Positions 1-64,000 of a stretch of 64,000 nt of DNA are shown here, piece after piece. How positions within the stretch are numbered: the first letter of the stretch is position 1; each line of letters opens with the position of its first letter. Made by a program: the position numbers and the translations under genes. Origin of the DNA: Pseudonocardia sp. T1-2H (lineage in GTDB: Bacteria > Actinomycetota > Actinomycetes > Mycobacteriales > Pseudonocardiaceae). A model generated the notes under the pieces. That model was not told the DNA's origin. It saw only the letters and a program-made list of their open reading frames with translations, and ran no database searches. The DNA lies in NCBI RefSeq assembly GCF_038039215.1, contig NZ_JBBPCL010000001.1, positions 1-64,000 on the forward strand. Direction: 5' to 3'.

Positions 1-1297
1 CTCGGATGCGTTCGGCGTGGGCGATGGCGAGTTCGCGGTCGGCTTCGTCGCGGTGACCGATGCCTACGAGGTGCCAGTCGTTGACGACGAGGACCGGGTC
101 GTCGGCGGGGTGCCCGAGCTGGTCGAGCTGTTCGGCGAGCCGCCAGGCCCGACGGTCGTGGCGGATGACGCGGAAGGTGGTGGAGTAGGCGCGGCTCTTG
201 GTGAGGAAGTGGCCGCGGAACCCGAGCATGTGGGCCCATTTGCGCAGGTTCAGCTCTGCGTACTGGTCGAGGCCGCCGAGGTGCCAGGCGGTTTCGATGA
301 GCCGTCGGTGATGGGCGGCGAGGCGCATGCGCTCGAGGTGGGCGAGGGAGCGGATGGGCCGGTCGGGGTGGCCGTCGGTCTTCCCGGTGCCCTTGGTGGC
401 GTACTTGGCGATGTAGCCGGCCAACCGGCTGTCGGTGATCTCGCCGTGCTCGTCGGTGACCGCGTCGTGCGCGGTGGGGGTGATCTCCCGCAGGTCGAGT
501 TGCGCGCCCCAGCGCAGGGTGAGGATCGGGCCGTCGGGTCGGGTGACGTCGAGGCTGGTCGCGGTGGCTGCCTCGTGGACGGCGTCGCGCAGGGCCTCGG
601 CGGTGAGCCCGGCGGGCGGTGGGTCGGCGGGTCCGTCCGGGCCGTCGAGCCGGAGGGCGGCGTGGAAGTGGACGAGCCCGCGGCGCTGGTACTCGGCGAC
701 CTTGGCGTAGGACAGCCGGGCGACCTGGCCGAAGCGGCGGCCGGAGACCCCGAGCCGACCGGCAAGAGCACGCCGGAGGGCGATGGTGAAGCGGTGCCAG
801 AGCTTCCCGGCGTGGGCCTGCCACAGCACGGCCGCGGTGTAGTCGTAGGTGTCGTGGTCGATCGCGCCGCCGAGCTGCGGATCATGGTCGCGGTGGTGGA
901 GCCCGCAGGCGCACGGGATGACCCGGCCGCGGGCGGTGAGCCGTCGGGTGTGGACAGCCCCGAACGAGGGCGCGGTGAGGGTGAGGAACAGCCGGGGCCG
1001 GTCGGTGACGGTGGCGGGGATGCCGCGTTCGTTCCCGGCGAGTCCGGCGCGGATGAGGTGGAAGGCGTCGGCGGCGTAGCGGTCCGAGCAGGCCGGGCAG
1101 ACGGTGTCGCGGCGGTTCCCGCAGGGCGCCCAGACCTCCCCGGTGCGCTGGGCCAGGACCCGCCCGTCGCGGGTGGTGATGGTGGAGGAGCCGCGGAGGC
1201 GGACCGGGTGGGCGCAGCCGCCGGTGGCTTCCATGCGGGCCCGCCACGTCGGGTAGTCGAACGAGCGCAACCGCGCGGTCAGGTCCAGGTCGCTCAT
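1..1297 (-). CDS. RepSA-like rolling-circle replication initiator (partial, C-terminus beyond the left edge)
   Basis: Replication initiator of an actinomycete integrative element. It would nick the element's origin and start rolling-circle replication during conjugal transfer. The reading frame is open from ATG 1297 to the window edge, about 432 residues. Cysteine clusters at about residues 59-70 (CGNRRDTVCPAC) and 129-131 suggest zinc binding. An HxH metal motif (VHFH, about 210-212) is followed by a tyrosine motif GYIAKYATKG at about 294-303, the layout of HUH-type Rep proteins of the pSAM2 RepSA kind. The start overlaps the stop of the upstream 165-aa gene (ATGA), so the two are translationally coupled. 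Family assignment is confident. The C-terminus and the origin are not visible. Confidence 0.85.
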   Translation of the reverse strand, partial: MSDLDLTARLRSFDYPTWRARMEATGGCAHPVRLRGSSTITTRDGRVLAQRTGEVWAPCGNRRDTVCPACSDRYAADAFHLIRAGLAGNERGIPATVTDRPRLFLTLTAPSFGAVHTRRLTARGRVIPCACGLHHRDHDPQLGGAIDHDTYDYTAAVLWQAHAGKLWHRFTIALRRALAGRLGVSGRRFGQVARLSYAKVAEYQRRGLVHFHAALRLDGPDGPADPPPAGLTAEALRDAVHEAATATSLDVTRPDGPILTLRWGAQLDLREITPTAHDAVTDEHGEITDSRLAGYIAKYATKGTGKTDGHPDRPIRSLAHLERMRLAAHHRRLIETAWHLGGLDQYAELNLRKWAHMLGFRGHFLTKSRAYSTTFRVIRHDRRAWRLAEQLDQLGHPADDPVLVVNDWHLVGIGHRDEADRELAIAHAERIR

Positions 1298-1791
1298 CGG
1301 GCGTACACCTCGTGCTCGTGTTCGATCTCGACGGGATCGGCGCGCAAGCCGTGGTGACGGGCCAGGCGTTCGGCGCCGGCCCGGTAGGAGCGGGCCCGGC
1401 CGATGACTTCCCCGGCGCTGGTCTCGACGAGGTAGGTGCCGTTCTCGCGGACGATGGCGCCGGAGAACTCGTCCGCGGTGACCAGGCCGTGCCCGGGGCG
1501 CACGACATCGACGAACACCCGCACCCGGTCTCCCGGCTGGGCCTCGGTGGTGGCGATGGCGGGCAGGTCGACGGCGGTGGCGGCCTCGGGTTCCGGGTGG
1601 CCGTCGACGGTGACGGTGACTCGGGTTCCGTGGGTGAGCCGTCCGGCGGCGAGGAGTTGGTGCACGGTCGTGGCGATGTCGGGCCGGACGGGGATGGCGT
1701 GTTCGGCGGCGCGGGTGCCGGTGTGGCGGGTGTGCACGGTCTCGCCGATGCCGACCAGGACGTAGCCGGGGTCGCGGGCGTCGCGCAGCAC
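1294..1791 (-). CDS. AICE-conserved hypothetical protein, 165 aa
   Basis: I do not recognise a family. It lies between the small membrane protein and rep in the transfer operon and overlaps rep by 4 bases. It is acidic to neutral, with no membrane segment and a Val/Thr-rich beta-like composition. The only in-frame start I see is GTG 1791. Upstream residues in the same frame (QALLFDDETTDR) look like real protein, and an ATG at 1863-1865 overlaps the stop of the preceding gene but lies in another frame. The true gene may therefore start at 1865, with one base lost or gained in the C-rich stretch between. Function unknown; probably a replication or transfer accessory. Confidence 0.7.
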   Translation of the reverse strand: MLRDARDPGYVLVGIGETVHTRHTGTRAAEHAIPVRPDIATTVHQLLAAGRLTHGTRVTVTVDGHPEPEAATAVDLPAIATTEAQPGDRVRVFVDVVRPGHGLVTADEFSGAIVRENGTYLVETSAGEVIGRARSYRAGAERLARHHGLRADPVEIEHEHEVYAR

Positions 1792-1861
1792 GCGGTCGGT
1801 GGTCTCGTCGTCGAACAGCAGGGCTTGCCCGGCCGCCTCCCGACGGGGGCGGGGACGCGGC

Positions 1862-2077
1862 TCATCGGGTCCACCACCAGGAGTAGCGGGCCTCGGCGCC
1901 CCATTCAGCGGCGAGCGCGCGGGTCGTCTTCCACTCGATCAGGGCGGCGCCGAGGACGGCGGCCCAGAACCAGCCGGAGCCAGTGCCGAGCACGAGCCAG
2001 AGCACTCCGACGGTGGTGGCGAGGGCGAGGGTGACGCGCAGCCAGGTCGCGGCGGCCCATCCGGTGACGGCCCACAT
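1862..2077 (-). CDS. Small membrane protein, 71 aa
   Basis: A 71-residue protein with hydrophobic stretches at about 14-31 and 34-47 and a tryptophan-rich, charged C-terminus (YSWWWTR). Small membrane proteins of this kind commonly sit next to the FtsK-like translocase in Streptomyces-type conjugative elements, where Spd proteins help plasmid spread. Start ATG 2077 overlaps the stop of the translocase gene, and the stop overlaps an ATG at 1865, so it belongs to a tightly packed operon. Role in transfer is inferred from position only. Confidence 0.7.
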   Translation of the reverse strand: MWAVTGWAAATWLRVTLALATTVGVLWLVLGTGSGWFWAAVLGAALIEWKTTRALAAEWGAEARYSWWWTR

Positions 2078-3510
2078 CACGCGGCCTCCCCATCGCCGAC
2101 GGCCCGCAGCCCCGGGGTGGCTGGTGGGGTGCAGCGGGCGACGAGCTCGTCGATCTCCTCGTCGGTGACCAGGGCGGCGCGGAACCGGATCGGCAGCCGC
2201 GAGCGCTGGTCGATCACGTACCCGATCCCGGCATGCGATTGATCGCCGGGGATCTCGTCGGCCAGCGCGCCCCGCTCGCGGGCTCCTTCGCCGAGGACCA
2301 TGTCCACGTGGGAGCTGGCGGTGACGCCGAGGCAGATCCGGGTGGGGAACAGCTCGCGGACGTCGACGACGTCCTTGGACGGCTCTTGGACGTAGCCCAT
2401 GACCGAGACCAGGCAGGCCCGTCCTTGGGTGAGGATCTCGGCGAGTAGGCGCAGGGCCTCGCGGACGTCGCTGCGTTCGCCGTAGGCGGTGAGCATCGCC
2501 ATCTCGTCGATCACGACCAGGTCCAGCGGGGTCTCCGGGCTGACGTCGAGGCGCCGGAGGCCGTGGGCGGCCATGTGGGCCTGGCGGGTCTTCATCTCGT
2601 CCCGCACGGCGGTGAGGACGGCGATGGCCTCGGCGGGGGTGGTGGCGTGGCGGTGGAATAGGGGTGCTCCGCGGTGGGTCTCGGCGCCGCCTTTGAGGTC
2701 GATGACGTGCAGCCGGACCAGCCGGTCGCGGATGGTGGGCCCCATCGCGCGCAGCGGTGCCCAGATCAGCGAGCCCTTCCCGGAGCCGGTGGCGCCGGCC
2801 ACCAGGACGTGACGGCCGGGCACGCCGAGGGTGAAGGGGTGGCCGTACTCGTCCTCCCCGACCGGGAGCGCGGCGAGATCGACCGTTTCGGCGTCGGTGG
2901 GGATCACTGGTGCGGGGATGGGCAGGGTGAAGGGCATCTGGCGTTCGACCACGACGGTGAGGACCCCAGGCTTGTGGCGGGTGACGGCGACCCGGTGGGC
3001 GCGCATCGCGTCGGCGAGGGTCTCGGTGCGGCCGGTCCAGAGCGTGAGGTCCTGGCCGCGGGTCAGACGGACCCGCAGGGTGTCGATCGAGCGCGTGGCC
3101 GAGCGGACCCGCAGTACCCGGGGGGCGTCGATGTGTCCGGTGTGGTGGTTGGTCCGGGCGAGGCCGCAGTCGGCGAGCAGGGTCGCCCAGCGACGGCCGC
3201 GGTAGGTGGTCCAGCGCCGCCAGGCCGCGCGCAGGGTGGGGGCGGCGAAGCGGTCGAACGTGGGCGGGTGCAGCCGCCCCCACACCACCACGGCCAGCAG
3301 CAGCGAGCCGATAGTGATCGTGGCCGGGACCGGGCCGACGAGTACCGCGGCCGCGACGAGGGTGGTGGGGACGAGCAGGAACAGGGGGTGGCGGGCCAGC
3401 CAGGCCAGGCCGCGGAACTCGCCGCCGACCGGGCGGGAGGAGTGCCGGACCGTGGGGCGGTGGTGCGCCTCGGCGTGGCGCAGGGACGGGCGGTGCAGCG
3501 GGCGGGCCAT
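2077..3510 (-). CDS. FtsK/SpoIIIE-type DNA translocase (TraSA-like)
   Basis: Hexameric double-stranded-DNA pump that moves the element between hyphae or cells; in AICEs this one protein does the work of a whole secretion apparatus. The 477 residues start at ATG 3510. Two membrane segments lie at about 41-60 and 62-78. The motor domain has a Walker A motif (GATGSGKG, about 239-246) and a Walker B motif (LDLVVIDE, about 329-336). No C-terminal gamma domain is obvious, as expected for conjugative rather than chromosome-segregating members. Upstream reading-frame extension to 3900 is out-of-frame noise. It is followed without a gap by the 71-aa membrane protein, and the 69-aa gene ends 2 bases upstream. 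Confidence 0.92.
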   Translation of the reverse strand: MARPLHRPSLRHAEAHHRPTVRHSSRPVGGEFRGLAWLARHPLFLLVPTTLVAAAVLVGPVPATITIGSLLLAVVVWGRLHPPTFDRFAAPTLRAAWRRWTTYRGRRWATLLADCGLARTNHHTGHIDAPRVLRVRSATRSIDTLRVRLTRGQDLTLWTGRTETLADAMRAHRVAVTRHKPGVLTVVVERQMPFTLPIPAPVIPTDAETVDLAALPVGEDEYGHPFTLGVPGRHVLVAGATGSGKGSLIWAPLRAMGPTIRDRLVRLHVIDLKGGAETHRGAPLFHRHATTPAEAIAVLTAVRDEMKTRQAHMAAHGLRRLDVSPETPLDLVVIDEMAMLTAYGERSDVREALRLLAEILTQGRACLVSVMGYVQEPSKDVVDVRELFPTRICLGVTASSHVDMVLGEGARERGALADEIPGDQSHAGIGYVIDQRSRLPIRFRAALVTDEEIDELVARCTPPATPGLRAVGDGEAA

Positions 3511-3512
3511 GA

Positions 3513-3722
3513 TCAGACTCCCTTGCGGATGGCGAGCTGGGCCAGGCGCAGCCCCTCGGCGACCCCGGCGCGCCAGGCCTGCTCGGTCGGGACCTCCGGG
3601 GTGGTGGCGTGCAGGAACCGGCGGCGCTCGCGGTCCAGGCGGCGCACCAGGCGACCGACGCCGTTCGCGGGCTGACGGACCCGGCCGTGCCGGACGGGCT
3701 TCTCGGTGGCGGTCAGGGACAT
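3513..3722 (-). CDS. Small basic hypothetical protein, 69 aa
   Basis: Arg-rich 69-residue protein (RRLDRERRRF) with no membrane segment and no recognised domain. It ends 2 bases before the translocase start, and its start overlaps the end of the Cys-rich gene upstream by 10 bases, so it is part of the transfer operon. Nucleic-acid binding is possible from its charge but is not shown. Confidence 0.6.
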   Translation of the reverse strand: MSLTATEKPVRHGRVRQPANGVGRLVRRLDRERRRFLHATTPEVPTEQAWRAGVAEGLRLAQLAIRKGV

Positions 3723-3931
3723 GTCGTCTCCTCGGGGCTGGTTGCGGTGCAGGGGGCTGCGGTGCCGTGACAGCCGGGACAGATGCCGTCGCCGGGGCAG
3801 GCGGGGCAGTCCCGGCCGTCACCGGCGCCGGGGGAGGTGTCCGGGGTGGTGCCGTAGCCGTCGCAGACGTCGCACGAGCCGGAGCCCGAGCAGCCGCCAC
3901 AGACGGCGGTGGTGGTCGCGGTGGTGGTCAT
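3713..3931 (-). CDS. Cys-rich zinc-ribbon-like small protein, 72 aa
   Basis: Starting at ATG 3931, the protein carries repeated CxxC and CxGxG units (CGGCSGSGSC, CPACPGDGICPGC) resembling the zinc-binding repeats of DnaJ. It probably binds one or two zinc ions. An upstream ATG at 3982 would add 17 residues of low-complexity sequence and is less likely. Operon position suggests a small accessory of transfer or replication. Actual role unknown. Confidence 0.65.
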   Translation of the reverse strand: MTTTATTTAVCGGCSGSGSCDVCDGYGTTPDTSPGAGDGRDCPACPGDGICPGCHGTAAPCTATSPEETTCP

Positions 3932-4086
3932 CAGGGGCCTCCGGTGCTGGTGGTGGCCTGTTTTCGGGCAGGGGGCAGCCACTGCGGAATTGCGGTGATT
4001 TCGCCGATCAATGAGGGGGTCGGCTGCCCCGTGCCCGAGCGCGGCCGGTCAGGCCGCCGGGAGGTGGGCCGTCAGGCCCGGCGCTG

Positions 4087-4467
4087 CTACTTGTCGCTGC
4101 TCGGGCGCGGCGCCGGGGCCGAGGCGTGCTTGAGGCCCATGGCCCGCCACGCGAGTCCGGAGTTGACCCGGCCCGCGGACTCGAGCTGGTAGGGGGACAC
4201 GCGGACGTCGATCAGCTCGACCCGCACGTCCTCCCCGAAGTCCGGCCCGGGATCGGTCGCGAGGGTCACCTTGATCTCCTCGCCCTTCGGGGCCCGCTCG
4301 CCCGGCTTGGCCCGCAGCTTCGCGAACAGCGACACCGTGAACTGGGTGGCGCCGTCGCGGTCGGTCACCGGAATCTGGGCGCCGTTGACGTCATCGCGCA
4401 TCTTCGGGGCGGGCGGCTCCACGATGGTCAGCTTGTAGCCGCCGAGGTTCACCGGAATGTCTCGCAT
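4087..4467 (-). CDS. AICE-conserved hypothetical protein, 126 aa
   Basis: Start ATG 4467 is preceded by a good ribosome-binding site (AAGGAG) 8 bases upstream; ATG 4509 would add residues that overlap the repeat region and is less likely. The protein is soluble and beta-rich (NLGGYKLTIVEPPAPK near the N-terminus). Proteins of this size commonly open the transfer operon in pSAM2-like elements, but I cannot give a function. A 155-bp gap separates it from the Cys-rich gene. Confidence 0.65.
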   Translation of the reverse strand: MRDIPVNLGGYKLTIVEPPAPKMRDDVNGAQIPVTDRDGATQFTVSLFAKLRAKPGERAPKGEEIKVTLATDPGPDFGEDVRVELIDVRVSPYQLESAGRVNSGLAWRAMGLKHASAPAPRPSSDK

Positions 4468-4496
4468 CGCTCTTGCTCCTTCGATCGATCCGTGTA

Positions 4497-4581
4497 GGCC
4501 CCTAAACATCTGAAGCAGTGATGTTGAGGGGGCTAAACCGATGATGGCCCGCGGCGAGCCTGCTTGTCAAGGGGCCTAAAC
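4497..4581. repeat. Three direct repeats with core CTAAAC, candidate operator
   Basis: Three copies of a GG(C/G)CCTAAAC-like element end at 4507, 4538 and 4581, in the gap between the leftward transfer operon and the rightward HTH gene. Copies 1 and 3 share the core CCTAAAC and copy 2 has GCTAAAC. The third copy ends 8 bases before the GTG start of the HTH gene. This is a natural binding site for a regulator of both divergent transcripts, or an iteron-like element. Seen directly; function inferred. Confidence 0.5.
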
Positions 4582-4589
4582 TCGCGGGC

Positions 4590-5415
4590 GTGGATGAGGA
4601 GTTCGAACGCCTGCGCCGGGAGCCTGACCCGGTGCGACGAGGGCGCAGGGCTACCGAGCTTCCTGGCGACTTACCAGCAGCGCTCGGTGGAGCTGGCGCG
4701 CCTACGTCGGGCCGCGATCGAGGAGGCGCGGGACCAGCTCGGCGGCAGTTACACCGAGGTCGCCAAGGCCTTTGGGCTGACGAAGGGCCGGATCACGCAG
4801 ATCCGCAACAGCGCCCCGCCCGCGCACCGGGCGTTCTTCGGGGTCGGCCCGCTCGACGTCGCGGTGGTCGGCCGGCGCATCTTGGAGCGCGAAGACATGG
4901 TCATCGCCGCCGAGGACGATGCGGTAGGCGCGCGCCTGATCGCTGAGGCCGAGCAGCTCGCCTTCACCGCCGAGCGGCTGGTCGTCGACCCGCGCGAGGA
5001 GTGGGAGCCGGCCGGCGACTCGATCGTGGTGTGTGGCCCGGCGTCGGCGCACATCGGCAACGCGCTGATGAGCGAGGACCCGGTACTCGGGATGACCATC
5101 GCTGACGGGGGCCGCTGGTACATCGTGGACAAGACCACGGGGGAGCGGCTCGCCTCGCCGATGGACGACCCCGAACCCCGCCGGGCCGACGTCGCCTACC
5201 TCGCCCGCCATGTCCGCGACGGCCAGGTCATCACCCACATCGCCGGAGTCCACGCGCTCGGCTCGATCGGCGCCGCCCACTACCTCACCGAGCACCTGGC
5301 CGAGCTGTACACCGCGCACCCCGACGACTCGTTCAGCATGGCCGTAACCGCCGAGTTCGACGGCCTCACGCCCAAGTCCAGCGACGTCCTCGTGGCCCCG
5401 CGACCATGGGCCTGA
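4590..5415 (+). CDS. Sigma-factor-like HTH DNA-binding protein, frameshifted as written
   Basis: The N-terminus is read in one frame from GTG 4590 (MDEEFERLRREPDPVRRGRR) and the rest in the next frame from about 4665 (LATYQQRSVELARLRR). Removing one C of the pair at 4662-4663 joins them into a protein of about 274 aa. The HTH lies at about 50-75 (SYTEVAKAFGLTKGRITQIR), typical of actinobacterial sigma-70-region-4-like regulators. The C-terminal 180 residues have an unrecognised domain. There is almost no leader between the repeat at 4571-4581 and the start, so the mRNA may be leaderless. It overlaps the phosphatase gene by 10 bases. The shift is not in a long homopolymer, so it could be a real mutation. 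Confidence 0.7.
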
Positions 5416-6224
5416 CCGTCGCCGCTGCGTCGCGGCCTGGCGGGGACCCGCCGGGACAGGATCGGTGGGGAACGAGCGCGCGAGCCGCGGTCGTGCTCGA
5501 CGGCGCCAGCTCCTACAGCCCGGAGGCCCCGCCGGCCGATGACTACGTCGACGTGCTGCTCCCGGCTCTGCTCGGCCGCGTGGACGACGGCGATCTCCGT
5601 GACCAGCTCCGCGAGGCTCTCGCCGGGATGGTCGACCGCCTCGGGTTGGTGCCCGGCGCGGCGCCCTCGTCCACCGTGCTGATCCTCAGGGTGGGGGAGG
5701 AGCTGGTGGAGGTCGCTGCGCTTGGCGACAGCACGGCCGTCATCGGTCATCCCGACGGCACCACGAGTCGACTGTCCGACGACCGGCTTGCCCGCATCGG
5801 GGCCGACCAGCGTCGTGCCTATCGGGAGCACCTACGGCAGGGAAGCGGCTTCGGCCCCGACCATCGCGACCGCCTACGCGAGTTGCAGCGCAGCGAGTTC
5901 CCGCACCGCAATCAGACCGGGGGCTACTGGATCGCAGAGGCCGATCCGGCGGCTGCTGACGAGCTGGTCGTCCGCTCGTTCCCGCGCGATGCGGTCTCGT
6001 GGGTCGTGCTCGCCACTGACGGAGCCCAGATGCACATCGACCGGCTCGGTGACCGATGGGACGTCATCGCGAGGCAGGGCGACGGACAGCTCGCCGCGTT
6101 CCTCAACAGTGCGCAGCAGTGGGAGACCGAGGCAGACCCGGACGGCATCGAGCTGCCTCGATCCAAGCGCCACGACGACAAGACCGTCGTCGCATGGCAG
6201 CCCGCGGCGTCACCCATCAACTGA
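5406..6224 (+). CDS. PP2C-like protein phosphatase, 272 aa
   Basis: PPM/PP2C-family serine/threonine phosphatase fold. Metal-site motifs are visible as VVLDGASS (about 28-35), AALGDST (about 103-109) and VVLATDGA near 200, in the expected order. The canonical DGxxG reads DGASS, so activity may be altered. It overlaps the HTH regulator gene by 10 bases and is probably co-translated. The pair may form a phosphorylation-linked switch for the element. No cognate kinase is present in the window. Confidence 0.75.
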   Translation: MGLTVAAASRPGGDPPGQDRWGTSARAAVVLDGASSYSPEAPPADDYVDVLLPALLGRVDDGDLRDQLREALAGMVDRLGLVPGAAPSSTVLILRVGEELVEVAALGDSTAVIGHPDGTTSRLSDDRLARIGADQRRAYREHLRQGSGFGPDHRDRLRELQRSEFPHRNQTGGYWIAEADPAAADELVVRSFPRDAVSWVVLATDGAQMHIDRLGDRWDVIARQGDGQLAAFLNSAQQWETEADPDGIELPRSKRHDDKTVVAWQPAASPIN

Positions 6225-6449
6225 GACCTCGTCTCGGAGAACCTCCAGCCGACAACCGCGCTGACCTGCAGTTCCGCACAGCTCGTGGCCGCGGGGTTCA
6301 GACTTTCTCTACCTGTTCAAGGCGGCGCCTGCGGCGCCGCGCGGCGCTGCGTCCGGTGCAGCCGCAAGCGCTCGCGCGGGGCGTGCGGCCTCCGGCCGGT
6401 CCCCGCGCGGCGCACGGCTGCCAACTCGTGCCGCAGTTATGGTTGGCCG

Positions 6450-7250
6450 ATGGGTGCGACCCCGAGCGACTCCGAAATTCTTGCCGCCCTCGACCGGTCA
6501 GGATTCCTCTTAGAGCAACGAGTTGCCGCCGAATTGGAAGCCGCTGGATTCGGAGTCCGCATATCTGCCGCCTACATGGACCCCGACCTGCAGAAAACTC
6601 GCGAGATTGACATTATTGCCGCGAGAAGAGTCACCGACCGTGGGGGCCACAAGCGGCACGCATGGCTGATCATAACCGTCGAGTGCAAGAGCACCCCACT
6701 GCCCCATATAGCTTTTCTGAACGACTGGAAAAACTGGGATAGGGAGAACTTGCCCTGGGAGGTTCGCCTTCCCCCTGAGTTTGAGACCCTGAAGCGATTC
6801 ACCGACGAGTGGGCCATTCATCGTGTAAATTCAACCCGGCGCGCAGTGCAGGTTGTTCGCATGGATCGGGAAGGATCCGGCTTCAAGGCTCGGAGTGACA
6901 TGCACGAAACCGGCCTTCCCGCGATCAAAGCCGCACGCGACGCTCGAATTCGATACGGCGGGGCCGACAGAACCACGCCGATCATCTCTTTCCCCGTAGC
7001 CGTGGTAGGCGGGGACATTCTCTCAGTCGGTCCCGGAGACTACGATAATCCCACTCTTACGCATCAGGACTTCGTCGTTGTTTCGTACGAGAATCGCAGC
7101 GAGTGGACCTCGCGCGATCACAACAGAAGTCATTACGACCTCGTCAGTTTCACATCTATGCGAAAATGGATTGATCACATCAACAGCGTTTCCGGGCGGG
7201 TTGCCGAATACGTGCCGCACTTGCCACCGTCACTCGATTTCGACGACTGA
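6450..7250 (+). CDS. PD-(D/E)XK nuclease-like protein, 266 aa
   Basis: Start ATG 6450; longer in-frame starts lack protein-like sequence. The N-terminal half looks like a restriction-endonuclease fold: a helix with Glu (EQRVAAELEAAGF, about 22-34), then REIDII (51-56) and a beta strand ending ITVECK (75-80), matching the D...ExK catalytic pattern. The C-terminal half is unrecognised. Codon usage is clearly less GC-rich than the flanking transfer genes (AAT, ATT and ATA appear), which suggests separate acquisition. No methyltransferase lies immediately beside it, so it is not an obvious restriction-modification pair. A defence or mobile-element nuclease is a reasonable guess. Confidence 0.6.
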   Translation: MGATPSDSEILAALDRSGFLLEQRVAAELEAAGFGVRISAAYMDPDLQKTREIDIIAARRVTDRGGHKRHAWLIITVECKSTPLPHIAFLNDWKNWDRENLPWEVRLPPEFETLKRFTDEWAIHRVNSTRRAVQVVRMDREGSGFKARSDMHETGLPAIKAARDARIRYGGADRTTPIISFPVAVVGGDILSVGPGDYDNPTLTHQDFVVVSYENRSEWTSRDHNRSHYDLVSFTSMRKWIDHINSVSGRVAEYVPHLPPSLDFDD

Positions 7251-7682
7251 GGAGAAGATGCCCTCGCCGGGCGGGCAGATCAACAGGATGGGCCCGTACC
7301 ATCCCGACGACCTCCCGGAGGGCTACCACGCGGCCGCTCGTGGGCGGAGCCTGGCAAGCTCGGGTGCGGTGACGTCGAGGGCCGCCCACGAGCGACCGCG
7401 TGGTCGGGCTGTGCCAGGTCGACGGGATGGCACTCAGCAGACGGGGGAGGGGCACCCCTCCATTACCCCCAGAAATCAACGACAGATGTCTATGGCGAAC
7501 GCCCGGGATGGGATCGTCCCGGGGCGAAGTCATGCAGCGTGCGAGCCACAACTGCAGACGAGCGCAACCGTCGAACAGAGTGGATCTTGTTTCGCAGGGA
7601 TACTGGTTCGAGTCCAGTCGGAGGAGCTTTCGGTGCAGCTCAGAGACTGAGAGCACGACCAATCACAAAATCACGGTACGGT
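7251..7682. other. Gene-poor stretch holding a tRNA 3'-end scar
   Basis: These 432 bases carry no credible gene. Open frames across it read into tRNA-derived sequence (for example RLDSNQYP on the minus strand) and are artefacts. The only structure I recognise is the tRNA-Asn-like 3' end at 7598-7627. Confidence 0.6.
7598..7627 (+). other. tRNA-Asn-like 3'-end fragment, candidate attachment-site scar
   Basis: A T-arm (stem ACTGG/CCAGT around the loop TTCGAGT) is followed by CGGAGGA, then G and C, which fits the 3' acceptor strand and discriminator of an actinobacterial tRNA-Asn. No matching TCCTCCG 5' strand or anticodon arm lies upstream, so this is not an intact tRNA. Such 3' ends are what tyrosine-integrase elements leave at their junction. 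Confidence 0.55.
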
Positions 7683-8393
7683 TTACGAACCGGAAACCCT
7701 GTTCTCCTTCTCGCGGGAACTCGTCACTCTCCGAAACATGGTGCGTGTACGAGGCTTTTGCGTCTCGGTCGTTGCTAACTCTGGGTGTCTGGCAAGCCAG
7801 TCCTTCTCGTCCTTATCGGACTGGGCGATCTCATCGGCATAAATGATGTCCCGATACTCTGCATCCAGATCTTGTAAGGCAGCCGCGATCCGGACCATGG
7901 CGGTTGGCCTACTCGGCAGCTCGGCGCCACTGGCGCACGCGGCCAGAACCTCCCTGGCATATGCGACAGCGGCCCGGGAGATCGAGTAGGGCTGCCAGTA
8001 GAAGTGGCCCATGTGGTAAAGCGATCCCGACTCGTGAAGAGCTTCCAGGGAGAATTCAACCTCCTTGCGGACGGCGGTCGGGAGGTACAGGAGCTCAAGG
8101 TGGAGTTGATCGCGGATTAAACTGGTCTCCGAGGCGTAGGCGGTCGACTCCTCGCCCTCGAGACGATCTGCACGCATCTGCCGATGGTCGAGATCGGTCA
8201 GGAGCGCGCTTGCCCGCTGAGCAGCGGTGACTTCTCGGGCACGCGCTTCCTTGGATCGCTCAGACGCAACTGTCCGTCTGTGTTGGCGACCACCTGCCGC
8301 AAGTGTTGTCACAGACCCGACGATCGCCCCGACGAGTCCCGATCCGGCGGTGATCATCGCAGTTACCGTCGCGGGGTCCACAGATTCGGACAC
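7683..8393 (-). CDS. Membrane-anchored hypothetical protein, 236 aa
   Basis: GTG start at 8393. A hydrophobic Gly/Ala/Val segment at about 11-33 forms an N-terminal anchor, followed by a charged helical region (EARAREVTAAQR) and a soluble domain I cannot assign. The C-terminus is rich in Lys and Arg. Base use is less GC-rich than the chromosomal genes. It is divergent from the TcmP gene across a 306-bp gap. Small anchored proteins with a helical cytoplasmic domain are common in mobile-element cargo, but nothing shows what it does. Confidence 0.65.
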   Translation of the reverse strand: MSESVDPATVTAMITAGSGLVGAIVGSVTTLAAGGRQHRRTVASERSKEARAREVTAAQRASALLTDLDHRQMRADRLEGEESTAYASETSLIRDQLHLELLYLPTAVRKEVEFSLEALHESGSLYHMGHFYWQPYSISRAAVAYAREVLAACASGAELPSRPTAMVRIAAALQDLDAEYRDIIYADEIAQSDKDEKDWLARHPELATTETQKPRTRTMFRRVTSSREKENRVSGS

Positions 8394-8699
8394 TACGGTG
8401 AGGTAGATGAGCTACGCGCGGCGGCCGGCCATAGGCCGCCTTATCTTCTCGTCCTCTCCAAGAGTCACGACCGTGCCGACCGCCTCAACCCCGCTGCGCG
8501 CCCCGGCGCCGACCCTGGCCGGTCGTTCGCAGGAGCTGTCACTCCAGTGTCAAGGAGCGGGGCAGCGTCGAGGTGTCCGGCGCCAGGGGCCAAGCTCACA
8601 GTCAGCCTGAACGGAGCGGGGTGGATCAGTAACGCCGCGTGGTCGGGGAGCGAGTTCCCCATGCAGACCACGACGAGCATGCGAGGGTGCGCCCACACG
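8394..8699. other. Divergent intergenic region
   Basis: This 306-bp gap separates the leftward membrane-protein gene from the rightward TcmP gene and should hold both promoters. A short hairpin (GGGGA...TCCCC, 8645-8660) lies near the TcmP start. I see no gene or clear promoter boxes. Confidence 0.4.
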
Positions 8700-9821
8700 A
8701 TGGCAAGTACCGACGATACCGACGGCGACGACGACACCGTCTGGGAGCTGAAGCCTCACACCGAGGCCAAGCACCGGCTGCTGACAGGATACTTGAAAGC
8801 TTGGTTCCCCGTCCTGAGCCGGTGGAACGATCGCATCGTTTTCCTGGATGGCTTCGCTGGGCCAGGAATTTACAAGGGTGGGGAACCGGGCTCACCTACG
8901 CAGGCTTTGGGTGTCCTACTTGATCACACCTACGGGGCTGCAATGACGAACAAAAAGTTCGTCTTCATCTTCAACGAGGACAAACCCAGGCGCCACGCAA
9001 GACTGACCGAAGTTGTCGATGCTTTCATGGCTGAGCACCAGCCTTGGCCAGCGAATGTGGAAGTCTCTGTCCAAGGCGACAAGTTCGAAGACCTCGCGGA
9101 GGGCATTCTCGCCTACCTCGACGAGCAGAAGGCGCACCTCGCGCCCACCTTCGCCTTCATTGACCCGTTCGGCGTCAAAGGCCTGCCGATGGATTTGCTA
9201 CGTCGCTTCTTGTCATTCGAGAAGTGTGAGCTGTTGGTGTACTTCGACTTCAACACGGTTAACAGGTTCGCGAATGCTGGAAATATCGATCCCAGGCTAG
9301 AGGAACTGTTCGGTACGGACCTTTTCAAGCAGGCGAAGGGACTTTCCGGGGCCGAACGTAAGGCTTTCCTGCATGATCTCTATCAAGCGCAACTTACGGA
9401 CGTCTGTGGATTCCCGCTCGTCAAAAGCTTCGAGATGATCAACGAGACCGGTCACACCGGCTACTTCCTCTTCTACGGCACCCGAAACATCAAGGGCCTG
9501 GAGATTATGAAGGATGTGATGTGGCGTGTCGACCCGGGCGGCGGGCAAAGGTTCTCTGACAAGCTCGCAGGCCTGGATGTCCTCTTCGAAGACGAGGTCG
9601 ACACCCGACCTTTACAGAGGGATATGGCTCAGCACTTCCGTGGACAGACGGTCACAGTCGAGACCCTCGAGCACTACATCCTCATCGACACGCCTTATGC
9701 TCTGAAGCACCTGAAGAAGTTGACATTAAAACCGATGCAGATGGCAGGGGGTATAACCAGTCCGAATCAGAAAAAGCGGAACACTTACCCCCCTGGGACG
9801 CTGATCGAGTTCAGGTCTTGA
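8700..9821 (+). CDS. tcmP: Three-Cys-motif partner protein TcmP
   Basis: A 373-residue protein of the TcmP family, which occurs next to Gp37/Gp68-like three-Cys-motif proteins. The N-terminal block FLDGFAGPG (about 48-56) resembles motif I of SAM-dependent methyltransferases, and FAFIDPFG (about 151-158) resembles their catalytic-loop motif; an amino- or nucleic-acid methyltransferase fold is plausible but unproven. Start ATG 8700 is chosen because a GAGGG lies about 10 bases upstream and the family domain begins soon after; longer starts add unlikely sequence. It runs tail-to-tail with the Gp37/Gp68-like gene with no bases between the stop codons. Moderate GC suggests lateral transfer. Confidence 0.85.
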   Translation: MASTDDTDGDDDTVWELKPHTEAKHRLLTGYLKAWFPVLSRWNDRIVFLDGFAGPGIYKGGEPGSPTQALGVLLDHTYGAAMTNKKFVFIFNEDKPRRHARLTEVVDAFMAEHQPWPANVEVSVQGDKFEDLAEGILAYLDEQKAHLAPTFAFIDPFGVKGLPMDLLRRFLSFEKCELLVYFDFNTVNRFANAGNIDPRLEELFGTDLFKQAKGLSGAERKAFLHDLYQAQLTDVCGFPLVKSFEMINETGHTGYFLFYGTRNIKGLEIMKDVMWRVDPGGGQRFSDKLAGLDVLFEDEVDTRPLQRDMAQHFRGQTVTVETLEHYILIDTPYALKHLKKLTLKPMQMAGGITSPNQKKRNTYPPGTLIEFRS

Positions 9822-10577
9822 TCACACGGCGACTGAACTGCGCTGCTCGGGATACTCGCTCCAGAGTCGACCGTCGAGGGTTCGTCCGCCAGCCTTCGGT
9901 GTGTGGCCACCCCACTGCTTAAAGAAAAAGGGCACCCCCGCGTCGTTCGCGACGTCACGAAGCGAGCGGACCCAAGAAGGGTCAACAGGACGAGCCCTCG
10001 CACCGCTCTCCCCGCCAGCGATGACCCAATGGATGCCGTCAAGATTGATGCCGTCCAGCGGGCCAATCAAAGGCTCCGCTGAAATAAAACGAACGCCAGC
10101 TGGCACGGAGCGCAGGTGATCCATTCGCTTGAGTTGATCCTGGGATTCGACACTGACGCCCATCCACAGGTTGGAGGGCCAGTCAAGCTGATCGGCAAGA
10201 CGGGCGAGTCGGGAAGCTCGTTTCGTCAGCACTTGATAGGTGTGCCGCGGCGTAGCTGCGATCGTCGCGAAGACGTCCTGCACGTAGCTCAATGGCACCT
10301 TGGCGTGGAACAAGTCACTCATGCTGTTAACGAAGATGACTCGCGGCTTCGCCCACCGCAACGGCACGTCAAGGGAATCAGGATGCAGGGTCACGCCGAA
10401 GCCAGGACCAGACGTTATTTCATTGCCGTCAAGCTGGTAGCGAGCTTGGCCCATCGCCTTCAGTCGCCCAGCAAGTTTTAGGGCGTAACAGTTGTCGCAG
10501 CCAGCGCTGATTTTGTCGCAGCCCGTCGTGGGGTTCCACGTCGCTTCGGTCCACTCGATCGAGCTACTTTGCGCCAT
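9822..10577 (-). CDS. Gp37/Gp68-family three-Cys-motif protein (DUF5131)
   Basis: 251 residues. The diagnostic cluster lies near the N-terminus: Cys20, Cys27 and Cys30 in CDKISAGCDNC. This resembles a relaxed radical-SAM or iron-sulfur binding site, and the family is often described as radical-SAM-like. Later conserved-looking blocks are IFVNSMSDLFH, GVSVES and GGESG, consistent with a TIM-barrel core. First described in mycobacteriophage gp37/gp68, it is usually paired with TcmP, which is directly convergent here. Its substrate is unknown. A perfect palindrome lies 27-44 bases upstream of the start. Confidence 0.85.
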   Translation of the reverse strand: MAQSSSIEWTEATWNPTTGCDKISAGCDNCYALKLAGRLKAMGQARYQLDGNEITSGPGFGVTLHPDSLDVPLRWAKPRVIFVNSMSDLFHAKVPLSYVQDVFATIAATPRHTYQVLTKRASRLARLADQLDWPSNLWMGVSVESQDQLKRMDHLRSVPAGVRFISAEPLIGPLDGINLDGIHWVIAGGESGARARPVDPSWVRSLRDVANDAGVPFFFKQWGGHTPKAGGRTLDGRLWSEYPEQRSSVAV

Positions 10578-11171
10578 CTTGAGAGCTTACAGATGCAGAC
10601 GGTATCGAACAAGTGTTCGATGAGTGTTTGGCAACTTTGCGTCGAACGGTTCGGTCCGTCGGTGACCTGCATACCGTCTACGGCTGACGGCTCTACCCTA
10701 CCCAGCGCAAGCTGATGGTCGCTGACGAGCTGCATGTCCGGGCGCATGTCCCAGTTGTCAGTGCGTCGACAACGGTGTCGAGGGCGGGGGCGGACGCCAT
10801 GTCGGCAGTCTGTCGAGCGGGCTCAGGAGCGTGGCGCGCGATCGTCAATCGTTCGTCAGAGCGCCCACCAACAGCGACAGACGGCGAGGACTGGCGAAGG
10901 CCATCCCCGCAGGTCGGATCGGGTGTAGACCGGAATGCCGCAGGTAGGCGCGACCTGCGGATTCGTTCCGGTTCAACGTCTGGCCCTCGCCGGGCAGGCA
11001 TGTCTCCGGGATGGCGCTCCAGGGGCACTCTGAGGGCGTGGCACGGCACGTCAGGGATGCAGCAACCGACAGCAACCAGTGTCGCAACCCGGCCCGCTCA
11101 GCTCGTCCGCAGGCGGACGCCGATGAACGCCTGAGCAGCCAGGGAGCGGCGGGACCAGGGCGCCAGCACAC
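10578..11171. other. Gene-poor stretch before the attachment-site scar
   Basis: About 590 bases without a credible gene. It begins with the promoter region and palindrome of the Gp37/Gp68-like gene. The remainder shows no protein-like frame; minus-strand frames such as AEGFEPPDPFGTLAFK are read through the tRNA-Ser scar and are artefacts. Confidence 0.5.
10604..10621. promoter_or_regulatory. Perfect palindrome ATCGAACA-AG-TGTTCGAT, candidate operator
   Basis: Two 8-base arms, exact reverse complements, are separated by two bases. It lies 27-44 bases upstream of the Gp37/Gp68-like start, where a repressor would block transcription. The motif resembles SOS-type GAAC...GTTC boxes of actinobacterial LexA sites (GAACAnnTGTTC is present), so DNA-damage control is a specific possibility. 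Confidence 0.55.
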
Positions 11172-11227
11172 CTTGAAAGCGAGAGTCCCGAAAGGGTCCG
11201 GGGGTTCGAATCCCTCCGCTTCCGCCA
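11172..11227 (+). other. tRNA-Ser(TGA)-like 3' half, attachment-site copy A
   Basis: The sequence begins in the anticodon loop (CTTGAAA, anticodon TGA) and continues through the 3' anticodon stem, a variable arm (CCCGAAAGGG), the T-arm (loop TTCGAAT) and acceptor CGCTTCC-G-CCA. The 5' half (GGAAGCG, D-arm, matching anticodon stem) is missing, so this is an integration scar, not a tRNA gene. It lies 2 bases from the integrase stop codon on the opposite strand, the classic att-int arrangement. Confidence 0.8.
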
Positions 11228-11229
11228 GG

Positions 11230-11745
11230 TCACGGCGCTGTCGGCCGATCATGGTTCGTCTCGATGGTCGGCCTGACATCAACCGGTGGCATCAACCCGG
11301 CCGAAACCGCCTCCCCGAGCTGGGCCAGTGCTGCGACCTTTTCGGTCAGGTCTCCGTGCGCGTAGACCATCATCGTGACCTTGATGTCGCTGTGGCCGGC
11401 GATCTCGCGGACCACGTGCGGGGGCACGCCGAGGGCGAGCAGCAAGGACACGGCGGTGTGCCGCAGGTCGTGGAAGCGCAACGTTCCGAGGCCGGCTGCC
11501 TCACGGACGTCGTGCCAGTACTTGACCAGCGTGTAGGGCGACATCGGCCGGCCCTGCCGGGTGGCGAACACGAACCCGGAGTCCTCCCATTTCTCACCGG
11601 CGTCGGCCCGTTCGGCGTCCTGGCGCTTCTGGTGCACGCGCAGCGCCGAGACCACGACGTCGGGCAACGGGATCACCCGCCGGGGCGCCCGGGTCTTCGG
11701 TGGCTGGAGGCTCTGCCTATGTCTTGTTCTGCACGACGCCGGCAA
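11230..11745 (-). pseudogene. Tyrosine integrase, C-terminal fragment
   Basis: The catalytic C-terminal half of a phage-type tyrosine recombinase. HDLRHT, then GHSD and the nucleophile region MMVYAH, supply the box-II His/Arg and Tyr residues; the first catalytic Arg is absent from this piece. Protein-like sequence begins near 11710 (LQPPKTRAPRRVIPLPD). An intact integrase of this class is about 380-450 aa, so more than half is missing or displaced. A middle fragment of a similar integrase survives at 12040-12255. It should be inactive. It sits beside attachment copy A. Confidence 0.8.
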
Positions 11746-11890
11746 CGGGGAGGAGATCCCGCTCCAGAAGGGCGTACGCCTCGGCGAGGTCGCGGACTCC
11801 TGCCGGGCTGTTGCCCACGTTCGGTGCTGCCTTGATGATCGCGTTGAGGATGGCTTCGTGGGCCTGCTCGCTGAGACTCTGATCGGCCAT
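11717..11890 (-). CDS. Small hypothetical protein, 57 aa, inside the integrase wreck
   Basis: From ATG 11890 this reads as a compact helical protein (MADQSLSEQAHEAILNAI...) with alternating charged and hydrophobic residues, unlike the random frames around it. The last residues (VVQNKT) may come from the integrase frame, so the tail could be chimeric. It separates the two integrase fragments, implying insertion or rearrangement. Short proteins of this look occur widely in actinobacteria without known function. Confidence 0.45.
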   Translation of the reverse strand: MADQSLSEQAHEAILNAIIKAAPNVGNSPAGVRDLAEAYALLERDLLPVAGVVQNKT

Positions 11891-12476
11891 GGGAGTCGAC
11901 GCTACCCGCCCGCACCAGCAGGAGCACCGGGATCGGTGATCGTGCGTCGCAGAGTTGCAGGCGGATGTCCTGACCACAACCGTGAGATCAACCCGACCGC
12001 TACCTGTCGAACGCAGACAGACACGCCCCGTGCCGCAGACAGGCCAGGCCGAGCAGCTCGCGCCGGCGCATGCCAGCACGATCGCGCAGAGGTAGAGCGC
12101 GACAAGCGGTCATCAGCGATCTTCGCCGGCAGCTCACGAGCGGCGCCCGGGTCGGGGCCGGCGTCCACCTCGTACTCAGGGTTCGACGTTGTGACCAGCT
12201 TCGCCGGGTTCCGGCTGATCAGCTCTCGCGCACGTCGTTGGACAGCGCATTCCGCAGAACCGCGTGCCGGGCCGGGGCGGCGCTCCTGCGCGCTCGACCT
12301 TGCCGCTCCGCTCCCGGCCGGCACGCCTGGGGTGCCCGTCCGACCGGGGGTAGTCAAAATTACTGATCATCCGGCTGAGGATCTAACGCGTAGGGCTGGA
12401 TGGGCGACACACGGGCAAGGCCGGACGACCGGCCCGCCGGATCGGTCAACTGTCCCCGAGACTCGAAGGAGTCCCT
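11891..12476. other. Gene-poor stretch with integrase debris
   Basis: About 590 bases between the 57-aa gene and the DUF4234 gene. The minus strand holds the integrase middle fragment (12040-12255). The rest has no credible coding frame. The last ~100 bases should contain the promoter of the DUF4234 gene. Confidence 0.5.
12040..12255 (-). pseudogene. Tyrosine integrase, middle fragment (frameshifted)
   Basis: The minus strand reads LISRNPAKLVTTSNPEYEV, then, after a shift near 12103, VALYLCAIVLA, and after another near 12070, MRRRELLGLA. Together they match the order of an AICE integrase: end of the core-binding domain, first catalytic helix, and the box-I Arg motif. At least two frame changes separate the pieces, and the following C-terminal half lies at 11230-11710. 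This is the same or a similar decayed gene. Confidence 0.55.
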
Positions 12477-12989
12477 GTGTCGCGCCCCCAGGACCCGACG
12501 TTCCACAACTACAGCCAGCCCGGTGCTGCCCTTCCTGTCGTCGCGCCGCATGGCGGGCAGCCGATGCCGCTGGTCCCGATGGGCGCGCCGCCGACGGGCG
12601 GCCTGGTGAAGCGACGCAACCCGCTCGCCGTCTGGCTGGGCCTGCCCCTGATCACCCTCGGGATCTACTCGTTGGTCTGGTATTACAAGATCCACCGGGA
12701 AATGGCGGACGTCACCCGCAAGCCGGACGCACCGGTCGCCGGTCCGATGCTGGTGCTGCTGTTGCTGGGCTGGACCGGGATCGCGCTCCTCGTGTCGTTC
12801 TTCCGTACCGGCAACCGCATCGCGGAGGCCCAGCGCGCCGCCGGACTGGCCCAGACCTGCAACCCCTTCATCGGTCTGTTGCTCTGCTTCGTCTTCGGGC
12901 TCCAGACGGCCTATTACCAGAGCGAGTTGAACAAGATCGCGGACGCCACGTCCTCGGTGGGCGTCCGGGCTGCACCTCACTTCTCGTAA
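12477..12989 (+). CDS. DUF4234 membrane protein, 170 aa
   Basis: GTG start at 12477, 5 bases after the ribosome-binding site GAAGGAG. The N-terminus (about 45 residues) is Pro/Gly-rich and disordered. Hydrophobic segments at about 51-67, 89-107 and 130-142 are separated by short charged loops. NPLAVWLGLPLITLGIY is typical of DUF4234. It lies between the two tRNA-Ser scars, so it is probably cargo of the decayed second element, or host sequence trapped there. Function of the family is unknown. Confidence 0.8.
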   Translation: MSRPQDPTFHNYSQPGAALPVVAPHGGQPMPLVPMGAPPTGGLVKRRNPLAVWLGLPLITLGIYSLVWYYKIHREMADVTRKPDAPVAGPMLVLLLLGWTGIALLVSFFRTGNRIAEAQRAAGLAQTCNPFIGLLLCFVFGLQTAYYQSELNKIADATSSVGVRAAPHFS

Positions 12990-13025
12990 GGCGTCGAGCT
13001 GCTCGAATGCTCCCGAGGCCGGCCG

Positions 13026-13395
13026 TCAACGCGCGCTGCCGACCTCCGCCACCGGGAGAGTGAGGGACGTCGACGCGGCCGCGGCCGCGTAGTCGATGGT
13101 GCGTGGCCGGTTCGGGCGACGGGCAGCGGACACGGCGAAGACGATGCTGGACGCCGAGAAGATCGCGAGCGTGAGGCATCCCCGGGAGAACCCGGCGGCG
13201 AGGGCCTCGGCGTGTGGGGTGGCCTCCGGCGAGGGGGCTGTGATCACGTTGCTGTAGACGCCGGCGACGACGGCGGTCATGACGGCGCCGCCGACGTAAC
13301 GGGCCATGTTGGAGATGCCGGAGGCCTGGCCGACCTGCTCGGGGGTGACGCAGGAGGTGGCGATAGCCAGAACAGGCCCTGCCACCCGGTCACCT
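13026..13395 (-). pseudogene. MFS drug transporter (DHA2-like), C-terminal fragment
   Basis: The frame encodes the last two or three membrane segments of a DHA2-type efflux pump: VTPEQVGQASGISNMARYVG is the typical signature before a terminal helix, followed by a Thr/Ala-rich helix and a hydrophilic tail. The other eleven or so helices are missing; upstream sequence (toward 13480) is unrelated. The fragment ends against attachment copy B, so an insertion or deletion at that point probably removed the rest. Confidence 0.75.
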
Positions 13396-13485
13396 CGTTG
13401 AGGACGCCGCCGATCACCGATCGACACGGGCACCTTCGTAGGCCTGAGCGGCGATCCGGCGACCGGCGGCCGCAGCGACCTCGGA

Positions 13486-13532
13486 GGCGAGAGTCCCGAA
13501 AGGGGTTCGGGGGCCCGAGTCCCTGCCGGTCA
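13486..13532 (+). other. Degenerate tRNA-Ser 3'-end, attachment-site copy B
   Basis: GGCGAGAGTCCCGAAAGGG matches copy A at 11178-11196 except for the first base; after that the T-arm and acceptor are recognisable but degraded (CCCGAGT for the T loop, CGGTCA instead of the CCA end). It lies at the border between mobile-element debris and stable chromosomal genes, and its last bases coincide with the stop codon of the neighbouring gene. I read it as the far end of an old insertion. Confidence 0.6.
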
Positions 13533-14147
13533 ATGCTCCACCAACGGGTGCGGATCCCGCCCCGCCATCATCAGGAACCTGTCCCGCCACGACACGTCCG
13601 CCGGAACCGGCTCGATCGGTTCCCGGAAGATCCCGATGGACCGCCACGCCTCTGCCCGCGGTGCCGTCCCCTCCCACATCCCGCGCGCCAGCTCCTCGGT
13701 CAGCGGGCACGCCCGCGACCCCAGGTGCATCGCGATGTCGTGCGCGAGGAAGCAGCGGGCGATGTTCAGCTGCCAGAAGTAGTCCCGCGCCGCGACGTCG
13801 CCGAAGCTGCAGTGGACGATCGCGTCCCCGTCCGTCACCTCCGCGGCGGCGGCACAGGCCAGACCGGAGATGCGGGCGACGGCGGCCGCGGCGTCGGAAC
13901 CGAGCAGGTCGCCGTCGAAGCGGTCCTTGCCGACGTCCTCCATGGTCCGGCCGGCCAGCAGGTCCGGCACCCACGAATCGTCGTAGGCGTAGTGGTTGAC
14001 CAGCGGTTTCATTCGCAGGGCCAGGTCCGCACCGGGCATGTCGAACATCGCGGGGACCACGATGCGCCAGTGCTCGTGTCGGATCCGGCCGATCACCTCG
14101 ACGAGCACCTGCTCCGCCATCACGAACAGCTCAGCCTCGCGGATCAT
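13530..14147 (-). CDS. DinB/maleylpyruvate-isomerase-like metal-binding protein (TIGR03086-like)
   Basis: 205 residues of the four-helix DinB / mycothiol-dependent maleylpyruvate isomerase superfamily, common in mycothiol-making actinobacteria. Candidate metal ligands are His53 (LVNHY) and the helix CFLAHDIAMH near 131-140. Such proteins are thought to perform mycothiol-linked chemistry, but specific substrates are mostly unknown. The stop codon touches attachment copy B, so the last residues could have been altered by the insertion. Confidence 0.7.
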   Translation of the reverse strand: MIREAELFVMAEQVLVEVIGRIRHEHWRIVVPAMFDMPGADLALRMKPLVNHYAYDDSWVPDLLAGRTMEDVGKDRFDGDLLGSDAAAAVARISGLACAAAAEVTDGDAIVHCSFGDVAARDYFWQLNIARCFLAHDIAMHLGSRACPLTEELARGMWEGTAPRAEAWRSIGIFREPIEPVPADVSWRDRFLMMAGRDPHPLVEH

Positions 14148-14366
14148 CCGACCTCCTCGTCGCAGTCGGCTGAGCGTGGCACGGCGTCGTCGACGCTGAC
14201 TACGGAGATCTCACACCTGCGACACCTCGACCTCCTCCGAGATGCCCGACGCACGCGACGCGAGAAGGGGGAGGGACGACGGCCCGGCATCCTGCTGCCC
14301 CGGATCGTCGACGACCTCCTGCACACGCCCGGCGACGTCGGCCGCGACCGAGACCGGGCCCGGTGC

Positions 14367-14819
14367 TCAGGTGGCGCGGAGCGTCTCGACGACCTTCGCG
14401 ACCCGACGGGCGCGGGTCGCGTCGGTCTTCGCGCCCTCGACGGACAGGGTGTGCCGGCGCTGGTTGCTGTGGCTGAGCGCGTCGAACGCCGCGCGGGCGG
14501 CCGGCTCCGCGTCCAGCGCGGCCGCCAGGTCCGCCGGCACCTCGACGACGCGGGGCGCGGTGTCCAGCTCCAGCTCGACGTCCGCCGCGTCCCCCGCGGA
14601 GAGCCCCGCGGCGGTGCGGTTCTCGGCGCTGAGCGGCAGCAGGTAGCGCCCGCCCATCACTGCGACGGTGCTCCGGTAGGTGTGCCCGCCGACGGTCACG
14701 GTGACGGCGGGCCGCTTCCCGGCCCCCAGCGCGTCGACGACCTCGGGCGGGACCTCGAAACCGGTGGCGGTCCTGCCGCCGAGCTCCACGGTCGTCGAGA
14801 AGCGGGTGGTTCCGGCCAT
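14367..14819 (-). CDS. DUF1905 / YdeI-like protein, 150 aa
   Basis: The N-terminal ~90 residues (FSTTVELGG...FEVPPEVVDALGAGKRPAVTVTVGG) form the DUF1905 beta-barrel. The C-terminal part (PADLAAALDAEPAARAAFDALSHS...) is the helical bacteriocin-protection/YdeI motif that ends in an Arg/Lys-rich helix. Start ATG 14819 fits the domain; longer frames into the upstream gene are noise. It lies 150 bp downstream of the DUF2236 gene on the same strand. No biochemical role is established. Confidence 0.8.
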   Translation of the reverse strand: MAGTTRFSTTVELGGRTATGFEVPPEVVDALGAGKRPAVTVTVGGHTYRSTVAVMGGRYLLPLSAENRTAAGLSAGDAADVELELDTAPRVVEVPADLAAALDAEPAARAAFDALSHSNQRRHTLSVEGAKTDATRARRVAKVVETLRAT

Positions 14820-14968
14820 GGGGCTGTGTCCTCTCGGAGGCGGGACCTGCGAGTATGCCGTGATCGTCAGGCGGAGCGGCGGTGGCGCAGCGAATCGAGC
14901 GCGTAGGAGCCCGGGCGTGCCTCCCGGATCGTGATCTCGGCAGAGGAGACCGGCGACCGGGCCCGAAC

Positions 14969-15778
14969 TCATCGCGCCGCGCGCACCAGCCGTCGGGCCC
15001 GCTGGATCTCCGGCGGCGCCGGGACGTCCGGCAGCACCGCGGTCGCGGTCCGGAGGCCCCGCAGGACCAGGGACGACCCGAGATCGGTCGTCGGCAGTCC
15101 GGGCAGCTTGTACAGGCGCCGGGCCCAGCGGGGAAGGGTCGCGAAACCGAGCGTCGACACCGTGGAGATCAACACCTTCGCCTGTGCCGGAGCCTCGCCG
15201 CGCGGCAGGAAGAGGTTCTGCGCGGCCCGCCTCGCCTCGTCCGTGAGGTACAGCTCCGGGCGGACGCGCCGGAAGTAGTCCCGCAGCTCCGCCCGGCTCG
15301 CGGGCACGTCGGCGGGGTCCAGGCCGACGACCTCCGCGGCCCGCACGTTCTCCGCGACGTACGTGTCCGCCTCGGCGCCGCCGACGAGCCCGGCCCGGCG
15401 GGCGATGTCCAGGTAGGAGTCGATCTCGGCGCAGTGCACCCACAGCAGCCCGTCCCGGGAGTCGATGCGGAACGTCTCGCCGGTGTCCGGGTCGAACCCC
15501 CGGAGCTTGCCGTGCAGCGCCCGGACCCGGGCCGCCGCGAGCTCGACCTCGGCGAGCGACCCGAACGTCCGGGTGCCGACGAACTCCACCGTCCGCTCGA
15601 ACCGGCTCCACGCCTTCTTCGGGTCGAACAGCGCCGAGTTCTGGTAGGTCCCGCGCATCACCCGGGGATGCAGGGCCTGAAGCAGCAGCGCCCGCATCCC
15701 GGCGACCCACAGGACCGGCTCCAGATGGACGCGCCAGGTGACGGAGTCCGGCCCGAAGAGCCCGTGATCGGCTGTCAT
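14969..15778 (-). CDS. DUF2236 / MpaB-like oxygenase family protein, 269 aa
   Basis: Member of the DUF2236 family (ER-bound oxygenase MpaB-like, related to latex-clearing proteins) abundant in mycolic-acid actinobacteria and relatives. Recognisable blocks are WRVHLEPVLWVAG and LLLQALHPRVMRG at the N-terminus and the helix LLWVHCAEIDSYL, whose His may help bind heme. 269 aa is the usual size. It is 40 bases downstream of the amidase gene on the same strand and may share its transcript. Substrate unknown. Confidence 0.85.
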   Translation of the reverse strand: MTADHGLFGPDSVTWRVHLEPVLWVAGMRALLLQALHPRVMRGTYQNSALFDPKKAWSRFERTVEFVGTRTFGSLAEVELAAARVRALHGKLRGFDPDTGETFRIDSRDGLLWVHCAEIDSYLDIARRAGLVGGAEADTYVAENVRAAEVVGLDPADVPASRAELRDYFRRVRPELYLTDEARRAAQNLFLPRGEAPAQAKVLISTVSTLGFATLPRWARRLYKLPGLPTTDLGSSLVLRGLRTATAVLPDVPAPPEIQRARRLVRAAR

Positions 15779-15818
15779 CCTCCCAGCACAGCACTCCGGA
15801 GCCGCCGCCGCGAGACGA

Positions 15819-17231
15819 TCACACGACGGGCGGCCGCCGCTCCCCGCACCGCGTCGCCCGCTCGAACGCCTCGGCGACCTTCAGCAGCTCCAGCTCGCCG
15901 CGGTGTCCGCCGACCATCTGCATCCCCACCGGCAGGCCGCCGGGCGTGAACCCGGCGGGCACCGAGATCGCCGGGTGACCCGTCGCGGAGATCAGGTAGG
16001 CCGACGCCATCCAGTCCAGGTAGGACGGCTGCGCGACGCCCGCGACCTCCTTCGGGAACTCGATCCCCACCTCGAACGGCACGACCTGCGAGACCGGGAG
16101 CAGCAGCACGTCGAAGCGGGTGAAGAACTCCCGCATGCGCCCGAACAGGACGCCGTGCAGCGTCTCCGCCCGGGCCAGGTCGGGACCCGTGAGCGCCAGC
16201 CCCTCCTCGGTGTTCGCGACCAGCGTGTCCTTGAGCATGTCCCGGTGCCGCTCCAGCAGCGGGCCGAACGCCGCGGCGAACTGCCACGCCCGCAGGGTGC
16301 GGAACACCTCGTCCGCGCCGCGCAGGTCCGGGAACGCCTCCTCGACGTGGGCCCCGAGCTCGGAGAACACCCTGACCTGCGGTTCCAGCGCCGCAGTGAC
16401 CTCGTCGTCGACGGGGACGCGGCCGCCGAGATCGGCGGTCCAGGCCACCCGGAGCCCGGTCAGGTCGCGCTCGAGCGGGACGTCGAAGATCGAGCCCGGG
16501 ACGTCGATGCCGATGGGGCAGCGCGGATCCGGGCCGGCCATGACGGAGAGCAGCAGCGCCGCGTCACCGACGGTCCGGGCCATCGGGCCCTGCACCCCCA
16601 TCGTCGAGAAGGCCAGGGCGCTCGGGTACGTCGGCACCCGGCCGGGGGCGGGGCGCAGGCCCACGACGTTGTTGAACGACGCCGGGTTGCGCAGCGAGCC
16701 GCCCATGTCGCTGCCGTCCGAGAGCGGGTGCATGCCGCAGGCCAGCGCGGCCGCGGCGCCGCCGCTGCTGCCACCGGCGCTGCGCTCCAGGTCGTAGGGG
16801 TTGTGGGTGGCGCCGAAGACCGGGTTGAACGTGTGCGAACCGGCGGCGAACTCCGGCACGTTGGTCTTGCCGAGGGTGATCGCCCCCGCGGCCCGGATGC
16901 GCTCGATCACGAGCTCGTCGGCGTCCGGGACGAAGTCCGCGAGCAGGGGCGAGCCGGACGTGGTGCGGATCCCGGCCGTCGAGTGGGTGTCCTTGTGCGC
17001 CATGGGGATGCCGTGCAACGGGCCGAGCGGCTCACCGGCGAGGAGCCGGGCGTCGGCCGCGTCGGCCTCGGCCAGCGCGCGCTCCGGGACCAGGGTGACG
17101 ACGGCGTTGACCTGTGGGTTCACCGCGTCGATCCGGTCCAGGTGCGCCTGGACCAGCTCGCGGGCGGAGATCTCGCGGCGGCGGAGCATCGCCGCCATCT
17201 CCCGGGCCGTGCGGAAGCAGAGGTCGGTCAC
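15819..17231 (-). CDS. Amidase signature enzyme, 470 aa
   Basis: Hydrolyses a carboxamide or related C-N bond. The Ser-cisSer-Lys triad is visible: Lys80 (PMAHKD), cis-Ser155 in GGSSGG and nucleophile Ser179 in DMGGSLRNP. Start GTG 17231 is the first in-frame start with no overlap of the upstream transporter; the family domain begins at once (TAREMAAMLRRREIS). The gene follows the MHS transporter by 14 bases, so uptake and hydrolysis of one substrate, perhaps an amide, are likely linked. The substrate cannot be read from sequence. Confidence 0.92.
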   Translation of the reverse strand: MTDLCFRTAREMAAMLRRREISARELVQAHLDRIDAVNPQVNAVVTLVPERALAEADAADARLLAGEPLGPLHGIPMAHKDTHSTAGIRTTSGSPLLADFVPDADELVIERIRAAGAITLGKTNVPEFAAGSHTFNPVFGATHNPYDLERSAGGSSGGAAAALACGMHPLSDGSDMGGSLRNPASFNNVVGLRPAPGRVPTYPSALAFSTMGVQGPMARTVGDAALLLSVMAGPDPRCPIGIDVPGSIFDVPLERDLTGLRVAWTADLGGRVPVDDEVTAALEPQVRVFSELGAHVEEAFPDLRGADEVFRTLRAWQFAAAFGPLLERHRDMLKDTLVANTEEGLALTGPDLARAETLHGVLFGRMREFFTRFDVLLLPVSQVVPFEVGIEFPKEVAGVAQPSYLDWMASAYLISATGHPAISVPAGFTPGGLPVGMQMVGGHRGELELLKVAEAFERATRCGERRPPVV

Positions 17232-17245
17232 CTGGGTGACGCTAG

Positions 17246-18577
17246 CTAACCGTGCGTCCGAGCCGCCTCCACCGACGGTGGTGCGCTGCCGGCCGGCCGC
17301 GGCATCAGCAGCAACGCGCCCATCGCCACCACGCAACAGGCGATGATGTACCAGGAGATCCCGGTGCTCGACCCGGTGTTCTTCAGGATCGCCGCCGCGA
17401 TCAGCGGGGCGGGACCGCCGGCGATCACGGAGGCGAGCTGGTAACCGAGCCCGGCACCGCTGTAGCGGATGTTGGTCCCGAAGGACTCGGCGATCAGCGC
17501 CGCCTGGGGGCCGTACTGCATGTCGTGGAAGATCAGCGAGAGGACGATCGCGAGCAGCACCAGGCCGGCGGTCCGGGTGTTGAGCAGGCCGAAGTACGGG
17601 AAGGCGTAGAGCGCGGTGCAGACGATGCCGATGCCGTACATGAGCCGGCGGCCGATCACGTCGGACAGCCAGCCGAACAGGGGCACGCTCACCAGCCCGA
17701 TGGCCGCCGCGATCAGGGTGTCCGTCAGCAGGCTGCTGCGCTCGAGCTTCAGTTGCTGGGTGCCGTAGGTGAGCACGAACGTGATGAAGAGGTAGAACGG
17801 CGCCTGCTCGGACAGCCGGACGAGCGCGGAGACGAGCACCTCGCGCCACTGGGTGCGCAGCACCTCCAGCACGGGTTGCTTCACGACGGTCTGCTTCTCC
17901 TTGACCGCCGCGAACTCCGGGCTCTCCAGCACCCGCAGCCTGACGTACAGCCCGACGCCGACGAGCAGGAGGCTCGCCAGGAACGGCACGCGCCAGCCCC
18001 AGGTCTCGAACGCGGGACCTGTGGTCGACGACATGAGCTGCACCATCGCCGTCGACAGGAGCAGGCCGAGCGGCACCCCGACCTGCGGCCAGCTCGCCAT
18101 GAACCCCCGCCGCTTCACCGAGCCCCACTCCATCGCGAGCAGCACCGAGCCGCCCCACTCGCCGCCGACCGCCACGCCCTGCAGCAGCCGCAGCACCGTC
18201 AGCAGGATCGGTGCCGCGATCCCGATCGCGGCGTAGGTCGGCAGGATGCCGATCAGGGCGGTGCCGATCCCCATGATCAGCAAGGTCGTGATCAGGGTGG
18301 ACTTGCGGCCGATCCGGTCCCCGTAGTGGCCGAAGATCGCGGCGCCGATCGGGCGGGCGGCGAACCCGACGAACTGGGTGCCGAAGGCCAACAGCACCCC
18401 GACGTAGGGGTCGCTACCGGGGAAGAACAGCTTCGGGAAGATCAGCGCGGCGGCCGTCCCGTACAGGAAGAAGTCGTACCACTCGATCGTCGTTCCGACC
18501 GTCGACGCGACGACGGCCCTGCGCCTCTGCGAACGAGCGAGCTTGGTGAAGGGCTGGTCGGCGGCCGTGCTGGTCAT
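17246..18577 (-). CDS. MFS transporter of the metabolite:H+ symporter (MHS) family, 443 aa
   Basis: Twelve predicted membrane helices. The MHS signature is clear near the N-terminus: GTTIEWYDFFLYG (about 28-40), then FARPIGA and GHYGDRIGRK (loop 2-3 motif). Known relatives import proline/betaine, shikimate, citrate, alpha-ketoglutarate or aromatic acids with protons. It precedes the amidase with a 14-base gap, so it probably imports the amidase substrate or a related compound. Start ATG 18577. Confidence 0.9.
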   Translation of the reverse strand: MTSTAADQPFTKLARSQRRRAVVASTVGTTIEWYDFFLYGTAAALIFPKLFFPGSDPYVGVLLAFGTQFVGFAARPIGAAIFGHYGDRIGRKSTLITTLLIMGIGTALIGILPTYAAIGIAAPILLTVLRLLQGVAVGGEWGGSVLLAMEWGSVKRRGFMASWPQVGVPLGLLLSTAMVQLMSSTTGPAFETWGWRVPFLASLLLVGVGLYVRLRVLESPEFAAVKEKQTVVKQPVLEVLRTQWREVLVSALVRLSEQAPFYLFITFVLTYGTQQLKLERSSLLTDTLIAAAIGLVSVPLFGWLSDVIGRRLMYGIGIVCTALYAFPYFGLLNTRTAGLVLLAIVLSLIFHDMQYGPQAALIAESFGTNIRYSGAGLGYQLASVIAGGPAPLIAAAILKNTGSSTGISWYIIACCVVAMGALLLMPRPAGSAPPSVEAARTHG

Positions 18578-18654
18578 GGCCTCTCCCCGTCGTCGCGGAT
18601 CGGACGGGGCAACGGTGGCCCCGTGTGCGGGCTCCCGTCAACCGGAAGTGCGGA

Positions 18655-19935
18655 TCAGATCGGATCGACCAGGAAGGCGGCCCCCGCCGACGCCAGGTAC
18701 GCCGGGTCCCGCACCCCGCAGAGCTCCCGCGCCGAGTGCATCGACAGCACCGGGATCCCGACGTCGACGGTCCGGATCCCCAGCCGCGTCGCGACGATCG
18801 GTCCCACCGTGGTGCCGCAGGGCATCGTGTTCTTCCCGACGAACGTCTGCGTCGGCACCCCGGCGCCCCGGCAGGCCCGGTGCCAGGCCGCCGCCCCCGG
18901 CGCGTCCGTGGCATAGCGCTGGTTCGCGTTGACCTTCAGCGAGGGGCCGCCGTTGGGGATGCTGCGGTGCGCGGGGTCGTGGCGCTCCAGGTAGTTCGGG
19001 TGGGCGGCGTGGGTGACGTCCACGGACAAGCAGCGCGAGCGCGAGAACGCCGCGCCCCGGGCGTCGAAACCACCGGCGAGCCTGGTCAGGACCGTCTCCA
19101 GGAGCGGGCCGGCGGCCCCGGTCGCGGAGCCGCTGCCGATCTCCTCGTGGTCGAAGCCGACGAACACCGGGATCGTCGAGATCTCCTCGCGCGAGGCGCG
19201 GACCAGCGCGTCGAGCCCGGCGTGGACGGACGCCAGGTTGTCCAGCCGGGGGGCGGCGAGCAGCTCGTCGTCCCGGCCGAGGGTGGCCGGCGGCGTGAGG
19301 TCGTAGGTGACCAGGTCGTGCGCGGCGATCTCCCGCGCGGCGAGCCCGGTCTCCGCGGCGAGGAACTCCAGGAGATCGCCCTCGTGGACGTCCCCGATGC
19401 CCCAGATCGGCAGCATGTGCTGCTGCGCGTCGAGGGTCAGGCCCTGGTTGACCTGGCGGTCCAGGTGAATCGCGAGCTGGGGGACGCGCAGCAGCGGGCG
19501 CGCGACGTCCACCGGGACCGTCGTGCCGTCGAACAGCGCGAGGCGGCCGGCGAGCCCGAGGTCGCGGTCCAGCCAGGAGTTCCACAGCGCGCCGCCGTAG
19601 ATCTCGACGCCGACCTGGCGCCACCCGGCGGCGCCGGAGTCCGGGTTCGGCTTGACCTTCAGCGTGGGGGAGTCCGTGTGCGCGGCGAAGACCCGCAGCG
19701 GCGCGCCCGGCTCGACGCCCGCCGGCACGAACCAGGCGAGCAGGGTCCCGTCGCGCACCAGGTAGCGGCCGCCGGGACCGTTCTCCCAGGGCCCGGCTTC
19801 CTGCTGCTCGGTGAACCCGGCGGCGGTGAGACGGCGGACGGCCTCCGCCACGGCGTGGTACGGGGAGGGGCTCGCGGCCACGAAGGCGGCGAGATCCAGC
19901 GCGGCGGTGGTGTCCGGAGGGTTCACCTGAGGCAT
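18655..19935 (-). CDS. apeB: M18-family aminopeptidase, 426 aa
   Basis: Cytosolic zinc aminopeptidase, usually releasing acidic or hydrophobic N-terminal residues. Conserved blocks include AAHTDSPTL with a metal-binding His and Asp, APRLDNL, VGFDHEEIGSGS with the catalytic Glu pair, and a C-terminal IPVLSMHSARE with the last metal ligand. The 426-residue length from ATG 19935 is the family norm. It is divergent from the GMC oxidoreductase, with only 10 bases between start codons, so the promoters must overlap the coding starts. Confidence 0.92.
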   Translation of the reverse strand: MPQVNPPDTTAALDLAAFVAASPSPYHAVAEAVRRLTAAGFTEQQEAGPWENGPGGRYLVRDGTLLAWFVPAGVEPGAPLRVFAAHTDSPTLKVKPNPDSGAAGWRQVGVEIYGGALWNSWLDRDLGLAGRLALFDGTTVPVDVARPLLRVPQLAIHLDRQVNQGLTLDAQQHMLPIWGIGDVHEGDLLEFLAAETGLAAREIAAHDLVTYDLTPPATLGRDDELLAAPRLDNLASVHAGLDALVRASREEISTIPVFVGFDHEEIGSGSATGAAGPLLETVLTRLAGGFDARGAAFSRSRCLSVDVTHAAHPNYLERHDPAHRSIPNGGPSLKVNANQRYATDAPGAAAWHRACRGAGVPTQTFVGKNTMPCGTTVGPIVATRLGIRTVDVGIPVLSMHSARELCGVRDPAYLASAGAAFLVDPI

Positions 19936-19945
19936 CCTCGCAAAT

Positions 19946-21403
19946 GTGCGAGCCGTGGACGTGGTGGTGGTCGGCGCGGGCTCGTCCGGCAGCGCGCTCG
20001 CCGGGCGGCTCGCCGAGCGCGGGGACCTCGACGTCCTGCTGCTCGAGGCCGGCCCGGTGTCCACGCTGCCGGACGTCACGCGCGTCGCCTCGCTCGCGGC
20101 CACCGCGCCGGGCCACCCGCTGAACTGGTCGTATGCCGCCACCCTGGTCCGGGACCGGATCGTCGCCGTGCCCCGGGGGCGGCTGGTGGGCGGTTCGAGC
20201 GCGATCAACGGCGCCTACTTCGTGCGCGCGGTGCCGCAGGACTTCGCGGACTGGGACGTCCCCGGCTGGTCCTACGACGACGTCCTGCCCTACTACCGGC
20301 GCTCCGAGCGCGACCTCGACTTCTCCGGCGAGCTGCACGGAACCGACGGGCCGCTGCGGGTCCGCCGCCCGCGTGGTCCCCTGCTCGCCCCGACGACGCC
20401 CGCGTTCCTCGCCGCGTGCAGCGCGCTCGGCTACCCGCCGGAGGAGGACAAGAACGCCGGTGGGCCGCCGGGGGCGGGCCTGGTCCCGTCGAACGCCGCG
20501 GACGGGGTGCGGATCAGCAGTGCCGCGGCGTATCTGCCGCCGCCGTGGGGTGCCTCGCCGGCGGGCAGGCTGGAGGTCCGGGCCGGGACGACGGTGCTGC
20601 GGGTGCTGCTGCAGGGAAACCGCGCGATCGGCGTCGAGACCACGGACGGGCCCGTGCACGCGGGCGAGGTGGTGCTCGCCGCGGGAGCGGTCGGCTCGCC
20701 GTACCTGCTGCTGCACAGCGGGATCGGGCCGGGTGCGTCGCTAGGTGCGGCCGGCGTCCCGGTGCGGCACGACCTGCCGGGCGTCGGGGAGAACTGGTCG
20801 GACCATCCGACCGTCTTCCTGCCGTTCCGGGGGTCCGGCGCGGTCGACGACGACGCCGTCGCCGGGCAGGCCGCGCTCGACCTGGACTCGGGTTCGGACC
20901 CGGCCGGGGACCTGGAGATCCTGCTGTTCGCGCGGCCCTTCGTCCCCGGTGGCGACGTGCACCTGATGTGCGCGCTGCAACGCCCGGAGAGCCGCGGGCA
21001 CCTGACGTTGACCGGCGCCGATCCGCTCCTCCCGCCCCGGCTGGACTACTACTACCTACGGACCGAGGCCGACCGGAGGCGGCTGCGCGCGGCCGTGCGG
21101 ATCGCCGCGGACCTGCTGCGCGCGGCCGGGCTGCCCCGGAGCGAGCCGGAGGGTTTCGTGCTCGGCAACGACCGCCGCCTCGACGGGTGGATCTCCGGCG
21201 TCCTGACGACGTCCGTGCACCTGTGCGGAAGCGCGGCGCTCGGCTCGGTGGTGGAGCCGGACCTGCGGGTGAAGGGGGTCGAGGGACTGCGGGTGGCGGA
21301 CACGTCCGTGCTCCCGGTCGTCCCGCGCCGGGGGCCCGCCGCGACCGCGATCATGATCGGCGAGCGCGCCGCGGACCTGGTGGTCCGGGCGTCGGGCCGG
21401 TGA
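19946..21403 (+). CDS. GMC-family FAD oxidoreductase, 485 aa
   Basis: Flavin-dependent alcohol or sugar dehydrogenase/oxidase family. The FAD-binding motif VVVGAGSSGSALAGRL is at the N-terminus, with PRGRLVGGSSAING near 72-85 and the C-terminal GMC block VHLCGSAALGSVV...LRVADTSVLP, where His is the expected catalytic base. The short length and the sequence after the Rossmann motif resemble MftG, the GMC partner of the mycofactocin system, but no mft genes are in view. GTG 19946 is used; an ATG 2 bases upstream is out of frame. Confidence 0.88.
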   Translation: MRAVDVVVVGAGSSGSALAGRLAERGDLDVLLLEAGPVSTLPDVTRVASLAATAPGHPLNWSYAATLVRDRIVAVPRGRLVGGSSAINGAYFVRAVPQDFADWDVPGWSYDDVLPYYRRSERDLDFSGELHGTDGPLRVRRPRGPLLAPTTPAFLAACSALGYPPEEDKNAGGPPGAGLVPSNAADGVRISSAAAYLPPPWGASPAGRLEVRAGTTVLRVLLQGNRAIGVETTDGPVHAGEVVLAAGAVGSPYLLLHSGIGPGASLGAAGVPVRHDLPGVGENWSDHPTVFLPFRGSGAVDDDAVAGQAALDLDSGSDPAGDLEILLFARPFVPGGDVHLMCALQRPESRGHLTLTGADPLLPPRLDYYYLRTEADRRRLRAAVRIAADLLRAAGLPRSEPEGFVLGNDRRLDGWISGVLTTSVHLCGSAALGSVVEPDLRVKGVEGLRVADTSVLPVVPRRGPAATAIMIGERAADLVVRASGR

Positions 21404-21441
21404 TCCGGCCGTCCGGCTGCGGGCCGGGCTACCGTGGCCCG

Positions 21442-23466
21442 ATGGCGCCCGAGAACCCGTTGCTCGCACCGAGCGAACTCCCGTACCGGCTCCCGGACTT
21501 CGCGGCGATCACCGACGAGCACTACCTCCCGGCCTTCGAACAGGGGATGGCGGAACAGCGCGCCGAGGTGGAGGCGATCCTCGAGTCGGGCCCGCCGACG
21601 TTCGCGAACACGATCGAGGCCCTGGAGCTCTCGGGGCAGACGCTCGCCCGCGTCTCCCGGGTCTTCTTCAGCCGGGCCGGTGCGCACACGACGCCGCGGA
21701 TCGAGGAGGTCCGGGCCGCCGTCGCCCCGATGCTCGCCGCGCACGCGGACTCGATCTCGCTGGACCCGCGGCTGTTCGCGCGGATCGCCGCGCTCCACGC
21801 GCAGCGCGACGAGCTGGGGCTGGACCCCGAGTCCCACCGGCTGCTCGAGCGCCACCACACGGACGCCGTGCGGGCGGGGGCCGAGTTGGCAGATGCGGAC
21901 AAGGAGCGGCTGCGGGAGCTGAACGCGGAGCTCTCGTCGCTCTCGACGACCTTCAGCGCGCGCCTGCTGGCCGGGGCCAACGCCGCGGCGGTGCACGTCG
22001 GGGACGTCGCCAGGCTCGACGGGCTCTCTCCCGGGGCGATCTCCGCCGCCGCGGCGGCCGCGACGGCTCGTGGGTACGGCAGCGGCTACCTGATCACGCT
22101 GGTGCTCCCGACCGGCCAGCCGGTGCTGGAGGCGCTGACGGACCGCGGGCTGCGCGAGGAGATCCACCGGGCGTCGATCGGGCGCGGCGCGACGGGGGAC
22201 GAGAACGACACCCGGGACGTCGTGCTCCGGCTGGCCGCGCTGCGGGCCGAGCGGGCGGGGCTGCTGGGGCACCCGAGCCACGCGGCCTACGTCATCGAGG
22301 ACAACACGGCGGGCTCGGTCGACGCCGTCGCCTCGATGCTCGCGGACCTCGTGCCCGCGGCGATGGCGAACGCGGACGTCGAGGCCGCGGAGCTGGCCGA
22401 GGCCGCCGGGCATCCGATCGAGCCGTGGGACTGGGCGTTCTACGCGGAGCAGGTGCGCCGCGAGCGCTACGAGGTCGACGCCGCCGCGCTCCGCCCGTAC
22501 CTGGAGCTGGAGCGGGTGCTGCAGCACGGCGTCCTCCACGCGGCGGAGGAGCTGTACGGGATCCGGTTCCAGGAGCGCCACGACCTGCCGACCTACCACC
22601 CGGACGTCCGGTTCTGGGAGGTCTCCGACTCCGACGGCACGCCGCTCGGGCTCTACGGCGGGGACTACTTCGCCCGCGAGTCCAAGCGCGGCGGGGCGTG
22701 GATGAACGCGCTGGTCCCGCAGTCCGGGCTGCTCGGGACCCGGCCCGTGGTGATGAACACGCTGAACATCTCGAAGCCGGCCGAGGGCGAGCCGGCGCTG
22801 CTGACGATCGACGAGGTGCGCACGCTCTTCCACGAGTTCGGCCACGCGCTGCACGGGCTGTTCTCCGCCGTCCGGTACCCGACGTTCTCCGGGACGTCCG
22901 TACCGCGGGACTTCGTGGAGTTCCCGTCGCAGGTCAACGAGATGTGGCTGGAGCGCCCGGAGATCCTCGCCCGGTACGCGCGGCACCATCTCACCGGCGA
23001 GCCGCTGCCCGCCGAGCTGCTGGAGCGGCTGCTCGCGAGCCGCAGCTACGGCGAGGGCTTCCGGACCACGGAGTACCTTGCGGCGTCCCTGCTCGACCAG
23101 GCCTGGCACACGCTCGGCGCGGACGACGCCGTGGACGACGTGCTGACCTTCGAGGCCGAGGCGCTGCGCAAGGCGGGCATCGCCCACCCGCTCGTCCCGC
23201 CGCGCTACCGCAGCACGTACTTCAACCACGTGTTCGCGGGCGGCTACAGCGCGGGCTACTACTCCTACATCTGGTCGGAGGTGCTGGACGCGGACACCGT
23301 GGAGTGGTTCGAGGAGAACGGCGGTCTGCGCAGGGCGAACGGAGACCACTTCCGCCGCACGCTGCTCTCCCGGGGCGGCGCCGTCGACGCGATGGACGCC
23401 TACCGCGCCTTCCGCGGCCGGGACCCCGAGATCCGTCCGCTCCTCGTCCGTCGCAACCTCGCCTGA
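21442..23466 (+). CDS. dcp: M3-family peptidyl-dipeptidase, 674 aa
   Basis: Thimet-type zinc metallopeptidase that removes dipeptides from peptide C-termini. The zinc motif LFHEFGHALHG (HExxH) lies at about 462-472, followed by FVEFPSQVNEMW with the third zinc ligand; the substrate-binding region FAGGYSAGYYSYIWSEV is near the C-terminus. Length and order match bacterial Dcp. Start ATG 21442 fits the family N-terminus (PSELPYRLPDF); the long open frame further upstream is antisense to the aminopeptidase. The gene follows the GMC gene by 38 bases. Confidence 0.93.
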   Translation: MAPENPLLAPSELPYRLPDFAAITDEHYLPAFEQGMAEQRAEVEAILESGPPTFANTIEALELSGQTLARVSRVFFSRAGAHTTPRIEEVRAAVAPMLAAHADSISLDPRLFARIAALHAQRDELGLDPESHRLLERHHTDAVRAGAELADADKERLRELNAELSSLSTTFSARLLAGANAAAVHVGDVARLDGLSPGAISAAAAAATARGYGSGYLITLVLPTGQPVLEALTDRGLREEIHRASIGRGATGDENDTRDVVLRLAALRAERAGLLGHPSHAAYVIEDNTAGSVDAVASMLADLVPAAMANADVEAAELAEAAGHPIEPWDWAFYAEQVRRERYEVDAAALRPYLELERVLQHGVLHAAEELYGIRFQERHDLPTYHPDVRFWEVSDSDGTPLGLYGGDYFARESKRGGAWMNALVPQSGLLGTRPVVMNTLNISKPAEGEPALLTIDEVRTLFHEFGHALHGLFSAVRYPTFSGTSVPRDFVEFPSQVNEMWLERPEILARYARHHLTGEPLPAELLERLLASRSYGEGFRTTEYLAASLLDQAWHTLGADDAVDDVLTFEAEALRKAGIAHPLVPPRYRSTYFNHVFAGGYSAGYYSYIWSEVLDADTVEWFEENGGLRRANGDHFRRTLLSRGGAVDAMDAYRAFRGRDPEIRPLLVRRNLA

Positions 23467-23484
23467 TCGCAGGCACGCGAAATA

Positions 23485-23500
23485 CCCCGGCTCGCCGGGG
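23485..23500 (+). terminator. Short GC hairpin after the M3 peptidase gene
   Basis: CCCCGG-CTCG-CCGGGG begins 18 bases after the peptidase stop. There is no long T-run after it. It also lies immediately before the likely start of the next gene, so it could affect initiation there instead. Confidence 0.4.
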
Positions 23501-23503
23501 TCG

Positions 23504-24487
23504 TTGACGAGGGTGTGGCACCGGACGTCGAGCTTCTCCCTGCTCGACCGGTCCCGTACCCGGGCCGGCGAGCCGGACGACGCCGCGCTGCGGCACAGCG
23601 TCGCGCGGGCCGTCCGGGCCGAGGAGCTCGGCTACCACCGGTTCTGGGTCGCGGAGCACCACGGCGTCCCGGGGATCGCGTCCGGGAGCCCGCCCGTCCT
23701 GATCGCCGCCGCGGCCGCGCGCACGGAGCGGATCCGGCTCGGCTCCGGCGGCGTGATGCTGCCGAACCACCAGCCGCTCGTCGTCGCGGAGCAGTTCGCG
23801 ATGCTGGAGGCGCTGTTCCCGGGCCGGATCGACCTCGGCGTCGGCCGTTCGCTCGGCTTCACCCCGCCGGTCCGGCGGGCCCTGCACGCGGCCACCACGG
23901 ACACGTTCGCCGACGACCTCGCCGAGCTCCGCGCCTACCTCCGCGGCACCGCGCCGATCACCGCCCGGCCCCGGCTCGACCGGGACATCCCGGTGTTCGT
24001 CCTGGCCACGGGCAAGGGCCTGGCGGTCGCCGGGGACGCCGGGCTCCCGGTGGTGGTCGGCGGCCCGATCCTGTCCGACGACGCGCTCCGCCCGACGCTC
24101 GACGACTACCGTTCCCGCGTGCGCGCCGCCGGCGGCGAGCCGTACGTGGTCGTCTCCACGGACGTCCTGATCGCGGACTCGACCGAGGAGGCCCGCGAGC
24201 TCGCCCTGCCCGAGGCCTGGGCGATGGCCGCCTCCCGCACCACCGGCGAGTTCCCGGCCCTGGAGCCCGCGGAGCTCGGCCGGGACATGACGGTCCGTCA
24301 GCGCACCACCGTCGAACGCGTGATCGCGCGCACGGTCCACGGCACGGAGGACGCCGTCGCCGAGCAGCTCGACGACCTGGTCACCCGCGCCGGCGCGGAC
24401 GAGCTGCTGGCCAGTTCCTCGACGTTCGACCGTGCCGCCCTCGCGGACTCCGACGCCCGCCTGGCCCGGCTCCTCCGTCGACGCTGA
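23504..24487 (+). CDS. LLM-class flavin-dependent oxidoreductase (MsnO8-like), 327 aa
   Basis: Luciferase-like monooxygenase with a TIM-barrel fold. The N-terminal part (SFSLLDRSRTRAG...RFWVAEHHGVPG) and IRLGSGGVMLPNH are typical of the MsnO8 subgroup that uses FMNH2. The start is uncertain: TTG 23504 or GTG 23513. A GC hairpin sits just before both, and neither has a strong ribosome-binding site. The 3' end overlaps the convergent BenE gene by 107 bases. Substrate unknown. Confidence 0.85.
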   Translation: MTRVWHRTSSFSLLDRSRTRAGEPDDAALRHSVARAVRAEELGYHRFWVAEHHGVPGIASGSPPVLIAAAAARTERIRLGSGGVMLPNHQPLVVAEQFAMLEALFPGRIDLGVGRSLGFTPPVRRALHAATTDTFADDLAELRAYLRGTAPITARPRLDRDIPVFVLATGKGLAVAGDAGLPVVVGGPILSDDALRPTLDDYRSRVRAAGGEPYVVVSTDVLIADSTEEARELALPEAWAMAASRTTGEFPALEPAELGRDMTVRQRTTVERVIARTVHGTEDAVAEQLDDLVTRAGADELLASSSTFDRAALADSDARLARLLRRR

Positions 24488-25661
24488 CCTCCGCGGGGTC
24501 GTCGTGAGGGGTGGGTCCGCGGCGGCGGTGGAGGAGCAGGATCGCGCCGCCCGCGAGCAGGCCCCAGAAGGCGGAGCCGATCCCGGCGAAGCCGACGCCC
24601 GCGGCGGTCACCACGAACGTGACGACCGCGGCCTCCCGGCCCGACGGCTCCGCGACCGCGGACGAGACCGCCGCGGCCAGGGCGCCGAGCAGCGCCAGCC
24701 CCGCGACCGCCTCCACCAGCACCGGCGGCGACAGGAGGAGGAGCGCCGTCGCCAGGCCCGCGCCCAGCCCGAGGACCGCGAGCCCGATCCCGGCGGTGAT
24801 CGAGGCGATCCAGCGGCGGTCCGGGTCCGGGCCGGCGTCGGGGCCCGCGGCGAGGGCGGCGCTGATCGCGGCCAGGTTCACCGCGTGCCCGCCGAAGGGG
24901 GCGCCCGCGAGCGTCGCCAGCCCGGTCGAGACGAGGATGCCGCGGAGCTTCGGGCGGAACCCGAACTGCGCCAGGACGGCCATCCCCGGGACGTTCTGCG
25001 AGGCCATCGTGACCAGGAACAGCGGCAGCCCGATGCTCACCAGCGTCGCGGCGTCGAAGGTCGGGGCCGTCCACTCCAGCCGCGGGGCGACGGCCATCCC
25101 GGACAGCCCCGCGCCGGTCAGCGCGATCCCGGCGACCGCGACGACGAGCGCCCCCGGCACCGCCCACGGCCGCGCGAAGCGGGTCAGCAGCGCCCAGACG
25201 ACGATCACCGGCGCGGCGACGAGCGGGACGTCGTGCAGGGCCCGGACGGGGGCCAGGCACAGGTCGAGGAGCACGCCGGCGAGCATCGCCGACGCGAGCG
25301 GGGCCGGGATGGCCGCGATCAGCCGTCCGAGCGGCCGGACCAGCCCCGCGACGACGATCAGCGCGCCGCACAGCAGGAACGCCCCTTCCGCCGCGGCGAA
25401 CCCGCCGGCCGGTGTCCCCGCGGAGATCAGCAGTGCGGCACCGGGCGTCGACCAGGCGATGCTGATCGGCTTCCGCGTCCGCAGCCCGAGCACGACAGCC
25501 ACGATCCCGGACCCGAGGCACACCGCGAGCAGCCCGGACGCGGCCTGGCCCTCGCTCGCCCCCGCCGCGCGCAGGCCCGTGAGCACCACGGTGAACGCGC
25601 CGCCGAACCCGACCAGCGCCGTCACCACCCCGGCCAGCAGCGGCCGCGCCACGCCCCGCAC
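24381..25661 (-). CDS. benE: BenE-family benzoate/H+ symporter-like transporter
   Basis: About 426 residues with 11-12 hydrophobic segments. The BenE core is visible in the N-terminal helices (VVTALVGFGGAFTVVL), the IAWSTPGAALL loop and SQNVPGMAVL. BenE proteins import benzoate with protons, but many members have untested substrates and the neighbouring genes do not include a benzoate pathway. GTG 25661 or 25652 are the possible starts; the first is used. The charged C-terminal tail extends into the convergent LLM gene. Expression is probably governed by the divergent XRE-cupin protein through the palindrome at 25685-25700. Confidence 0.88.
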   Translation of the reverse strand: MRGVARPLLAGVVTALVGFGGAFTVVLTGLRAAGASEGQAASGLLAVCLGSGIVAVVLGLRTRKPISIAWSTPGAALLISAGTPAGGFAAAEGAFLLCGALIVVAGLVRPLGRLIAAIPAPLASAMLAGVLLDLCLAPVRALHDVPLVAAPVIVVWALLTRFARPWAVPGALVVAVAGIALTGAGLSGMAVAPRLEWTAPTFDAATLVSIGLPLFLVTMASQNVPGMAVLAQFGFRPKLRGILVSTGLATLAGAPFGGHAVNLAAISAALAAGPDAGPDPDRRWIASITAGIGLAVLGLGAGLATALLLLSPPVLVEAVAGLALLGALAAAVSSAVAEPSGREAAVVTFVVTAAGVGFAGIGSAFWGLLAGGAILLLHRRRGPTPHDDPAEVSVDGGAGPGGRRSPRGRHGRTSRNWPAARPRRRG

Positions 25662-25684
25662 GAGAACTCCCGTCGACCGAGCCT

Positions 25685-25700
25685 GTTCCGTAAACGGAAC
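25685..25700. promoter_or_regulatory. Inverted repeat GTTCCGT-AA-ACGGAAC, candidate operator
   Basis: Seven-base arms, exact reverse complements, around a two-base centre, located between the divergent benE (start 25661) and XRE-cupin genes (start 25709 or 25727). Position and symmetry suit binding of the adjacent XRE dimer, controlling both itself and the transporter. Confidence 0.7.
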
Positions 25701-25708
25701 GATCGTCG

Positions 25709-26371
25709 GTGCGGGACGATAGCCGCGTGGACGCCGCCGGAGCAAACGACCTCGCCGGAGTGCAGGGCTCGGCCGGGCCCGCGCTCCCGGACGGTTCCGG
25801 GCACGTCGGACCCCGGGTACGGGCGCTACGGGAGGAGCGCGGACTGTCCCTCTCCGCGCTGGCCCGGCGTGCGTCCGTCGGCAAGGCGACCCTCTCGGGC
25901 CTCGAGGCCGGCACCCGCAACCCGACGCTCGACACGCTGCACTCGGTCGCGGCCGCCCTCGGCGTGCCGCTCACCGCGATCGTCTCCGGTGCCCGGGGAT
26001 CCGCGTCGCAGGCCGGCGGCCGGATCCGGGGGGCCGCCGTCCACATGGAACTGCTGAAGGTCTTCGAGGACGGTCCGGTCACCTACGAGCTCTTCCGGAT
26101 GCGGATCCCCGCCGGGGCCGCGCAGACCTCACCCGCGCACCACGCGGGGGTCACCGAGCACGTGACCGTGTTCTCCGGGACCCTGCGGTTCGGCCCGCCG
26201 GACGCCTCCCGGGAGGTGACGGCCGGCGGGTACGGCGAGTGGTCGGCGGACGTGCCGCACGGTTACGCCGCCGTCGGCACCGAGGACGTCGACGCGAGCC
26301 TGGTGATCCGCTACCCGCGCACGCGGGCGTGCCCCGGCCGGGAACCGGACGGTGTCGATCGCCGGTCCTGA
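25709..26371 (+). CDS. XRE-family regulator with C-terminal cupin domain
   Basis: The HTH is at about 34-88 (VRALREERGLSLSALARRAS...TLSGLEAGTRNPTLDTLHSV) and a cupin small-molecule sensor occupies about 115-205 (EHVTVFSGTLRFGP, DVPHGYAA). Such proteins repress or activate neighbouring catabolic or transport genes on ligand binding. GTG 25709 or GTG 25727 could start it; the second lies closer to the HTH and would leave the palindrome 27 bases upstream. It is divergent from benE, its likely target. Confidence 0.88.
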   Translation: MRDDSRVDAAGANDLAGVQGSAGPALPDGSGHVGPRVRALREERGLSLSALARRASVGKATLSGLEAGTRNPTLDTLHSVAAALGVPLTAIVSGARGSASQAGGRIRGAAVHMELLKVFEDGPVTYELFRMRIPAGAAQTSPAHHAGVTEHVTVFSGTLRFGPPDASREVTAGGYGEWSADVPHGYAAVGTEDVDASLVIRYPRTRACPGREPDGVDRRS

Positions 26372-26457
26372 CCTGCGCAAAGATCGCCGAGCGGCGTTAA
26401 CGCGGCACTCTCGCCATCCGAGTAGCAGCTAGGAGCGCACGGCAAACGGAGCACGCC

Positions 26458-26784
26458 ATGACCTCGATGACCGCCCCCACCTCGGCCGTGGACCCCGTCC
26501 ACGTCGACGAGACGCCGACCGAGTGGATCCCGATCCAGCGCGCGCGGGACCGTGTCACGGTGGACTGGGCCGCCAACGCCGCCCGCACCCGTCGGCGCCG
26601 GTGGGCGCGGCGCGGGAGGGCCGTCCTGGCGGTGTTGGTCCTGCTCGCCCTGGCGGCAGCCGGCCTCGTCCTCTGGCGGGCGACGTCCGGCGGGGACTGG
26701 AGCGCCCCGGCGCTCCGGCGTCAGGTGTGGGCCCCGGTGTCGGACTGGGTCTCCGCCCGCCTGCCCGGGAACCAGGAGTGGTGA
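26458..26784 (+). CDS. Single-pass membrane protein, 108 aa
   Basis: No recognised family. Residues 1-50 are hydrophilic, an Arg-rich stretch (RTRRRRWARRGR) precedes one membrane helix at about 55-73, and a Trp-containing tail follows (WSAPALRRQVWAPVSDWV). Positive-inside reasoning puts the N-terminus in the cytoplasm. Start ATG 26458 has GGAG at 26438-26441 upstream only loosely spaced. It is 86 bases downstream of the XRE-cupin gene. Confidence 0.65.
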   Translation: MTSMTAPTSAVDPVHVDETPTEWIPIQRARDRVTVDWAANAARTRRRRWARRGRAVLAVLVLLALAAAGLVLWRATSGGDWSAPALRRQVWAPVSDWVSARLPGNQEW

Positions 26785-26828
26785 CGACGGGGCCCGCCCC
26801 CGGCGCGCGGCGGCCCCACCCGTCACCC

Positions 26829-28342
26829 TCATCTGTAGACGCGCATCCAGTCCACGAACATCTCGGTCGGTGCGGGGGAGCCGCCGTCCGGGAAGTAGTC
26901 CAGCTGGATGGTCGGGTGCATCTTGCCGGGGGGCAGGGTGTTCCCGGCGGTGCTCTCGAAGACCTGTCTGCCGTCGATGAAGCCGCGCACCGCGTCCGGC
27001 GTCCACTCGACCGCGTAGTTGTGCCACTGCGTGATGTCGAGGGGTGTCTTCGCGGACTTCTGCTGGTTCGACGAGCTGTAGTGCAGGAAGAACGACACGT
27101 CGTCCGCCGCGCTGTTCGTCTCGGCGAAGTCGACCTCGCCGCCCTCGGGCCACGACATGTCCGTCGGCCAGAGGATCAGCACCGGGTGGTACTGCTTGTC
27201 CCCGGCCGGGAACTTCGCCCGCATCTCCCACTTGCCGTACCGCTGGCCGGTGTCCCAGGCCATGCCGCCGGTGTTGCCGTCGGAGTCACCGCGGATCACG
27301 AGCGCGCCGTTCCGGACGCTGATCGCGTCCGGGGTGCGACGCCCGTTCCCGGCGTGTCCGGCGCCGTCGTACGTGCCCCAGCGGTCGCTCAGGCCGCCGT
27401 TGAACTCGTCGCCGCCGACGAGCTGCCAGCCCTTGGCCGTGGCCGCCTGGATGCCGTCGCCGATGGACACGGGCGCCGCGGGCCGGTTGGTGGCCGCGCG
27501 GCCGGAGCCGGTGGCGGGTGCGTTCGTGGTGGCGGGCGGGCGTGTCGTGGTCGTGGCGCGCTCACGCGCGGCCTTCGCGGCGTCCGCCAGCGCGGACGAG
27601 CCGATCGCCTCCTGCGCGGTGCTCGTGGGCGGCGCGGCGGTCGTCGTGTCCTGTCGTGCCTGCGCGGTGTCCGAGGAGACGAGCGCGGCCGCGAGGTCCG
27701 GGTCCTCGTCCGACGGGCCGGCGAAGGTCAGGACGACGGTCGCGACGAGCACGGCCGCGGCCCCGACGGCCAGCGGCGCGAGCCGGCGCAGCGAGGACCG
27801 GTGGGTCGGCGAGTGATCCGCCTCGACGAGCGTGCCCTCGGCCTCCCGGGTCGCGCGCGAACGGGGGTGGGACGAACCGCGACGGCGCGACGCCCGCCGG
27901 GTTCCGGTGCGGCGGGACGTCCGGTTCCGGGTGGCCCGCTCGGGGTCGTCCTCGTGCGCAGCGTCCTCGGCGGCCAGGGGAGCTCGGCGTCCGGGAGGAG
28001 CGCGACCGTCGTGGGGAGCGGGTCGTGCACGGGGAGGGCGGTGGCGGGGAGCCGGTCGTGCGTGGGGAGTTCCTGCGCGGGGAGGTCGATCGCGGGGAGG
28101 TCGATCGCGGGGAACTCGTCCGTCGGGGGAGGGGGGCCGTCGTGTCCGCCGGGCGCCGGGGGAGCCTCGGGGAGGCGGCGCATCGAGGGGATCGGGGAAC
28201 CGACGGGCGACGGCGGGGCTTCGGGGGAGCCACGTCTATGTCGTCCCGGGTGCACAGGCGGGGAGCTGTGCTCTGCTGAGATCCGGGCGACCAGTTCCAT
28301 CGGGTCGATCCGTTCCTCAGCAGCGGAGGGTTTCCGTCGCAT
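26829..28342 (-). CDS. Membrane-anchored GH16-family glycoside hydrolase, frameshifted as written
   Basis: The catalytic GH16 domain is in the C-terminal ~210 residues: GDEFNGGLSDRWGTYDG, the active-site strand GGEVDFAET (acid/base and nucleophile Glu in ExDxxE arrangement) and a terminal FVDWMRVYR. Before it are a Thr/Pro/Ala-rich linker and a membrane helix (LAVGAAAVLVATVVLTF). The first ~120 residues from ATG 28342 are Pro-rich and are in another frame; the join is at the G run 27977-27980 (C run on the coding strand), where one more base restores a protein of about 500 aa. It is likely a type II membrane protein acting on extracellular beta-glucan or galactan. Confidence 0.8.
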
Positions 28343-28569
28343 GGTGGGGAACCCTAAGTTGCCTAGTAGCGATCACTCACCCTTCCTGAGAGGAGTGGTT
28401 GCGCAGCCGCGCCGACAGGTCGTTCTTGGCGCCGGAGCGTGACAACCTGTGCCGCTTCGAGTTGATCTTTAGGCCTTTCGGAGTAATCGGGCTCTCAGGT
28501 CGGACCGCTCATCGTGTCCGGTGGGCCCGTTCGACCGTTAGCTGATTGTGACCGACGGTCGGTAACGAC

Positions 28570-29313
28570 ATGCTGTCCCGGATGCTCCCCGTCGCTCCCC
28601 CGGGGGGACCGTCCGCGCTCGTACCGACACAGGCGTCGGCCCGATCGTCCGTGCCCCCCTACGCCCCCGTCCTGCTGGCGCTGCCCCCCACCGCGGCGTC
28701 GGCCTCCGTCCTGCGCAGTCTCCGTGCGGAGAACATGCGCGTCGATCTGATCACCGACGGCATCGCCGTGCTCGACGCCGTGCGCGCCGAGCACCCGGCG
28801 CTGCTGGTGCTCGACGTCGAGCTGCCCGGGCCCGACCATGCCGCGGTCCTCGCGGCCGTGCACTCCGAGGCGCCCGGCGTCCCGGTCGTCGCGATCACCC
28901 CGCGCGAACGTCGCGCGTCGCTGCTCGGCCAGTTGCGCAGCGACCGCGACGACTACCTGCTGCGCCCCTTCGCCGTCGACGAGCTGTCCGCGCGGATCCG
29001 CCTGCGCCTGCGGCTCGCCGTCACGATGGGCCACACCGTGTTCCGCCGCGGCGACCTGGAGGTGGACACCGAGTTCGGCGAGGTGACCGTCGACGGTCAG
29101 TCCGTCGCGTTGTCCCCCACCGAGTTCGCCCTGCTCACCGCCCTGCTCGCCGAGCCCGGCGAGACGATCTCGCACGACCGGCTGGCCCGCGAGGTCTGGC
29201 GTGAGCCGGCGTCGGCGAACCTCGTGCAGGTCTACATCGGCTACCTGCGCCGCAAGATCGGCCCGGAGCGCATCCGGACGGTCCGCGGGGCGGGATACGT
29301 GCTGGAGGGCTGA
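28570..29313 (+). CDS. OmpR/PhoB-type response regulator with degenerate receiver, 247 aa
   Basis: The C-terminal winged helix (about 150-246) is standard: SPTEFALLTALLAEPGETISHDRL and YIGYLRRKIG...RTVRGAGYVLEG. The receiver domain keeps the phospho-acceptor-like Asp (LLVLDVELPG, about 77-86) but lacks the N-terminal acidic pair (PVLLALPPT instead of VDD) and has Arg in place of the conserved Lys (LLRPFAVDEL). No histidine kinase lies beside it. It probably works without canonical phosphorylation. The gene is divergent from the GH16 gene. Confidence 0.85.
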   Translation: MLSRMLPVAPPGGPSALVPTQASARSSVPPYAPVLLALPPTAASASVLRSLRAENMRVDLITDGIAVLDAVRAEHPALLVLDVELPGPDHAAVLAAVHSEAPGVPVVAITPRERRASLLGQLRSDRDDYLLRPFAVDELSARIRLRLRLAVTMGHTVFRRGDLEVDTEFGEVTVDGQSVALSPTEFALLTALLAEPGETISHDRLAREVWREPASANLVQVYIGYLRRKIGPERIRTVRGAGYVLEG

Positions 29314-29329
29314 AAGACCCCTGACGGAC

Positions 29330-29367
29330 GGGAACGGCCGCCCCGGAGTCCCGGAGCGGCCGTTCCC
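29330..29367. terminator. Strong bidirectional hairpin terminator
   Basis: A 12-bp GC stem (GGGAACGGCCGC / GCGGCCGTTCCC) with a 14-base loop lies between the stop codons of the converging response-regulator and GlsB genes. It is well placed to end both transcripts. Confidence 0.75.
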
Positions 29368-29381
29368 GTGAACGCCCGAGG

Positions 29382-29651
29382 TCAGGCGTGCGTCCTGCGA
29401 CGGCCGATGACCAGGCGGTAGATGCCGAGCAGGATCAGCGCGCCGACCAGCGCGATCAGCCAGGTGCGGATGTCGAAGAACCCGCCCGTGCCGACGCCGA
29501 AGGCCGCCGAGCTGATCCAGCCGCCGAGCAGACCGCCCACGACGCCGATGAGGCACGTGACGATGATCCCGCCCGGGTCCTTGCCGGGCATGATGAGCTT
29601 CGCCAGCGCTCCCACGACCAGGCCGACGACGATCCAGCCGATGATTCCCAC
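29382..29651 (-). CDS. GlsB/YeaQ/YmgE-family stress membrane protein, 89 aa
   Basis: Three membrane helices with Gly-rich packing, and the family signature GALAKLIMPGKDPGGI...TCLIGVVGGLLGGWI. Start GTG 29651 follows a strong ribosome-binding site (GGAGGA). Members are general stress or cell-envelope proteins of unknown mechanism. A second, divergent relative starts at 29914. Confidence 0.88.
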   Translation of the reverse strand: MGIIGWIVVGLVVGALAKLIMPGKDPGGIIVTCLIGVVGGLLGGWISSAAFGVGTGGFFDIRTWLIALVGALILLGIYRLVIGRRRTHA

Positions 29652-29913
29652 GGTTCCTCCTCCGCTACCCCGAACGGCCGGGGCGACTGGAGATCCAGTG
29701 CCCCGTCCCCATCTCGGGCAAACGCGGGCACCGGCCACTTCCTCCCGGCTCGGCGGCGGACCTCCGGGTTACCGCAGGTCACCCTGGCGAGGAACGTCGT
29801 ATAACACTTCGGCCGCGGCGCCTGTCCGGCCTGTCGTCGCCGACCACGACGTGTTAGGCAGGGCGCCTCACGGGCAGCGACGGGGTTCTGCCCGGCAGAC
29901 AGCAGGGGGTTCG

Positions 29914-30195
29914 ATGAACTTCGGTTTCTGGGGCATCATCTGGACGATCATCATCGGGCTCGTGCTCGGTGTCCTCGGACGGCTCATCCTTCCGGGGAAG
30001 CAGGACATCCCGATCTGGCTGACCATCCTCGCCGGCGTCGTGGCCTCGATCGTCGGCTACCTGATCGCCGGTGCGCTGGGCGTCGCCACGACCAACGGCG
30101 TGGACTGGATCGAGCTCATCATCAAGATCGTGCTCGCCGTGGCGGCGGTCTACGCGGCCACCGCGCTCTACGGCCGGCGTGGCGTGAGGAGCTAG
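29914..30195 (+). CDS. GlsB/YeaQ-like small membrane protein, 93 aa
   Basis: Three hydrophobic segments. The block GVLGRLILPGKQDIPIWLTI aligns with the GALAKLIMPGKDPG block of its divergent neighbour, so the two are distant paralogues or separate members of the transglycosylase-associated family. ATG 29914 follows a GGGGG purine stretch. It ends just before a strong hairpin. Confidence 0.8.
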   Translation: MNFGFWGIIWTIIIGLVLGVLGRLILPGKQDIPIWLTILAGVVASIVGYLIAGALGVATTNGVDWIELIIKIVLAVAAVYAATALYGRRGVRS

Positions 30196-30210
30196 CCGAC
30201 ACGACGACAT

Positions 30211-30249
30211 GAGGGCCCCGGACCGGAGCGGACAGGTCCGGGGCCCCTC
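30211..30249. terminator. Strong hairpin terminator between convergent genes
   Basis: A near-perfect 14-bp stem (GAGGGCCCCGGACC pairs with GGTCCGGGGCCCCTC, one extra base) around a 10-base loop, placed between the rightward GlsB-like gene and the leftward DUF4870 gene. No U-tract, as usual in high-GC actinobacteria. Confidence 0.75.
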
Positions 30250-30264
30250 GTCGTTCCAGGACCT

Positions 30265-30663
30265 CTACCGCACGAACCGGACGGTCAACGGGTAGCGGTA
30301 GTCCCGCCCCGACGACGCCCGAACCGTCGCCGTGATCACGCACACCAGGTAGAACAGCCCGTAGAGCGGAAGCAGGACCAGCCCGATCCCGACGAAGATC
30401 AGCAGGTAGAACACCACGGTGTAGAACAGGGCGTTGATCTGGAAGTTCAGCGACTCGACGGCGTGGCGGCGCACGAACGCCGAGTCGTTGCCCTTGGCCA
30501 GGAGCACGACCAGGGGCGCGAAGAGGCCGAGCGCGAACCAGGCCGAGACGAAGCTCAGGATGTGGGCGGACATCGCCCAGTTCCGCTCGTCGGCCCGCGC
30601 TTCGACCGTGCCGAAGCGTCGGGTCGGTTCCCAGGGGCCGTCGGGCGGCGGAGACGCGCTCAT
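30265..30663 (-). CDS. DUF4870 membrane protein, 132 aa
   Basis: A hydrophilic N-terminus (about 25 residues) is followed by the DUF4870 pattern: RNWAMSAHILSFV, a helix, then NDSAFVRRHAVESLNFQI and two further helices ending in a short basic tail. Start ATG 30663. The family is related to the Tic20-like fold, but no function is established in bacteria. Confidence 0.85.
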   Translation of the reverse strand: MSASPPPDGPWEPTRRFGTVEARADERNWAMSAHILSFVSAWFALGLFAPLVVLLAKGNDSAFVRRHAVESLNFQINALFYTVVFYLLIFVGIGLVLLPLYGLFYLVCVITATVRASSGRDYRYPLTVRFVR

Positions 30664-30704
30664 CTCCCCATTCAACCGCAGGTCGGTGTGCCCGTGCGGG
30701 TGCT

Positions 30705-31757
30705 TCAGGGAGCGAACGCCAGTACCGCCTCGAGCAGCCGGTCGTTCTCCTCGGGGGAGCTGACCGTGACCCGCACGCCGTCGGGGTGGAACGGTCGCAC
30801 GATCACCTTGTGCTCGCCGCAGTGCCGCGCGAAGTCCGCGGTCCTCTCGCCGAGCGCCAGCCAGACGAAGTTCGCCTGCGTCGCCGGCACCGTGTACCCG
30901 GCCGCGACCAGCGCCTCCCGCACCCGGACCCGCTCGCCCACGACCTCCTTGCACGCGGACAGCAGCTCGGAGGCGTGGTCGAGGGCGGCGATCGCCCCGG
31001 CCTGGGCCACCGAGCTGATGCTGAACGGCACGCAGACCTTGCGCAGCGCCGTCGCGACATCCGGGGCGGTGACCGCGTATCCGACACGAAGCCCGGCGAG
31101 TCGGTAGGCCTTGGAGAACGTCCGGAGCACGACGAGGTTCGGGTGCGCCTCGAGCAGCCGCGTCCCGTCGACGGCCTCGGGGTCCATCACGTACTCGAAG
31201 TACGCCTCGTCCAGCGCCACCAGCACGTCCGGTCCGACGGCGGCGAGGAACCGCTCGAACTCCGCGCGGTGCACCACGGTGCCGGTCGGGTTGTTCGGGC
31301 TGCAGACGAAGATCAGCCGGGTGTTCGGCGTGACCGCGGCCGCCATCGCGTCGAGGTCGTGACGGAAGTCCCCGTCCAACGGGATCGTGACGGCCCGGGC
31401 GTTCCCGATCTGGGTGACGATCGGGTACGCCTCGAACGAGCGCCAGGCGAACATCACCTCGTCCGTGGTCTCCCGGCAGCTGATCTGCACCAGCTGCTGG
31501 CAGAGGCTGACCGAACCGCAGCCGACGGCGATCCGCTCCGTGCCGACGCCCAGCTCCGTGGCCAGCCGCTCGGTGAGCGCGACCGCCGCGAGGTCCGGGT
31601 AGCGGTTGCCCCCGGCGGCGGCCTCGGCGATGGCGGCCAGCACCGCCGCCGGCGGCGGGATCGGCACCTCGTTGCTCGCCAGCTTGATCGCCCCGGGCAC
31701 GGCGCGGCCGGGCACGTAGGCGGGCAGGCTGTCGAGGTCGGGGCGGATCGACGTCAT
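30705..31757 (-). CDS. HisC-type aminotransferase (aromatic/histidinol-phosphate), 350 aa
   Basis: PLP-dependent class I/II transaminase. The PLP lysine is in FSKAYRLAGLRVGY, with CSPNNPTGT and DEAYFEY upstream in correct order. It is not next to other his genes, and stand-alone actinobacterial HisC paralogues usually act as phenylalanine/aromatic aminotransferases (Pat), so that is the better guess. Start ATG 31757; length is normal. Confidence 0.88.
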   Translation of the reverse strand: MTSIRPDLDSLPAYVPGRAVPGAIKLASNEVPIPPPAAVLAAIAEAAAGGNRYPDLAAVALTERLATELGVGTERIAVGCGSVSLCQQLVQISCRETTDEVMFAWRSFEAYPIVTQIGNARAVTIPLDGDFRHDLDAMAAAVTPNTRLIFVCSPNNPTGTVVHRAEFERFLAAVGPDVLVALDEAYFEYVMDPEAVDGTRLLEAHPNLVVLRTFSKAYRLAGLRVGYAVTAPDVATALRKVCVPFSISSVAQAGAIAALDHASELLSACKEVVGERVRVREALVAAGYTVPATQANFVWLALGERTADFARHCGEHKVIVRPFHPDGVRVTVSSPEENDRLLEAVLAFAP

Positions 31758-31817
31758 GTCCGTCACGGTAGACGGCCCCGGCCCGCCGTCGGACCACCGA
31801 GGTGGAAGGCTGCGCGC

Positions 31818-32516
31818 ATGACCGAGATCCGCACCGAGACCGTCCCGCTGGTCGACGGCAGTGAACTCCGGCTCACCGTCGCCCAGCCCGACGGCCCGGT
31901 GCGCGGCGGCGTCGTCGTGCTCCACGAGGCACGGGGTGTCACCGACGCCGTGCGTCGCCTCGTGTCGGGCATCGCGGGAGACGGTTGGCTCACCGTTGCG
32001 CCGCACCTGTACCACCGCGACGGCGCCGACGAGCTGCACGCGAGCGACGAGCAGGTCGCCGACCAGGTCCGCCGGCTCGACGGCGAGCAGGTCATGGCGG
32101 ACACCGACACCGCGTTCGGCTGGCTCGTCGAGCACGACGTCACCCCGGACCGGATGGGCGTCATCGGCTTCGACCTGGGCGGCACCGTCGCGCTGCTCGT
32201 GGCGGCGAGCCGGACCCTGGGCGCCGCGGTGACCGTCGGCGGGACCGGGACCACCGAGCCGCTGTCGGACTCCTTCCCGTCGCTCGTCAGCGCCGCGGCC
32301 GAGGTCACCTGCCCCTGGTTGGGCATCTACGGCGAACCTGCGGACGGCAGCGAAGACCCGGCGCTGGAGCAGTTGAAGGACGCCGCGGACGGGGCCGGCG
32401 TCGCGACGAACCTGGTCATCTACCCCGGGTCCGGGCACCGCTTCGACTCCGAGCCCGGTTCCGCCGGGGACGCCTGGCAGCGGATGCTCAACTGGTTCGA
32501 CTCACACCTGCGTTGA
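31818..32516 (+). CDS. Dienelactone-hydrolase-family protein with altered nucleophile, 232 aa
   Basis: Alpha/beta-hydrolase of the dienelactone hydrolase family: VVVLHEARGVTDAVR (Glu37 region), nucleophile elbow GFDLGG (117-122) and SGHRFD with the catalytic His. The nucleophile is normally Cys in GFCxGG; here position 119 is Asp. The enzyme may therefore use Asp as nucleophile, as dehalogenases do, or be inactive. It is divergent from the aminotransferase gene, with a 60-bp gap. Confidence 0.82.
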   Translation: MTEIRTETVPLVDGSELRLTVAQPDGPVRGGVVVLHEARGVTDAVRRLVSGIAGDGWLTVAPHLYHRDGADELHASDEQVADQVRRLDGEQVMADTDTAFGWLVEHDVTPDRMGVIGFDLGGTVALLVAASRTLGAAVTVGGTGTTEPLSDSFPSLVSAAAEVTCPWLGIYGEPADGSEDPALEQLKDAADGAGVATNLVIYPGSGHRFDSEPGSAGDAWQRMLNWFDSHLR

Positions 32517-32605
32517 TCAGCAACGACGGCATTTGGCCGACCCCGGTGAAATGCCTCGACGGGCTTGTGTAGTCTTGGCATCGCTGGCGGCCGAGACTGG
32601 CCCCG

Positions 32606-32695
32606 GGAGGCTTCGCCTAGTCTGGTCTATGGCGCCGCACTGCTAATGCGGTTTGGGGTAACCCCCCATCCCGGGTTCAAATCCCGGAGCCTCCG
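32606..32695 (+). tRNA. tRNA-Ser(GCT)
   Basis: A 90-base class II tRNA. Acceptor GGAGGCT pairs with AGCCTCC, discriminator G. The anticodon stem CCGCA/TGCGG holds loop CTGCTAA with anticodon GCT. A long variable arm (GGGGTAACCCCCC region) and T-arm with loop TTCAAAT complete it. CCA is not encoded. Confidence 0.95.
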
Positions 32696-32753
32696 CGCCG
32701 ACGAGGCCGACTCCCGGGTCGGACTCGAAAGTCGGTACAACTGAACAACGCAC

Positions 32754-32826
32754 GCGCCCGTAGCTCAACGGATAGAGCATCTGACTACGGATCAGAAGGT
32801 TAGGGGTTCGAATCCCTTCGGGCGCA
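32754..32826 (+). tRNA. tRNA-Arg(ACG)
   Basis: A 73-base tRNA. Acceptor GCGCCCG pairs with CGGGCGC, discriminator A. The anticodon stem TCTGA/TCAGA holds loop CTACGGA with anticodon ACG, whose A34 is normally edited to inosine. T-loop TTCGAAT. CCA is not encoded. It follows tRNA-Ser by 58 bases. Confidence 0.95.
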
Positions 32827-32839
32827 CAAGATCGATACC

Positions 32840-32880
32840 AACCCTGACCGGCGAGAGCGGTCAGGGTTGATTCGTTTTCC
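32840..32880 (+). terminator. Rho-independent terminator after the tRNA pair
   Basis: A perfect 10-bp stem (AACCCTGACC / GGTCAGGGTT) with a 9-base loop is followed by a T-rich stretch (TTCGTTTT), 13 bases after tRNA-Arg. Confidence 0.85.
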
Positions 32881-33097
32881 GGGGACGTCGGTCGATCTGG
32901 ATCCGGGCACGGCCGACGCCGGGTCGCCGGGGCGTCGCGCCGGGAGATTCGCGTCGCACCCTGCGCACTCGAACCAACCGGCCACCCCGACCCGCCAGGG
33001 CGAATCGGCGCGTGAAGTTCCCCCTGTCAGAGCGCGCCGGACGGCTCGCGGGCTCGTCACGATGGTGTGCACAGCCCCTTTCCCGCAGGAGGAGTCC

Positions 33098-33202
33098 ATG
33101 CCCCGACACCCACCGCCACCTCGCCGTGGCACGCGCGCCGAGACCCGCGCCCAGCCGGTCCTCACCTCCCATGACCTCGACCAGACGGGCTCCGCGGGGT
33201 GA
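33098..33202 (+). CDS. Possible 34-aa leader peptide before the pyruvyl transferase gene
   Basis: ATG 33098 is preceded by a strong ribosome-binding site (GCAGGAGGAG). The 34 codons are Pro/Arg/His-rich at the start, and the stop TGA overlaps the GTG start of the next gene (GTGA). This would couple translation of the next gene, whose own start has no obvious ribosome-binding site. Not recognised as a protein family. Confidence 0.45.
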   Translation: MPRHPPPPRRGTRAETRAQPVLTSHDLDQTGSAG

Positions 33203-34431
33203 GCGCGCCGTTCCCGTCGGGCAGGCGCCACGAGGCGGGGGACTTCGCGACGGGCACTGCGCGCGCGCCGGGCCTCGATCGCGGCCTCACCGTCGGCGTG
33301 ATCGGCTCGTACGGCGGGCTCAACGTCGGTGACGAGGCGATCCTCACCTCGGTGCTGGCCGGGGTGCGCGTGTTGCGGCCGCAGGTGCGGCTGGTCGTGT
33401 TCAGCCGCAACGCCGAGCACACCCGGCTGCACCACCGGCCCGATGAGGTGGTGGGCCTGGAGCAGGCCGACCGCCGGCGGGTCGCCGAGGCCGTGGCCGG
33501 GCTGGACCTGCTCGTGCTCGGCGGAGGCGGGATCCTCTACGACGGTGAGTGCAGCCGCTACCTGCGGGTCGTACAGGCCGCACACGCCGCCGGCGTGCCG
33601 GTGTTCGTGCACGCCGTCGGCGCCGGACCACTGCACGATCCGGGGGACTGCGCGCTGGTCCGCAACGCCCTGGACGGTGTGGCGGACCTCCTCGTCCGAG
33701 ACGGTGAGTCCAAGAAGGTGCTGGAGGAGGCGGGCGTCGACGCCGAGATCAGCGTGACCGCGGATCCGGCGCTGCTCCTGCAGCCGATCCGCTTCCCCCG
33801 GGAACGGCTGGACCGGGGCGGGATCTCCTCCGACGTCTGGCTGGTCGGCGTCTCCGTGCGCGAGCCGGGGCGCGCCGCCGAGTTCCTCGACGAGGACGGC
33901 TACCACGCCCTGCTGGCGGTGGTGTCGGACTTCCTGGTGCACCGGCTGGACGCGCAGGTGGTCTTCCTGTCGATGGAGGAGGACGACCTCCGGCACTCCC
34001 ACGGGGTGCTGGCCCGGATGACCGATCCGAGCCGCGGCCGCGTCCTGCACGGTCCGTACCAGCCCGGCGAGGTGCTCGGGCTGATGGACCACCTGCATCT
34101 CGTGGTCGGGATGCGGCTGCACATCCTGATCTTCGCGGCGATGGCCGGGGTGCCGTTCCTGCCACTGCCCTACGCAGGCAAGGTCTTCGACTTCGCCTGC
34201 GCCGCCGGTGCCCCCGCGTTGCGCGGCATGCGCCGGGAGCACGCCGGGCCGTTGCTGGCGGAGCTGGACCGGCTGTGGGACGAGCGGCCCGAGCGGCTGG
34301 GCGTCGTGCGGCGGCGGATGGTGCGGCTGACCGAGAGCGCCCAGCTCACCCGGGACCGGCTCGGGCACCTGCTCGACACGCTCGACCCGCGGCCGTCGCT
34401 GACCGGGATCGGCCACGACGGAGCCTTCTGA
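33199..34431 (+). CDS. Polysaccharide pyruvyl transferase (CsaB-like), 410 aa
   Basis: Transfers pyruvate from phosphoenolpyruvate to a cell-surface sugar, forming a ketal used for anchoring or charge. The N-terminal block VGVIGSYGGLNVGDEAIL and the C-terminal VVGMRLHILIFAA (His in a GxRxH motif) are diagnostic. Residues 1-30 are variable. GTG 33199 overlaps the 34-aa leader stop, and the gene ends with TGATG overlapping a broken FAD oxidoreductase. The target polymer is not shown by the context. Confidence 0.9.
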   Translation: MSAPFPSGRRHEAGDFATGTARAPGLDRGLTVGVIGSYGGLNVGDEAILTSVLAGVRVLRPQVRLVVFSRNAEHTRLHHRPDEVVGLEQADRRRVAEAVAGLDLLVLGGGGILYDGECSRYLRVVQAAHAAGVPVFVHAVGAGPLHDPGDCALVRNALDGVADLLVRDGESKKVLEEAGVDAEISVTADPALLLQPIRFPRERLDRGGISSDVWLVGVSVREPGRAAEFLDEDGYHALLAVVSDFLVHRLDAQVVFLSMEEDDLRHSHGVLARMTDPSRGRVLHGPYQPGEVLGLMDHLHLVVGMRLHILIFAAMAGVPFLPLPYAGKVFDFACAAGAPALRGMRREHAGPLLAELDRLWDERPERLGVVRRRMVRLTESAQLTRDRLGHLLDTLDPRPSLTGIGHDGAF

Positions 34432-34640
34432 TGCCGCCGCTGCCGCGCCCCGCGCACCACACCGAGGTGATGCTGCCCCCCGGACCGTGTGCTCGCCGCC
34501 AACACGGACGTGCTCGTCGTGGGTGGGGGCCCGCCGGCTTCGGGGCGGCGGTGGCGGCCGCCGATGCCGGTGCGGAGGTCGTGCTCGTCGAGCGCTACGG
34601 CATCCTCGGCGGCAACGCGACGGTCGCCCTCGTCATGCCG
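34431..34640 (+). pseudogene. FAD-dependent oxidoreductase, N-terminal remnant
   Basis: From ATG 34431, which overlaps the upstream stop, three frames together read MPPLPRPAHHTEVMLPP, then DRVLAANTDVLVVGGGP, then AGFGAAVAAADAGAEVVLVE...GILGGNATVALVMPP. That is the dinucleotide-binding N-terminus of an FAD oxidoreductase. Two frame changes (C-run near 34480 and GGGGGCCC near 34530) may be sequencing errors, but the protein also simply ends after about 70 residues where 400 or more are expected, so the gene is truncated. Confidence 0.7.
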
Positions 34641-34710
34641 CCGACCGAGAGGGCAGCCGGGGCACGTCGCGGGGCGGCCATGGCCGGAGTGTACGCAGGC
34701 CAGAGGCCTT

Positions 34711-36018
34711 TCAGCCGCTCGCCGACACGCCCGGGACCCGACCTTCCCGGAACGCGTCGACGAACAGGGCATGGTCCTCCCGGACCTGCGCGGCGTAGGT
34801 GTGGGCGAAGTCGACGACCCAGGCCACGAACTCGTCCTCCCGGCCGGCGACGACCCGGGTGATCGCGTCCTCGGTCTGGAAGTCGACGAGCGAGTGGTCC
34901 GCGTCCGAGTCCGCGACGCAGTGCGCCTTCGCCGTCGCCCGGCCCAGGTACTCCACGACCGGGCCGATCTCGTCCGGCTCGGTGAGCTCGGACCAGTCCA
35001 GGTCCGCCTCGTACGGCGAGACCTCGCTGACGACGAACCCGACGCCGTCGAGGTCCGTCCAGCCGAGCATCCGGTCCGCGTGGGCCTGCAGCGCGCGCTG
35101 GGAGACCGCGGTGCGGTGGCCGTGGTGCTCGAAGTGCCCGGCGACGTCCGGATCGGTGACCACCCGGGACGGCGCTGCGACGTTGCCCTGCTTCATCGAG
35201 ACGACGACGTCGTTGTCCAGCGCCTGGTTGAAGCCCTCCACGAGCACCGTGTACGCGGGCAGCCCGGCGCTGCCGATCCCGAACCCGGACTTCCCGGCCA
35301 TGTCCTTGATCGAGTAGGTGACGCCCGGGTAGCGCTTGCCCTCCGGGATCGTCTCGACGTACCGGGCGAACGCCTCGGCGGCCTTCTCCCGCTCGGCGTC
35401 GTCGAGGCGGCGCAGGCCCGGGCCGTCGCGCAGGATCCTGTCGAAGCCCTCGGTCTCGGTGAGGCGGTCCAGCAGCGCGACGCGGGTGCGCAGTTTCGCG
35501 AGCTCGAGGACCTGGTGCACGGGCCCGTCCGTGGTGTCCAGGCGTAGGGCGAAGCTGCGGTCGTCCGTCGTCTCGACGAACCGGCGGACCTGGTCGAGGT
35601 AGGCGCGGACGTACCGCTCGACCAGGCCCGAGATGTGCGCGTCCGAGATCGCCTTGCGCCAGCCCAGCAGCGCCAGGCTGGCCGCGAACCGGGTGACGTC
35701 CCAGGTGAAGTGGCCGACGTAGGCCTCGTCGAAGTCGTTGACGTCGAAGATCAGGACGCCGTCGCCGTCCATGTAGGTGCCGAAGTTCTCGGCGTGCAGG
35801 TCACCCTGGATCCAGATCCGGCTCGTGCGCTCGTCCGCCCACGGGTCGTCCCGCTCCGCGACGTCGGCGTAGAAGAGGCAGGCGCTGCCCCGGTAGAACG
35901 CGAACGGGTCCGCGGCCATCTTCCGGAACTTCGTGCGGAAGGCCGCGGGGTCCGCGGCCATCAGGTCGTCGAACGCGGTGACGAGCGTGTCGACGATGCG
36001 TTCGGAGCGGTCGGTCAT
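34711..36018 (-). CDS. DUF2252-family protein, 435 aa
   Basis: DUF2252 proteins have a kinase-like fold. Visible blocks are FRTKFRKMAADPFAFYRG, WIQGDLHAENFGTY (resembling the catalytic HxDxxxxN-like loop of aminoglycoside phosphotransferases) and LIFDVNDFDEAYVG (DFD metal motif). They suggest ATP-dependent phosphotransfer, but no substrate is known. Start ATG 36018. It is 86 bases downstream of the TetR gene on the same strand. Confidence 0.88.
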   Translation of the reverse strand: MTDRSERIVDTLVTAFDDLMAADPAAFRTKFRKMAADPFAFYRGSACLFYADVAERDDPWADERTSRIWIQGDLHAENFGTYMDGDGVLIFDVNDFDEAYVGHFTWDVTRFAASLALLGWRKAISDAHISGLVERYVRAYLDQVRRFVETTDDRSFALRLDTTDGPVHQVLELAKLRTRVALLDRLTETEGFDRILRDGPGLRRLDDAEREKAAEAFARYVETIPEGKRYPGVTYSIKDMAGKSGFGIGSAGLPAYTVLVEGFNQALDNDVVVSMKQGNVAAPSRVVTDPDVAGHFEHHGHRTAVSQRALQAHADRMLGWTDLDGVGFVVSEVSPYEADLDWSELTEPDEIGPVVEYLGRATAKAHCVADSDADHSLVDFQTEDAITRVVAGREDEFVAWVVDFAHTYAAQVREDHALFVDAFREGRVPGVSASG

Positions 36019-36104
36019 GGTGTCGATGATGTCCCGGCCGCGGGGTGCGCGGCCAGGGCGCCGTCGGGTCGGTGGGGTCCATGTGCACGGCGTCGAGGGC
36101 CGGC

Positions 36105-36734
36105 TCAGGGCTCCTGGCCGACCAACATCATCAGCGTGTCCGCGAGCCGGTCGATCGCCTCGTCGAGGGCCGGGCCGCCGAGCCCTTCGCACCACACCGG
36201 GGCCTGCGACATCGAAGCGTGCATGCACTGTAGGACCGTGCCCACGTCCGTCACCCGGAACTCGCCCGTGGCCACGCCCTCCTCCACGACCCGGCGGAAC
36301 AGCCCGTCGTGACGCCCGCGCAGCTCCTTGATCCGCTCCTTCTGGTCCTGCGGCCACTCCCGCGGCACGAGGAACAGGCCCAGGGCCGCCGGGTACTCGC
36401 GGACGGCGATGGTGGTGTGCTCGCGGAGCAGGGCGCGCAGCCGGTCCGCCGGCGAACCGGCCCGGGCTGCGGGCAGGTTCTCCAGCCGCGACGTCCACTC
36501 GTTGCCGAGGGTCTCGATCGCGGCCGTGCCCAGGGCGTCCTTGCTGGCGAAGTAGTAGTAGAGCGAGCCCTTCGTGACGTCGAGCCGTTCCGCCACGTCC
36601 TCCAGGCTCACCGCGGCGTAGCCGCGCTCGCCGAAGAGCTCCGCCGCCGCGGTCAGGATCTCCTGGATCCGCCGCCCCCGCTTGCGCTCGATCCGGCTGA
36701 CGGGTTCGTCGCCGACAGCCTGGTCCGTGCCCAT
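36105..36734 (-). CDS. TetR-family regulator, 209 aa
   Basis: N-terminal HTH (about 21-67: IQEILTAAAELFGERGYAAVSLEDVAERLDVTKGSLYYYF, written here in part) and a C-terminal helical ligand domain. It is divergent from the cyclohexanecarboxylate operon, across a 124-bp gap that contains a short inverted repeat, so it is the likely repressor. CoA-thioester ligands are common for TetR members next to acyl-CoA genes. Confidence 0.88.
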   Translation of the reverse strand: MGTDQAVGDEPVSRIERKRGRRIQEILTAAAELFGERGYAAVSLEDVAERLDVTKGSLYYYFASKDALGTAAIETLGNEWTSRLENLPAARAGSPADRLRALLREHTTIAVREYPAALGLFLVPREWPQDQKERIKELRGRHDGLFRRVVEEGVATGEFRVTDVGTVLQCMHASMSQAPVWCEGLGGPALDEAIDRLADTLMMLVGQEP

Positions 36735-36795
36735 CGCCGGCCCCTCTCGTCCGCGATTTCACCGCAGGGTACTACTTCGGCTCGCGATTCAGCTA

Positions 36796-36811
36796 TTGAC
36801 TTCAGGGTCAA
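36796..36811. promoter_or_regulatory. TTGAC-N6-GTCAA inverted repeat, candidate TetR operator / -35 region
   Basis: Between the divergent tetR and badI genes, 48 bases upstream of badI. The left arm also reads TTGACT, a good -35 hexamer for the badI operon. A repressor bound here would cover the promoter. Arms are only 5 bases, so the call is tentative. Confidence 0.45.
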
Positions 36812-36858
36812 AGTTCTGCACGGTGGGGCGCGTACCGAACGACGAAGGGGCCGACGAC

Positions 36859-37659
36859 GTGGCACAGGACTACGAGGACATCACCTACGAGATCGACGGC
36901 CCCGCCGCCGTGATCACGATGAACCGGCCGCAGCGCTACAACGCCTTCCGCGGTCGCACGGTCGATGAGCTGATCAAGGCCTTCCGCTCGGCGTGGGCGG
37001 ACGACCGGGTCCACGCGATCATCCTGACCGGCGCGGGGGACAAGGCGTTCTGCACCGGCGGCGACGTGAAGCAGCGTGCGGAGACCGGGGACTACGGGCC
37101 CACCGAGAGCGGCATGTTCGAGATCGGCTACCTGCACAAGCTGATCCGGGACATCCCCAAGCCGGTGATCGCGGCCGTCAACGGCCTCGCGATCGGCGGC
37201 GGGCACGTGCTGCACGTGCTGTGCGACGTCTCCATCGCCGCGGACACCGCGCGGTTCGGCCAGACCGGCCCGAAGGTCGGCTCGTTCGACGCGGGGTTCG
37301 GCACCGCCTACCTGGCCCGGGTCGTCGGGGAGAAGAAGGCGCGCGAGATCTGGTTCTGGTGCCGCCAGTACAGCGCGGAGGAGGCCGAGCGGATGGGCCT
37401 CGTGAACGCCGTCGTGCCCGCGGCCGAGCTGATGGACGAGGCGAAGCGCTGGGCCGCCGAGGTCGCGGAGAAGAGCCCGACGGCGATCCGGTTCCTCAAG
37501 CAGTCCTTCAATGCGGACACCGACCACCAGGCGGGCTTGAGCAACCTCGCGATGTCCGCCCTGAACCTGTTCACCGACTCCGCCGAGGGCCGGGAGGGCG
37601 CCGCGGCGTTCGCCGAGAAGCGTCCGCCCGAGTTCGCCAAGCACGTCGTCTCGCACTGA
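36859..37659 (+). CDS. badI: 2-ketocyclohexanecarboxyl-CoA hydrolase (ring-opening)
   Basis: Crotonase-fold enzyme that hydrolytically opens 2-ketocyclohexanecarboxyl-CoA to pimeloyl-CoA. It has the oxyanion-hole motifs (GDKAFCTGGDVKQR and NGLAIGGGHVLH) and the MenB/BadI-type block FGQTGPKVGSFDAGFG rather than the Glu pair of ordinary enoyl-CoA hydratases. Start GTG 36859 follows AAGGGG; 266 aa is normal. It is the first gene of the operon, 7 bases before the fused dehydrogenase gene. A different crotonase activity cannot be excluded, but the operon context supports BadI. Confidence 0.85.
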   Translation: MAQDYEDITYEIDGPAAVITMNRPQRYNAFRGRTVDELIKAFRSAWADDRVHAIILTGAGDKAFCTGGDVKQRAETGDYGPTESGMFEIGYLHKLIRDIPKPVIAAVNGLAIGGGHVLHVLCDVSIAADTARFGQTGPKVGSFDAGFGTAYLARVVGEKKAREIWFWCRQYSAEEAERMGLVNAVVPAAELMDEAKRWAAEVAEKSPTAIRFLKQSFNADTDHQAGLSNLAMSALNLFTDSAEGREGAAAFAEKRPPEFAKHVVSH

Positions 37660-37666
37660 GGCCGGC

Positions 37667-39598
37667 GTGGACTTCGAGCGCACCGACGTCCAGGACAGGT
37701 ACTGCGAGCGGGCCCGGACGGTCGCGGAGAAGAAGCTGCTCCCGGGGTACGCGGCCCGCGAGCGGGACGGCCGGATCGAGCCGGAGCTGCGCCGGGAGAT
37801 CGGCGGGCTGGGCCTGATCGCGCCGGAGATCCCCGTCGAGCTGGGCGGGCAGGGGGTCGATCGGCTGACCAGCGGAATGATCACCGAGGAGATCGGCCGC
37901 GGGGACATCAACGTCGCGTACCTGCAGGTCGTCGGCTCGCTCGTCGCACAGATCATCACCGGCAACGCCCGGCCGGAGCTCGCGCAGCACTGGGTGCCGA
38001 AGATCTGCGCCGGCGATGAGATCGTCGGCATCGGGCTCACCGAACCGCACGCGGGCTCGGACGCGGGGATGCCGAGGCTGACCGCCCGCCGCGACGGCGA
38101 CTTCTACGTGCTCGACGGCGTCAAGTCCCTGTCGTTCGGCGCCGACGCCGCGGCTGTCGTGGTCTTCGCCCGCACCGGGCCGTCGGAGAAGCGCGGGAAG
38201 GACATCTCCGCCTTCCTCGTGCCCCTGGACCTGCCCGGCGTCACCCGCGAGGCGTACTCGGACATGGGGACGAGGGCCGTCGGCCGCGGCGCCGTCCATC
38301 TGGACGGCGTCCGGATCCCGGCCGACCATCTGCTCGGCGCCGAGGGACGCGGGTTCACCCAGGTCATGCAGGGCTTCGACTTCAGCCGCGCGCTGATCGG
38401 GCTGCAGTGCCTGGGCTCGGCCCAGCAGACCCTCGACGAGACGTGGCGCTACGTCGGCGAGCGCGAGGCGTTCGACCGGCCGTTGAGCACGAACCAGGGC
38501 GTCGCCTTCCCGCTGGCCGAGGCCGAGACGCTGCTGAGCGCGGCGCGGCTGCTCTGCCACCAGACGTTGTGGCTCAAGGACGCCGGGCTGCCGCACACCT
38601 CGCAGGCCGCGATGTGCAAGTGGTGGGCGCCGAAGACCGCCTACGACGTCATCAACCAGTGCCTCCTGCTGCACGGCCAGTACGGCTACCGCACCGAGCT
38701 GCCGATCGAGCAGCGGCTCCGGGACGTGCTCGGCCTGCAGATCGGTGACGGCACCGCCCAGATCATGAAGCTCGTGATCGCCCGGCAGCGCCTGGGCCGC
38801 GAGCTCGCCCCTGACCAGCTCGAACCGGTGAACGGGAGAGACATGCCCACCCTCCAGGACAAGATCGCCATCGTGACCGGCGCCGGTCAGGGCATCGGCC
38901 GCGCCATCGCCGAGAAGCTCGCGGCCGAGGGCGCCACGGTCGTCGTGTCGGACATCAACGAGACCACCGCGAAGGAGACCGCGGACGCGATCGGCGCCGG
39001 AGGGAATACAGCACTGGGAATCCGCGCGGACGTGACGGACCGGGACTCGGTCGACGCCCTCGTCGAGCAGGCGCACGCGCAGTTCGGCCGGATCGACGTG
39101 CTGGTCAACAACGCCGGCTGGGACAAGGCGAGCCCGTTCGTGGACTCGGACCCGGCGGACTGGGACCGGGTCATCGCGATCAACCTCTACGGCGTCCTGC
39201 ACACCTGCAAGGCGGTCCTGCCGATCATGGCCGAGCAGGGCTACGGGTCCGTGGTCAACCTGGCGTCGGACGCCGGCCGGGTCGGCTCGTCCGGGGAGGC
39301 CGTGTACTCGGCGGCGAAGGGCGGCGTCATCGCCTTCACCAAGACGATCGCGCGCGAGATGGCCCGCCACCAGGTCCGGGCCAACGTCGTGTGCCCGGGC
39401 CCGACGGACACGGCGCTCTTCGCCTCGATGGGCGGGGACAACCCGAAGCTCCGCGAGGGGCTGACCAGGGCGATCCCGTTCCGCCGGCTCGCCCAGCCCG
39501 CGGACCTCGCCGGGATGGTCGCGTTCTTCGCCTCGGACGAGGCCTCGTACATCACCGGCCAGACCGTCAGCGTCAGCGGCGGCCTCACCATGAGTTAG
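37667..39598 (+). CDS. Cyclohexanecarboxyl-CoA dehydrogenase fused in frame to 2-hydroxycyclohexanecarboxyl-CoA dehydrogenase
   Basis: One open frame of 643 codons. Residues 1-392 are an acyl-CoA dehydrogenase (AliB-like): VGIGLTEPHAGSDAG, GYRTELPIEQRLRD and a C-terminal GDGTAQIMKLVIAR, with Asp where Glu is the usual catalytic base. Residues 393-643 are a short-chain dehydrogenase (BadH-like): VTGAGQGIGRAIA, NNAGW, and YSAAKGG with Tyr-Lys. The SDR begins at ATG 38843 with its own GGGAGAG site, so it can also be made alone. A TGA lies one frame away just before it. Either a genuine fusion or a stop lost by a small shift. Confidence 0.85.
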   Translation: MDFERTDVQDRYCERARTVAEKKLLPGYAARERDGRIEPELRREIGGLGLIAPEIPVELGGQGVDRLTSGMITEEIGRGDINVAYLQVVGSLVAQIITGNARPELAQHWVPKICAGDEIVGIGLTEPHAGSDAGMPRLTARRDGDFYVLDGVKSLSFGADAAAVVVFARTGPSEKRGKDISAFLVPLDLPGVTREAYSDMGTRAVGRGAVHLDGVRIPADHLLGAEGRGFTQVMQGFDFSRALIGLQCLGSAQQTLDETWRYVGEREAFDRPLSTNQGVAFPLAEAETLLSAARLLCHQTLWLKDAGLPHTSQAAMCKWWAPKTAYDVINQCLLLHGQYGYRTELPIEQRLRDVLGLQIGDGTAQIMKLVIARQRLGRELAPDQLEPVNGRDMPTLQDKIAIVTGAGQGIGRAIAEKLAAEGATVVVSDINETTAKETADAIGAGGNTALGIRADVTDRDSVDALVEQAHAQFGRIDVLVNNAGWDKASPFVDSDPADWDRVIAINLYGVLHTCKAVLPIMAEQGYGSVVNLASDAGRVGSSGEAVYSAAKGGVIAFTKTIAREMARHQVRANVVCPGPTDTALFASMGGDNPKLREGLTRAIPFRRLAQPADLAGMVAFFASDEASYITGQTVSVSGGLTMS

Positions 39599-39609
39599 TG
39601 AGGAGAACG

Positions 39610-41220
39610 ATGGCGTTCGAGACGATCCTCACCGACGAGCAGAAGACGCGGTACGCCGGCTACTGGCGGGACCGCGTCATCACGGACTTCCTGGACGAGG
39701 CCGCCGCGGCCACGCCGGACAAGGTCGCGTTCGTCGACCCCCGGCGCCGCGTGACCTACGGCGAGCTGCGTCGGGAGGTCGACCGGTGCGCCCTCGGCCT
39801 GCGCGAGCTCGGCGTCGGCCCGGGCGACGTGGTGTCCTTCCAGCTGCCGAACTGGATCGAGTGGATCCTCGTGCACTACGCGGCGAGCCGGATCGGCGCG
39901 ATCAGCAACCCGCTCATCCCGATCTACCGCGAGCGCGAGCTCCGCTTCATGGTCGGGCTGGCGAAGTCCAAGGTCATCGTCGTACCGAGCGCGTTCCGCG
40001 GGTTCGACCACGCCGGCATGATCGACAAGCTGCGGGAGGACTGGCCGGCGCTGGAGCACGTGCTGGTCGTCGGCGACGGGGGGTCGTGGAACGAGTTCGC
40101 GGCGACCCCGTGGGAGGAGCGTCGGGATCCGGCCGAGCTGGCCGACCTGCGGCCGGACCCGGACGACGTCACGCTGCTGATCTTCACCTCGGGCACCACC
40201 GGCGAGCCCAAGGGCGTCATGCACACCCACAACACGGCCGTTGCGGCGAACGACCCGCTGCCGGAACGCCTGGGGATCACCGCCGACACGGTGTTCCACA
40301 TGGCCTCGACGCTCGCGCACCTGACCGGGTTCCTCTACGGCGCGCGGCTCGCGGTGCAGAACGGTGCGACGGCGATCCTGCAGGACGTGTGGGACCCGTC
40401 CCGGTTCGTCGAGCTCGTCGAGGAGCACGGCATCACCTACACCTCGGCGGCCACGCCGTTCCTGCACGACACCCTGAACGCGCCGAACCTCGCGGAGCAC
40501 GATCTCTCGTCGCTCACCCGGTTCTGCTGCATGGGTGCCCCGATCCCGCGGGCGATCGTCCGGCAGGCGCGGGAGAAGCTGCCGGATCTGGTGGTGCTCG
40601 GCGGCTGGGGGCAGAGCGAGGACGCGCTGGTCACCCTCGGCATCCCGGGGGACCCCGACGACAAGCTGATCGACACCGACGGCTATCCGTGGCCCGGCAT
40701 GGAAATCCGGGCCGTCGACCCCGAGGGCACCGAGGTCCCGCCCGGCACCGAGGGCCGGCTGCAGGTCACCGGCCCCTTCCTGTTCGTCGGCTACGCCGAG
40801 CGGCTCGAGATGACCCGCGAGGGCTTCGACGGCGAGTGGTTCGACACCGGTGACCTGGCCACGATCGACGCGGACGGCTATCTGAGCATTTCCGGCCGCA
40901 CCAAGGACGTGATCATCCGCGGTGGGGAGAACATCCCCGTCGCGTACGTCGAGAACGTCCTCTACGAGCACCCCGCGATCGCCGAGGTCGCGGTCGTCGG
41001 GTTGCCGGACCCGCGGCTGCAGGAGCGCGCGTGCGCGTGCGTCGTGCCCGCCGCGGGCCAGGAGCTCACGTTCGTCGGGATGCAGGACTTCCTCGCCGGG
41101 AAGGGCGTGGCCAGGCAGTACTGGCCCGAACGTCTCGAGATCCTGCCCGAGCTGCCGAGAACCGCCAGCGGCAAGATCCAGAAGTTCAAGCTCCGCGAGG
41201 AGATCGGGGGCACCGCCTAG
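39610..41220 (+). CDS. aliA: Cyclohexanecarboxylate-CoA ligase
   Basis: AMP-forming acyl-CoA synthetase that activates cyclohexanecarboxylate, the first step of the pathway. The P-loop-like motif FTSGTTGEPKG is at about 195-205, the adenylate motif GGWGQSED near 335, GEWFDTGDLA near 417, and the C-terminal Lys in RTASGKIQKF. ATG 39610 follows AGGAGA by 5 bases; spacing to the previous gene is 11 bases. The sequence resembles AliA/BadA-neighbour ligases more than fatty-acyl ligases. Substrate is inferred from the BadI/BadH partners. Confidence 0.85.
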   Translation: MAFETILTDEQKTRYAGYWRDRVITDFLDEAAAATPDKVAFVDPRRRVTYGELRREVDRCALGLRELGVGPGDVVSFQLPNWIEWILVHYAASRIGAISNPLIPIYRERELRFMVGLAKSKVIVVPSAFRGFDHAGMIDKLREDWPALEHVLVVGDGGSWNEFAATPWEERRDPAELADLRPDPDDVTLLIFTSGTTGEPKGVMHTHNTAVAANDPLPERLGITADTVFHMASTLAHLTGFLYGARLAVQNGATAILQDVWDPSRFVELVEEHGITYTSAATPFLHDTLNAPNLAEHDLSSLTRFCCMGAPIPRAIVRQAREKLPDLVVLGGWGQSEDALVTLGIPGDPDDKLIDTDGYPWPGMEIRAVDPEGTEVPPGTEGRLQVTGPFLFVGYAERLEMTREGFDGEWFDTGDLATIDADGYLSISGRTKDVIIRGGENIPVAYVENVLYEHPAIAEVAVVGLPDPRLQERACACVVPAAGQELTFVGMQDFLAGKGVARQYWPERLEILPELPRTASGKIQKFKLREEIGGTA

Positions 41221-41226
41221 AGGTGT

Positions 41227-41590
41227 CTACCCGGCCGCGGCGGCGATCGCCGCCGCGAGCTCGGCCGGCTTCGTCAGCATCGGGCCGTGGCCGGCGCGAT
41301 CTCCACGACGGACGTCGCGTCGGGGAGCCCCGCGGGTGATCCGGTCTACTGTGGAGACCGAGCCGGCAATGCTGTTCGTGCAGGTCAGCGCTCGATCAGG
41401 GCCGCTCGGCGAGCGGTGTGCGTACCTTGCATCGTGGTCGGCCGAATCGTTCCTGTCCGCCTTCTCGATCGCGTCGTTCGCGAGCGTCGGTTCGGTGCTC
41501 AGCGCGGCGTCGGAGCGGCCGATCTTGTCGTGGCGGGCCAGCAAGGCGATCCTCTCGGGGCCGCCGGGTGAGGTGTAGAGCCGGAGCAGT
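41227..41590 (-). pseudogene. Alpha/beta-hydrolase remnant
   Basis: The minus strand reads LLRLYTSPGGPERIALLARHD at the start and GHGPMLTKPAELAAAIAAAAG at the end, the catalytic-His C-terminus of an alpha/beta-hydrolase. The strand DATSVVEIA just before GHGP is in a neighbouring frame, showing a one-base shift near 41290. The nucleophile-elbow part and most of the core are missing. This 390-bp gap holds nothing else recognisable. Confidence 0.5.
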
Positions 41591-41611
41591 CCGCGCCCGT
41601 GTCGGCGGCCG

Positions 41612-42457
41612 CTACGCGGTCAGTGACGCCGCATGGTCCGGCACCGACCGCGACACCTCGCGCGGAGGCCGCTGGTAACCGCGGCCCTCGGGGCGCTCGG
41701 GGATCGAGAGTTGCGGACGTTCGACCGGCTGCCAGGGAACGCTCGAGAGCAGGTGGTGGATCATGTTCAGCCGGGCGTTGCGCTTGTCCTCGGCCTCCAC
41801 GACGAACCACGGCGACGTGTCCGTGTCGGTGTGCGCCAGCATGTCGTCCTTGGCCTGGGAGTAGTCGTCCCAGCGCGTGATCGACTCCAGGTCCATCGGT
41901 GAGAGCTTCCACTGCTTGAGCGGATTCCCGAGGCGGTCGCGGAATCGTCGCTCCTGCTCACGGTCGCTGACCGAGAACCAGTACTTGCGCAACAGGATGC
42001 CGTCCTCGATCAGCAGGTTCTCGAAGATCGGGGTCTGCCGCATGAAGCGTTCGTACTCCTGAGGCGTGCAGAACCCCATGACCCGCTCGACACCGGCGCG
42101 GTTGTACCAGCTGCGGTCCAGGAGCACGATCTCGCCGGCCGCCGGCAGGTGGTCGATATAGCGCTGGAAGTACCACTGCGTCCGTTCCCGTTCGGTCGGT
42201 GCCGGAAGTGCGACGATCCGGCAGATCCGGGGGTTGAGGTGCGCGGAGACCCGCTGGATCGTGCCCCCCTTCCCTGCGGCGTCCCGGCCTTCGAAGATCA
42301 CGACGAGGCGGGTGCCGGTGACTTTCACCCATTCCTGCATCTGGACCAGGTCACCCTGCAGCCGGAGCAGTTCCCGTTCGTAGACAGCTTTGGGGACCCG
42401 CTCGGACTTCTCGGGACGGGACTTCGTTCCTGGTGTGCTGCCGCTCGATCTCGCCAT
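41612..42457 (-). CDS. ppk2: Polyphosphate kinase 2 (class I), 281 aa
   Basis: Transfers phosphate between polyphosphate and nucleoside diphosphates. Walker A is FEGRDAAGKGGTI (about 55-67), Walker B-like IVLLDRSWYNRAGVE near 120, and the lid Arg cluster REQERRFRDR near 172. The single domain and 281-aa length fit class I PPK2. Start ATG 42457. The basic N-terminal tail (20 residues) is typical of actinobacterial members. Confidence 0.93.
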   Translation of the reverse strand: MARSSGSTPGTKSRPEKSERVPKAVYERELLRLQGDLVQMQEWVKVTGTRLVVIFEGRDAAGKGGTIQRVSAHLNPRICRIVALPAPTERERTQWYFQRYIDHLPAAGEIVLLDRSWYNRAGVERVMGFCTPQEYERFMRQTPIFENLLIEDGILLRKYWFSVSDREQERRFRDRLGNPLKQWKLSPMDLESITRWDDYSQAKDDMLAHTDTDTSPWFVVEAEDKRNARLNMIHHLLSSVPWQPVERPQLSIPERPEGRGYQRPPREVSRSVPDHAASLTA

Positions 42458-42520
42458 TGGCGAAGTCTCACATTTCCGCCGTACGACGAGAAGCGATTCG
42501 CCGCTGCATCGCTCCCGTCG

Positions 42521-43104
42521 TCAGAGACCCCGGGCCCAGCCGGCGAGCCGCTCGACGTTGCGCGCGTTGACGCCGTGGTCGACCAGCGTCCAGGGCATCG
42601 CAGACCTGCTCGTGATCGTGACGTCCGTGGCGAAGCCGAACCTCTGCGCCGCCGTGATCTCGATCCGCTCGCCCCAGCTCCGCCAGGACATGCCGACCCG
42701 GAGAGCGAGCGTGCCCGCCTCGGGATCGATCGAGGTGACCTCGGCCCGGGGGAGGGCCGCGGCCGCTCCGGCACCGCGACGCAGCACCTCGGCGGCGGGG
42801 ACCCCGACGGGGATCGTCGCTCTCGCGACGCCGGCCCGGCCCGTGGTCTCCGTGCCGAGGGTCCGGCGCTCTCCCCGGAGTTGCATGCCGCCGAGGACCA
42901 GCGACATCGCCCTCCCGAAGAACACTCCCGCGACGACCGCGGCGACGGCGATGATCCCCAGCCCGCCCGGCCCCGGGGGAGGGTGCCGGCGAGGGTGAAC
43001 CACGCGCCCCAGAGGACAGCGAACGGGATTCCGGTCGCCAGGGCGAGCCGCAGGTGCGAACGGCGGCGCGGGCCGGCCGGGGCGGGTCCGGGACGAAGGG
43101 TCAT
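42521..43104 (-). CDS. Two-helix membrane protein, frameshifted as written
   Basis: From ATG 43104 the frame gives a basic N-terminus and a first membrane helix (ATGIPFAVLWGAWFTLAG). The second helix (GIIAVAAVVAGVFFG) and a soluble domain of about 130 residues (EVTSIDPEAGTLALRVGMSW) are one frame away. The join is at the G-run 42976-42980, where one extra base restores a 194-residue protein. The family is unknown to me. A sequencing error is the simplest explanation. Confidence 0.65.
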
Positions 43105-43241
43105 GGCCGCTCCTCGATCGGGGCCCCTGCTCGGGGCGGGATGGAGGAAGCGTGCTGGCCGGAGCCTCGGCGGGCCATGGGGTGTCCCCTGCCGCGTACG
43201 AGGGCGCGCCCCGTCCGGCAGAGTGCCGGCCCCGGAGACGG

Positions 43242-43277
43242 GCTCGGCCCGGCCGGCGTACACCGGTCGGGCCGAGC
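43242..43277 (-). terminator. Hairpin downstream of the glnN remnant
   Basis: A 10-bp stem (GCTCGGCCCG / CGGGCCGAGC) with a 16-base loop lies 18 bases past the glnN stop on the minus strand. It is probably the old terminator of that gene. Confidence 0.55.
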
Positions 43278-43294
43278 GGGGCCGGTCCGCGTGA

Positions 43295-43965
43295 TCAGAG
43301 GATGAAGAGCATCTCCTGGTAGGTCGGCAGCGGCCACAGGTCGTCCGCCACGATCCCCTCGAGGGTGTCCGCGGCCGCGCGCACCGCGGCCATGGCCGCG
43401 GTGCGCCTCGTTCTGCGCGTGCTCGGCCTCGGCGAGGGCGGTCTCGCCCGCGTCCGCCGCGAGGGCCCCCTGAGCTCGGCGAGCGCCGCGCGCAGGGCGG
43501 TCAGCGGCTCCGTGACCTCGGCGAGGCTCGCGGTCTCCACCTCGACCCCGGCGGCCTTGAGGGCCCCGATGTTGGTCGCGACCTCGCTCTGGTGGCGGAC
43601 CGCGGCCGGCAGGATCGAGGTGGTGCCGACCTCCGAGGTCAGCCGCGCCTCGACGCCGATCGTCAGCGCGACTGCTCCAGGCCGACCTCGTAGCGGCTGT
43701 GCATCTCGCGGTGGTTGAAGACCTTGTACTTCTCGAACAGGTCCATCGCCGACTCGGTGACGAGCTCGGGCAGCGCGTCGAGCGTCGTGCGCAGGTTCGG
43801 CAGCCCGCGGTCGGCGGCCTCGATCTGCCACTTGTCCGAGTAGCCGTCGCCGTTGAACACCACCGCGCCGTGGGTGGTGATGATCTGGGTCAGGAGGTTC
43901 TGCACCGCGGTGTCGAACTCGGTCCCGTCGGCGACCGCGTTCTCCAGCGTCGTGGCGCAGTGGTC
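43295..43965 (-). pseudogene. glnN: Type III glutamine synthetase (glnN), C-terminal remnant
   Basis: The minus strand encodes the GlnN C-terminus: FNGDGYSDKWQIEAADRGLP, ALPELVTESAMDLFEKY, MHSRYEVGLEQ, then after a shift near 43675 LTIGVEARLTSEVG...ILPAAVRHQ, and the typical end LWPLPTYQEMLFIL. A further stretch near 43440-43470 is in a third frame (LAADAGETALAEAEHAQNEAH) and returns near 43390. The upstream ~500 residues are absent, with unrelated sequence beyond 43965. Even if some shifts are read errors, the gene is truncated and inactive. Confidence 0.75.
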
Positions 43966-44252
43966 GGAACGCTACGAAGCCCCTGTGGCCAGGGTGTTTC
44001 CGGCGCGTGAGGGGCGAGGTCCGGCTACGAGCGTTCCTCAGCGGGGTGCCGGACGGACCAGCTGCGACGTCCCCCGGACGGACGCAGGGCCACGTACGTC
44101 CGGAGCAGCGCTCGCCGCAGACGATCTCGGGCGCTCGCCCGCAGGCGCTCGTCGGGCCGGGCCGGCGTCACGGCACCCTTCTACGCGACGCGCGGCGCGA
44201 CGGTCGCAGAATTCAGGAGCGCCCCCGGGCCGACGGTCCCGGGCCGGGGCAG

Positions 44253-45038
44253 CTACTTCGCGACCAGCTCGTGCCGGCGCAGGGCGTCCACGTCGATCTC
44301 GTCCAGGGACCTGACGACGATGTCCGCGCCCTGGGCCGCGAGGGCGTCGAAGTCGTCCGCCCGCGAGACCCCCACCGCCGCCATCCCGCCGGCCTTGGCG
44401 GCCTGGATCCCGCTCACGGCGTCCTCCACCACGAACACCTGCGCCGGGGCGTAGCCGAGCTCGTCGGCGGCGGTCAGGAAGATCTCGGGGTGCGGCTTGC
44501 CGTGGGCGAAGTCCCGGCCGGAGATGTCGACGTCGAAGGCGTCGAGCAGGGTCAGGCGGGGCGTCAGGAAGTCGTAGGAGAGGCCTTCCTGCTCCGCGAA
44601 CGTGTCCAGCCGGATCTGCCGGAGGAACAGCCCGGCGTTCTTCGACGAGGACGCCGCCGCGATGCGCAGCCCGGCGTCCTTGCAGGCCAGGACGAACCGC
44701 AGCGCATCCGGGTAGGCGCGGAAGTCACCGTCCTCGATCAGCTTCACCAGGATGTCCTGTTTGTGCGCTCCGTAGACGTCCGCCCGGCTCTCGGCGTCCG
44801 GCACGTCGAAGTACTGCAGGGCCGCCAGCGCCCCCGCCCGGCGCGGCTTGCCGGACATCTGCTCCTGGTAGACCTGCGAGGTGAAGGCCTCCGGCGACCA
44901 GCTCGTGGACGGTGCGACGTCCGCCCACTCGCCCTCCATGAGCTCGCGCAGGGAGTCCTTCCAGGCGCGTTCGTGGGGTGAGTCGACCAGCACCCCGTCG
45001 ACGTCGAAGATCGCTCCGGAGAATCCGTCACCCGTCAT
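44253..45038 (-). CDS. HAD-superfamily phosphatase, beta-phosphoglucomutase-like, 261 aa
   Basis: HAD subfamily IA: FDVDGVLVDS (Asp11 nucleophile, Asp13 acid/base), AAASSSKN (motif II), KPHPEIFL (motif III Lys) and VVEDAVSGIQAAKAGG (motif IV). The cap insert (about 20-110) is longer than in simple phosphatases, as in beta-phosphoglucomutases that isomerise sugar phosphates. It is 28 bases downstream of a sugar porter on the same strand, supporting sugar metabolism. No GH65 phosphorylase is present, so the substrate is open. Confidence 0.85.
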   Translation of the reverse strand: MTGDGFSGAIFDVDGVLVDSPHERAWKDSLRELMEGEWADVAPSTSWSPEAFTSQVYQEQMSGKPRRAGALAALQYFDVPDAESRADVYGAHKQDILVKLIEDGDFRAYPDALRFVLACKDAGLRIAAASSSKNAGLFLRQIRLDTFAEQEGLSYDFLTPRLTLLDAFDVDISGRDFAHGKPHPEIFLTAADELGYAPAQVFVVEDAVSGIQAAKAGGMAAVGVSRADDFDALAAQGADIVVRSLDEIDVDALRRHELVAK

Positions 45039-45066
45039 GGGGGCTTCCTACCCCAAGATCGGTTCG

Positions 45067-46488
45067 TCACACCATGTCTTCGAGCTCGCGTCCCTTCGTC
45101 TCCCGCACGAACTTGAACACGAAGAGGATCGAGACGAAGGCGAAGAACGTGTAGATGCCGTAGGCGAGGCCGAGGCCGACGGAGGCGAGGGACGGGAACG
45201 TCGTCGAGATGACGAAGTTCGCGACCCACTGCGCGGCGGCGGACAGCGCGAGGGCCATGGCCCGGATCCGGTTGTTGAACATCTCGCCCAGCAGCACCCA
45301 GACGACCGGACCCCAGGTCGCGCCGAAGAACACGACGTAGAGGTTGGCCGCGATGAGGGCGATCGGAGCGGCGCCGCCGAGGGTCGGGGTCCCGTTGATG
45401 ACGGGCGCGGTGCCGAACAGCACCGCGAGCGTGCCCAGGCAGACGAACTGTCCGATGGCGCCGACGAGCAGCAGCGGCCTGCGGCCGATGCGGTCCACGA
45501 GGGCGATGGCGATGATCGTCGTGAGGATGTTGGTGACGGAGGTGATGACCGTGATGGCCAGCGAGTCCTGCTCGGTGAAGCCGACGGCCTGCCACAGCAC
45601 CGAGGAGTAGTAGAAGATCACGTTGATGCCGGTGAACTGCTGGAACACCGAGAGGCCGATGCCGACCCAGACGATCGGCAGCAGCCCGAGCGCCGGCCCG
45701 CGGACGGTGGCGAAGGTGCCGCGGCCGGCGGCGCTGCCCAGCGTGCGGACGATCTCCTTGATCTTCTCGTCGACGTCCCCGCCCACGAAGCGGCGCAGCA
45801 CGTCCGCCGCCCTGTGCAAGTCCCTCTTGGCGACCAGGTAGCGCGGGGACTCCGGGATCGTCAGCGCCAGACCGCCGTAGGCGAACGCGGGGACCAGCAG
45901 CGACAGGAACATCCAGCGCCACGTCGCGAGCCCGAACCACAGCGGGGCCTCGGCGCTGCCGGAGAACGCGACCAGCGCGAAGTCCACCAGCAGCGCGACG
46001 AAGATGCCGGTGACGATCGCGAACTGCTGCAACGAGCCGAGCCGCCCGCGCAACCTGGCGGGGGAGATCTCGGCGATGTAGGCCGGCGCGATCACCGACG
46101 CGGCCCCCACGCCGAGGCCGCCGACGAGCCGCCAGAAAGCGAGGTCCCAGATGCTGAAGGCGAAGCCCGAGCCGAGTGCGCTCACCGCGAAGAGCACCGC
46201 CGCGATCACCATGACCCGGATCCGCCCGTACCGGTCACCCAGCCCGCCGGCGAACCAGGCGCCGATCGCGGAGCCGACCAGCGCCGCCGACACCGCCAAG
46301 CCCAGGACGACCGGGTTGGCGTGGAACTGTTTCCCGACCGCGCCGACCGCGCCGTTGATGACGGCGGTGTCGTAGCCGAACAGGAACCCGCCGAGCGCCG
46401 CGGTCCCGGCGACGAGCACCGTCCGCGCCGTGTTGGGGCCCGACACCCGGGTCGGTGATCCGCCGGCGTTCTCGGGAGTGGCGACCAT
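45067..46488 (-). CDS. Sugar porter family MFS transporter, 473 aa
   Basis: Twelve membrane helices with the complete sugar-porter signature: GGFLFGYDTAVINGA (about 33-47), GDRYGRIR, PESPRYLVAK, FQQFTGINVIFYYS and DRIGRRPLLL. These proteins import hexoses or pentoses with H+. The HAD gene follows on the same strand, so both probably serve one sugar. Start ATG 46488. Confidence 0.93.
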   Translation of the reverse strand: MVATPENAGGSPTRVSGPNTARTVLVAGTAALGGFLFGYDTAVINGAVGAVGKQFHANPVVLGLAVSAALVGSAIGAWFAGGLGDRYGRIRVMVIAAVLFAVSALGSGFAFSIWDLAFWRLVGGLGVGAASVIAPAYIAEISPARLRGRLGSLQQFAIVTGIFVALLVDFALVAFSGSAEAPLWFGLATWRWMFLSLLVPAFAYGGLALTIPESPRYLVAKRDLHRAADVLRRFVGGDVDEKIKEIVRTLGSAAGRGTFATVRGPALGLLPIVWVGIGLSVFQQFTGINVIFYYSSVLWQAVGFTEQDSLAITVITSVTNILTTIIAIALVDRIGRRPLLLVGAIGQFVCLGTLAVLFGTAPVINGTPTLGGAAPIALIAANLYVVFFGATWGPVVWVLLGEMFNNRIRAMALALSAAAQWVANFVISTTFPSLASVGLGLAYGIYTFFAFVSILFVFKFVRETKGRELEDMV

Positions 46489-46657
46489 GTGGATCTCCCC
46501 GGGTCCCTGGCCGGAACGCGCTCACCCTGCCCTGTCGGGCGTGTCCCGCCGGGGGTCGAGTGTGAGCTGGCTCATACAAGACCGCAAGAGGAGACGCCGT
46601 CACAGGCTGCACCGGTCCGGCTCCCGGCCGGGCGACCTCGTCGACCGGAGTAGCCTG

Positions 46658-48291
46658 ATGGCACAGACCAGGTGGACTACAGGAGTGGGACGGACGTTGT
46701 CGCAGAGCGTGTCGCAGGTCGTGAACGAGGCCGCGCGGCGCAGGACCTTCGCCGTCATCAGCCACCCGGACGCGGGCAAGTCCACGCTGACCGAGGCCCT
46801 GGCCCTGCACGCCGAGGCCATCGACTCCGCCGGTGCCGTCCACGGCAAGGCCGGCCGGCGCGGCGTCACCTCGGACTGGATGGAGATGGAACGCGCCCGC
46901 GGGATCTCGGTCAGCTCCGCGGTGCTGCAGTTCGTCTTCAAGGACACCGTGATCAACCTGCTGGACACACCGGGCCACGGTGACTTCTCCGAGGACACCT
47001 ACCGGGTGCTCGCCGCCGTCGACGCGGCCGTGATGCTGCTGGACGCGGCGAAAGGCCTCGAGCCCCAGACGCTGAAGCTGTTCGACGTGTGCCGCGCGCG
47101 CAAGATCCCGGTGCTCACGTTCGTCAACAAATGGGACCGGCCGGGCCGGGAGCCGCTGGAGCTCCTCGACGAGATCGAGCAGACCATCGGCCTGCGCCCG
47201 ATGCCCCTGACCTGGCCGCTCGGGATCGCGGGCGAGCTGCAGGGCCTCATCGAGTGCGAGACCGGCGAGTTCACCCGCTTCACCCGCTCCGCCGGCGGCG
47301 CCACGAAGGCGACGGCCGAGCCGGTCGCCGCGGAGGTCATCGCGGCCGAGGAGCCGCAGCCCTGGGCCGCCGCGCAGGACGAGCTGGCGCTGCTCGCCGA
47401 GATCGGCGCGGGCTACGACGAGAAGGACTTCCTCGCCGGTGTCGCGACGCCGGTGATGTTCGGGGCGGCGCTGTCGAACATCGGCGTCGGCCGGCTGCTG
47501 GACGCGCTCGTCGAGCTTGCCCCGGCACCGGCGGAGCGGGAGGACGCGGACGGGGTGCCGCGCGCGCTCGACACCCCGCTGTCCGGGCTGATCTTCAAGG
47601 TGCAGGCCGGGATGGACCCCGCGCACCGGGACCGCATGGCCTACCTGCGGATCGCCTCCGGGCGGTTCGAGCGCGGCATGGTCCTCACGCACGCCGCCAC
47701 CGGGAAGCCGTTCGCCACGAAGTACGCCCAGTCCGTCTTCGGGCAGACCCGGACCACGGTCGAGGAGGCCTTCCCGGGGGACATCGTCGGGCTGGTCAAC
47801 GCCACCGCGCTGCGCCCGGGGGACACCCTCTACGAGGCCGACCCGGTCGAGTTCCCGACGATCCCGAGCTTCTCCCCGAGCACTTCGCGGTGGCGCGGTG
47901 CGCGGACACGGGCAAGCAGAAGCAGTTCCGCCGCGGCATCGACCAGCTCGACGGCGAGGGGGTCATCCAGGTGCTCCGCTCGGACCGTCGCGGTGACCAG
48001 GCGCCGGTGCTCGCCGCCGTCGGCCCGCTGCAGTTCGACGTCGTCACCGCGCGGCTGGAGGGCGAGTTCAAGGCCCCGGTCACGCTGGAGAACCTGAGCT
48101 ACCAGCTCGCCCGCCGTACGGACGCCGAGGGCGAGCAGGCGCTGGCCTCGCAGTCCGAGGTCGAGGTGCTGCGTCGTACGGACGGCACCTACCTCGCGGT
48201 GTTCAGCAACAAGTGGCGCCTCGACATCGTGCAGCGCAAGTTCCCGGACATCATGCTCGAGGCGCTGCCGGCGGGCACCACGCCGAGCTGA
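46658..48291 (+). CDS. prfC: Peptide chain release factor 3, frameshifted as written
   Basis: GTPase that recycles RF1/RF2 after termination. G1 is SHPDAGKST, G2 RRGVTSDWMEMERARGISV, G3 DTPGHGDF and G4 NKWDRP. The frame changes at the C-run 47874-47877: before it FPTIPSFS, after it PEHFAVARCADTGKQKQ, both correct for RF3; one added C restores a protein of about 544 aa. Start ATG 46658 has GGAG 8 bases upstream, but TTG 46697 would fit the usual shorter N-terminus. The break is probably a read error. An EF-G-like GTPase role is otherwise standard. Confidence 0.88.
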
Positions 48292-48356
48292 GAGCTCTAC
48301 TGATCGGGCGTTCAGTTGTCTAGGGTGGGTCCGACCCGACTCACCGAGGAGCGCCC

Positions 48357-49133
48357 GTGCCCGACTTCCCGCTGCCCAACGCCTCGTCGGACCTCACCGG
48401 CCAGGCGGCCCTGGTCACCGGGGCCTCGTCCGGGCTCGGGCGGCGGTTCGCGGAGGTCCTCGCCGCGGCGGGCGCGAGTGTCGTCGTCGCGGGCCGGCGG
48501 GTGGACCGGCTCGAGGAGCTGGTCGCGGAGATCGTCGCGCGGGGCGGCAAGGCCGCCGCGGTGACGGTCGACGTCTCGGACGTCGCGTCCCTGCCCGACG
48601 CCGTAGCCCGGGCCGAGGCCGCCTTCGGGACCCTCACGATCCTCGTCAACAATGCGGGGATCCCGGACGCCCAGCGCGCCCACAAGATGTCGCTCGAGCT
48701 GATCGACGCCGTGTTCGACACGAACCTGCGCGGCCCGTACGTGCTGGCCTGCGAGGTCGCGCGGCGGCTGATCGAGGCGGAGCGGCCGGGCCGGATCGTC
48801 AACCTGTCCTCGATGGGATCGTTCGACTACGGGGGCAACGGTGCCGCGCTGTACTCGATCACCAAGGCGGGGATCAACCGCATGACCGAGGCCCTGGCCG
48901 TCGAGTGGGCGCGGTACGGGATCAACGTCAACGCCATCGCCCCCGGGGCGTTCTCCTCGGAGATGATGGACGGGATGATCGAGCGGATCGGGGAGTTCTG
49001 GAAGTCCACCCCGCGCAGGCGCCTCGGGCTGCCGCCGCAGCTGGACAGCACGCTCCTCTACCTCGTCTCGCCGGCCTCCGAGGCGGTCACGGGCACGATC
49101 GTCAAGGTCGACGACGGGCAGGGAAGCCGCTGA
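48357..49133 (+). CDS. Short-chain dehydrogenase/reductase, 258 aa
   Basis: Classical SDR. TGASSGLGRRFAE binds NAD(P); VDVSDVAS and NNAGIPD follow; the catalytic set is Ser (NLSSMGS), Tyr and Lys in YSITKAG. GTG 48357 follows GAGGAG at a normal distance. The C-terminal VTGTIVKVDDGQ is canonical. It is 20 bases upstream of the acetoacetyl-CoA synthetase gene and might be a 3-hydroxyacyl or 3-hydroxybutyrate-type dehydrogenase, but substrate is not readable. Confidence 0.9.
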   Translation: MPDFPLPNASSDLTGQAALVTGASSGLGRRFAEVLAAAGASVVVAGRRVDRLEELVAEIVARGGKAAAVTVDVSDVASLPDAVARAEAAFGTLTILVNNAGIPDAQRAHKMSLELIDAVFDTNLRGPYVLACEVARRLIEAERPGRIVNLSSMGSFDYGGNGAALYSITKAGINRMTEALAVEWARYGINVNAIAPGAFSSEMMDGMIERIGEFWKSTPRRRLGLPPQLDSTLLYLVSPASEAVTGTIVKVDDGQGSR

Positions 49134-49152
49134 CCGTGGCAGGCTCACAGAG

Positions 49153-51129
49153 GTGAGCACGCCGAACGACACCGGTGGCCCCGCGGTCCTGCGCCCGCCC
49201 GCCGACGACGTCCTGGACACCACCGCGCTGGGCCGCTACGTCCGGTGGCTGGCGACGGAACGCGGCCGCGAGTTCCGCAGCTACGACGAGCTGTGGCGCT
49301 GGTCCGTGGACGATCTCGAGGGCTTCTGGTCGTCGATCTGGGACCACTTCGGTGTCCGGGGCACCTACGACACCGTGCTCGGGGACCGGGACATGCCGGG
49401 TGCGCAGTGGTTCCCGGGCGCCACGCTGAACTACGCCGAGCACATGCTGGGCCTGCCCGAGGACGCGGACCGGACCGCGGTGATCGCGCGCTCGCAGACC
49501 CGCGGTCCCGTCGAGCTGACGTTCGCCGAGCTCACGGATCAGGTGGCGCGGGCCCGGGCGGGCCTGCGCCGGCTCGGCGTCGGTCGCGGGGACCGGGTCG
49601 TCGGGTTCCTGCCGAACATCCCGGAGGCGCTCGTCGCGTTCCTGGCGACGGCGTCCCTGGGCGCGGTCTGGGCGTCCTGCGCGCCGGAGTTCGGGGCGCG
49701 CAGTGTGATCGACCGGTTCGCGCAGATCGAGCCGACGGTGCTGGTCACGGTCGCGGGCTACACCTACGGCGCCAAGGAGATCGACAAGACCGCCGAGGTC
49801 GAGGCGGTGCGGGCCGGGCTGCCGACGCTGCGCCACGTCGTCGGCGTGGAGTACGGGCCGCACCGCGTCCCGGACGCCGTGAGCTGGGACGACCTGCTTG
49901 CCGAGACCGAGCCGCCGGCGTTCGAAGCGGTCCCGTTCGACCACCCGCTCTACGTGCTCTTCTCCTCCGGCACGACCGGCCTGCCGAAGGCGATCGTGCA
50001 CGGCCACGGCGGAATCCTGCTCGAGCACCTCAAGTCCGGCGCGTTCCAGCTGGACACGCGACCCGGCGACCACGTCCTGTGGTTCACCACCACCGCCTGG
50101 ACGATGTGGAACATCATCGTCTCGGGCCTGCTGCACCGGGCGGCCGTCGTCCTGGTCGACGGGAACCCGCTGTACCCGGACCTCACCGAGCAGTGGCGGA
50201 TCGCGGCGGAAACCGGGGTGTCCCTGCTGGGGACCAGCCCCGCCTACCTGATGTCCTGCCGCAAGGAGGGGATCGAACCGGCCCGCGAGGTGGATCTCTC
50301 GAAGCTCCGCATGCTCGGGATCACCGGCTCACCGTTGCCGGACGAGGGCTTCGAGTGGGCGCAGGAGCAGTTCGGGGACCGGGTGCTCGTCAACTCGATG
50401 AGCGGCGGCACGGACGTCTGCTCGGGGTTCGTCGCGGGCAACCCCTGGCTCCCGGTCTACCGCGGCGAGATCTCCGCCCCGTGCCTCGGGGTCGACGCGA
50501 CGGCGTTCGACCCGGAGGGCGAGGAGATCGTCGGGGAGCTGGGGGAGCTGGTGATCCGCAAGCCGATGCCGTCGATGCCGGTGCGGTTCTGGAACGACCC
50601 CGGCGACGAGCGCTACCGGTCGTCGTACTTCGAGGCCTACCCCGGGGTCTGGCGGCACGGGGACTGGGTCGTGATGTCCTCCCGCCGCACCTTCGTGATC
50701 AGCGGCCGCTCCGACGCCACGCTCAACCGCGGCGGCGTCCGGCTGGGCACGGCCGAGTTCTACTCGGTGGTCGAGGAGCTCCCCGAGGTCGCCGACAGCC
50801 TCGTCGTGCACCTGGAGGACAGCGGGGGAGGACCGGGTGAGCTGCTGCTGTTCGTCGCCCTGTCCGACGGCGCGGAGCTCGACGACGCGTTGCGCGCGCG
50901 GATCCGCGGCGCGCTGCGCACCGAGCTGTCCCCGCGGCACGTGCCGGACGACATCCGGGTCGTCCCGGCGGTGCCGCGCACGCTGACCGGCAAGAAGCTG
51001 GAGACCCCGATCAAGCAGATCCTGCGCGGCCGCCCGCCCGCCGAGGTGATCAGCGCCGACGCGGTCAGCGACTTCTCCGCCGTCGCCGCCTTCGCCACGC
51101 CAGACGCGGGGAGCGGGGACGACACGTGA
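49153..51129 (+). CDS. aacS: Acetoacetate-CoA ligase
   Basis: AMP-forming ligase that activates acetoacetate to acetoacetyl-CoA. The ~100-residue N-terminal ACAS domain (YDELWRWSVDDLEGFWSSIW) is followed by VLFSSGTTGLPKAIVH (about 272-287), WTMWNIIVSGLL and a C-terminal Lys motif TGKKLETPIKQ. The 658-residue length is typical of AacS rather than acetyl-CoA synthetase, which has a different N-terminus. It shares a GTGA overlap with the next gene. With the SDR upstream it may use 3-hydroxybutyrate from storage polymer. Confidence 0.92.
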   Translation: MSTPNDTGGPAVLRPPADDVLDTTALGRYVRWLATERGREFRSYDELWRWSVDDLEGFWSSIWDHFGVRGTYDTVLGDRDMPGAQWFPGATLNYAEHMLGLPEDADRTAVIARSQTRGPVELTFAELTDQVARARAGLRRLGVGRGDRVVGFLPNIPEALVAFLATASLGAVWASCAPEFGARSVIDRFAQIEPTVLVTVAGYTYGAKEIDKTAEVEAVRAGLPTLRHVVGVEYGPHRVPDAVSWDDLLAETEPPAFEAVPFDHPLYVLFSSGTTGLPKAIVHGHGGILLEHLKSGAFQLDTRPGDHVLWFTTTAWTMWNIIVSGLLHRAAVVLVDGNPLYPDLTEQWRIAAETGVSLLGTSPAYLMSCRKEGIEPAREVDLSKLRMLGITGSPLPDEGFEWAQEQFGDRVLVNSMSGGTDVCSGFVAGNPWLPVYRGEISAPCLGVDATAFDPEGEEIVGELGELVIRKPMPSMPVRFWNDPGDERYRSSYFEAYPGVWRHGDWVVMSSRRTFVISGRSDATLNRGGVRLGTAEFYSVVEELPEVADSLVVHLEDSGGGPGELLLFVALSDGAELDDALRARIRGALRTELSPRHVPDDIRVVPAVPRTLTGKKLETPIKQILRGRPPAEVISADAVSDFSAVAAFATPDAGSGDDT

Positions 51130-51761
51130 TCGGCGCGCGCGTCCTCGTCGCCGCGGCGGCCGGGGCGGCCGGCTGGGCGGTGCGGGACTACCGGAAGTGG
51201 CGCAGCCTCGGGCCCGGCGGGCTCCCGCCGAACGTCGCCGGGTGGATCACCGTCACCGGGATGCGGCTGCGAGGCCGGGACCCGTTCGAGCCGCTGGAAC
51301 CGGGCGAGGGCGACGTCAGCCGGATCCTGCTCGACCTCCCGCCGCGCGACGGGCAGCGGCCGGAGGTGGGCCCCCATCCCGTGCCGCACCGGGTGCTGGA
51401 CCAGCACGCGCCCGAGCCGGTGAAGGCGGCGCTGCAGGCCGTCGTCGCAGAGCTCGCGGTCCCGCCGTTGGAGATCCGGACCAGCGGCTGGGAGAAGCAC
51501 CACGACGCCCTCTGTGTGCGGGGCGGCCCCGAGATCGCCCACGTCCACCCGTCCGACGGGTCGATGCACGTGGTCCTCGGCGCCGTCGACGCCCGGGTCG
51601 TCGTCAAGCGGCGGTGGGGCGAGTACCACCCGCTGGCCGGAGTGATGCTCGGCCTGCCGGCGACGTACACGCTGCTCTACCCACCCCGGACGCTCGCCGA
51701 GGTCGAGGTGCTCCGCGTCGTCCTCACCGCCGCCGTCGAGCACGCCGTAAGCGGGACGTGA
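51126..51761 (+). CDS. DUF5519 (luciferase-domain-like) protein, 211 aa
   Basis: An N-terminal hydrophobic stretch (about 3-18) may anchor it. The DUF5519 core is in the C-terminal half: LEIRTSGWEKHHDALCVRGG and AHVHPSDGSMHVVLGAVDARVV, then GEYHPLAG. It is named for similarity to a domain in luciferase-family databases but has no known catalytic role. Start GTG 51126 overlaps the aacS stop, and its own stop overlaps the lspA start, so the three are translationally coupled. Confidence 0.85.
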   Translation: MIGARVLVAAAAGAAGWAVRDYRKWRSLGPGGLPPNVAGWITVTGMRLRGRDPFEPLEPGEGDVSRILLDLPPRDGQRPEVGPHPVPHRVLDQHAPEPVKAALQAVVAELAVPPLEIRTSGWEKHHDALCVRGGPEIAHVHPSDGSMHVVLGAVDARVVVKRRWGEYHPLAGVMLGLPATYTLLYPPRTLAEVEVLRVVLTAAVEHAVSGT

Positions 51762-52225
51762 GCCGCCGCGGTGCGCTCGTGGCGATGGTCGCGGCGTTCG
51801 CCGCGGTCTCCTGGGGGATCAAGGAGGCCGTCGAGGCCTCGCTGGCCGGCGGCCGCGTCGTCGACCTGGGGATCGTGCAGCTGCGGCTGCTTCGCAACTC
51901 CGGGATCTCGTTCAGCATGGGCGCGGGCCTGCCCGCCTGGGTGATCCTCGCGGTCACCGGGCTGATCACGCTGGTCGTCGCCGTGTTCGGCTGGCGCGGG
52001 GCCCCCACCCTGCCGGTCCTCGGCCTGGTCGGGGTCTCCGGCATCCTCGCCGGCGCGCTGACGAACCTGGCCGACCGCGCGATCGACGGCGCGGTCACGG
52101 ACTACCTGCACACCGGCTGGTTCGCGACCTTCAACGTCCCCGACTCGCTGATCACGCTCGGCGTCGTCGCGCTCGCGATCGCGTTCCTGCTGCAGCCGGA
52201 CACCCCGGCGGAGACGAAGGACTGA
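51758..52225 (+). CDS. lspA: Signal peptidase II-like lipoprotein signal peptidase, 155 aa
   Basis: Four membrane helices and the catalytic Asp pair of LspA: Asp106 in LTNLADR and Asp129 in FNVPDS, plus RNSGISFSMG, the loop near the N-terminus. It cleaves prolipoprotein signal peptides after lipidation. Slightly short at the N-terminus. GTG 51758 overlaps the upstream stop. Its coupling to aacS is unusual; actinobacteria usually carry a separate housekeeping lspA near ileS, so this may be a second copy. Confidence 0.88.
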   Translation: MSRRGALVAMVAAFAAVSWGIKEAVEASLAGGRVVDLGIVQLRLLRNSGISFSMGAGLPAWVILAVTGLITLVVAVFGWRGAPTLPVLGLVGVSGILAGALTNLADRAIDGAVTDYLHTGWFATFNVPDSLITLGVVALAIAFLLQPDTPAETKD

Positions 52226-53512
52226 TCACTCCGCCTCCAGGGATACCGCGGAGCCAGGGACCAGGCCGAGCTGGACGGACTGTCGGCCGAGCACCGCGTC
52301 GAGCAGCCAGTCGACCGCCGTCCGCACGCGATTCCCGGGCATCGCCGCAAGGTGGTAGCCCCGGGTGACGACCTTGGCCGGAAGACCGGAAAGCGGGATG
52401 TGCAGCGGTTCGGCCGCGGCGTCCGTACCACCGAGGTCGACGACGAAGCCCAGGTCGCGATGCTTGTACGGGCGCATCGCCCCGTGCCCCAGTGAGGCGG
52501 CCACGTTCCTGCCGGCGAGCGCGCCCTGCCGCTCGGCGTGCTGTGCCGTCATCGGCGTGACCTGGCCGGGCTTCGTCAGGTCGGGCACGGCGGCGGCGTC
52601 ACCACAGGCGAAGACCTCCGGATGGCCGGGGACGGCGAGCGTCGGGTCGACGATGAGCCGGCCCTTCAGGGTGGGCAGGCCGGTCTCCTCGATGAGCGGG
52701 TCCGGGCTGACGCCGACGCACCAGATCAGCGACCGGGTGGGCACGAAGCCGTCGTCGGTGAGGTGGACGCCGTCGGTGGTCGCCTCCTTGACCGAGACGC
52801 CCATCATGACCTCGACGCCGCGCTTGCGCAGGACCCTGTCCGCGGTCCGGGACATCCGCGGGCTCAGGCCGGGCAGGACGGTCGGGGCGATGTCGAGCAG
52901 CAGCCAGCGCACGCGCTGCCCGGCCAGCTCGGGGAAGCGTTTCACCAGCGCCTCGGTGAAGAGCGGGCCCTGCGCGGCGACCTCGGTGCCGGTGTAGCCC
53001 GCGCCGACCACGACGAACGTGCACCGGGCGGCGCGCTCCTCCGGGTCGTCGGTCGCGGCGGAGAGCTCGATCTGGCGGATGACGTGGTCGCGCAGGTAGA
53101 GGGCCTCGGCGACGCCGCGGTAGCCGTGCGCGTACTCCGTGACGCCGGGGATCGGGAGCAGCTTGTTCACGCTGCCGGCGGCCAGGACGAGCCGGTCGTA
53201 GCCGAGCTGGTGGGTGCCGCCCTCGGGGTCGGTGTAGGTGACGGTCCTGTTCTCGAGCGAGACGACGGTGACCGTGCCCAGCGCGAGCCGGACGCCCTCC
53301 AGCGTGCCCGGGATGGAGACCGTGACCCGGCGGGGGTCCAGGATCGCCGCGGAGACCTCGGGGAGCAGCGGCAGGTAGAGGAAGTAGTCCGTCGGGTTGA
53401 CGACGACGATCTCGGCGTCGGACTCCTCGGGCAGGCTCCGGCGCAGGGACTTCGCCGCGTGGTACCCGGCGAAACCACCGCCGACGATCACGACGCGCTT
53501 CGGTTCGCTCAT
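52226..53512 (-). CDS. Type II NADH dehydrogenase-like FAD oxidoreductase, 428 aa
   Basis: Two dinucleotide-binding motifs: VVIVGGGFAGYHAA at the N-terminus for FAD and VVVGAGYTGTEVAAQ at about 169-183 for NAD(P)H. PLLPEVSAAILDPR and FACGDAAAVPD are typical of NDH-2/sulfide-quinone-reductase-like proteins. The C-terminus (WLLDAVLGRQSVQLG) is amphipathic and may dock to the membrane. It likely passes electrons from NADH to menaquinone. It is convergent with lspA, with stops adjacent. Confidence 0.88.
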   Translation of the reverse strand: MSEPKRVVIVGGGFAGYHAAKSLRRSLPEESDAEIVVVNPTDYFLYLPLLPEVSAAILDPRRVTVSIPGTLEGVRLALGTVTVVSLENRTVTYTDPEGGTHQLGYDRLVLAAGSVNKLLPIPGVTEYAHGYRGVAEALYLRDHVIRQIELSAATDDPEERAARCTFVVVGAGYTGTEVAAQGPLFTEALVKRFPELAGQRVRWLLLDIAPTVLPGLSPRMSRTADRVLRKRGVEVMMGVSVKEATTDGVHLTDDGFVPTRSLIWCVGVSPDPLIEETGLPTLKGRLIVDPTLAVPGHPEVFACGDAAAVPDLTKPGQVTPMTAQHAERQGALAGRNVAASLGHGAMRPYKHRDLGFVVDLGGTDAAAEPLHIPLSGLPAKVVTRGYHLAAMPGNRVRTAVDWLLDAVLGRQSVQLGLVPGSAVSLEAE

Positions 53513-53565
53513 CTTCGACCTGTGCCCCCTGTCGTGTCGCTCCTACCCTGGCACGGTCACGGAGA

Positions 53566-54185
53566 TCACGGGGAGGCCGCGGCGGACCGCCCGGCCCGGA
53601 GGAACTCGACGAGCGCGGCGACGTCGGGCAGCTCGTCGCCCTCCTTCAGCGCCCCGAACGGCGCGTTCCAGAACGGTCCCTCGCGCGGCTCCCAGGGGCC
53701 GACGTAGGCGTACGGCAGGGGGTGCCCGGCGTCGCCGGGCGAGACTCCATAGTTGACCTCGCCGACGCCGACGGCGAGGTCGAAGTGCTCGGGCCACAAC
53801 ACCGGTTCGACGTCCGGGAACAGCGCCCGCAGGGCCGCGTCGCCCCGGGCGAACCAGGCGGCGAGCAGGGCTGCCGCCCCGGCGTCGACGGCCAGGGGCG
53901 CGTCCGGATCGTGCCCGGAGTCCGGGTAGCTGTCCGGTGCTCCGACGGTCACGCCGGCCTCGGCCGCCAGCGACCGGCAGCTCCCGGTCAGGGGGAACCG
54001 CCCGCCGGGCGTGACCAGCTCGGCGCCGTCGACCCGCAGCGGCGAGACCGCCCCGCCGAACCCGCCGGGGATCGGCCGCAACCTGATCCTCTCCCCTGCT
54101 CGCGGAACTGGGGCCCGGCGATCACGAGCTCCGCCACGGCGTGCAGGGAACGCCGGGTGCTCACGAGGGCGTCGGGGTCGGTCAT
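53566..54185 (-). CDS. Hypothetical protein, frameshifted as written, about 206 aa
   Basis: From ATG 54185 the N-terminus reads DALVSTRRSLHAVAELVIAG and then PQFREQ. One frame away follow ERIRLRPIPGGFGGAVSPLR and a long acidic domain (FDLAVGVGEVNYGVSPGD). The join is the C-run 54093-54096; one added base gives a continuous 206-residue protein. I do not recognise the family. It has no membrane segment. The shift is probably a read error. Confidence 0.65.
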
Positions 54186-54356
54186 GCCCCCACTCTGTAC
54201 CCGCGCACCCCTCCGTGCCCGCCTGCTCGCCCGAGCGCGCGGTCGACGCCGCGCGTCGCACCGGAAGGCCCGCGTGGTGGGCCCGCGCCCACGCGGGCTC
54301 GGGACCGGCGGGGTCCCGGGGCTGCTCCCCGGGGCGCGGGGTCGCATGCTGGGGGC

Positions 54357-55562
54357 ATGCTCGTCGCTCCCCGCCGCCCCGTGCTGCCCCGGCCGGTGGC
54401 CTTCGCGACCCTGTCGGCGGTGCTCGTCGCGGTGATGGTCGGGGCGGGCGCCCCCGCCCCGCTCTACGTGCTCTACCAGCAGGAGTTCGGGCTGCCGGAC
54501 TCCGCGGTGACCAGTGCGTTCGTGCTCTACATCCTCCCGGCGGCGCTGGTGCTGCTCGTCGGCGGCCGGCTGTCGGACCATGTCGGACGTCGCCCGGTGG
54601 CGCTCCTGGCGGTGCTGCTGGGGCTGGCCGGATCTTCGGTGCTGTTCGCCGTCGACGGGCTCGGAACGCTGCTGCTCGGCCGGGTGCTGCAGGGCCTCGC
54701 CGCCGGTCTGACGACGGGTGCGCTGGGCGCCTACGTCGTCGACCTGCAGGGTCCGGGCCGCGGCGTCCTCGCCGCCGCCGTCGCCGGGGCCGGCCCGACG
54801 GTCGGGCTGGCGCTGGGCGCGGTCGGGTCCGGGGCGCTGGTCCAGTTCGGCGGGATGCCGCCGTCGACCGTGTTCGTGATCGTCGCCGTCGTGCTGTGTG
54901 CCGGCGCGCTCGGCCTCGCGCTCGCCCCGGAGACCTGCGCGCGCCGACCCGGTGCGCTTCGGTCGTTGCGGCCGCAGATGACCGTGCCCCGCGGGACGCG
55001 CCCCCTCTTCGCCGCGGTGACCTGCGGCTTCGTGGCGTCCTGGGCGCTCGGTGGCTTCTACCAGACGCTCGGGCCGTCGGTGGGCGCGCACCTGCTCGGC
55101 CACGACGGGCGGCTCTTCGGCGGGATCGTCGTCGCCTCCCTGGTCGGGTCCAGCGTGCTGGGTGGGCCGCTCACGGGCCCGCTGCGGCCCTTCCCCGCGG
55201 TGCTCGTGGGCAACGGGTTGCTCGCGCTGGGCACGGTGGTGGCGGTGGTGTCGACCGGCCTGGGAGCCGCCGTTCCGTTCCTGCTGGGCAGCGTCGTCGC
55301 CGGCACCGGCTTCGGGGCCGTGTTCGCGGGCGGCCTTCGACTGCTGCTCGGCGGCGCGGACCAGGACACCCGGGGCGGGCTCCTCTCGGCCGGCTTCCTC
55401 GTCGCCTACCTCGGGTCCGCCGTGCCCACGTTCGTCGCCGGCCGGTTGACGCCCCGCTGGGGGCTGTGGGGCGTGACGGTCGGGGTCGGTGCGCTGGTCG
55501 TGCTGCTCGCGCTGGTGTCGTCGGGGATCGCGCTCGGCGTCCGGCGGGAGCCCGCGCGGTAG
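54357..55562 (+). CDS. MFS transporter, 401 aa
   Basis: Twelve hydrophobic segments of an efflux-type MFS protein: GAPAPLYVLYQQEFG at the first loop and GGRLSDHVGRRPVALLA, the loop 2-3 motif, are clear; GRVLQGLAAGLTTGALGAYVVDL is motif C-like. Substrate unknown; relatives export drugs or metabolites. Start ATG 54357 fits the first helix; upstream in-frame sequence is low-complexity. Confidence 0.85.
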   Translation: MLVAPRRPVLPRPVAFATLSAVLVAVMVGAGAPAPLYVLYQQEFGLPDSAVTSAFVLYILPAALVLLVGGRLSDHVGRRPVALLAVLLGLAGSSVLFAVDGLGTLLLGRVLQGLAAGLTTGALGAYVVDLQGPGRGVLAAAVAGAGPTVGLALGAVGSGALVQFGGMPPSTVFVIVAVVLCAGALGLALAPETCARRPGALRSLRPQMTVPRGTRPLFAAVTCGFVASWALGGFYQTLGPSVGAHLLGHDGRLFGGIVVASLVGSSVLGGPLTGPLRPFPAVLVGNGLLALGTVVAVVSTGLGAAVPFLLGSVVAGTGFGAVFAGGLRLLLGGADQDTRGGLLSAGFLVAYLGSAVPTFVAGRLTPRWGLWGVTVGVGALVVLLALVSSGIALGVRREPAR

Positions 55563-55625
55563 CCGCTCCGGTCCCCGAGGGTGCCCATCGTGACGAGCGC
55601 GCCCGCGATGGTGCGGTGCGGAGCG

Positions 55626-57670
55626 TCAGGACTCGGGGACCTCGCGGCGGATCTCCTCAAGCCAGGTCTTCGCGCTCATGTCGCTCGGCGCACGCCAGTC
55701 CCCGCGCGGGGACAGGCTGCCGCCCGCGGACACCTTCGGGCCGTTGGGCAGGGCGCTCCGCTTGAACTGGGCGAAGCCGTAGAAGCGCTGCGCGAACACC
55801 TCGGACCACTTGCGGATGTCCGCCATCGTGAACGCCCCGCGCTTGTCCGGCGGGAACCCGACCGGCCAGTCCCCCTTCTCCGGGTCGCTCCACGCGTGCC
55901 AGGCGAGGAACGCGACCTTCGACGGCCGGAACCCCCAGCGCAGCACGTGGAACAGCGTGAAGTCCTGCAGCGGGTACGGGCCGACCTTCGCCTCGCTGCT
56001 CTGCACCTGCGCGCCGTCGGTCGAGGGCACGAGCCGGGGGTGATCTCGGTGTCCAGGACGGACTGCAGGACCTCGCCGACCTCGTCGTCGAACTGCTTCG
56101 ACGAGATCACCCAGCGGATCAGGTGCTGGATCAGGGTCTTCGGCACCCCCCCGTTGACGTTGTAGTGCGACATCTGGTCCCCGACGCCGTAGGTCGACCA
56201 GCCCAGCGCCAGCTCGGACAGGTCCCCGGTGCCGAGCACGATCCCGTTGCGCTGGTTCGCCGCGCGGAACAGGTAGTCCGTCCGCAGCCCGGCCTGAACG
56301 TTCTCGAACGTCACGTCGTAGACGGGCTCACCCGCGGAGAACGGGTGGCCCAGGTTCTTCAGCATGAGTCGGGCGGTCTCGGTGATGTCGATCTCCTCGA
56401 ACGTCACCCCGAGGGCCTTGCCGAGCCGGTAGGCATTGCCCTTGGTGTGCTCGCCCGTGGCGAAGCCGGGCAGGGTGAACGCGAGGATGTCGCTGCGGGG
56501 GCGGTTCTCGCGGTCCATCGCCCGTGCCGCGACGATCAGCGCGTGCGTCGAGTCCAGACCGCCGGACACGCCGATGACGATCTTCGGCTGGCGAAGAGCA
56601 CGCAGCCGCTGCTCCAGGCCGCTGACCTGGATGTTGTAGGCCTCGTAGCAGTCCTGCTCGAGCCGGCTCTCGTCCGCGGGCACGAACGGGAAGCGCTCGA
56701 GGTCGCGGAGCAGCCCGATGTCCCCGCGCGGCGGCTCCAGCGCGAACTCCACGGTCCGGAACTCGTCCAGCCGCGCCGCGTGGTGGCGCCGGTTGTCGTC
56801 GAACGTGCCCATCCGCAGCCGCTCGTTGCGCAGCAGCCCCAGGTCGACGTCCGCGACCGAGTTCCGCGGTCCCCTCGGGAAGCGCTCGGTCTCGGCGAGC
56901 AGCACACCGTTCTCGTAGATCATCGTCTGGCCGTCCCAGGACAGGTCCGTGGTGGACTCGCCCTCGCCCGCCGCGGCGTAGACGTAGGCCGCCAGGCAGC
57001 GCGACGACGCGGAGCGGCACATCAGCTTCCGGTCCTCCGCGCGGCCGATCGTGATCGGGCTGCCGGACAGGTTGGCGAGGACCGTCGCGCCCGCGAGCGC
57101 CGCCTCGGCGCTCGGCGGGACCGGGACCCACATGTCCTCGCAGACCTCGACGTGCAGCACGAACCCGGGCACGTCCGAGGCGGAGAACAGCAGGTCCGGG
57201 CCGAACGGGACCTCCGTCCCGGCGACCCGGATCGTGCCGCGCACGTCGTCCCCGGGGGCCATCTGCCGGCGCTCGTAGAACTCCCGGTACGTCGGCAGGT
57301 AGGACTTCGGCGTCACCCCGAGCACCCGCCCGCGGTGGATCACGACGGCACAGTTGTGGATGCGGTGCCGCAAGCGCAGCGGCGCGCCGACGACGAGCAC
57401 CGGCAGCAGGTCCGCGGACCCCGCCACGACGTCGGCGAGCGCCACCTCCACGGCCTCGAGCAGGGAGTCCTGCATCACGATGTCCTCGAGGGAGTACCCG
57501 GAGAGGGTGAGCTCGGGGAACACCACGAGGCCGACGCCGTCCGCGTCGAGGTCCCGGGCCTGCGCCAGCACGGAGGCCGCGTTGGCGGCGGGCTGCGCGA
57601 GGGCGGTGGTGATCGTGGCTGCGGCGACCCGCAGGAAGCCGTGGCGGTAGGCCGACCAGAAGTCCGTCAC
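55626..57670 (-). CDS. nadE: Glutamine-dependent NAD+ synthetase, frameshifted as written
   Basis: Last step of NAD+ synthesis. The N-terminal nitrilase domain has the triad Glu53 (FPELTLSGY), Lys122 (TPKSYLP) and Cys177 (EVCEDMW); the C-terminal synthetase has the ATP loop SGGLDST at 369-375. At the G-run 56036-56040 (coding C-run) the frame changes: before it [12 protein letters not shown], after it [19 protein letters not shown], both proper NadE sequence. One added C restores a protein of about 681 aa, the mycobacterial size. NadE is essential, so a read error is much more likely than a broken gene. Confidence 0.92.
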
Positions 57671-57696
57671 CCCCGCAGTCTGCTACAGCGAGCGGA

Positions 57697-57880
57697 TCAG
57701 TACTCGTCGTGTCGCTTCAGCCACGACATGAACGGGCCGTCCCGGGGCCCGTACCGGTGAACGGCTCGGTGGGCGCGTAGTTGTACTCGTCCGGCCCGCG
57801 GTCGGTCTCGAAGGAGACGTGGAAGTCGAAGTTGAAGTCCCCGCCGGCCGAGGACTACCAGGGCACCGTCCAGCGTCATC
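57697..57880 (-). pseudogene. DUF899-like remnant
   Basis: The minus strand reads WTVPW-stop-SSAGGDFNFDFHVSFETDRG, matching the PWYSSxGxDFNxDFHV block of DUF899 proteins with Tyr changed to a TAG stop, then EYNYAPTEPF and, one frame away, RDGPFMSWLKRHDEY, the family C-terminus. About two thirds of the protein, including the middle, is missing. A GGGCCCCGGG run near 57745 marks the frame change. Confidence 0.6.
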
Positions 57881-57882
57881 GG

Positions 57883-58085
57883 TCATCCGGCAGGCTTCTC
57901 CTGGACGGCCCAGCTGTTGCCGTCCGGGTCGTCGAAGAAGACGAAGGCGTTCCAGGCGCCCCCGTGCCCGTCGAACCACTGGCCGTCCTCGCCGACGTGC
58001 CGGACCGGGCTCCCGTCGACGCCGCGTTCGACGAGCTGGTCACGTCGCTCACCGGGATCACGATGACCTCGAGCTTCCAGTCCAT
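57883..58085 (-). pseudogene. VOC/glyoxalase-family remnant with internal deletion
   Basis: ATG 58085 starts MDWKLEVIVIPVSDV, a classic VOC N-terminus. After that the frame changes and continues DQLVERGVDGSPVRHVGED...AFVFFDDPDGNSWAVQEKPAG, the second metal-binding half. The segment normally between them, about 50-60 residues, is gone. This is a deletion plus shift, not a single-base error. Confidence 0.7.
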
Positions 58086-58152
58086 CTTCGCGGTCCTCTC
58101 GTCGGGTCTGCAACGGCATCTCACCACGAAGAACCGTCGTCGGCCCGGGAAC

Positions 58153-59112
58153 TCATCGCCTGCCCAGCGAACGAATGACCGGCCCGGGGTCGCCGCCACC
58201 CATCGGCGCGAGTACCGGCGTGGTGACCCCTGCCTCCACGTACGCCTCGACCTGCTCCCGGACGGACTCCGCCGGCCCGTGCAGGATCAGCGCGTCGACG
58301 ACGCGGTCCGGGACGGCGGCGACCGCGGCCTTCCGGTCCCCCGCGGCCCAGGCGTCCCACATCCCCTTCAGCTCGTCGCGGCCCAGCCACTCGTGGAAGG
58401 CCCGGTAGACCGGCACGTTCAGGTAGGCGGCGAGGTGGCGGCGGCCGATCCCGCGGGCGGTCTCCGCGTCGACGTCCGGCAGCACGAAGATCCGCGCCAC
58501 GATCTCCTTGCCCCCGCCGACAAAGGGTGCGACGGTCCGGACGTCGTCGGCGGAGAGCCAGTTGACGATCGCGCCGTCGCCCTCCCGCCCGGCGAGCCGC
58601 AGCATCCCGGGCCGCAGCGCCGCGACCAGGACCGGCGGCACCGGATCCGGCGCCTCGGCGAGGGTGAACCCGCTGATCGCGAACGTCTCGTACGTCTCGC
58701 TGACCCGCCCGCCCGCGAACGCCGCCCGCAGGAACCGCACGGTGTCCCGGACGCGCTGGTAGGGCCGGGCGAAGGCGATCCCGTTCCAGCGCTCCACGAT
58801 CACGTCCGACGACGTCCCGACGCCCAGGGCGAACCGTCCCGGGGCGAGGTTCGCCAGCGTCGCCGCGGACATCGCGAGGGTGGCCGGGCCGCGGGTGAAC
58901 GCGGGCGCGATCGCGGTGCCGAGCCGCAGCGACGGAGCCCATTGCGAGGCGAGGACCAGCGGGGAGAACGCATCGGTGCCCGCGGCCTCGGCGGACCAGA
59001 CGTCCGTGTAGCCGAGATCGGGCAGCGCCTCGACCAGGGCACGCTGCTCCCGCAACGGCACCCCGGGGAGCGGGACGCTCAGCCCCCAGCGGCGTTCGGC
59101 AGCGAGCGTCAC
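58153..59112 (-). CDS. LLM-class F420-dependent oxidoreductase, 319 aa
   Basis: TIM-barrel flavin/F420 protein of the luciferase-like superfamily. Conserved blocks: YTDVWSAEAAGTDAFSPL, RLGTAIAPAFTRGPATLAM, GRFALGVGTSSDVIVERWNG. The Asp/Glu pattern near 38-46 resembles F420-dependent reductases of actinobacteria. A second relative lies at 59736-60764. Start ATG 59112; no sign of damage. Substrate unknown. Confidence 0.88.
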   Translation of the reverse strand: MTLAAERRWGLSVPLPGVPLREQRALVEALPDLGYTDVWSAEAAGTDAFSPLVLASQWAPSLRLGTAIAPAFTRGPATLAMSAATLANLAPGRFALGVGTSSDVIVERWNGIAFARPYQRVRDTVRFLRAAFAGGRVSETYETFAISGFTLAEAPDPVPPVLVAALRPGMLRLAGREGDGAIVNWLSADDVRTVAPFVGGGKEIVARIFVLPDVDAETARGIGRRHLAAYLNVPVYRAFHEWLGRDELKGMWDAWAAGDRKAAVAAVPDRVVDALILHGPAESVREQVEAYVEAGVTTPVLAPMGGGDPGPVIRSLGRR

Positions 59113-59190
59113 GCGCTCACCCTAGAGCGGAGGCGCCGGGGCGATGAGGGCTCGGCCGAACTTCGCGACGGCCCGGTACCAACGCCACCG

Positions 59191-59681
59191 TCACGCGAGC
59201 GGCCGGCCGGTGAACCGGTGCCACCAGCGGCGCCGCCCGGCCGGCGGTGCCGCTGCGGGAGGGCGGTCCGGGGGCGGTGGCGCCGGAGGACGGCGTGCCT
59301 CCCGCCAGCCCTCGACGATCGCGTCCGGGTCCGCCTTCCGCAGCGGGACCCGGGGCATCGTCGGCATCCGCAGCTCGCGCACGACCCGGAGGTTCAGCTC
59401 GCGCACGAGGTCCCGGACGGCCTTCTCCGTGCGCAGCCCGCGGACGGTCTCGGGCAGCGCGGCGAGCTCCTTGCGGAGCTGGATCGGCTCGGGCAGCAGC
59501 ACGTCCCGGGAGATCCCCTCGCGCTCCAGGTAGCTGCGGATCCACCAGTTCTCGCTGGTGTCGTGCAGGTTCGGCAGGGGCTTCCCCCTGCCGGGCAGGC
59601 GGTCGAAGTCCCCCGCTCCTGCGCCTCGCGGATCTGCTTCTCGACGGCCGACTCGTGCGGCGTCCTCCGTGGGTCTGGCAC
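59191..59681 (-). CDS. DUF1992 (DnaJ-family domain) protein, frameshifted as written
   Basis: GTG 59681 begins PDPRRTPHESAVEKQIREAQ and, one frame later, DFDRLPGRGKPLPNLHDTSENWW, together the DUF1992 motif. The join is at the C-run 59610-59614; one added base gives a protein of about 163 aa. The C-terminus is Pro/Arg-rich. Some members are fused to J-domains, suggesting a chaperone link, but no function is shown. Probable read error. Confidence 0.7.
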
Positions 59682-59735
59682 GGCGGTCCCCTCCCCGGAT
59701 CCCTGGACCCGACGGTACCGGCGCGGGGGCGGCTC

Positions 59736-60764
59736 TCAGCCGAACGCGTCGGCGATCGTCTGCAGGGCCTGCGCGTCGCCGTGCACGAGGATCGTGTCGA
59801 CGACGGTCTCGTCCCACGCGGCGAGCTCGGCCCTGATCTTGTCCTTGGGCCCGACGAGCGCGACGTCCTCCACCATCTCGAGCGGCACGGCCGCGATCGC
59901 GTCCGCCTTGCGTCCGGCCAGGTAGTGCTCCTGGATGGCGGCGCACTCCGCCTCCCAGCCCATCCGCACGAAGACCTGGTTGTGGAAGTTCACGTCCTTG
60001 GCCCCCATGCCGCCGATGTAGAGGGCCAGCTGGGGGCGGACCGCGTCCGCGGCCTTCTCCACGTCGTCGTCGACGATCACGTTCATCGACGCGGAGACGG
60101 CGAAGTCGTCCAGGCTGGTGTGCCGGGCGCCCGGCCGGGCGAAGCCCTCGGCGAGGGCGGCGCGGTAGAAGCCGTCCGTCTTGGGGGAGAAGAACAGCGG
60201 GAGCCAGCCGTCCGCGATCTCGGCGGCGAGCGCGACGTTCTTCGGGCCCTCGGCCGCGAGGTGGATCGGCAGATCGGTGCGCAGCGGGTGGACCGTGGAC
60301 TTCAGCGCCTTGCCCAGGCCGGCGCCGCCCTGCAGGGGGAGCTGGTAGAATTCGCCGTCGAACTCGACCGGGCGTTCACGCGCGAGGATCTCCCGGACGA
60401 TCGCGATGTACTCCCGGGTGCGGGCGAGCGGCTTCGGGTAGGGCTGGCCGTACCAGCCCTCGACGACCTGCGGCCCGGACGCGCCCAGTCCCAGGACGAA
60501 GCGGCCGCCGGAGAGGTGGTCGAGGGTGAGGGCGGCCATGGCGGTGGCGGCCGGGGTGCGCGCGGACATCTGCAGGATGTTGGTCCCGAGCAGGATCCGG
60601 CTGGTCGCGGCGCCGTACCAGGCGAGCGGCGTCAGGCAGTCCGAGCCGTACGCCTCGGCGCTCCAGATCGCCTCGTACCCGAGGCGTTCGGCGGCGAGGA
60701 CGGCCTCCTGCGCGCCGGCGGGCGGACCGGACGACCAGTAGCCGACGTGGCATCCGAGCTTCAT
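59736..60764 (-). CDS. LLM-class F420-dependent oxidoreductase, 342 aa
   Basis: Luciferase-like TIM barrel: YEAIWSAEAYGSDCLTPLAW, RILLGTNILQMSARTPAATAM, GRFVLGLGASGPQVVEGWYG. 342 residues from ATG 60764. It is a paralogue of the 58153-59112 protein, sharing the same motif order but with longer C-terminal helices. It resembles actinobacterial F420-dependent oxidoreductases of lipid or xenobiotic metabolism. It lies close to acyl-CoA ligases, which hints at fatty-acid chemistry. Confidence 0.88.
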   Translation of the reverse strand: MKLGCHVGYWSSGPPAGAQEAVLAAERLGYEAIWSAEAYGSDCLTPLAWYGAATSRILLGTNILQMSARTPAATAMAALTLDHLSGGRFVLGLGASGPQVVEGWYGQPYPKPLARTREYIAIVREILARERPVEFDGEFYQLPLQGGAGLGKALKSTVHPLRTDLPIHLAAEGPKNVALAAEIADGWLPLFFSPKTDGFYRAALAEGFARPGARHTSLDDFAVSASMNVIVDDDVEKAADAVRPQLALYIGGMGAKDVNFHNQVFVRMGWEAECAAIQEHYLAGRKADAIAAVPLEMVEDVALVGPKDKIRAELAAWDETVVDTILVHGDAQALQTIADAFG

Positions 60765-60846
60765 GGCGGCCTCCCGCGAACACGACAGTGTGGACGGGAC
60801 CCATCCTCGCCCACCGTGGTGCCGCGGGCGGTGTGACGTGCTCGGC

Positions 60847-61215
60847 TCAGCGGGCCAGGTCGGCGAGGAGCTGGCCGTCGACCCACGGGTCCAGGGAGCG
60901 GGCGTGGCCGTTCTCGTCGGTGTAGCCGCAGGCCTTGTTCGTGATCGTGTCCGGCTCGGCAGGGTCCTCGAACCGCGGCGTCGCGTCCGGCTCGCAGGTG
61001 TAGACGGTGCCCGTCGGGACGACGGTGCGGACGACCGTGGCGGGCGTGGCGTCGTCGATGGCGCTGTCCGCGGCGCCGGCCGCGCCCCCGGACGTCAGCG
61101 CGAAGCCGGTGCCGAGGCTCGCGGCGACCATCGCCGGGACCACGGCGATGAGCAGCCGGCGCGGTCCGGCCGTCCCGCGGGTCGCGGTGCGTGTCGCGCA
61201 GTGCCGTCCGGCCAT
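60847..61215 (-). CDS. Exported or membrane-anchored hypothetical protein, 122 aa
   Basis: From ATG 61215 an Arg-rich start (RGTAGPRR) precedes a hydrophobic stretch (LLIAVVPAMVAASLGTGFAL) and an Ala/Gly-rich cleavage-like region (GGAAGAADS). The mature part is about 75 residues, with two Cys (VYTCEPD, NKACGYTD) that could form a disulfide. ATG 61272 would extend the cytoplasmic side. A GGTGGGGA site precedes 61215. No family recognised. Confidence 0.6.
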   Translation of the reverse strand: MAGRHCATRTATRGTAGPRRLLIAVVPAMVAASLGTGFALTSGGAAGAADSAIDDATPATVVRTVVPTGTVYTCEPDATPRFEDPAEPDTITNKACGYTDENGHARSLDPWVDGQLLADLAR

Positions 61216-61334
61216 GTCCCCACCCCCGTCGTGCCGTGCTTCCTGCCCGTTCATCGAGGAGGACCGCCGCATGTGAACAGATCCGGTCCACATTCGTCAC
61301 TTCTGGTGAACCCGTGACGGCTCGGGCAGGCCGG

Positions 61335-62909
61335 TCAGGTGCGGACGGTCTGCCGCAGGACGGGCTTGAGGACCTTGCCGGAGGCGTTGCGGGGCAGGGC
61401 GTCCAGCAGGAGGAGCTGGGTCGGCTTCTTGTAGGAGGCCAGCCGGGTGCGGCACCAGTCCGCGAGGTCGTCGAGTGTCGGCGGCGCGGCCGGGTCCGCG
61501 GCCACGACCACCGCGACCGGGGTCTCGCCCCAGCGCTCGTGCGGCGCCGCCACCACGGCCACGTCCGCGACGGCCGGATGCGCGGCCAGCACGTTCTCGA
61601 CCTCGGCGCAGTAGATGTTCTCCCCGCCGGAGATGATCATGTCCTTCTTGCGGTCCACGACGTAGAGGAAGCCGTCGGCGTCCTCGCGGACCAGGTCCCC
61701 GGAGTGGAACCAGCCGCCCTCGAAGGCCTCCGCGGTGGCCTCGGGCTTGTTCCAGTACCCGGACATCAGGTTCGGGCCGCGGTAGACGATCTCGCCGACC
61801 TCGCCCTGCCGCACGTCGTTCATCGCCTCGTCGACGATCCGGACCGCGTTCGCCGGGACCGGCCGCCCGACCGAACCGATCTTGCGGAGGGCGTCGTCGC
61901 CGTCGAGCACGCAGGTCACCGGGGACATCTCGGTCTGGCCGAAGGTCGCGACGTTGGCGATGCCCGGGAACGTCGCGGCCATCGTCTCCAGCAGCGTGAC
62001 GGTGGCGGGCGCCGCGCCCCAGCACATGACGCGCAGGGTCGACGCCCGGCGGGACGCGCCCGGCAGCCCGACGACCACCTGCCACTGGGCCGGGACCAGG
62101 AACAGGTGGGTGACCCGCTCGCGCTCGACGGTGTCCAGGAGCGTCTCGGGGTCGAAGGCGCCGCTCGGCATGATCACCGTGGTCCCACCGACGGCGATCA
62201 TCGGCGCGATCGAGCCGATGGCCGCGATGTGGAACATGGGCGAGGCGCACAGGTTGACGTCGTCCTCGCGGTAGAGCCGCCAGTACCGGACGATCGTGCC
62301 GGTCTGTGCGCTCAGGTTCAGATGCGACAGCACCGCGCCCTTGGGCCGGCCGGTGGTCCCCGACGTGTACATGATCAGCGCCGGATCGCGCTCGTCGATC
62401 ACGCGCTCCGGGAGCGGCGACGCGGGGCCGGCCACCAGTTCGTCGAAGGACAGGGCGCCGGCCCCGGCGGCCGCGGGGTCCGCGCCGGCCACCACGACGG
62501 TCAGCGAGCCGCGGACCTGGGCGGCGAGCGGCGCCAGTTCCTGGTCGACGGCCAGGGCGACCGCCCCGCTGTCGGCGAGGATGTAGGCCACCTCGTCGGC
62601 GCTGAGCCGGAAGTTCACCGGCACCGCGATCGCGCCGAGCAGGTTCGCGGCCAGCACCGTCTCCACGAACTCGGGCCGGTTGCCCATCAGCACCGCGACC
62701 CGGTCGCCCTCGGCGACGCCGCTCCCGGCGAGCGCGCCGGCCAGGGTCCGGACCCGGCGGCGCAGCTCGGCCCAGCTCGTCGCCTCGCCGCGGAAGCTCA
62801 GCGCGGTCTGCTCCGCCTTCTGGTGGGCATGCCGGTCGAGCTGGTCCAGCCAGTTGTGGCCGTTGCCGGGGAGCCGGATGGTGACGGGCGAGGGCTGTGT
62901 GACGGTCAT
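61335..62909 (-). CDS. FadD5-like long-chain acyl-CoA ligase, 524 aa
   Basis: AMP-forming synthetase. MYTSGTTGRPKGAVLSH (about 181-197) is the phosphate-binding loop, ATFGQTEMSP the adenylate motif and GGWFHSGDLV and PRNASGKVLKP the later signature motifs. The N-terminus (HNWLDQLDRHA, then RGEATSWAELRRRVRTLAGAL) matches actinobacterial FadD5-type ligases. Start ATG 62909 has a GGGGAACG site close to it. The upstream gene is another ligase on the same strand, 147 bp away. Confidence 0.88.
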   Translation of the reverse strand: MTVTQPSPVTIRLPGNGHNWLDQLDRHAHQKAEQTALSFRGEATSWAELRRRVRTLAGALAGSGVAEGDRVAVLMGNRPEFVETVLAANLLGAIAVPVNFRLSADEVAYILADSGAVALAVDQELAPLAAQVRGSLTVVVAGADPAAAGAGALSFDELVAGPASPLPERVIDERDPALIMYTSGTTGRPKGAVLSHLNLSAQTGTIVRYWRLYREDDVNLCASPMFHIAAIGSIAPMIAVGGTTVIMPSGAFDPETLLDTVERERVTHLFLVPAQWQVVVGLPGASRRASTLRVMCWGAAPATVTLLETMAATFPGIANVATFGQTEMSPVTCVLDGDDALRKIGSVGRPVPANAVRIVDEAMNDVRQGEVGEIVYRGPNLMSGYWNKPEATAEAFEGGWFHSGDLVREDADGFLYVVDRKKDMIISGGENIYCAEVENVLAAHPAVADVAVVAAPHERWGETPVAVVVAADPAAPPTLDDLADWCRTRLASYKKPTQLLLLDALPRNASGKVLKPVLRQTVRT

Positions 62910-63056
62910 CGTTCCCCTGTGCAGGACGCGGCCCGGCAGCGCTGGCTGCCGAGCCCTCTTCTTACGGGACAGCCTGAAGTGAATCGGGCGATCAGTAGTC
63001 GGCCTCGGTGTTGCGGACCACTCGAGCACCGAGTCTGCATGACGCGAACGTCCCGT

Positions 63057-64000
63057 TCAAGCAGTCGCATCAGGTGCGAGGGCCTTCCGCAGGGCCTTCT
63101 TGTCGATCTTGCCGACGGCCGTCGCCGGGAGCTGGTCCAGCACGTGGACGGCCTTGGGCGTCTGCACCGCGCCCTTGAGGTCGCGGACGTGCCGGACCAG
63201 CTCCTCGGGCGTGGCGGTGGCGCCGGGGCGCAACACGACCGCCGCGGTCACGGCCTCGCCCCACTTCTCGTCGACGATCCCGAACACCGCGGCCATCGCG
63301 ACGGCCGCATGGCTGCTCAGCGCGTCCTCGACCTCGCGCGGGAAGACGTTGAAACCGCCGCTGATGATCATGTCCTTGGTGCGGTCGACGATCGTCAGGT
63401 ACCCGCGCTCGTCCGCCCGGGCCACGTCGCCGGTGTGCAGCCGGCCGTGAGCGAAGGCCTCGGCGGTGAGGCCGGGCTTCTTCCAGTACTCCTCCATCAC
63501 GCCGGGCCCGCGCACGCAGATCTCGCCGGGCTCACCGGGCGGGACCTCGTTGCCGTCGCCGTCGAGCAGGGTGACGTCGACGGTGCTCACCGGGATCCCG
63601 CAGGAGCCCATGAGCGAGGGGTCGGCGTGGTCCCCGCGGCGCAGGACGCTGATCGGGTAGCACTCCGTCTGGCCGTAGAGCTGGCTGAACACCGGCCCGA
63701 TCCGCTCCATGCCCTCGACGAGCCGGCTCGGGGACATCGGGGACGCGCCGTAGAGCAGCAGCTCCAGCGAGGACAGGTCCGTGCGGTCCAGCTCGGGCCG
63801 GTCGAGCAGGGCGTAGACCATCGTCGGGACGAAGAGCGTCATCGAGATCCTCTCGCGCTCGATCGTCTCCAGCACCGCGTCCGGGGCGAACCCGTCGAGC
63901 AGGTGGACGGTGCCGCCGCGGGCGAGGACCGGCAGCACCTTGGTCCCCGCGACGTGCGTGATCGGCGCGACGGCCAGGTAGCGCGGGGCCTCGGGGATCT
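63057..64000 (-). CDS. FadD8-like acyl-CoA synthetase (partial, N-terminus beyond the right edge)
   Basis: The frame is open to the window end, giving the last ~314 residues. FSQLYGQTECYPIS, GRLHTGDVARADERGY, DMIISGGFNVFPREVEDAL and VGKIDKKALRK are the C-terminal motifs of AMP-forming acyl-CoA ligases. The N-terminal P-loop lies outside. A tandem with the FadD5-like gene suggests fatty-acid or lipid metabolism. Confidence 0.85.
   Translation of the reverse strand, partial: IPEAPRYLAVAPITHVAGTKVLPVLARGGTVHLLDGFAPDAVLETIERERISMTLFVPTMVYALLDRPELDRTDLSSLELLLYGASPMSPSRLVEGMERIGPVFSQLYGQTECYPISVLRRGDHADPSLMGSCGIPVSTVDVTLLDGDGNEVPPGEPGEICVRGPGVMEEYWKKPGLTAEAFAHGRLHTGDVARADERGYLTIVDRTKDMIISGGFNVFPREVEDALSSHAAVAMAAVFGIVDEKWGEAVTAAVVLRPGATATPEELVRHVRDLKGAVQTPKAVHVLDQLPATAVGKIDKKALRKALAPDATA

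Follow-up and report, generated by a model that had tools for sequence, protein, structure and literature searches.

The TcmP-DUF5131 gene pair of Pseudonocardia sp. T1-2H as a possible mobile, DNA-damage-inducible nucleic acid-editing module

The gene pair tcmP-DUF5131 of Pseudonocardia sp. T1-2H is ordinary as a pair of catalogued families, both proteins matching their groups (TIGR04474 for TcmP, PF07505 for DUF5131 and PDC-M30/PDC-M41) well over the cut-off where one is set, and it is its regulation and its predicted folds that are informative. We propose, with a probability of roughly 0.45, that the pair is a mobile, DNA-damage-inducible module editing nucleic acid, most likely DNA. Putative control by the damage alarm, together with predicted folds of a repair-type radical enzyme and of a nucleic-acid methyltransferase, suggests that the pair probably edits DNA; as the substrate DNA is somewhat favoured over RNA, and reversal of lesions, rather than modification or attack, is a tentative choice at a little below even odds. 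All coordinates refer to the window, the whole 64,000-nucleotide stretch that was analysed.

The gene tcmP, encoding a three-Cys-motif partner protein of 373 aa, is located at 8700..9821 on the forward strand and the DUF5131 (Gp37/Gp68) gene, encoding 251 aa, at 9822..10577 on the reverse strand. The two open reading frames lie tail-to-tail with zero bases between the stops (TGA directly followed by TCA), just as the preliminary description of this DNA, which reported converging genes with adjacent stop codons, had it. A public copy of the same TcmP (P0001) is 386 aa long and the start codon may therefore be situated at 8661 instead of 8700. The convergent junction showed no special structure above that of shuffled sequences, and the region 8400-10800 contains one promoter-like and four terminator-like matches, about the level of shuffles, none of them at the junction itself.

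TcmP scores 175 bits against TIGR04474 (cut-off 53), adjoins a convergent DUF5131 (three-Cys) gene and corresponds to PDC-M30A in PADLOC, a candidate defence protein. The methyltransferase-like motifs noticed earlier could be located as motif I, DGFAGPG (residues 50-56, 8847-8867), and motif IV, DPFG (residues 155-158, 9162-9173), and an alignment of 83 sequences revealed D50, F52, G54 and the whole of DPFG to be invariant and G51, A53 and G56 to be almost invariant. DPFG is missing from three out of five TcmPs of Gordonia phages. Near the C-terminus a winged-helix match (GMT-wHTH, PF22560) was found at residues 294-340 (9579..9719, forward strand), at 22.9 bits and thus below the cut-off of 27; according to precomputed annotation PF22560 is present in many TcmP relatives. 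Structure prediction, proposed in the preliminary description for both proteins, gave a good model of TcmP (pLDDT 91.9) with a methyltransferase-type fold, the nearest folds being RlmJ (23S rRNA adenine-N6), whose type the model shares, and Trm1 (tRNA guanine-N2), with a DPFG of the Trm1 type. The likeness is one of predicted fold with no match at the sequence level: an RlmJ/DUF519 match is absent, PF22560 being the sole Pfam match, and searches of the PDB sequences with TcmP gave no RlmJ chain and nothing meaningful. TcmP further differs from RlmJ and Trm1 by its additional C-terminal winged-helix stretch, its mobility and its partnership with DUF5131.

The DUF5131 protein scores 327 bits against PF07505 (cut-off 28.9), is assigned to PDC-M41B/M30B by PADLOC, again as a candidate defence protein, and belongs to a very large family, for which a protein search gave at least 7999 matches (all of the 7999 scored candidates, chosen by shared words). 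Its cysteines C20, C27 and C30 (10488-10520) form the motif C-x6-C-x2-C, which is invariant among 64 DUF5131s and departs from the usual radical-SAM spacing, C-x3-C-x2-C. The predicted structure (pLDDT 88.1) is a radical-SAM-type barrel carrying the three N-terminal cysteines, with spore photoproduct lyase (SPL), a radical-SAM enzyme repairing UV lesions, as the closest solved fold and with matches to further radical-SAM enzymes; the earlier view that the three-Cys cluster resembles a radical-SAM or Fe-S site is thus upheld at the level of the model. From this model, radical-SAM chemistry by DUF5131, with a putative iron-sulfur cluster, is judged to be very probable. DUF5131 differs from SPL in its cysteine spacing, its methyltransferase partner, its putative substrate and the lack of a sequence relationship (a DUF5131 alignment profile, run to E 10, found no SPL among the PDB sequences, and the PDB has no other sequence relative of DUF5131), and an SPL-like fold is no proof of a DNA substrate. 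Alternatively, the targets of TcmP and DUF5131 under DNA-damage stress might be rRNA or tRNA, RNA being what RlmJ, Trm1 and RlmN modify. We regard this as improbable, since the closest fold of DUF5131 acts on DNA, the winged-helix match and the SOS control point to DNA, and enzymes for housekeeping RNA modification are seldom distributed in so patchy and mobile a manner.

When analysing the region upstream of DUF5131 a LexA/SOS box, TCGAACAAGTGTTCGA, missed in the preliminary description, was identified at 10605..10620, 27 bp upstream of the start codon and agreeing in 12 of 12 positions. With it, DNA damage becomes the clue that points most directly to function. It is the sole exact LexA-box match in the window, and the 7.0-Mb genome contains 12 exact matches compared to 0 for the reversed pattern. 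An 11/12 box precedes the RecA domain of the host recA by 190 bp, and the host lexA has two 11/12 boxes and one 10/12 box ~300-390 bp upstream of the LexA domain, indicating that TCGAACAAGTGTTCGA is of the host's own box type; it also agrees with the Streptomyces LexA consensus, tCGAAC-N4-GNNCGa, given in the available text of PMC9380542. With a box of the host type this close upstream, DUF5131 is a candidate member of the LexA regulon, and control of this gene by LexA, through predicted binding to the box, is in our judgement highly likely. One of the other 11 exact genomic boxes precedes dnaB, and most of the remainder are not tied to known SOS genes. The box before the DnaB replicative helicase gene is 11 bp upstream (G000:C1:6417676-6420691), and at G000:C1:949147-952162 a further one precedes, by 12 bp, an ORF of 221 aa that weakly matches an HNH nuclease and is another possible SOS gene. 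In the lexA region one more near-perfect box is situated ~1.06 kb upstream of the LexA domain.

Boxes of this kind were first noticed by eye in one set of loci and then counted in other sets. Within -120 to 0 of DUF5131, the sequence GAACN4GTTC was present in 14 of 37 convergent loci, 1 of 23 loci with DUF5131 preceding TcmP and 0 of 2 divergent loci, 23 of the 37 convergent pairs thus having no exact box upstream of DUF5131, and it was found upstream of 0 out of 69 leading TcmP genes (TcmP-matched set, in whose box counts L153, a duplicate of L092, is omitted). The box density upstream of DUF5131 was 2.0/kb compared to 0.014/kb in the remainder of those loci (binomial p 2e-27, which overstates independence since the loci are related). 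Control patterns with 11 other spacers and with 11 other orders of the arm letters gave 0 or 1 matches, and among 3328 palindrome patterns run through 133 leading upstream regions three registers of the LexA box ranked first to third (16, 15 and 14 regions). At 10 or more matching positions out of 12, a box was found for 22 of 62 DUF5131 genes versus 2.6% of control windows, and for 1 of 69 TcmP genes; in a second set, consisting of order and genus samples and allowing at most two mismatches, the corresponding numbers were 15 of 54, 3.9% and 3 of 42.

The three box-bearing TcmPs of the second set are all loci of the mycobacterial sample, with a box at both genes, and in the phylum sample, with this genome left out, the box core was located upstream of TcmP in 3 of 29 loci (L034, L035 and L040) and upstream of DUF5131 in 2 of 29. 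A rule placing the box solely on the DUF5131 side holds for the close relatives (0 of 69 TcmP genes) but was dropped in general, being contradicted by these three loci and the three mycobacterial ones. As far as the boxes indicate, SOS control of the module recurs and the gene bearing the box varies by lineage. In L034 and L035 the LexA-type core is situated 160-163 bp upstream of the TcmP domain start, and their genomes have no DUF5131 match. In 8 of 11 loci of one family, which is perhaps Micromonosporaceae, GAACN4GTAC replaces GAACN4GTTC near DUF5131, and the same form was found upstream of recA in all eight of those genomes (belonging to two genera and therefore not independent), suggesting that the DUF5131 box follows the local variant of the recA box.

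Among five plasmid copies, a 12/12 box near DUF5131 was found in pUSK13 and none in the other four. No LexA box was seen near DUF5131 in five Gordonia phages (best 9/12), and among 80 viral DUF5131 loci GAACN4GTTC occurred in 2, with no other palindrome standing out. A palindrome, AGGCATGCCT, is located upstream of DUF5131 at the same place in four of the five Gordonia phages (L312, L316, L317 and L319); it is not claimed to be a phage operator, as it has one copy per locus and is absent from the gap between repressor and cro.

To the extent that they were sampled, 396 genomes of the phylum contained 41 with a TcmP match, 43 with a DUF5131 match and 29 with both (the overlap being counted by hand from the two tables), compared to ~4.5 expected if independent, and the pairing exceeds chance. 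The layout was analysed in 93 loci for which a TcmP alignment was available (80 from the 312 genome matches and 13 viral) and was convergent in 38, DUF5131 before TcmP in 23, TcmP before DUF5131 in 11 and divergent in 2, with no DUF5131 in the DNA covered in 19, some of the loci being short. The gene ends of convergent pairs touch or slightly overlap (within -11 to +12 bp in 30 out of 38), and with same-strand orders in 34 of the 93 loci the tail-to-tail arrangement is a feature of a clade and not a requirement. Four low-scoring partners in the sample of a second genus were all TIGR04474 proteins of the PDC-M41A type. DUF5131 was found in 38 of 198 genomes of this second genus (probably Mycobacterium). 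Within the order 40 of 298 genomes, counting the present one, contained it, and 0 of the 2 same-genus genomes listed, a patchy distribution as expected of cargo. Rv2734/Rv2735c of M. tuberculosis, considered as a counterpart of the pair, could not be shown to be TcmP/DUF5131; according to the accessible parts of the sources, Rv2734, Rv2735c, recX and recA form a mitomycin-responsive cluster (PMC5057432) and Rv2735c is co-transcribed with recA-recX (PMC3062782).

DUF5131 appears in 159 phage and 406 plasmid records and TcmP in 8 and 47, respectively. The families do recur together in phages and other mobile elements, as had been noted before, both in plasmids and in temperate phages, but since DUF5131 is far more common it cannot always need TcmP; a TcmP-like match was found in 30 of 80 viral DUF5131 loci and none in the DNA covered for the other 50. 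This argues against a toxin-antitoxin system, in which a toxic, damage-induced DUF5131 would be countered by TcmP as a standing antidote: such a system would be in keeping with the opposite ways in which the two genes are regulated in close relatives of convergent layout, but DUF5131 with no TcmP match is common, and we consider it very unlikely indeed.

In the window the pair is situated in a stretch of low GC content (0.59-0.64 in 2-kb windows from 6 to 12 kb, ~0.70-0.77 elsewhere, transition windows aside). The C-terminal part of a tyrosine integrase is found at 11230..11745 on the reverse strand, matching PF00589 at 66.9 bits (profile positions 66-168 of 172) as well as the phrog_1 integrase (positions 329-460 of 611), and it touches a tRNA/tmRNA-like 3'-end remnant at 11142..11227 on the forward strand (RF00023, 20.8 bits, below the gathering score of 47), a possible scar of an attachment site. 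ARAGORN gave no tRNA at 11142..11227, and the host ssrA was rejected as the attachment site, the remnant being no copy of its 3' end. In an empty-site comparison, one of two same-genus relatives contained a weak match to the flank gene. The low-GC stretch and the integrase remnant, together with the patchy distribution and the occurrence on plasmids and temperate phages, bear out the earlier suggestion of mobile-element cargo. On the island side upstream of the pair there are two tandem genes at 4564-6224 (+), one for a protein weakly matching an HTH domain and one for a PP2C-type phosphatase (29.3 bits). The SCO3933 regulatory family is matched weakly at 4087-4509 (-), with 36.3 bits against a cut-off of 80. 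The ORFs 6285-7250 (+) and 7683-8393 (-), between phosphatase and TcmP, remained without a match at E 0.01 when compared with Pfam, NCBIfam, PADLOC and PHROGs.

A scan of the neighbours covered 114 of 133 script-chosen ORFs in 32 loci, with ORFs in GC-rich DNA called by a simple GC3 rule, which can err. In four loci (L081 and L085 checked singly, L082 and L084 inferred from family counts of 4) TcmP is directly preceded by type II restriction genes, for an EcoRI-type adenine methylase and for a GmrSD/HNH nuclease, and the Rhodococcus plasmid pYYL1.1 has the same annotated order, methylase and nuclease before TcmP. HsdM and HsdS (type I) are located upstream in a Hyphomicrobiales locus (L101), DISARM drmC is near the pair on plasmid pNOCA01, and single neighbours matched SAVED-HNH, Mrr-type, dCTPase and E1-E2 proteins, in addition to four integrases. 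In the available portions of the cited papers, TcmP is found in phiLM21-like prophages (PMC12429752) and one expression table lists the Sinorhizobium TcmP SMa2243 and the Hna defence gene SMa2245 side by side (PMC12445080).

These neighbours, the PADLOC candidacy of both proteins and the place of the pair within the immunity cassette of five Gordonia phages are consistent with an anti-phage defence following restriction-modification logic, where TcmP would N-methylate self and a damage-induced radical-SAM enzyme would alter or break unmarked DNA or RNA of an invader. The opposite regulation of the two genes in close relatives would fit marking followed by attack, and DNA-damage control, according to the accessible text of PMC13373217, is established for the accessory operons of CapH+CapP, CapW and CapK+CapS, which are switched on by DNA damage as is proposed here. 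Unlike those systems, the chromosomal copies of the pair appear to use the host LexA directly, and, as a possible further likeness, a protease/peptidase gene is annotated beside DUF5131 in four of the five Gordonia phages (with HELVH in that of ThankyouJordi). However, TcmP-free DUF5131 is widespread, which is unexpected for an attacker needing a protective mark, and no box better than 7-9 of 12 was found in the four restriction-linked pairs, and we regard this defence as rather unlikely. The link to defence drawn in the preliminary description stands in part, with restriction or defence genes beside some of the 32 loci as raw counts and not as enrichment; the same applies to the methyl-transfer or radical chemistry in defence that it envisaged, the two types of fold being found in good models and the reading of the pair as a whole being partly supported.

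In the Gordonia phages ThankyouJordi, Bosnia, BaxterFox, Fairfaxidum and Easley the pair is located between the integrase and the immunity repressor, with TcmP at most 4 bp after the repressor on the same strand; all five TcmPs match the TcmP profile (57 to 419 bits), and the DUF5131 of BaxterFox is an open frame left unannotated in the record. Defence genes are kept together with the repressor in prophages, CarolAnn being an example with an unrelated pair (PMC6426606, available part). The position of TcmP after the immunity repressor would suggest expression in lysogeny and not in lytic growth, and this speaks against counter-restriction, i.e. that the pair inserts an unusual base into the element's own DNA during induction or transfer and thereby hides it from host nucleases. 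The occurrence of the pair on plasmids and phages agrees with such a role, as do L311 and L315, the loci of a Nocardia plasmid and of Gordonia phage Bakery where a longer DUF5131 comes right after a DNA methyltransferase gene (~526-530 codons), and genes of replication or recombination are among the phage neighbours (RusA 2, DnaB 2 and ERF 1 match among 93 neighbours of TcmP-free viral DUF5131). An N6/N4 methylase was, however, only 1 of these 93 neighbours, in 48 loci (two of the 50 TcmP-free viral loci yielded no DUF5131 ORF and were left out of the count), and counter-restriction is held to be improbable, at about the same level as the modification of RNA. The idea that DUF5131 always accompanies a DNA methyltransferase was dropped on the same count.

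For the proposed editing module the following course is suggested. TcmP, as an RlmJ/Trm1-like methyltransferase for the exocyclic amino group of a purine, would be expressed with no SOS box in the closest relatives and thus stand ready beforehand, perhaps binding DNA via its winged helix. Upon DNA damage LexA would be cleaved and DUF5131 released, an SPL-like radical-SAM enzyme that would generate a 5'-deoxyadenosyl radical from its C-x6-C-x2-C iron-sulfur cluster and reverse or rewrite an abnormal base, with TcmP giving the targeting or the methylation step, a putative division of labour. Hosts would keep the pair next to restriction systems and within the immunity cassettes of prophages, settings in which DNA breaks are frequent. 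Repair best fits the SOS box and the SPL fold and defence best fits the neighbourhood, and the two are not mutually exclusive. One doubtful extension is a mobile class of immunity or repair, new in kind, in which a standing N-methyltransferase marks or recognises DNA purines and, upon DNA damage, the base at that place is rewritten or reversed by a radical-SAM enzyme freed through the SOS response; that such a class would follow a logic like that of restriction-modification, with radical base chemistry replacing the nuclease, is speculative to the same degree.

The TIGR04474, PF07505 and PADLOC libraries give no function, regulation or mechanism, and what is added here is the SOS box, the SPL-like fold and the RlmJ/Trm1-like fold. 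The statement in the preliminary description that neither family has a defined function agrees with these profile libraries and the literature searched, in which no function of DUF5131 is given; the literature matches listed, whose scope mostly leaves subscription papers outside, contain no report of a function or SOS control of the pair, and, to judge by search matches, the term PDC-M30 appears in PMC10855318 and PMC11878078. The LexA regulon of Streptomyces venezuelae includes an SOS-induced radical-SAM gene, vnz_31145, which by its description resembles DUF5131 as a radical-SAM-type gene behind a LexA box, but for which the available part of that paper (PMC9380542) mentions no partner methyltransferase, unlike DUF5131 with TcmP. 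Conserved LexA control and an SPL-type fold, both as predicted here, give a testable function to the very large orphan family DUF5131 and, if true, the proposal would tie radical-SAM base chemistry to the SOS response and to mobile defence islands.
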